Shown here: piece by piece, positions 1 through 20,338 of the stretch
Layout of the letters: each line of letters opens with the position of its first letter
How positions within the stretch are numbered: position 1 is the stretch's first letter
From: an uncultured Alphaproteobacteria bacterium
Lineage (GTDB): Bacteria > Pseudomonadota > Alphaproteobacteria > UBA3830
Reading direction: 5' to 3'
Assembly (NCBI GenBank): GCA_905233775.1
Contig: CAJOEB010000005.1
Span: 1-20,338, forward strand
Length of the DNA: 20,338 nt
The notes under the pieces: model-generated
The model's database searches: none
Told to the model about the DNA's origin: nothing
The model's input: only the letters and a program-made list of their open reading frames with translations
Made by a program: the position numbers and the translations under genes

Positions 1-680
1 AAAGTTTATCTGATGATAAACACATGTAATAAGTAACCGTTCATCACCGTCTTTTTCGCATATCAAATCAGGATGCATTTCTTTTACTTGGTTTAGTGAA
101 CAATTATAGGTAATAAGATTACTGTTGAACATTCCGTTTTCAAAAAATGATCCTCCATTACCGGTATCAAAACCACAGTAATAATGTTTATAACTATCCT
201 GATTTTGTCTTTTTACATAATAAAAATTTGCTCTATACAATATTCCTAATGGATGAGGATGAAACATAGAATTATCATAAAACAAATTCAAACAACTGGC
301 ATATACTGCTCTGCTTAGGTCTTGTCTTGTTAGTTGCTTATCCGTTCTTGTGTTACTTAGCTGTTGAAGCATACTCGCAAGCAAATACGCTGATGCCTTT
401 AGTTTGTTCTGTAACTCATAATAACGATAATGATCGCAAGCAAACAGAAGCAAAATTACCAAAATCGGTATCGAAAACGCAAATTCGATGAGGATACCAC
501 CTAAATGGCCACAATATAATATAGAATTATCACATAAAGACAGTCTTCGAAAATAGCTGAGAAAATATTTGAATATCCGCTTACAATATCTTGATAGCCT
601 CTTATATAGTAGTCCTACTACCCCCCCCCGTAGGCACTCTTATTCCTGTTAGAGAATGGTTTGAATGATGTTATTAACAT
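1..680 (-). CDS. TadE-like pilin family, copy 1 (poly-G switch OFF; 3' end beyond window)
   Basis: The ATG at 680-678 follows AAGGAG (spacer 13 nt, rather long). It opens a 20-codon leader ending in Tyr-Gly-Gly-Gly and then TAG at 620-618, directly after nine G (621-629, seen as C on the plus strand). One extra G would keep the frame open to the window edge with no stop. In that frame a hydrophobic, basic segment leads to Gly61, Glu66 (Gly then Glu at +5, as in prepilin peptidase substrates) and the motif IEFAFSIPI, matching the N-terminus of TadE-like pseudopilins. Further on are ASCLN and HPDLIC, shared with copies 2 and 3. The leader differs from copies 3 and 4, but the 51 nt after the tract match copy 4 at 49 positions. 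It is divergent to copy 2. The function (extracellular minor pilin or adhesin) is inferred. As read, the gene makes only a 20-residue peptide. Confidence 0.72.
621..629 (-). repeat. Homopolymer G9 (C9 on plus strand) in codons 18-20 of copy 1
   Basis: Nine consecutive C on the plus strand encode three Gly codons on the minus strand, followed at once by the in-frame stop TAG. Ten or seven G would open the downstream frame. Tracts of this length are known slipped-strand mispairing sites in phase-variable genes of other bacteria. Confidence 0.9.
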
Positions 681-756
681 AGTAAGTAATTGTCTCCTTA
701 TTAATTCTATAGTTCCAAAAATAATTCTAATAGTAATGATATTTATTGTAATTAGG

Positions 757-778
757 TTTTAACAAAAATTAGTTAAAA
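757..778. promoter_or_regulatory. Inverted repeat in the divergent spacer between copies 1 and 2
   Basis: TTTTAAC (757-763), an 8 nt spacer and GTTAAAA (772-778) form a 7 bp palindrome in the spacer between the two divergent family members. A related palindrome, TTTAACC-N6-GGTTAAA, precedes copy 3. This could be a shared operator, but the sequences are AT-rich and the match is short. Confidence 0.3.
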
Positions 779-858
779 ATTGGATAATACAATTCGGAAG
801 TATTATTTATAATAATTTAAATATCTTGTATTTTAAAAACAGCAATTTTTAACATTTC

Positions 859-888
859 TTTACCTTTTCTTTATAATTTTTTTATAAT
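859..888 (+). promoter_or_regulatory. Possible sigma-70 promoter of copy 2
   Basis: TATAAT occurs at 883-888, with TTTACC 18 nt upstream (859-864). A second TATAAT lies at 872-877. A transcript starting near 895 would have a short leader before AAGGAG (905-910) and the ATG at 918. The region is very AT-rich, so chance -10 matches are common. Confidence 0.4.
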
Positions 889-917
889 ATAGAAAAAGAA
901 TAAAAAGGAGATTATTT

Positions 918-1710
918 ATGAAAAAGTATTTGACAGGGGGGGGGTAATCACTGTTTTTTCCAGAAAAATTTCAACAATAAGATTTTAAAATGTAAAAAAC
1001 TCGTTATAAATCTCATCAATTCATATTTCAAAAACCAATCTTATACAAATACTATCTATGATAACTTCATTCGAAAACAAAATATTGGAAGTATCCTCAT
1101 TGAATTTGCTTTTAGTATTCCGATAATTATAATACTTCTGCTATTTGCTCATGATCATTATCGCGTTTGCGAATTGAGGGATAAAATAAAAACATCAACT
1201 TATCTTGCTGCCAGTATAATTCAACAAATTAGTAATACAAAATCAGATAAACAAATAAAACGAACTGATTTAAGAAAAATTTTATACGCCAGCTGTCTGA
1301 ATTTTTTTCATACAAATAGCGTATTCAATCCATGGCCATTAGGATTATATGCACTAATAAACTATTATTATGTAAAAAGGATTGATAGTGATAACTATCA
1401 GCTTCAAACTTCATATAATTCAACAAGTGGAGGTACTTCTCCAACAACTGTATCAGGAAGTTGTTATTCTGTATCGGCTAATAACACACATTCCGAAATT
1501 TCCGCAATACATCCCGATCTTGTTTGTAGTAAAGATGGTGAAGAACGCCTATTGATTAGATACACATATGTAGCGGCAAAAAACACAACACAATCAAAAT
1601 TAGGATTTTTTATTTTGAATATCGGTTCAAAAGATGCATGGAAATATCTATTTTCATATGATTTAGTTATTACACCAAAACCCGGACTTTTTCCTGCAAA
1701 AAACAACTAA
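918..1710 (+). CDS. TadE-like pilin family, copy 2 (poly-G switch OFF)
   Basis: AAGGAG (905-910), a 7 nt spacer and ATG at 918 give a strong start. Six codons later nine G (936-944) run into TAA (945-947), so the gene reads as a 9-residue peptide. Removing one G (or adding two) opens a 263-codon frame to the stop at 1710. It is open before the only internal start, a TTG at 1174, which lies after the membrane segment. In the open frame there is a basic leader of about 57 residues, then Gly57 with Glu62 at +5, the TadE-like motif IEFAFSIPI and a hydrophobic helix to about residue 77. Next come ASCLNFF, a variable Ser/Thr/Gly-rich middle, HPDLVC and a C-terminus with ITPKPGLFPAK. The whole 1174-1710 segment is free of stops, which argues against simple decay. 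It needs the opposite shift from copies 1, 3 and 4. Its role as a surface pilin is inferred. Confidence 0.72.
936..944 (+). repeat. Homopolymer G9 in codons 7-9 of copy 2
   Basis: Nine G preceded by TTGACA and followed by TAATCA. The zero frame gives three Gly codons and TAA. Eight or eleven G would open the downstream pilin-like frame; ten G leads to a TAA within about 15 codons. Confidence 0.9.
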
Positions 1711-1863
1711 ATAAATCCAATAAAAATAATAAATCCAAAAATAATAAAACTATTATGGTTACTATGAAAGTTGAAAATAGATTTTTAAGAATATGATTAT
1801 CAAAGATAATAAATAATAAATGGTACAAAAATCATTTTTGCAAGAAATCTGTTGATCTGTTGA

Positions 1864-1959
1864 TTAATAGGGCTGAGAAAGTCATTTTTAACCTTTTTTA
1901 ACTTCAGACAATCAAAAACTTCAAAATGCAGAATTTCCAACTTTCACAAAAACTATAAG
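1864..1959. repeat. Decayed copy of the ~96 bp palindromic element
   Basis: The left arm TTAATAGGGCTGAGAAAGTC and the right arm CCAACTTTCACAAAAACTAT match the ends of the three good copies (8228, 15983, 19612) with several mismatches, and the length is the same, about 96 bp. It lies just past the stop of pntB, between pntB and copy 2. The centre differs and contains AATCAAAAACTTCAAAAT, also found near 8054. Confidence 0.5.
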
Positions 1960-1967
1960 TGTTTTAA

Positions 1968-3335
1968 CTACAAGGCTTTCACGATTGCTTCTGTTGTTTT
2001 TTTCGCATCGCCTAATAACATCATTGTATTTTGAGCGTAAAAAAGTTCATTATCCACGCCTGCATACCCTGTACCCATAGATCTTTTCAGAAACAAAACA
2101 GTTTTTGCTTTATCCACTTCAAAAATCGGCATTCCGTATATTGAGCTCGACGGATCGTTTTTTGCTGCAGGATTGGTAACGTCGTTTGCTCCGATTACAT
2201 AAGCTACATCACATGTCGCGAAATCTCTGTTGATCTCATCTAATTCAAAAACATCTTCATAAGGAACATTTGCCTCAGCAAGAAGAACATTCATATGTCC
2301 CGGCATACGTCCTGCTACGGGATGAATTGCGTATCTGACGATTGTACCGTTTCTCTTCAAAAGATCGCCCATTTCTTTCAGCGCATGTTGTGCTTGCGAC
2401 GTTGCCATACCATATCCTGGAACAACAATAACCGATTTCGCGTTTTTCAATATAAAGGCTGCGTCTTCAGCCGATCCCTTTTGATATGGTCTTACCGTCG
2501 CGGCTCCTTTTTCCGCACTAAAATCGTCCTGTCCTGATGGAAATATTACATTAAATAAGGATCTGTTCATCCCCTTGCACATTATATAACTCAAAATAGC
2601 ACCACTGGATCCTACAAGTGCACCTGTTATTATCAATAAATCATTATGCAGAGTAAAACCAATGCCTGACGCAGCCCATCCTGAATAAGAATTGAGCATA
2701 GATACAACAACCGGCATATCTGCCCCGCCAATCGGTGCAATAAGAGTAGCTCCAAGGACAAAAGAAAGGAAAGTCAATAACCAAAACGCACATTGGCTAT
2801 CCGTTAGTACAAAATAAATCAACAAACATAATATTGATGATCCTAAAAATGCGTTTAATTCTTTTGGAACATTAGTACCTTTGTAAATTTCATGTAATTT
2901 CGCAAATGCAATTAAAGATCCGCTGAAAGTAATAGCTCCGATCGCAACACCAAGTCCCATTTCTATTAAACTTGACTTATATATACGTCCGAATTCTCCG
3001 ACTATTTTAAAAACTTCAGGCGCATAATAAGCTGAAAAGGCAACCAGTACCGCAGCCAAGCCAACTAAACTGTGAAAACCGGCAACCATCTGAGGCAGTG
3101 CCGTCATGGAAAGCGATCTTGCAATACATACACCGATACTTCCGCCAATACAAACGGCTAACAAAGTCAAAACTACATTAGATAAATCCGTAGATAAATA
3201 CGCAGCTAAACATGCGAAAATCATTCCGGCAATGCCTATAAAGTTACCGGAACTTGCACTCTCAGGAGAAGAAAGTCCCTTTAAAGCAAGGATGAAACAA
3301 ACTGCCGCAACTAAGTAAAGCAAATCAATAATCAT
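1968..3335 (-). CDS. pntB: NAD(P) transhydrogenase subunit beta PntB
   Basis: This is the beta subunit of the proton-translocating transhydrogenase. It couples hydride transfer from NADH to NADP+ with inward proton flow and supplies NADPH. The 455 residues match the usual family length. The N-terminal half is a multi-helix membrane domain containing MTALPQMVAGFHS (77-89) and GADMPVVVSMLNSYSGW (about 204-220). The C-terminal NADP(H)-binding domain III carries GYGMA (307-311), AIHPVAGRMPGHMNV (336-350), IGANDVTNPAA (381-391) and KRSMGTGYAG (417-426), all canonical. Its ATG overlaps the stop of pntAB in an ATGA, so the two are translationally coupled. The catalytic domain I subunit (PntAA) that the complex requires is not in this window. 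Confidence 0.97.
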   Translation of the reverse strand: MIIDLLYLVAAVCFILALKGLSSPESASSGNFIGIAGMIFACLAAYLSTDLSNVVLTLLAVCIGGSIGVCIARSLSMTALPQMVAGFHSLVGLAAVLVAFSAYYAPEVFKIVGEFGRIYKSSLIEMGLGVAIGAITFSGSLIAFAKLHEIYKGTNVPKELNAFLGSSILCLLIYFVLTDSQCAFWLLTFLSFVLGATLIAPIGGADMPVVVSMLNSYSGWAASGIGFTLHNDLLIITGALVGSSGAILSYIMCKGMNRSLFNVIFPSGQDDFSAEKGAATVRPYQKGSAEDAAFILKNAKSVIVVPGYGMATSQAQHALKEMGDLLKRNGTIVRYAIHPVAGRMPGHMNVLLAEANVPYEDVFELDEINRDFATCDVAYVIGANDVTNPAAKNDPSSSIYGMPIFEVDKAKTVLFLKRSMGTGYAGVDNELFYAQNTMMLLGDAKKTTEAIVKAL

Positions 3336-3733
3336 TTACCGTTGTCCTTCATTATTCCTTTATTTCTTTCATTCATTCTATGAGTAATAGTAAATCCTCC
3401 GAAAATATTTACGGAAGCTAAAACGATTGCAAGAAAACCAAAAATTCTTGAGTAACAATATAAATGTTGAGTAGCCGCAAAAATCGCTCCAACGATAATT
3501 ACACTGGAAATCGCGTTTGTTACTGACATAAGAGGAGCATGGAGCGCAGGTGTAACTTTCCAAACAACATAATATCCAACAAAACACGCCAACACAAATA
3601 CAGTAAGCGCATGCATTCCGGAAGATGCACACACGGATGCAATTGGTGCAACAGACGCAGTTGCCGCTGTCCCTGAATCCACCTGCATAATAAGAGCTAT
3701 GCTATTTGCTATTTGCTGAAGTGATTCATCCAT
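3332..3733 (-). CDS. pntAB: NAD(P) transhydrogenase subunit alpha, membrane part (PntAB / PntA2)
   Basis: This is a small membrane subunit (domain IIa) of the three-polypeptide transhydrogenase found in alphaproteobacteria. The 133 residues include the highly conserved stretch GYYVVWKVTPALHAPLMSV (about 53-71) followed by TNAISSVIIVGAI, and near the C-terminus FGFLAIVLASVNIFGGF. Three hydrophobic helices are clear. It overlaps pntB by 4 nt (ATGA). An AAAGG about 10 nt before the ATG serves as ribosome binding site. Normally pntAA, encoding the NAD(H)-binding domain I, sits directly upstream; here the upstream neighbour is the divergent hsp20, so pntAA must be elsewhere or absent. Confidence 0.96.
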   Translation of the reverse strand: MDESLQQIANSIALIMQVDSGTAATASVAPIASVCASSGMHALTVFVLACFVGYYVVWKVTPALHAPLMSVTNAISSVIIVGAIFAATQHLYCYSRIFGFLAIVLASVNIFGGFTITHRMNERNKGIMKDNGK

Positions 3734-3789
3734 ATTCTCAGACCTTTCTTTCGTTAATCATTATTATGACCATCTTCCAAAAATCTCGC

Positions 3790-3817
3790 GCAGTATAACA
3801 GAAAAAAACGATACTGC
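3790..3817. promoter_or_regulatory. Inverted repeat and possible -10 upstream of pntAB
   Basis: GCAGTAT (3790-3796) and ATACTGC (3811-3817) form a 7 bp palindrome with a 14 nt spacer. On the minus strand TATACT (3797-3792) overlaps one arm and could be the -10 of pntAB. That arrangement would suit an operator; no good -35 was found. Confidence 0.35.
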
Positions 3818-3902
3818 ATATAATCGCATTCAATACTTAATTTTTTATAAAATCATAATAGATAGTTGAAAAAAAATGTCAGATAAAAATTTTCGAGTTC
3901 TT

Positions 3903-3931
3903 TTGTAGTTAGCTAAACTTAGATGTATAAT
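3903..3931 (+). promoter_or_regulatory. Sigma-70-like promoter of hsp20
   Basis: TTGTAG (3903-3908), a 17 nt spacer and TATAAT (3926-3931) lie about 70 nt before the hsp20 start. The -10 is a perfect consensus. No typical heat-shock sigma-32 promoter was recognised. Confidence 0.5.
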
Positions 3932-4007
3932 ATACGTATATAGTTTACATAAATATTTTACATTATTTTTATTATTATAATTATATTATTTATTTTAGGA
4001 GATGATC

Positions 4008-4448
4008 ATGGATAGGTTGTCATTTTTCAGCAGTCCGCTTTTTCTTGGTTTTGATCACTTTGAACGACTTGTAGATACATTATCAAAAGTAGATGACTCT
4101 TATCCGCCATATAATATAGAGCAAATAAAAGATGATGGTTTCAGAATAACTTTAGCACTTGCCGGTTTTAATCGAGAAAATATTTCGATAACTATGGATA
4201 ATAATCAGCTCATAATCAAGGGGAAACAAGAAGCTGATCCAAATACCGTATATTTGCACAGAGGAATTGCTTCAAGACAGTTTATAAAAAGTTTTGTTCT
4301 TTCAGATAGCATAGAAGTGCAAAATGCCGAATTTGAAAATGGTTTGCTTCATATAAATTTGAAAAAGATAAGAAACGAAAGCAATATTAAACGGATAGAA
4401 ATCTCAGAACCAATTCATACTGCTGCTATTACTATGGATAAAAAATAA
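4008..4448 (+). CDS. Small heat shock protein Hsp20 / IbpA family
   Basis: This is a cytoplasmic holdase chaperone that binds unfolding proteins. The alpha-crystallin domain spans about residues 34-132. It contains the IbpA-type stretch YLHRGIASRQF followed by KSFVLSD, then EFENGLLHINLKK. A C-terminal IEI matches the I-x-I motif that docks neighbouring subunits. Length (146 aa) is usual. Two ATGs lie close together (4002 and 4008); AGGAG at 3997-4001 is only adjacent to the first but 6 nt from the second, so 4008 is chosen. It is divergent from pntAB. The MFS gene follows after 59 nt on the same strand and may be co-transcribed. Confidence 0.93.
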   Translation: MDRLSFFSSPLFLGFDHFERLVDTLSKVDDSYPPYNIEQIKDDGFRITLALAGFNRENISITMDNNQLIIKGKQEADPNTVYLHRGIASRQFIKSFVLSDSIEVQNAEFENGLLHINLKKIRNESNIKRIEISEPIHTAAITMDKK

Positions 4449-4507
4449 CAAAAATTTATACCGTATAAAATCCATACTGCATAACTTAAATATTGGGATA
4501 ACTGATT

Positions 4508-5773
4508 ATGAGAAAAATTTTACCGTTCAAAATCCCAATGTTATGGATTTTTACAATTATATTCTTTATGTATCAACTTGGAATGCGAGTTTCCATCCCT
4601 AATGTTCTTAATGAAGATTTGCAAGTAAATTTTTCAATTGGTTCTAAGGAATTTGGTATACTGATAGGATTAGCATATACGACATATATGTTAATGCAAA
4701 TTCCCGTTGGAATATTTATTGATAAAATATCTCCGAAAAAAATAATATTTCTGTCATTTTTCTTTACATCCGTATCGTTAATAGCGTTTGTTCATACTCA
4801 TAGTTTTTGGATTGCTGCCGCAAGTCAGATCATTCTCGGAATTTCCACAGCATCAGGTTTCGCGATGATCTTTAAAATAGCTTCCATCTGCTTTTCAAGA
4901 GAAAAAATAGCGCTTGCCACAAGTTTCGCAATATCTCTGTCTTCCATTGGAGTTGTTGGATTTGGAACAATAATAGCTCATTTAATCGAAATATTTTATT
5001 GGAAGAATGTGGTAACGTTATTCGGATCACTCGGAGTATTTTTTAGCTTTATTCTATTACTTTTTGTTCCGGATATATCAGATATAAACACAAATTCAGA
5101 TATAAACATAAATACCGCAAAAAAATCAGATAACAAAATCAATAAAAAAAGAATTGATACATTAAACACAGCGAAAATTATTTTCGGAGATAAAAAATTT
5201 CGTCTGATTGGTTTCTTTTCCATGATGATCTACGGAACAGGATCGGCTTTTTCAGAAACTTGGGGCGTTTCATTTATCAAACATATATACAATATAGATA
5301 TAGTAACAGCTACATCAATAGTAACTATGTATTTTGTCGGAATAGTGATCGGAGGACCAATTCTTGCCTATATATCCGGTCTAATAAAAAATTATACAAC
5401 AATGATGATCGTAGGAAGTGTAATGCTGGCATCCTCAATGTCAGTAATAGCATTCGGAAACATGAATGTTCAAATTCTGCCTTTCGTTGTACTTTGTCTT
5501 GGAATGGCTGCTTCTGCTAACAATTTTTCATTTTTAGAAGCGATGAGTTTACTTCCGAAGGAAGTTGGCGGTTCTGTAACAGGTACTTTAAACACAATGA
5601 CTATGCTAGGAAGTATCCTTATGATTCCGACAGTCGGACTGGTAATAGACTTTGCTCGTGGAAATAATGCCGATTACCACACTATAGATTATCATTACGG
5701 ACTGATCGTTTTGGTTGTATCCTCTCTTATTTCGATAGTTGCGGCATTTTGCGTCAAAAAAAGTTTAGGATAA
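4508..5773 (+). CDS. Major facilitator superfamily transporter, substrate unknown
   Basis: A 421-residue inner-membrane protein with about 12 hydrophobic helices in two halves, separated by a polar, Asn/Asp/Lys-rich cytoplasmic loop (about 189-225). Between helices 2 and 3, GIFIDKISPKK (68-78) is a recognisable variant of MFS motif A. This identifies a secondary transporter but gives no substrate. Host-associated alphaproteobacteria use such carriers for metabolite uptake, so a nutrient importer is possible (inference). A weak GGGA lies 9 nt before the ATG. It lies between hsp20 and acpP on the same strand. Confidence 0.88.
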   Translation: MRKILPFKIPMLWIFTIIFFMYQLGMRVSIPNVLNEDLQVNFSIGSKEFGILIGLAYTTYMLMQIPVGIFIDKISPKKIIFLSFFFTSVSLIAFVHTHSFWIAAASQIILGISTASGFAMIFKIASICFSREKIALATSFAISLSSIGVVGFGTIIAHLIEIFYWKNVVTLFGSLGVFFSFILLLFVPDISDINTNSDININTAKKSDNKINKKRIDTLNTAKIIFGDKKFRLIGFFSMMIYGTGSAFSETWGVSFIKHIYNIDIVTATSIVTMYFVGIVIGGPILAYISGLIKNYTTMMIVGSVMLASSMSVIAFGNMNVQILPFVVLCLGMAASANNFSFLEAMSLLPKEVGGSVTGTLNTMTMLGSILMIPTVGLVIDFARGNNADYHTIDYHYGLIVLVVSSLISIVAAFCVKKSLG

Positions 5774-5859
5774 TCTAACAACAAGTTCGCTAGTGTTCTT
5801 CCATTTTAGATCGTTTTGTGTTAACTTCCTGCCTGTATTTATTTTTAGGGAAAATGATC

Positions 5860-6102
5860 ATGAGTGAAAATGTTGCTGATAAAGTAAAAGCGATTATTGC
5901 GGATAAGCTTGGCGTCGAGTTAGAAAAAGTAACCGATGATGCACGCTTCGTTGATGACTTCGGAGCAGATAGCTTAGACACAGTAGACCTCGTTATGGCT
6001 CTTGAAGAAGCATTTAATATTGAAATATCAAACAAAGAAGGACAAGAGATCCAATCTGTAAAAGATGCAATAACCTTTATCCAAAATAAATGCGGAAAAT
6101 AA
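5860..6102 (+). CDS. acpP: Acyl carrier protein AcpP
   Basis: This is the soluble carrier of growing acyl chains in type II fatty acid synthesis. The 80 residues are acidic and helical, and Ser38 in [14 protein letters not shown] is the 4'-phosphopantetheine attachment site. The frame is open upstream to a GTG at 5818, and two ATGs follow (5854, 5860). AGGGA (5847-5851) is 8 nt from 5860 and only 2 nt from 5854, so 5860 is used, giving [13 protein letters not shown]. The stop at 6100-6102 overlaps the ribosome binding site of fabF. The usual upstream neighbours fabD and fabG are absent here. Confidence 0.97.
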
Positions 6103-6112
6103 GGATTATTTG

Positions 6113-7378
6113 ATGAAGAGGGTAGTTATAACCGGTCTGGGAATGGTATCTCCGCTGGCTGTTGGAGTCAGTGAAGGTTGGCGGCGTTTGCTTAACTGCG
6201 AATCGGGTATAAAAAAGGTAAAATCTTTTGATGTCAGCGATTTAGTTTGTAAAATTGCAGGACAAGTACCATCTGAAAAAGTTGAGCAAAAAGCGGATAC
6301 CCTCTTCGATCCTCTGAATTATATAAGCGCTCGCGAACTTAACAGAATGGACACATTCATAGTTTATGCGATTGCCGCAGCATCAGAAGCAATTACAGAT
6401 TCAGGTGTGAATTCGTTCAATGATGAAGAAAAAGAACGCACCGGAGTTTTAATTGGTTCAGGAATTGGCGGACTTCCGGCAATATATGAAACGTCCGTTA
6501 ATATGCATGTAAACGGTGCGAGACGGGTTTCTCCGTTTTTTATTCCTTCTTCATTGATAAATCTGGCATCAGGACATGTTTCCATTAAATTCGGTTTAAA
6601 GGGACCGAACCATGCTGTAGTAACAGCCTGTGCTACAGGAACGCATGCGATCGGAGATGCAGCAAGAATTATACAAGTAGGATCTGCTGATGTTATGGTT
6701 GCCGGAGGTGCTGAAGCAGCGGTATGTCGAGCCGGTATTGCAGGGTTCTCGGCAGCAAGAGCATTATCAACGGCAAGAAATGATACTCCGGAAGAAGCCT
6801 CAAGACCATGGGATAAATCACGAGATGGTTTTATCATGGCAGAAGGCTCCGGAATTGTTGTACTTGAAGAACTAGAACATGCAAAAAAACGTGGCGCAAA
6901 AATTTATGCAGAAGTCGTCGGATATGGTATGTCAAGCGATGCATACCACGTTACAGCTCCGCTTGCAGATGGCGATGGTGCATATAGAGCAATGCGCGAG
7001 GCATTACGATCAGCTGAAGTATCATCAGATAAAATTGATTACATAAATGCTCATGGGACATCAACACAAGCTGGTGATGTAGGAGAATTACGCGCAGTAG
7101 AAAGATTGCTCGGAGAAGGAACCAAAGCGTCTATGTCATCCACAAAATCAGCTATTGGACATCTTCTTGGAGCCGCTGGAGCAGTTGAAGCGATATTCTC
7201 GACGCTTGCTTTACGTGATCAAGTCGCACCTGCAACGTTAAATTTGCATGATGCCGAAGAGACTTTTCTTGATTTGGTACCATTGCAGCCTCGTCAACGC
7301 AAAATTGAGTATGCGATGTCTAATTCTTTCGGCTTTGGCGGAACAAATGCGAGCTTGATACTAAAAAGATACTCATAA
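6113..7378 (+). CDS. fabF: 3-oxoacyl-[acyl-carrier-protein] synthase II FabF
   Basis: This condensing enzyme adds two carbons from malonyl-ACP to acyl-ACP. The 421 residues form a complete thiolase-fold KAS II. The nucleophile Cys173 lies in TACATGTHAIGDA, and the two catalytic His are His314 (NAHGTST) and His350 (SAIGHLLGAAGAVE). The C-terminal SNSFGFGGTNASL loop is present. AAGGA at 6101-6105 is 7 nt from the ATG at 6113; a TTG three bases earlier is a less likely start. The acpP-fabF pair with 10 nt between stop and start is a classic two-gene unit. Confidence 0.97.
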   Translation: MKRVVITGLGMVSPLAVGVSEGWRRLLNCESGIKKVKSFDVSDLVCKIAGQVPSEKVEQKADTLFDPLNYISARELNRMDTFIVYAIAAASEAITDSGVNSFNDEEKERTGVLIGSGIGGLPAIYETSVNMHVNGARRVSPFFIPSSLINLASGHVSIKFGLKGPNHAVVTACATGTHAIGDAARIIQVGSADVMVAGGAEAAVCRAGIAGFSAARALSTARNDTPEEASRPWDKSRDGFIMAEGSGIVVLEELEHAKKRGAKIYAEVVGYGMSSDAYHVTAPLADGDGAYRAMREALRSAEVSSDKIDYINAHGTSTQAGDVGELRAVERLLGEGTKASMSSTKSAIGHLLGAAGAVEAIFSTLALRDQVAPATLNLHDAEETFLDLVPLQPRQRKIEYAMSNSFGFGGTNASLILKRYS

Positions 7379-7434
7379 TTTTACTGAAAATTTGAGCAAA
7401 AAAATTACATAAGGAAAAGTTAATAAATATTATT

Positions 7435-7956
7435 ATGGCTTTTGGTGTTAGGTTACTTTTTTTCTTTCTGTTGGTAGTACTTTCAGTAGATTATGTAAAG
7501 GCTGATGTTATATGGCCTGGATTAGTTATGTCATTAGGACGACTAAGTATTCCTGCAATTACCTGTGGATTGATTTCTGAAATTTTATTCGTCAAATATT
7601 TCACAAAAACAAATTGGCAAAAAGCAATATGGTTAGCTGCCTTAATGAATGCTGTTTCATGTACTCTTGGTGGTATTCTTATAGCTGCAGTAACTCTTGT
7701 ATGGGAAGAAACTGCTATGTGGGAATTCAGACAATTGTTTCATCTTGGCATTTTGAACCCCGTGGGTTTGATATCTTCTTACTTATTAGCAGTTCTTATA
7801 AACACATTTGTTGAAGGTCTGATAATAAGAAAAATTTTGAAATTAGAATTTAAACAATTCTTTTGGTGGTTGTTTTCTGCAAATGCTATCAGTATTCTTA
7901 TGTGCGGAATACCGTACTTATGGCAATTAATAACAACAGGAAGAATTTATTTTTAA
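7435..7956 (+). CDS. Unrecognised integral membrane protein, 173 aa
   Basis: I do not recognise the family. The first 23 residues look like a signal peptide or first helix (hydrophobic 7-17, then VKA before DVIWPGL). Four more hydrophobic segments follow at about 28-54, 63-88, 107-131 and 141-167, making a small polytopic inner-membrane protein. Polar residues inside the membrane segments (SEILF, MNAVSC, NTFVEG) may be functional. AAGGA at 7411-7415 is 19 nt before the ATG, so the start could be a non-ATG codon slightly upstream. It follows fabF by 56 nt on the same strand and could be co-transcribed. No functional claim is supported. Confidence 0.75.
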   Translation: MAFGVRLLFFFLLVVLSVDYVKADVIWPGLVMSLGRLSIPAITCGLISEILFVKYFTKTNWQKAIWLAALMNAVSCTLGGILIAAVTLVWEETAMWEFRQLFHLGILNPVGLISSYLLAVLINTFVEGLIIRKILKLEFKQFFWWLFSANAISILMCGIPYLWQLITTGRIYF

Positions 7957-8227
7957 ATTCCATTTTCTCTTTGTAAGCTTTTGAAAATTTACAATAGAGT
8001 TCTGCTAAAGAGTTATCTTCTTACAAAAGTAATTTTTTGTTTGGCTTTTGAAAATCAAAAACTTCAAAATATAGATTTTTTTCTAAACCAGAATGTTGTA
8101 CAACAGCACTTTCTAATGACTTTTTATTATTAGAAGTTTTATTATTAGAAGTTAACTGATTTCGACTTTTGCAAAAATTCTAATATAAAAAACTCTAATA
8201 GATTGCTACTCAAAAATATATATTCAA
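7957..8227. other. Gene-free spacer with decayed repeat pieces
   Basis: No credible ORF is present. Pieces resembling the ends of the palindromic element are visible: TCTTACAAAAGTAATTTTTT near 8020, similar to the left end of the copy at 15983, and TTTCGACTTTTGCAAAAATTCTAATA near 8160-8185 in parts, similar to a right end. AATCAAAAACTTCAAAAT near 8054 is shared with the decayed copy at 1864-1959. This looks like several insertions in decay. Confidence 0.4.
8122..8151. repeat. Perfect 15 bp tandem duplication
   Basis: TTTTATTATTAGAAG occurs twice back to back (8122-8136, 8137-8151) in the spacer between two convergent transcription units. It is probably a replication slippage product. Confidence 0.75.
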
Positions 8228-8324
8228 TAATAGAGTTATTGCGAAAGTCATTTTATACGTTTTCTATGTACTTATAATCAGAGTCTTCCAAATGCCATTT
8301 TCGACTTTCGCAATAACCCTAATA
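8228..8324. repeat. ~96 bp palindromic element, good copy
   Basis: Terminal inverted repeats of about 22 bp, with TTATTGCGAAAGTC at the left and GACTTTCGCAATAA at the right, differing at only two of 22 positions, enclose a centre with TATAATCAGAG and CTTCCAAATGCCATTTTCG. The copies at 15983 and 19612 have the same length and centre. It lies immediately past the stop of the minus-strand pseudouridine synthase gene and could fold into a long hairpin that ends transcription. No coding capacity is seen, so it resembles a MITE or REP/RPE-type repeat. Confidence 0.8.
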
Positions 8325-8329
8325 TATGT

Positions 8330-9250
8330 TTAATCAATCTTGATATCAGGAAAATATTCGGGAAATTTAGCAGTAATTTCTATATTCGTTCCATCTATTT
8401 CTACTTTATAAGCGTGCAGGAAAAGTTGCTTATGTATCGGATGTCTGTTATATTTTCGATCACCTAAGATAGGCGCATGCAAAGCATCAGCACAATGAAC
8501 TCGTAGTTGATGTTTCCGACCTGTCTGCGGTTGAAGTTCCAATAAAGTATAATACTCAAATCCTGGTGTATTTATTATTTTTCGTACAAAATATTTTGTT
8601 ATTGCTCGTTGTCCTGATTTATCATCTTTTGTAATCTGAATTTTTTCTTCATTTCCAACCATAGTTTTGTGTAAAAAATTATCAATAATGCCATTCGATT
8701 TTATTTTTCCATCAACAATAGCAAAATAAGTTTTATGTATTTTTTCTTCACGAAACATAAGCGTTAATTTTTGTGCAGATAATGTATTTTTTGCAATTAA
8801 CAAAATACCTGAAGTATCTTTATCTATTCTATGAACAAGTTTTAAATCCGGATTAAACGCACTCATCAATTCTTCTACGCATATCTTAACTTTTGACCCC
8901 TTTTGAACAGCTAAATTAGTCGGTTTATTAATCGCAATAAAATCATTGTTTTCAAAGATGATCATTTGTTTAAATTTTTCTGCTGATTTTAAATTCATCT
9001 TTACTTGAGTATCATCATTCTTCGCTTGAGTATCTTTTCTAATAGAAGGAGCTGCTTTTCTTGCAAATATCTTTATGATATCACCAGTTTTTAATCGATC
9101 GGATGCATGTGCAACTTTTTCGTTCACTTTAACTTTCTTTGTTCGAAAAATTTTTTGGAGAAAAGTATAACTTACATCTCCAAATGCATTAACGACAATT
9201 TTATCTGCTCGAAATCCATTTTCAGCAGGAGAAACAACATACTCAATCAT
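8330..9250 (-). CDS. RluA/RluC-family 23S rRNA pseudouridine synthase
   Basis: This enzyme isomerises specific uridines in rRNA to pseudouridine. An N-terminal S4-like RNA-binding domain (about 12-60) precedes the catalytic domain. HRIDKDTSGILL (140-151) holds the catalytic aspartate Asp143. The later motif LQPQTGRKHQLRVH followed by APILGDRKY is typical of the RluA group. At 306 aa it is close to RluC/RluD in size. A low-complexity linker (about 66-90) joins the domains. The target uridines cannot be read from sequence; RluC-type is the best guess. It starts 24 nt after alaS and probably shares its transcript. Confidence 0.92.
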   Translation of the reverse strand: MIEYVVSPAENGFRADKIVVNAFGDVSYTFLQKIFRTKKVKVNEKVAHASDRLKTGDIIKIFARKAAPSIRKDTQAKNDDTQVKMNLKSAEKFKQMIIFENNDFIAINKPTNLAVQKGSKVKICVEELMSAFNPDLKLVHRIDKDTSGILLIAKNTLSAQKLTLMFREEKIHKTYFAIVDGKIKSNGIIDNFLHKTMVGNEEKIQITKDDKSGQRAITKYFVRKIINTPGFEYYTLLELQPQTGRKHQLRVHCADALHAPILGDRKYNRHPIHKQLFLHAYKVEIDGTNIEITAKFPEYFPDIKID

Positions 9251-9274
9251 ATTAATACAAATAACAATATATCA

Positions 9275-11908
9275 TTAACATATTAATTCATTGAATTTGT
9301 TTACAGCATCTTGAATTTTTGCTTTTCCGTTACCTGCTCCTTGTGCAAATGCAGCGCTTCCACCACCCTTTCCGCCAAGAACCGCAACACATTCTTTCAA
9401 AATAACACCTGCATTATATTTTTTTTGCAGATCTGAACTTACACTTATTGCAAGGTTAACTTTATCCGATGAATTTTGTCCTGAAACCATTAGCATAACT
9501 GTATTTTTCGGATATTTTGCTTTTACAAGGTCTCCTAATGACCTTAATTCATTGATATCATAATTATCTATAATAAGAGAAGCGACAAATATACCATTTC
9601 GATCATTGATGTTGATTTTCTCAAAGGCCATTTGTCCTCTATTAATTACCAATTCCTGATTTTTCTTCTTTAATTCTGCAATCAAATCATCTATTTTTCG
9701 CACTATTTCAGAAGCTGAACACTTTAACCGATCAGAAACAGCATCAAGTGTACTTTCCACATTACGCAGATAATCCACGACACGCACTCCGGTTATAGCC
9801 TCTATGCGACGAATTCCCGAGCCTATGCTTGCCTCTGATAAAATCTTGAACGAACCAATCATTGATGTGTTTTTTACATGAGTTCCGCCGCAAAGTTCAA
9901 ATGAAACGGAGCTATCATCTTTCATACTATCATCTTCTGCTACAGAGCAAACCTTTACTGTTCGAACCACATCGCCATATTTTTCACCGAATAAAGCCAT
10001 AGCACCGGCAGAAACTGCTTCATTCTTTGGCATACTTTTATTAATAAGCGGTAATCCCTGCAAAATCCATTCGTTTACCATATCTTCCACTGCTTTTATA
10101 TCATCCTTAGAAAGAGCGGAATTATGAGAAAAATCGAACCGTAAACGTTCATCATTCAAAAAAGATCCACGCTGCGCGATATGATTTCCAAGAACAGATC
10201 GCAAAGCAGCCTGCAAAAGATGAGTTGCCGAATGATTTGCCCTTATTTTTCTACGTCTTTTTGCGTCAATTTCCATTAACACATTACAAGAAACCGAAAT
10301 TTTCCCGTTTATCATTTCTCCTTCATGTGCAATGATCGTGTCACAAAATTTTAGCGTATTTATTACCTTGAATTTTGAACCATCTGATGTTTCAATAATT
10401 CCTGTATCCCCGCATTGACCGCCGCATTCCGCATAAAAAGGAGTAGATGAAGTTATAATAAAAGCAGTACCAGAAGATAACTCAGAAATTTCTGTACCAT
10501 TTTGCACAATCGCTACAATTTTTCCCTCAGATATTTCTTTTTCATATCCAACAAACTCGTTTGGTTGCAATTTTTCTTTTAGATCATGCCAAATTTTATC
10601 TTCTTTTATATCACCAGAACCTGCCCATTTAGCTCGATTTCTTTGTTCTTCCAGCGCTGTTTCAAAACCCGCAATATCAACCGATATATTCTTTGATTTT
10701 AAAATATCCTGTGTAAGATCAAGCGGAAAACCATAAGTATCATATAATTTGAATGCTATATCACCACCAAGAACACCACCGGCAGAAATATTTTGAATAT
10801 CTTTATTGAGAATACTTAGACCACGATCCAGAGTATCTAAAAATTTTTCTTCTTCATTTAAGGTCAATGAAGATATTGTCGCACGAGCCTTTTCTAATTC
10901 GGGATATGCGTCTTTCATAGTATCAATTAAAGATGCTGAAAGTTTAAAAAGAAATGGTTCCTTTATACCAAGCATGTTCACGTGTCTTATTGCTCGTCTC
11001 AAAATTCGGCGCAAAACATATCCGCGCCCTTCGTTGCTGGGAACAACACCATCTGCAATTAAGAATGAAATAGAACGAATATGATCTGCAATAACTTTAT
11101 ATGACGGATATGTATCTTCGAAATTAGTTTTAGAAATCTCTCTTATATCATTGATTAATTTTTTGAACAAATCTGTTTGATAATTATCGTGAACACCTTG
11201 CATAACACTGGTTATACGTTCTAATCCCATACCAGTATCTATGGATTTCTTACTTAACGGAATTTTTTCTCCATTTTGTTTCTGCTCAAACTGCATAAAC
11301 ACCAAATTCCATATTTCGGTATATCTATCCCCTGAATCATCAGGAGTTCCAGGCAGACCACCAGCAACTTCTGCGCCGTGATCATAAAAAATCTCGGTAC
11401 AAGGACCACATGGACCAACATCTCCCATAGACCAGAAATTATCTGAGGTGAAAATTGGAATAATAAGGACATCACCTGCAACTTTCCGCCATAATTGTTT
11501 GGCTTCTTCATCAGTATGGTACACAGTCACTAACAGTTTTTCTTTTGGAATTCCCAATTCCTTCGTTAGAAAACTCCAAGCGAAATTAATAGCATCTGCT
11601 TTAAAATAATCTCCAAATGAAAAATTTCCCAACATCTCGAAAAATGTATGATGACGTGCTGTATATCCGACTTGATCCAAATCATTATGTTTTCCGCCAG
11701 CGCGAATACATTTTTGCGATGTTGTTGCTCTTTTATACTCTCTAGTCTCTAATCCGGTAAATACATTTTTAAACTGAACCATACCGGCATTTGTAAAAAG
11801 CAAACTCGGATCGTTATAAGGGACAACAGGACTTGATTCTACAATTCTATGATCATTTTTTTCAAAAAATTTCAGAAAAGCTGTTCTTATATCTGAAGCA
11901 AGCAACAT
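9275..11908 (-). CDS. alaS: Alanyl-tRNA synthetase
   Basis: This enzyme charges tRNA-Ala and edits mischarged Ser and Gly. All domains are present, numbered here from the upstream ATG at 11914. The class II core carries TNAGMVQFKNVF and motif 2 in HHTFFEMLGNFSFGDYF. The editing domain carries zinc ligands in HSATH (561-565) and CGGTH (675-679). A coiled region (about 735-765) leads to the C-Ala domain with GGKGGG (847-852). Total length is about 877, usual for the family. Two ATGs compete; GAGGG on the minus strand is adjacent to the first (11914) but 8-9 nt from the second, so 11908 is chosen. The rRNA pseudouridine synthase follows after 24 nt. Confidence 0.97.
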   Translation of the reverse strand: MLLASDIRTAFLKFFEKNDHRIVESSPVVPYNDPSLLFTNAGMVQFKNVFTGLETREYKRATTSQKCIRAGGKHNDLDQVGYTARHHTFFEMLGNFSFGDYFKADAINFAWSFLTKELGIPKEKLLVTVYHTDEEAKQLWRKVAGDVLIIPIFTSDNFWSMGDVGPCGPCTEIFYDHGAEVAGGLPGTPDDSGDRYTEIWNLVFMQFEQKQNGEKIPLSKKSIDTGMGLERITSVMQGVHDNYQTDLFKKLINDIREISKTNFEDTYPSYKVIADHIRSISFLIADGVVPSNEGRGYVLRRILRRAIRHVNMLGIKEPFLFKLSASLIDTMKDAYPELEKARATISSLTLNEEEKFLDTLDRGLSILNKDIQNISAGGVLGGDIAFKLYDTYGFPLDLTQDILKSKNISVDIAGFETALEEQRNRAKWAGSGDIKEDKIWHDLKEKLQPNEFVGYEKEISEGKIVAIVQNGTEISELSSGTAFIITSSTPFYAECGGQCGDTGIIETSDGSKFKVINTLKFCDTIIAHEGEMINGKISVSCNVLMEIDAKRRRKIRANHSATHLLQAALRSVLGNHIAQRGSFLNDERLRFDFSHNSALSKDDIKAVEDMVNEWILQGLPLINKSMPKNEAVSAGAMALFGEKYGDVVRTVKVCSVAEDDSMKDDSSVSFELCGGTHVKNTSMIGSFKILSEASIGSGIRRIEAITGVRVVDYLRNVESTLDAVSDRLKCSASEIVRKIDDLIAELKKKNQELVINRGQMAFEKININDRNGIFVASLIIDNYDINELRSLGDLVKAKYPKNTVMLMVSGQNSSDKVNLAISVSSDLQKKYNAGVILKECVAVLGGKGGGSAAFAQGAGNGKAKIQDAVNKFNELIC

Positions 11909-12015
11909 AAACATACCCTCACATTCGTGAAAAATTGAAAAAGATTATACATCTCTCAGAAAAAGAAAACCAGAAAATACCATAAATTACTAATACTAAA
12001 TTACTAATCCATAAG

Positions 12016-13473
12016 TTACTTTTGCATCGTCGATTTAGAATAAATCATGCTAAAAGGAACATATGTATGTTTCTGACTTTCCGGATCATATATATGCAAA
12101 ATAACCTTATCTGCTTTTGAAACAGTAACATTACGCATTTCAGTTTTTAGACCTGCAATATTGGATATTTTTGCTTGATTAACACCTAAAATCACATTTC
12201 CAAATGACATACTACTGGATTCATTATCAACACTTGCTATCAAAACACCGTTTATTTTTTCAGGAATACCGAAATGATTTTTCAAATCCGTAGTTAATTC
12301 CGCAACACCAACAGATAAATAATCGATTTTTTGATATGGAATTTCTTTTTTTGTAGAAGATTCTTGATATACCGCTGTCTCATTATCATCTTTGACTCCT
12401 ACTCTGACATTAAAGGTCATTTCGCTGCCGTTTCGCATAACAACTACTTTGATTATTTTGTCGATCGGTAGACTGGCGAGTATATAATCAGGATTTGTTT
12501 TTTCGGTAATATTCTCACCATCGAGTGACAGTAATATATCGTCTTCACGAATGCCGGAAAGATCTGCCGGAGATGCTTTTTCCACCTCTGATACAGCAAA
12601 ACCACACCGTCTTAAACCTAACGCATTTTCTACGTCTCTACTTAAAGGAACAGCAGAAATACCTATCCAACTGCGACGTACTTTTCCGAACATTTTTAAC
12701 TGATCAACGATTTTCTTTAAGACGTTAGCAGGAATTGCAAAACCTATACCGGTATTTTGCATACCATCCGACATAAACACCGTTACCATACCAATTACTT
12801 TACAATCGTGTGTAAATAACGGACCGCCGGAATCCCCATGATCTACTTTCGCATCAAGCTGCAAAAATGGTATATCCCCATTAAAGTCTGAATTAAAATC
12901 CGATTTGTTTACTTGATCAGGTAAACTCGACACTTTTGCTCCAACAATTCCGTAAGTTACACGAGTATTTAATCCGAAAGGATGTCCTGCAACAAAAATA
13001 GGCGTCGTAATCTCTACGTTATCGGAGTCATCGAACACAACCGTCGGCAAATCTCCTTTAAACTTCTCTATATTACGCAATTTTTCAACATCTATTTCCA
13101 ATAAAGCTGTATCATACTGGGCGTCCTTTCCCTTTAATTTCGCTATACAACGCAAACCACTATGAAAAACAACTTCTATTTTCGAAGCACCAGCTATAAC
13201 ATGATAGTTTGTTAAAATCAGTCCGCTTTTATCGATAATAAACCCTGATCCGACAATTCTGTCCATATTAGAACTACCATCTGAATTATCTATATTAGAA
13301 TCGACAATAACACCGACAACCGGATCCATAAGACGCTGTTCAGCCCCCTGCCCTGCTAACGGAGAAAAAGCAAAAACATTTCCAAAACTACAGAAGAACA
13401 AAGAAAAGGCAATCAAAATATTTTTAACAATATTTTTTACAAAACTATTAAATCGGTTACAGCTATTATTCAT
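12016..13473 (-). CDS. DegP/HtrA-family periplasmic serine protease
   Basis: This is a periplasmic quality-control protease and chaperone. An N-terminal signal peptide (basic start, hydrophobic 17-30, likely cleavage after AFA near residue 36) leads to a trypsin-like domain. The triad is His91 (TNYHVIAG), Asp121 (YDTALLEI) and Ser215 (HGDSGGPLF). Two PDZ domains follow at about 255-355 and 385-475. The 485 residues match DegP/MucD. The active-site loop reads HGDSGG rather than the common PGNSGG, but the nucleophile is intact. It starts 6 nt after hflC, with its ribosome binding site inside the hflC end, so it is co-transcribed with hflK-hflC, a typical alphaproteobacterial operon. Confidence 0.94.
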   Translation of the reverse strand: MNNSCNRFNSFVKNIVKNILIAFSLFFCSFGNVFAFSPLAGQGAEQRLMDPVVGVIVDSNIDNSDGSSNMDRIVGSGFIIDKSGLILTNYHVIAGASKIEVVFHSGLRCIAKLKGKDAQYDTALLEIDVEKLRNIEKFKGDLPTVVFDDSDNVEITTPIFVAGHPFGLNTRVTYGIVGAKVSSLPDQVNKSDFNSDFNGDIPFLQLDAKVDHGDSGGPLFTHDCKVIGMVTVFMSDGMQNTGIGFAIPANVLKKIVDQLKMFGKVRRSWIGISAVPLSRDVENALGLRRCGFAVSEVEKASPADLSGIREDDILLSLDGENITEKTNPDYILASLPIDKIIKVVVMRNGSEMTFNVRVGVKDDNETAVYQESSTKKEIPYQKIDYLSVGVAELTTDLKNHFGIPEKINGVLIASVDNESSSMSFGNVILGVNQAKISNIAGLKTEMRNVTVSKADKVILHIYDPESQKHTYVPFSMIYSKSTMQK

Positions 13474-13479
13474 CTCGTA

Positions 13480-14346
13480 TTACTTCCCTTCATTTAAGGT
13501 ACGAAAAAACTTCCCTTTAGGCGACAACACAAACGCCGTATTTGGTTTCGAAAATGCCGAACGATATGCATTTAATGACTGAAAAAACTCAAAAAATTCC
13601 TTATCTTTAGAAAAAGCTTCAACATATATTTTATTCGCTTCCGCTTCTCCTTCTGCAATCAGCATTTGAACTTTCGTATTAGCCTGCGCAAGAGCTATTG
13701 CATTTTCCTTATCTGCCGTTGATGTAATAACTTTTGCAATCTCAACACCTTTTGCTCTGATTTCTCGTGCTTCTCGTTCTCTTTCGCTGATCATTCTTTG
13801 ACAGATTGCTTCACTGTTTTGTACCGGAAGATCTGTTTTCTTTATTCTTACATCAACTACATTTATTCCAAATGCTGTTGCCGCTTTATTAACTTCATCG
13901 CGAATTTTATTCATAGCCGAAATTCTCGTATCTGAAAGTAAAGTCGATAACTCTAAACCACCTAATACACTGCTCAAACTTCCAAGAACAATCGGATTAA
14001 GTCTGATCAAAACGCCTTTTTCATTGTATACCGTTTGATAAAATTTCAGTGGATCAACGATTTTATAGCGACCAAACGCATCAACCATAATCCTACGTTT
14101 ATCTCCAAGTGTAATTTCAAGCGCCGACAACTCCACACTCATAAGACGTTTATCAAAGAATGCCAGTTTTTCCAACATAGGAACCTTAAAATGCAGTCCA
14201 GGATCTTTTATTACGCGAACAGGATCACCAAATCGCGTAACAACTACCTGTTCAATTTGGTTTACGGTAAACAATCCATCCAAAAATATCGCCAAACAAA
14301 AAACAACAGCAATATAAGAAAAAATTTTCTTCAAATCCGCATTCAT
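13480..14346 (-). CDS. hflC: FtsH regulator HflC
   Basis: This SPFH/band 7 membrane protein forms with HflK the large periplasmic cage that surrounds and modulates the FtsH protease. An N-terminal anchor helix (about 8-26) is followed by the conserved start of the SPFH domain, VNQIEQVVVTRFGDPVRVI, then PGLHFKVP and FDKRL. SEREREAREIRAKG and the Ala/Glu-rich helix IAEGEAEANKIY mark the coiled C-terminal half. The 288 residues are a usual length. The ATG overlaps the hflK stop in ATGA, so the pair is translationally coupled. Confidence 0.96.
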   Translation of the reverse strand: MNADLKKIFSYIAVVFCLAIFLDGLFTVNQIEQVVVTRFGDPVRVIKDPGLHFKVPMLEKLAFFDKRLMSVELSALEITLGDKRRIMVDAFGRYKIVDPLKFYQTVYNEKGVLIRLNPIVLGSLSSVLGGLELSTLLSDTRISAMNKIRDEVNKAATAFGINVVDVRIKKTDLPVQNSEAICQRMISEREREAREIRAKGVEIAKVITSTADKENAIALAQANTKVQMLIAEGEAEANKIYVEAFSKDKEFFEFFQSLNAYRSAFSKPNTAFVLSPKGKFFRTLNEGK

Positions 14347-15479
14347 GACTTAATCTCCTGATCATTTTGAGATTTATTTTTCATAAGTTCGTTAAGAGGA
14401 AGATATGGCGTCGCTTTTACGCTTTCATCCACAATAATTTTGTCCACATCTTTGTATATATCCTTCATTGTGTCTATATATAAGCGTTTTTCAACAATTT
14501 CAGGTGCCAACTTGTATTGCGAATACGCAGATAAAAACCTTGCGACCGCTCCTTTCGCTGTTTCGATAATCGAACGTTTCATAGACTCGCCATTGTTGAT
14601 TTTTTCGGCAACCAATCCACGAGTACGTGCTCTGGTATCTCTGTCATATGCCTCTGCTTTGTTTTTCTCGCTCTGTTGCTCCGCTTGTGCACGTTCCACA
14701 TCTCTGAAAGCATCAACAACTGAAAGAGGAGGTTCAACACGCTGCAATTCAACACGCAAAATATCGACACCCATTTTGTATTCATCCATCAAAGCCTGCA
14801 GATTTTCTTTCACTAACCTTTGAACCTCTCCGCGACCTTCTGTTTGGACATAAGAAAACAATTGCTGCCCGACAATCTCTCGCATAACACTTTCGGCAAC
14901 AGCACGAACAGTAACTTCCGGTGTCTTAGCGTTAAAAAGATAATCTTCGACCGCTGTTTCCCTGACTTTCCACAAAACACTGAAACTAATATTCGCCAGA
15001 TTGGAATCACCGGTCAGCATCAGACTTTCTTCTTGCTGACTTTTGAAAAATGAGCCGATATCAATCTGCTTGACCGTCGTAACTTTCTGCAAAATTGCTT
15101 CTTCGAACGGATATGGCAACACATATTGCAAACCAGGTCCTACAGTACGCACCCATTTACCAAAACGAAGAACAACTCCACGTTCATCATGCTGAACTTG
15201 ATAAAATCCTGTGCTGAGATACAATGCCGCAACAATCCCGACAATAATACCCCATGATTTCCGATCACTGCCACTATTGTTGCCATGATTATTATTGTTA
15301 TTGTTGTAGTTATTGGATCCGTTATTATTATCGTTATCACCGCTGTTTTTGATTTTCCAACCAAAAATCTTTTCGATCTCATCGATTATATTAACATTTT
15401 TCCCATTTGTTTGTTTTTTGTTACTCCACGGATTTTTATTGTCCGAACCTGACGTTTCCCATGGATTTTTTGAAACCAT
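14343..15479 (-). CDS. hflK: FtsH regulator HflK, with Asn-rich N-terminal region
   Basis: This is the partner of HflC in the FtsH-modulating complex. The short cytoplasmic N-terminus starts with two NPW motifs (KNPWETSG, KNPWSNKK) and an Asn-rich stretch (about 47-70) where many relatives are Gly-rich. A membrane helix follows (about 75-93), then the SPFH domain with VQHDERGVVLRFGKWV followed by GPGLQYVLPYPFE. The late part contains RVEPPLSVVDAFRDVERAQA and a coiled, basic helix. At 378 aa it is complete. It is the first gene of hflK-hflC-degP; the start at 15479 gives the typical MxxKNPW beginning. Confidence 0.96.
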   Translation of the reverse strand: MVSKNPWETSGSDNKNPWSNKKQTNGKNVNIIDEIEKIFGWKIKNSGDNDNNNGSNNYNNNNNNHGNNSGSDRKSWGIIVGIVAALYLSTGFYQVQHDERGVVLRFGKWVRTVGPGLQYVLPYPFEEAILQKVTTVKQIDIGSFFKSQQEESLMLTGDSNLANISFSVLWKVRETAVEDYLFNAKTPEVTVRAVAESVMREIVGQQLFSYVQTEGRGEVQRLVKENLQALMDEYKMGVDILRVELQRVEPPLSVVDAFRDVERAQAEQQSEKNKAEAYDRDTRARTRGLVAEKINNGESMKRSIIETAKGAVARFLSAYSQYKLAPEIVEKRLYIDTMKDIYKDVDKIIVDESVKATPYLPLNELMKNKSQNDQEIKS

Positions 15480-15559
15480 AAAAGATACTCCCGAATACCG
15501 TATAACCCGTATAAATAGGTTTAAAAATATAATAAAATAATAAATAAAAACAGGTCTGG

Positions 15560-15588
15560 ATTATAGCAAATAATACTTTACTCTTGAA
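15560..15588 (-). promoter_or_regulatory. Possible promoter of hflK-hflC-degP
   Basis: On the minus strand TATAAT (15565-15560) is a perfect -10. With a 17 nt spacer the -35 would be TTCAAG (15588-15583), a poor match lying in a tandem duplication. The leader would be about 75 nt. Confidence 0.3.
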
Positions 15589-15607
15589 TAGAATTCTTGA
15601 ATAGAAA
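15582..15607. repeat. 13 bp tandem duplication
   Basis: TCTTGAATAGAAT (15582-15594) is followed by TCTTGAATAGAAA (15595-15607), identical at 12 of 13 positions. It overlaps the possible -35 of hflK. Confidence 0.7.
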
Positions 15608-15660
15608 AAGTTATTTCTGCAACAACAGTTTTTTTCAAAGATCGCTTTTTCGGAATTTTT

Positions 15661-15684
15661 TTAGATCTTAAGTTAGATCTTAAA
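15661..15684. repeat. 12 bp tandem duplication
   Basis: TTAGATCTTAAG (15661-15672) is followed by TTAGATCTTAAA (15673-15684), identical at 11 of 12 positions. Each unit contains the near-palindrome TTAGATCTTAA. Confidence 0.7.
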
Positions 15685-15982
15685 AATTAATTTTAATCAA
15701 TCAGCCCTAAAAAAATCATTTCCAATTTTTATAAAAATGTTTTTGATAATTAAATTATTAGTATCAATAATAAATAATTTAATAATAAACAATTCCCTAT
15801 TTTAATATCAGATAATACAAAAGCAAAAACAACCAATTGACATCAATAAGTAATTACACATATACGACGTATTTTATGAGAATAAATAAAAACGAATATT
15901 TTTTATAAAAAAAATTATTTATTGTGTTTTTCTGTACTAAATAGTATTTCAGTCATCGAACAAAATGAAATTAGCATTAATC

Positions 15983-16078
15983 AATAGATCTCTTGCAAAA
16001 GTAATTTTTGGATATTATAGTCCCTGATAATCAGGTTCTCAAAAATGTTGTTTTCGACTTTCGCAATAACCCTAATAG
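15983..16078. repeat. ~96 bp palindromic element, good copy
   Basis: The left end AATAGATCTCTTGCAAAAGT and the right end ACTTTCGCAATAACCCTAAT are imperfect inverted repeats. The centre holds the perfect palindrome CCTGATAATCAGG. Length and centre match the copies at 8228 and 19612. The two arms carry different terminal versions (ATCTCTTG versus the complement of CAATAACCC), as if hybrids form between element variants. Confidence 0.8.
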
Positions 16079-16093
16079 ATACTATTTTGATAA

Positions 16094-16165
16094 GTGAACG
16101 GATATAATCTTGATGCTCTAGCAGTATTATTTCACGAACTTAATCCTAATATAGAAGAAGAATAG
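16094..16165 (+). pseudogene. Possible gene remnant or very small ORF (23 aa)
   Basis: GTG at 16094 opens a 23-codon frame with a protein-like composition (VNGYNLDALAVLFHELNPN, then IEEE) before TAG at 16163-16165. A stop directly precedes it, and it begins just after the palindromic element ends. This could be the C-terminal stub of a gene broken by the element. I do not recognise the protein, there is no clear ribosome binding site, and chance is possible. Confidence 0.2.
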
Positions 16166-16483
16166 CGGCTAAAAAAATCTCTATGAATTTTATAAATAAT
16201 CATAAAATAAACATTTATAAATAAGTTGTAGAAAAATATAAAAGATCAGAAAGGTTTCATAGCATTTCTGAACTCTTTATTTCAAATAAAATTATCTCTT
16301 TCAAAAAAAATAAAGAAATGTCTAAAAAAAATCTAACAAACAAAAATAGTTATTATCCATCGACGATAATCATTTTCGCAAATCTCTTGACTAAAAAATA
16401 CAGTTCTTCGATACTCTCTGCGTTAGATAACACAAAAAGTATAAGTATTTAATAGGTATTTAAAAATTCAGGAGAATAGTGAA
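16166..16483 (+). promoter_or_regulatory. ychF upstream region with a sigma-70-like promoter at 16387-16415
   Basis: TTGACT (16387-16392), a 17 nt spacer and GATACT (16410-16415) form a fair promoter with an expected start near 16422, leaving a leader of about 60 nt. Upstream, TCAGAAA (16246-16252) and TTTCTGA (16265-16271) can pair as a 7 bp hairpin of unknown meaning. AGGAG lies 9 nt before the ychF ATG. Confidence 0.45.
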
Positions 16484-17575
16484 ATGGGTTTTAATTGCGG
16501 AATAGTCGGACTGCCGAATGTAGGAAAATCAACGCTCTTTAATGCATTAACAGAAACAGCGGCTGCGCAAGCGATGAATTATCCGTTTTGTACGATAGAA
16601 CCAAACATTGGTCGAGTATCCGTTCCCGATCTTCGCTTGTTTAAATTAGCTGAAATAGCATCAAGTGCAAAAATCGTTCCCACTCAAATAGAAATTGTCG
16701 ATATTGCCGGTTTAGTGAAGGGAGCAAGTGATGGCGAAGGCCTTGGCAATCAATTTTTAGGACATATCCGTAGTACTGACGCAATATTGCATATCGTACG
16801 TTGTTTTGAAAACAGCGATATAACACACGTCAACGGCAGTATAGATCCGATCAGAGATATAGAAGTTGTAGAAACTGAATTAATGCTCGCAGATCTGGAA
16901 AGTTTAAAAAAACGAGAAATAAACATCTCAAGAAAAAATAATCCTGAATTTTCCGAAGAAAAACAATTCTTAGCGAAAACAATCGAATGGTTAGAAGCAG
17001 GAAAGCTATTAAATCAATTGCAATTAACCGAGGAAGAAGAGATTTTTGCAAGCGGAATGCACTTAATTACAAGAAAACCGATTTTGTATGTATGCAACGT
17101 TAACGAAGACGAAATTGTTTCTGGGAATGATCTTACAAAAAAAGTCGAAAATCTTGCGAAAAGCAGAAATTCGCAAACAGTTACCGTTTCCGCAGAAATA
17201 GAATCAGAGATAGCTCTTATAAAAGATGAACAAGAGAAACTGGAGTATATACAGGCGCTGGGATTATCAGAATCTGGCTTATCAAGAGTAATAAGAGGCG
17301 GATATAATTTGTTGGATCTGATAACATTTTTCACGGCCGGACCGACTGAGGCTCATGCTTGGACAACTCATCAAGGAGCAAAAGCACCTACAGCTGCAGG
17401 CGTAATTCATACCGATTTTGAACGCGGATTTATTTGTGCCGAAATTATTAGTTACGATGATTACATCGCTTGCAACGGTGAACTCGGAGCTAAAAATGCC
17501 GGGAAAATGCGTCTTGAAGGAAAAGAATATACTGTGCTTGATGGAGATGTCGTACATTTTAGATTTAATGTATAG
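16484..17575 (+). CDS. ychF: Redox-regulated ATPase / GTPase-like protein YchF
   Basis: This is a universally conserved TRAFAC-class P-loop protein of the Obg group. It binds ribosomes, prefers ATP, and is linked to stress responses. The 363 residues are full length. The Walker A/G1 is GLPNVGKST (9-17), G3 is DIAG (73-76) and the altered G4 is NVNE (205-208) in place of NKxD, the feature that gives YchF its ATP preference. A helical insert spans about 130-190, and the C-terminal TGS domain (about 278-361) has FFTAGPTEAHAWT and HTDFERGFICAEI. AGGAG precedes the ATG at a normal distance. It is convergent with dedA. Confidence 0.97.
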   Translation: MGFNCGIVGLPNVGKSTLFNALTETAAAQAMNYPFCTIEPNIGRVSVPDLRLFKLAEIASSAKIVPTQIEIVDIAGLVKGASDGEGLGNQFLGHIRSTDAILHIVRCFENSDITHVNGSIDPIRDIEVVETELMLADLESLKKREINISRKNNPEFSEEKQFLAKTIEWLEAGKLLNQLQLTEEEEIFASGMHLITRKPILYVCNVNEDEIVSGNDLTKKVENLAKSRNSQTVTVSAEIESEIALIKDEQEKLEYIQALGLSESGLSRVIRGGYNLLDLITFFTAGPTEAHAWTTHQGAKAPTAAGVIHTDFERGFICAEIISYDDYIACNGELGAKNAGKMRLEGKEYTVLDGDVVHFRFNV

Positions 17576-17640
17576 ATACGTTTTGAAAAAGAAAAAACGA
17601 GAAAAAATCAAATAAAGTGACATTACTTGAAAAGTAAGGA

Positions 17641-18207
17641 TTATTCGAATTTCTTTCTTCTTCTTTTTTTCTTATTTCTTTTGAACAAAAAAACTATAAA
17701 TCCAATAAGTAATAAAGTTAATGCAATTATTTCCACGACTTGCACATTTGTTTTCGCCGATTCAAGTGCATCTGAAAAAAGATATCCCGCACCTGCAATC
17801 ACTACAGACCATATAAAAGCTGCCGGAATATTAAATGAAGAGAATTTTATTGGATGTATTCCTGCCATTCCTATGACAATCGGACTGAAATTTCTTATTC
17901 CATAGATAAAACGAGAACCGAAAATAAATGCAGCGTCATATTTTCGTAAAAATGAGATTATTTTTACGGACTTTTCAGCTATATTCGGATACTTTTGTAA
18001 GATTTTAGTACCATATGTTCGTCCGACAAAAAACAAACATTGCTCTGTTATAAATGTACCAAGAAAAGCGAATAAAATCACTAAATCAAGCGACATCATC
18101 CCTCTCTGACATAAAAATCCGGCCGTCAAAACCGCAATTTCACCTTCTATACACGCAAACAAAAAAACCGCGTAGTAACCGTATTGTTGTATAAAATCTT
18201 GAAACAA
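17641..18207 (-). CDS. DedA-family (VTT domain) membrane protein
   Basis: This is an inner-membrane protein of the DedA/VTT superfamily. Members support membrane homeostasis, and some translocate undecaprenyl phosphate or phosphatidylethanolamine. The 188 residues show the N-terminal re-entrant region CIEGEIAVLTAGFLCQRG (19-36), the motif FGSRFIYGIRNFSPIVIGMAG (about 95-115) with the two conserved arginines, and a C-terminal helix ending in a very basic tail (KRNKKKRRRKK). The start appears to be TTG at 18207: no ATG exists in frame before Met37, which would cut off the first conserved segment. It is convergent with ychF (65 nt between stops), and a promoter lies about 60 nt upstream. Confidence 0.9.
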   Translation of the reverse strand: MFQDFIQQYGYYAVFLFACIEGEIAVLTAGFLCQRGMMSLDLVILFAFLGTFITEQCLFFVGRTYGTKILQKYPNIAEKSVKIISFLRKYDAAFIFGSRFIYGIRNFSPIVIGMAGIHPIKFSSFNIPAAFIWSVVIAGAGYLFSDALESAKTNVQVVEIIALTLLLIGFIVFLFKRNKKKRRRKKFE

Positions 18208-18264
18208 GATAAATCTCTCTTTCGAACGATAATATAATAGTAATACTGATAGCTGCTGGCAGAG

Positions 18265-18293
18265 ATAATAGCAAACATTATCGTGAGTATCAA
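18265..18293 (-). promoter_or_regulatory. Sigma-70-like promoter of dedA
   Basis: On the minus strand TTGATA (18293-18288), a 17 nt spacer and TATTAT (18270-18265) each match the consensus at five of six positions. Transcription would start near 18258, about 50 nt before the TTG start. Confidence 0.6.
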
Positions 18294-18396
18294 TTTCCCA
18301 CTCAACAATTTATTTTTTATTCTTCATTTATTTTTTTTATGTTACTTATGTTACAAAAAAAACTAATGCATCATACAAACGTATTATTATAATAAT

Positions 18397-18560
18397 AAAA
18401 AATACGGCGTGCCTGGTAACCGTTAGCTGGGATCTGCGTGTGACCAGTATCCCAGGTGGGCACCACGATATACCGACCACGATCGATACAGAGGCAGTTC
18501 CCTTTCTTTTAAATAGGCCACCGAGATTAATACTAACGTATCACCACGCTATCGCCATAG
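18397..18560 (-). ncRNA. Candidate structured RNA (~160 nt), family not identified
   Basis: A GC-rich island (18405-18555, about half GC) sits in a spacer of about 20-25% GC and has no ORF. Its ends pair: GCGT (18407-18410) with ACGC (18546-18549), GGT (18415-18417) with ACC (18543-18545), and CGTTAG (18421-18426) with CTAACG (18533-18538). Inside are a hairpin of 10 bp (CTGGGATCTG 18427-18436 with CAG-T-ATCCCAG 18445-18455) and a second arm closed by GGTGG (18455-18459)/CCACC (18518-18522). The strand is set by a promoter-like pair at 18566-18593 and by T6 (18402-18397) just after the closing stem, both on the minus strand. Size and layout (closing stem, arm, side hairpin on the 3' strand) recall 6S RNA, but I cannot match its conserved sequence. 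It lacks the SRP RNA GGAAGCAGCC loop. Confidence 0.55.
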
Positions 18561-18565
18561 AAAAT

Positions 18566-18593
18566 TCTATATCAATCTATATTTTTAAATCAA
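18566..18593 (-). promoter_or_regulatory. Promoter-like sequence for the candidate RNA
   Basis: On the minus strand TTGATT (18593-18588), a 16 nt spacer and TATAGA (18571-18566) predict a start near 18559, right at the edge of the GC-rich island. Confidence 0.45.
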
Positions 18594-18768
18594 CAGAATC
18601 TAATTAATTTTAAATCACAAAATTAATTATTATATTTCTTCTTATTCAAAGATATCATTTTAAATCGGACAATAAATATGACCATGAACATTAATTAATT
18701 GATAAATAAATATCATTAATATTAATTAGTACCGCAATTAGTGACGAAGAAATATCTTTTCACTTTTC

Positions 18769-18788
18769 TTTAACCATTTTCGGTTAAA
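18769..18788. promoter_or_regulatory. Inverted repeat upstream of copy 3
   Basis: TTTAACC (18769-18775), a 6 nt loop and GGTTAAA (18782-18788) form a 7 bp palindrome 33 nt before the ATG of copy 3. It resembles the palindrome between copies 1 and 2 and may be an operator. The rest of 18594-18768 is AT-rich, with no gene or other signal seen. Confidence 0.35.
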
Positions 18789-18808
18789 ACGTTATTGTTT
18801 TCATATCA

Positions 18809-18873
18809 TAAGGAGATTTTTATGCGATTGTTATTCAAACAGCTCTATCAGAACACCTACGGGGGGGGGTAGT
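18809..18873 (+). repeat. 65 bp leader cassette, identical to 19896-19960
   Basis: This block contains AAGGAG, a 6 nt spacer, the ATG, 13 leader codons (MRLLFKQLYQNTY), G9 and TAGT. It is identical base for base to 19896-19960 ahead of copy 4. Sequences on both sides differ, so it behaves as a mobile or converted 5' cassette. Confidence 0.9.
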
Positions 18874-19555
18874 CAGTATTCTTTTTCGGCAAATACTTGC
18901 TGCATTTCGTTCGTTTAATCTCCACAATAATTATTCAGGCAGTGTTCTTATCGAATTCGCTTTTTCTATTCCTATCCTTATTTCTTTACTATTTTTTATC
19001 AACGATCATTATCGTTTCTATGAATTAAAAGAGAAAATAAAAGCTTCTGCATACCTGCTTGCGAGTATGATCCAACAAATAAAGAATACAAAATCCGATA
19101 AGCAATTAACAAAAAATGATTTATATTATGTAATATATGCAAGCTGCCTTAATTTTTTTCATAACAATACAATGTTTAAACCGTATCCTCTCGGAATTTA
19201 TTATTGTGTAGATCTACATTATGTAAAAAGAGAAGATTCCAACAGTTATCAATACTACTATTATCGCTTCAGTACTGGAGCAGGAGGAACTACATTTTCT
19301 ACCGGAATGTGGAGTAGATTACAATCTTCAGGAACAAAGTCTTCTGCTGACATAGAAAAAATACATCCCCATCTTCTCTGCAGCAAAAATTACGATGAGC
19401 GTCTATTAATACTATGCGCTTATGGTACTACGGTCAATACAAGACCACATAGATCAAAGTTAGGCTTTTTTATTTTAAACCCAAACTATTATTCTAATTT
19501 CCAATACAAATTAGTTATTACTCCAAAACCTGGATTGTTTCCCGCTAAATTTTAA
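18822..19555 (+). CDS. TadE-like pilin family, copy 3 (poly-G switch OFF; full length)
   Basis: AAGGAG (18810-18815) precedes ATG at 18822. The zero frame stops at TAG after 16 codons, directly behind G9 (18861-18869). One more G gives a 244-residue protein ending at 19555. In that frame a 40-residue leader ends in Gly40, with Glu45 at +5 and IEFAFSIPI starting a membrane helix (to about 61), as in TadE/prepilin-type subunits. The exported part has ASCLNFF (Cys109), a Tyr/Ser/Gly-rich variable middle (about 140-178), HPHLLC (Cys187) and the conserved tail KLGFFILN and ITPKPGLFPAK. The two cysteines are also in copies 1 and 2 and could form a disulfide. The first in-frame ATG after the tract (19067) lies beyond the membrane helix and would not restore export. 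The surface pilin role is inferred. Confidence 0.75.
18861..18869 (+). repeat. Homopolymer G9 in codons 14-16 of copy 3
   Basis: Nine G between CCTAC and TAGTC. The zero frame stops at TAG; ten or seven G opens the pilin-like frame; eight G leads to TAA about 18 codons further on. Confidence 0.9.
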
Positions 19556-19611
19556 ATGTTATTTGTTTGTCCTAAATTTACTGAGAAATAAGAAAATATA
19601 AATTTGTAGTA

Positions 19612-19708
19612 TAATAGATCTCTTGCGAAAGTTATTTTAGGCATTTTTTGTATACTGATAATCAGCGTCTTCCAAATGCTATTTTCGACTTTCGCAAGAT
19701 CTCTAATG
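19612..19708. repeat. ~96 bp palindromic element, good copy
   Basis: The left end TAATAGATCTCTTGCGAAAGT and right end ACTTTCGCAAGATCTCTAAT are inverted repeats around a centre with ACTGATAATCAGCG and CTTCCAAATGCTATTTTCG. Centre and length match the copy at 8228. It lies between copies 3 and 4; the rest of this spacer (19556-19908) is AT-rich with no other gene seen. Confidence 0.8.
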
Positions 19709-19895
19709 ATTATAAAAAAATAAAAGAATCAATCAATTTAAAACTATTCTGATTATTTTTATTCTATTGATTGAAAAGAAAATCTAATATAGTTGTTCGT
19801 TCTTCTCTTATCAAACAATCACCATACCGAAAAATAATGGTATTTATTATTACTTTGTTAAACTTTTTCAGAAAAAATTACATATATCATTTAAC

Positions 19896-19960
19896 TAAGG
19901 AGATTTTTATGCGATTGTTATTCAAACAGCTCTATCAGAACACCTACGGGGGGGGGTAGT
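19896..19960 (+). repeat. 65 bp leader cassette, second copy
   Basis: Identical to 18809-18873: ribosome binding site, ATG, 13 leader codons, G9 and TAGT. The preceding sequence is unrelated, so the identity is confined to the translation start and switch. Confidence 0.9.
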
Positions 19961-20338
19961 AGGCCTACTATATAAGAGGCTATCAAGATATTGTAAGTGG
20001 ATATTCAGGTGCTTTTGTCGCCATTTTCGAAAATTATCTTTATGTGGTAATCTATATTATGGTCATTCAGGGGGTATATTAATTGAATTTGCGTTTTCAA
20101 TACCGATTTTAATTAGTCTTTTATTTTTTCTCTGTGATCATTATCGAATTTATGAACTAAAAGATAAAGTAAAATCATCCGCATATCTTGCTGCGAGTAT
20201 GATACAGCAATTAGGAAACACAAGAACAGATAAACAACTACGAAAAAGTGATATAGCCAACATAACATATGCCAGTTGCCTCAATTTCTTTTATACAACG
20301 TCTATGTTTAATCCTTGGACGCTCGGTCTATTCTTTGT
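19909..20338 (+). CDS. TadE-like pilin family, copy 4 (poly-G switch OFF; 3' end beyond window)
   Basis: AAGGAG (19897-19902) precedes ATG at 19909. Sixteen codons end in Gly-Gly-Gly-TAG (stop 19957-19959). With ten G the frame stays open to the window edge. It gives a basic, Cys-containing leader (KRLSRYCKWIFRCFCRHF), then Gly55 with Glu60 at +5, IEFAFSIPI, a hydrophobic helix, and ASCLNFF. Leader and switch are identical to copy 3, while the 51 nt after the tract match copy 1 at 49 positions, so the gene is a mosaic. The frame is open upstream to about 19771, but that region lacks a ribosome binding site and is AT-rich spacer. The role is inferred as for the other copies. Confidence 0.7.
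19948..19956 (+). repeat. Homopolymer G9 in codons 14-16 of copy 4
   Basis: Nine G between CCTAC and TAGTAGG. As in copies 1 and 3, ten or seven G opens the pilin-like frame. Confidence 0.9.
19957..20007 (+). repeat. 51 bp post-tract block shared with copy 1 (570-620, minus strand)
   Basis: The block starting TAGTAGG and ending GGATATTCA is 49/51 identical to the minus-strand sequence right after the tract in copy 1. Similarity then drops until the IEFAFSIPI region. Confidence 0.85.

Follow-up and report, generated by a model that had tools for sequence, protein, structure and literature searches.

How a pilin-like gene might be expressed when its ATG leads, through a run of Gs, straight into a stop codon is the question raised by the 20,338-nucleotide stretch of DNA analysed here (the window). 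The preliminary description had claimed that four genes in the window share one layout, and this layout is present: an ATG and a leader of 6–17 codons are followed by nine Gs and an immediate TAG or TAA, and behind each tract lies a TadE/TadF-like frame that is open and out of register with the leader (Table 1). Genes 1, 3 and 4 carry the pilin body in one alternate frame and gene 2 in the other; genes 3 and 4 have identical leaders (MRLLFKQLYQNTYGGG, then stop), and genes 1 and 4 are truncated by the window ends. The ribosome binding site described for every gene is found as AAGGAG 5 to 8 bases ahead of the ATG in genes 2, 3 and 4, whereas in gene 1 the match is weaker because the motif lies 13 bases away. 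Apart from the four G9 tracts, the window has no run of G or C that reaches seven bases; overlapping G7 matches number 12 where dinucleotide shuffles give 0.09, and under a first-order model 0.003 G9 runs would be expected per window. Upstream of gene 3 (18415-18500) there is also a G+C-rich intergenic stretch in AT-rich surroundings, possibly structured, and between genes 3 and 4 (19620-19703) an inverted repeat (cttgcgaaagt ... actttcgcaag).

Table 1. Features of the four tract genes in the window, with the basis of each assignment.
Feature	Position	Strand	Basis
Gene 1 leader (MLITSFKPFSNRNKSAY), ATG at 680	630..680	-	sequence
Gene 1 G9 tract, TAG directly 3'	621..629	-	sequence
Gene 1 TadE-like body frame, continues past window end	1..620	-	homology + frame
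AAGGAG 5' of gene 2	905..910	+	sequence
Gene 2 leader (MKKYLT), ATG at 918	918..935	+	sequence
Gene 2 G9 tract, TAA directly 3'	936..944	+	sequence
Gene 2 TadE-like body frame, alternate frame differs from genes 1, 3, 4	945..1710	+	
AAGGAG 5' of gene 3	18810..18815	+	sequence
Gene 3 leader (MRLLFKQLYQNTY), ATG at 18822	18822..18860	+	sequence
Gene 3 G9 tract, TAG directly 3'	18861..18869	+	sequence
Gene 3 TadE-like body frame (P0001)	18870..19555	+	homology, Pfam, structure model
Gene 3 codons of prepilin-peptidase-like site G/S, E at +5	18938..18943	+	alignment A1
AAGGAG 5' of gene 4	19897..19902	+	sequence
Gene 4 leader, same as gene 3 leader, ATG at 19909	19909..19947	+	sequence
Gene 4 G9 tract, TAG directly 3'	19948..19956	+	sequence
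Gene 4 TadE-like body frame, continues past window end	19957..20338	+	homology + frame

The four genes belong to a much larger set. The source genome (G000; 1,207,836 bases in 220 contigs, 83% complete) contains 69 runs of eight or more Gs (59 G9, six G10 and four G8) against about 1.5 expected from the dinucleotides of the window, in keeping with the earlier view that such tracts do not arise by chance. The guess that further copies exist genome-wide is also borne out, with 50 homologous matches to the gene 3 protein P0001, of which 36 are pilin-like copies with a tract ahead of the recognised motif; the rest, where fetched, are contig-end fragments or degenerate. Tract length is nine in 34 of the 36, ten in one and eight in one. 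One copy has a broken leader, and among the 35 with a usable ATG leader none has the body in frame, 27 using one alternate frame and 8 the other, where free switching would be expected to leave a third in frame (p = 7e-7, paralogs being treated as independent). Other tract genes of this genome are in frame in 7 of 19 cases and out in 12 (a hand count in which C53:4233 is doubtful and some mid-gene in-frame tracts may be ordinary glycine codons), and their difference from the pilin set (Fisher p 2.8e-4) indicates that G9 is the usual length of all tract genes, while the uniform out-of-frame state belongs to the pilin set alone. A combinatorial ON/OFF repertoire, as proposed in the preliminary description, is therefore not what is seen: no mixture of ON and OFF loci occurs in the pilin set, and with every classified copy OFF a default-OFF, rare-ON arrangement fits better.

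A separate start for the body, after or inside the tract, can be rejected for G000. No start codon in the body's own frame with a recognisable ribosome site was found in any of the 36 copies in G000; in register with the body, an ATG, GTG or TTG precedes the tract in 4 of 36 and lies between tract and motif in 7 of 36, none with a ribosome-site match. The corresponding figures in the congener G004 are 17 of 26 and 15 of 26, again none with such a match, and some G004 copies may have a weak alternative start. Absent mismatch repair was likewise rejected as a cause: both MutS and MutL are found in G000, a point that tells against the phase-variation reading, and each occurs in 15 of 16 genomes. 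The TTGAC that precedes many tracts was considered as a −35 box and rejected as a general one, since a scan yielded one good promoter-like case, outside the pilin set (C33:3449, L082), in which a G9 lies in the spacer of TTGACA - 15 bases - TATACT. This is possibly a transcriptional poly-G switch of the kind at Neisseria porA.

Several other tract genes of G000 deserve description in their own right. Two homologous-looking outer-membrane-type genes carry paired tracts (C1:7734 and 7883, L072; C53:2295 and 2499, L078), the second tract lying 149 or 204 bases upstream of the start-site tract; the C1 protein has no Pfam match. An FkbM methyltransferase fragment (PF05050; C66:552, L053) is broken at a G10 tract, and signal-peptide proteins lie out of frame behind a leader and G9 at C90:3576 (L057) and C99:176 (L059), one of them with leucine-rich repeats (PF12799). 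At C57:4683 (L050) a leader and G9 precede a 606-residue open frame with a pseudopilin-like N-terminal stretch, whose product gave no Pfam match and is perhaps TadG-like.

The name TadE-like is fair: P0001 itself falls below the Pfam cut-offs (TadE E 0.013, TadF 0.025), but its relatives L196 and L102 lie above that for TadE and L100 above that for TadF. Alignment of 15 sequences (A1) shows G23 and E28 to be invariant, and in 52 sequences E28 remains so and G23 is conserved in at least 90%. Their spacing is presumably that of the prepilin-peptidase processing site (G/xxxxE), and a long hydrophobic helix follows the motif. The structure model of P0001 (mean pLDDT 91.7, pTM 0.83) consists of a single long helix (22-73) together with a head rich in strands; a fold search with this model returned no pilin match and no solved structure matching well. 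Because the tract lies upstream of the prepilin-peptidase-like site, it falls in the part predicted to be cut off, and its glycines would be absent from the mature subunit. A Tad locus is present away from the window, on C48 (L370), with genes for a secretin, CpaD, a ParA-like CpaE, a TadA-type ATPase and T2SSF.

Codon-position analysis shows that the out-of-frame bodies are under purifying selection. Per-site differences at codon positions 1, 2 and 3 are 0.39, 0.29 and 0.55 in G000 (30 copies) and 0.33, 0.25 and 0.53 in G004 (26 copies), with a dN/dS of 0.33 in the sole close G000 pair and 0.08–0.14 in four G004 pairs. The bodies are open across 100 to 300 codons, so the decay by random stops that would have told against a switch has not taken place. 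Leaders in G000 differ by 0.57, 0.64 and 0.62 at the three positions, with no third-position excess; this measure gives no sign of coding constraint in the leaders, which weighs against the phase-variation reading. The segment just after the tract is mixed in G000 (eight close pairs, dN/dS 0.15–0.33 in four and 0.68–1.21 in four) and mostly constrained in G004 (8 pairs out of 32, 0.07–0.34 in seven and 1.73 in one).

Homologs occur in 33 of 60 related genomes, with counts of up to 31 in G004 and 13–14 in a few others. The records bearing them come from red deer, roe deer, goat, water buffalo and other gut or rumen MAGs, and the relatives are labelled Alphaproteobacteria or Holosporaceae; a scan of named genomes with P0001 alone as query gave no match, and no phage or viral-contig relatives of the family were found. 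The 30 stretches fetched from G004 comprise 27 classified tract copies, a tract-less copy that is in frame (L138, with relatives P0016 and P0123) and two without the motif. None of the 27 has an open leader-to-body frame, as 23 use one alternate frame, 3 the other, and one, nominally in register, meets a stop 12 bases past the tract; like the absence of in-frame copies in G000, this falls well short of the one in three that free switching would give, and counts against phase variation. Four copies in G007 are all out of frame, and in another genus the leader MKWFAKKVFD precedes the same G9 with the pilin in the other alternate frame.

In-frame copies do exist elsewhere. Further relatives include 4 in frame among 43 tract copies with a scored start (8 copies without a scored start and 18 without a tract being set aside), and in 120 listed relatives from a second genus the leader is in frame in 17 (18 with P0188, missed by the regular expression), some of them with an interrupted tract; 36 have the nine-G out-of-frame form, and the remainder start elsewhere. 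G028 is distinguished by long tracts, with 47 runs of G10 or more against four G9 and three G8. Those fetched from it (L246-L265) are mostly G10–G15, 12 being the commonest, and pseudopilin leaders are in frame in some (L246, L262) and not in others.

Close alleles provide the more direct comparison. We compared fetched copies with 34 listed public proteins that are at least 90% identical and reach the tract region, inferring the public tract lengths from the protein letters; four rows were dropped (P0056, no tract; P0025 and P0032, ambiguous; P0069, interrupted), leaving 30 informative pairs. Tract length is the same in 24 and differs in six, whose aligned bodies are 98–100% identical: P0004 and L134 (99.1%), P0047 and L154 (100% over 235 residues), P0063 and the source genome's own C64:2332 (98.8%), P0212 and L362 (99.2%), P0231 and L241 (98.1%), and P0233 and L238 (100% over 278). 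Two of the six are ON/OFF contrasts. In L362 one frame runs from the ATG across eight Gs and on through the complete pilin to its stop, and P0212 is the nine-G out-of-frame form; P0047 is in frame and L154 is not. Neighbouring paralogs in G015 (L271), with identical leaders and the same flanks, likewise differ, the G10 copy being in frame and the G8 copy out. Neighbouring near-identical copies in L341 (RUG13554) have tracts of 10 and 9. As near-identical copies in relatives differ in length and are sometimes in frame, the G runs look like slip-prone on/off switches, with at least eight Gs between start and body, a length that sets the body frame, and variation of that length between alleles, as the phase-variation reading of the preliminary description would have it. 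A length difference in any single pair is possibly a homopolymer assembly miscall; an artefact of the whole set can be rejected, given 69 tracts with one layout and G9 in independent assemblies.

We therefore consider it probable that the family is a paralogous set of TadE/TadF-like minor pseudopilins subject to slip-strand phase variation with a default OFF state. Translation of each gene would begin at its single ribosome site and ATG and cross a poly-G tract that lies within the leader peptide, ahead of the point where prepilin peptidase is predicted to cut, and gain or loss of Gs by strand slippage during DNA replication would shift the body into or out of the leader frame. The default is taken to be OFF because no classified G000 copy with the modal nine Gs has its body in frame; each gene would then be one short slip from ON, and cells would express few or no pilins at once. 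Export would presumably pass through the Tad apparatus encoded elsewhere in the genome, leading to display at the surface, where variability might bring an advantage, perhaps towards a protist host. Replication slippage with nine as the OFF default accounts well, in our judgement, for how the genes are laid out, for the differences between alleles and for the selection on the bodies. We are more tentative about the further step, which is possible and somewhat short of probable, that the set is a default-OFF stochastic display library, in which evolution has arranged dozens of pseudopilin bodies such that the most frequent tract length leaves them all out of frame, and slippage turns on just one or a few at a time. 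The lack of in-frame copies in G000 may mean that display is rare, that selection acted in the populations sampled (a MAG being a consensus sequence), or that slippage occurs in RNA rather than DNA.

Slippage of this last kind is the alternative that survives best, and is nonetheless unlikely. RNA polymerase, or the ribosome, would slip on the nine Gs and produce an in-frame fraction without any change in the DNA, and selection would fix the length at nine. An RNA–DNA hybrid is about nine bases long, and this reading suits the 34 G9 tracts among 36 in the G000 pilin set with no copy in frame, as well as the prevalence of G9 in G004 and in another genus. It would lead one to find invariant lengths between close alleles, but length differs in a fifth of them, the six pairs out of 30 described above, and between paralogs too; tracts of ten or more predominate in G028, with few of eight or nine, and bodies lie in either alternate frame (27 and 8), which one ribosomal shift would not serve.

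Less likely again is a silent cassette library, whose out-of-frame copies would supply sequence, through recombination, to the few copies that are expressed, as pilS does in Neisseria. In its favour are adjacent copies (C5:18861/19948 and C10:10286/11389) whose 57-base leader blocks are 96% or 93% identical and whose post-tract sequence is unrelated, and the tract-less in-frame copy in G004, with its two relatives. Yet each silent copy retains a ribosome site and an ATG, for which a donor has no use, and a tract-less intact copy is absent from G000 among the stretches fetched. Leader similarity is weakly correlated with post-tract similarity (r 0.23, p 0.0005 in G000; r 0.10, p 0.13 in G004), and is uncorrelated with body similarity; the two body halves, used as a control, are themselves uncorrelated (r -0.08 in G000, 0.02 in G004), and because this control failed the statistic yields no conclusion on module shuffling. 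Least probable of all are decaying pseudogenes, an expansion frozen by frameshift and now being lost, for which the lack of in-frame tract copies in G000 and G004 and a few broken copies (leader in C7:1064 and C66:6850, body in C7:14701) might speak, but against which stand the long open bodies, their low dN/dS and the in-frame alleles of relatives.

If replication slippage does operate here, a poly-G switch drives the family that has more tracts than any other in a 1.2 Mb alphaproteobacterial genome, acting on Tad-type subunits from a place in the part probably cut off from them. A display library, if true, would have its switch hidden in a disposable leader peptide, and would amount to an antigenic or adhesive variation system in a lineage presumed to live alongside protists of the rumen and the termite gut. 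As the relatives are gut and rumen MAGs, the family also offers a way to look at how the surface varies in probable symbionts of protists. With the OFF state uniform, the question is whether display is rare and selected against, or produced by slippage at the RNA level.

TadE and TadF, the minor pseudopilins of Tad systems, are usually encoded by one or a few genes adjoining the tad locus. The present family resembles the Tad (Flp) TadE and TadF proteins (PF07811, PF16964) in its N-terminal hydrophobic motif with E at +5 and in the presence of a Tad locus in the genome, and differs in consisting of dozens of scattered genes with a tract in each leader. Among the titles listed by a search of the openly accessible journal literature, none concerned this lineage or TadE switches; the earlier remark that no such switch is known in an alphaproteobacterium may stand for TadE-like subunits and is too broad for homopolymer switches, as mononucleotide contingency loci, badE among them, are described in Bartonella (PMC11466379). 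There too homopolymer indels switch a surface adhesin in an alphaproteobacterium, but the loci are trimeric autotransporter adhesins with mostly A/T runs, and include neither Tad pseudopilins nor a large paralogous set. The sortase-dependent pili of Bifidobacterium breve, for which a G-tract replication-slippage switch has been shown, are closer in design (PMC9187656): a G run within the first of the pilin genes lies between the secretion signal and the body, its length decides expression, and in this gut commensal the reference length is OFF with a fraction of cells differing. That system comprises two loci of sortase pili in an actinobacterium with tracts of 11–12, whereas here at least 36 paralogous TadE/F-like genes with a mode of nine are found in an alphaproteobacterium. 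Campylobacter phasomes (PMC6321876) likewise have many poly-G tracts per genome, mostly in reading frames, with a peak at nine (53%), but these are spread over many unrelated genes whose ON fraction is near neutral drift, while in the present genome a single family predominates and shows no ON copy among those classified. Animal pathogens are the best-known bearers of poly-G contingency genes, and the family described here is notable for its scale and for its uniform OFF state; what is new is a default-OFF repertoire: none of 35 classified copies is in frame in G000 and none of 27 has an open leader-to-body frame in G004, against 7 in frame among 19 other tract genes.
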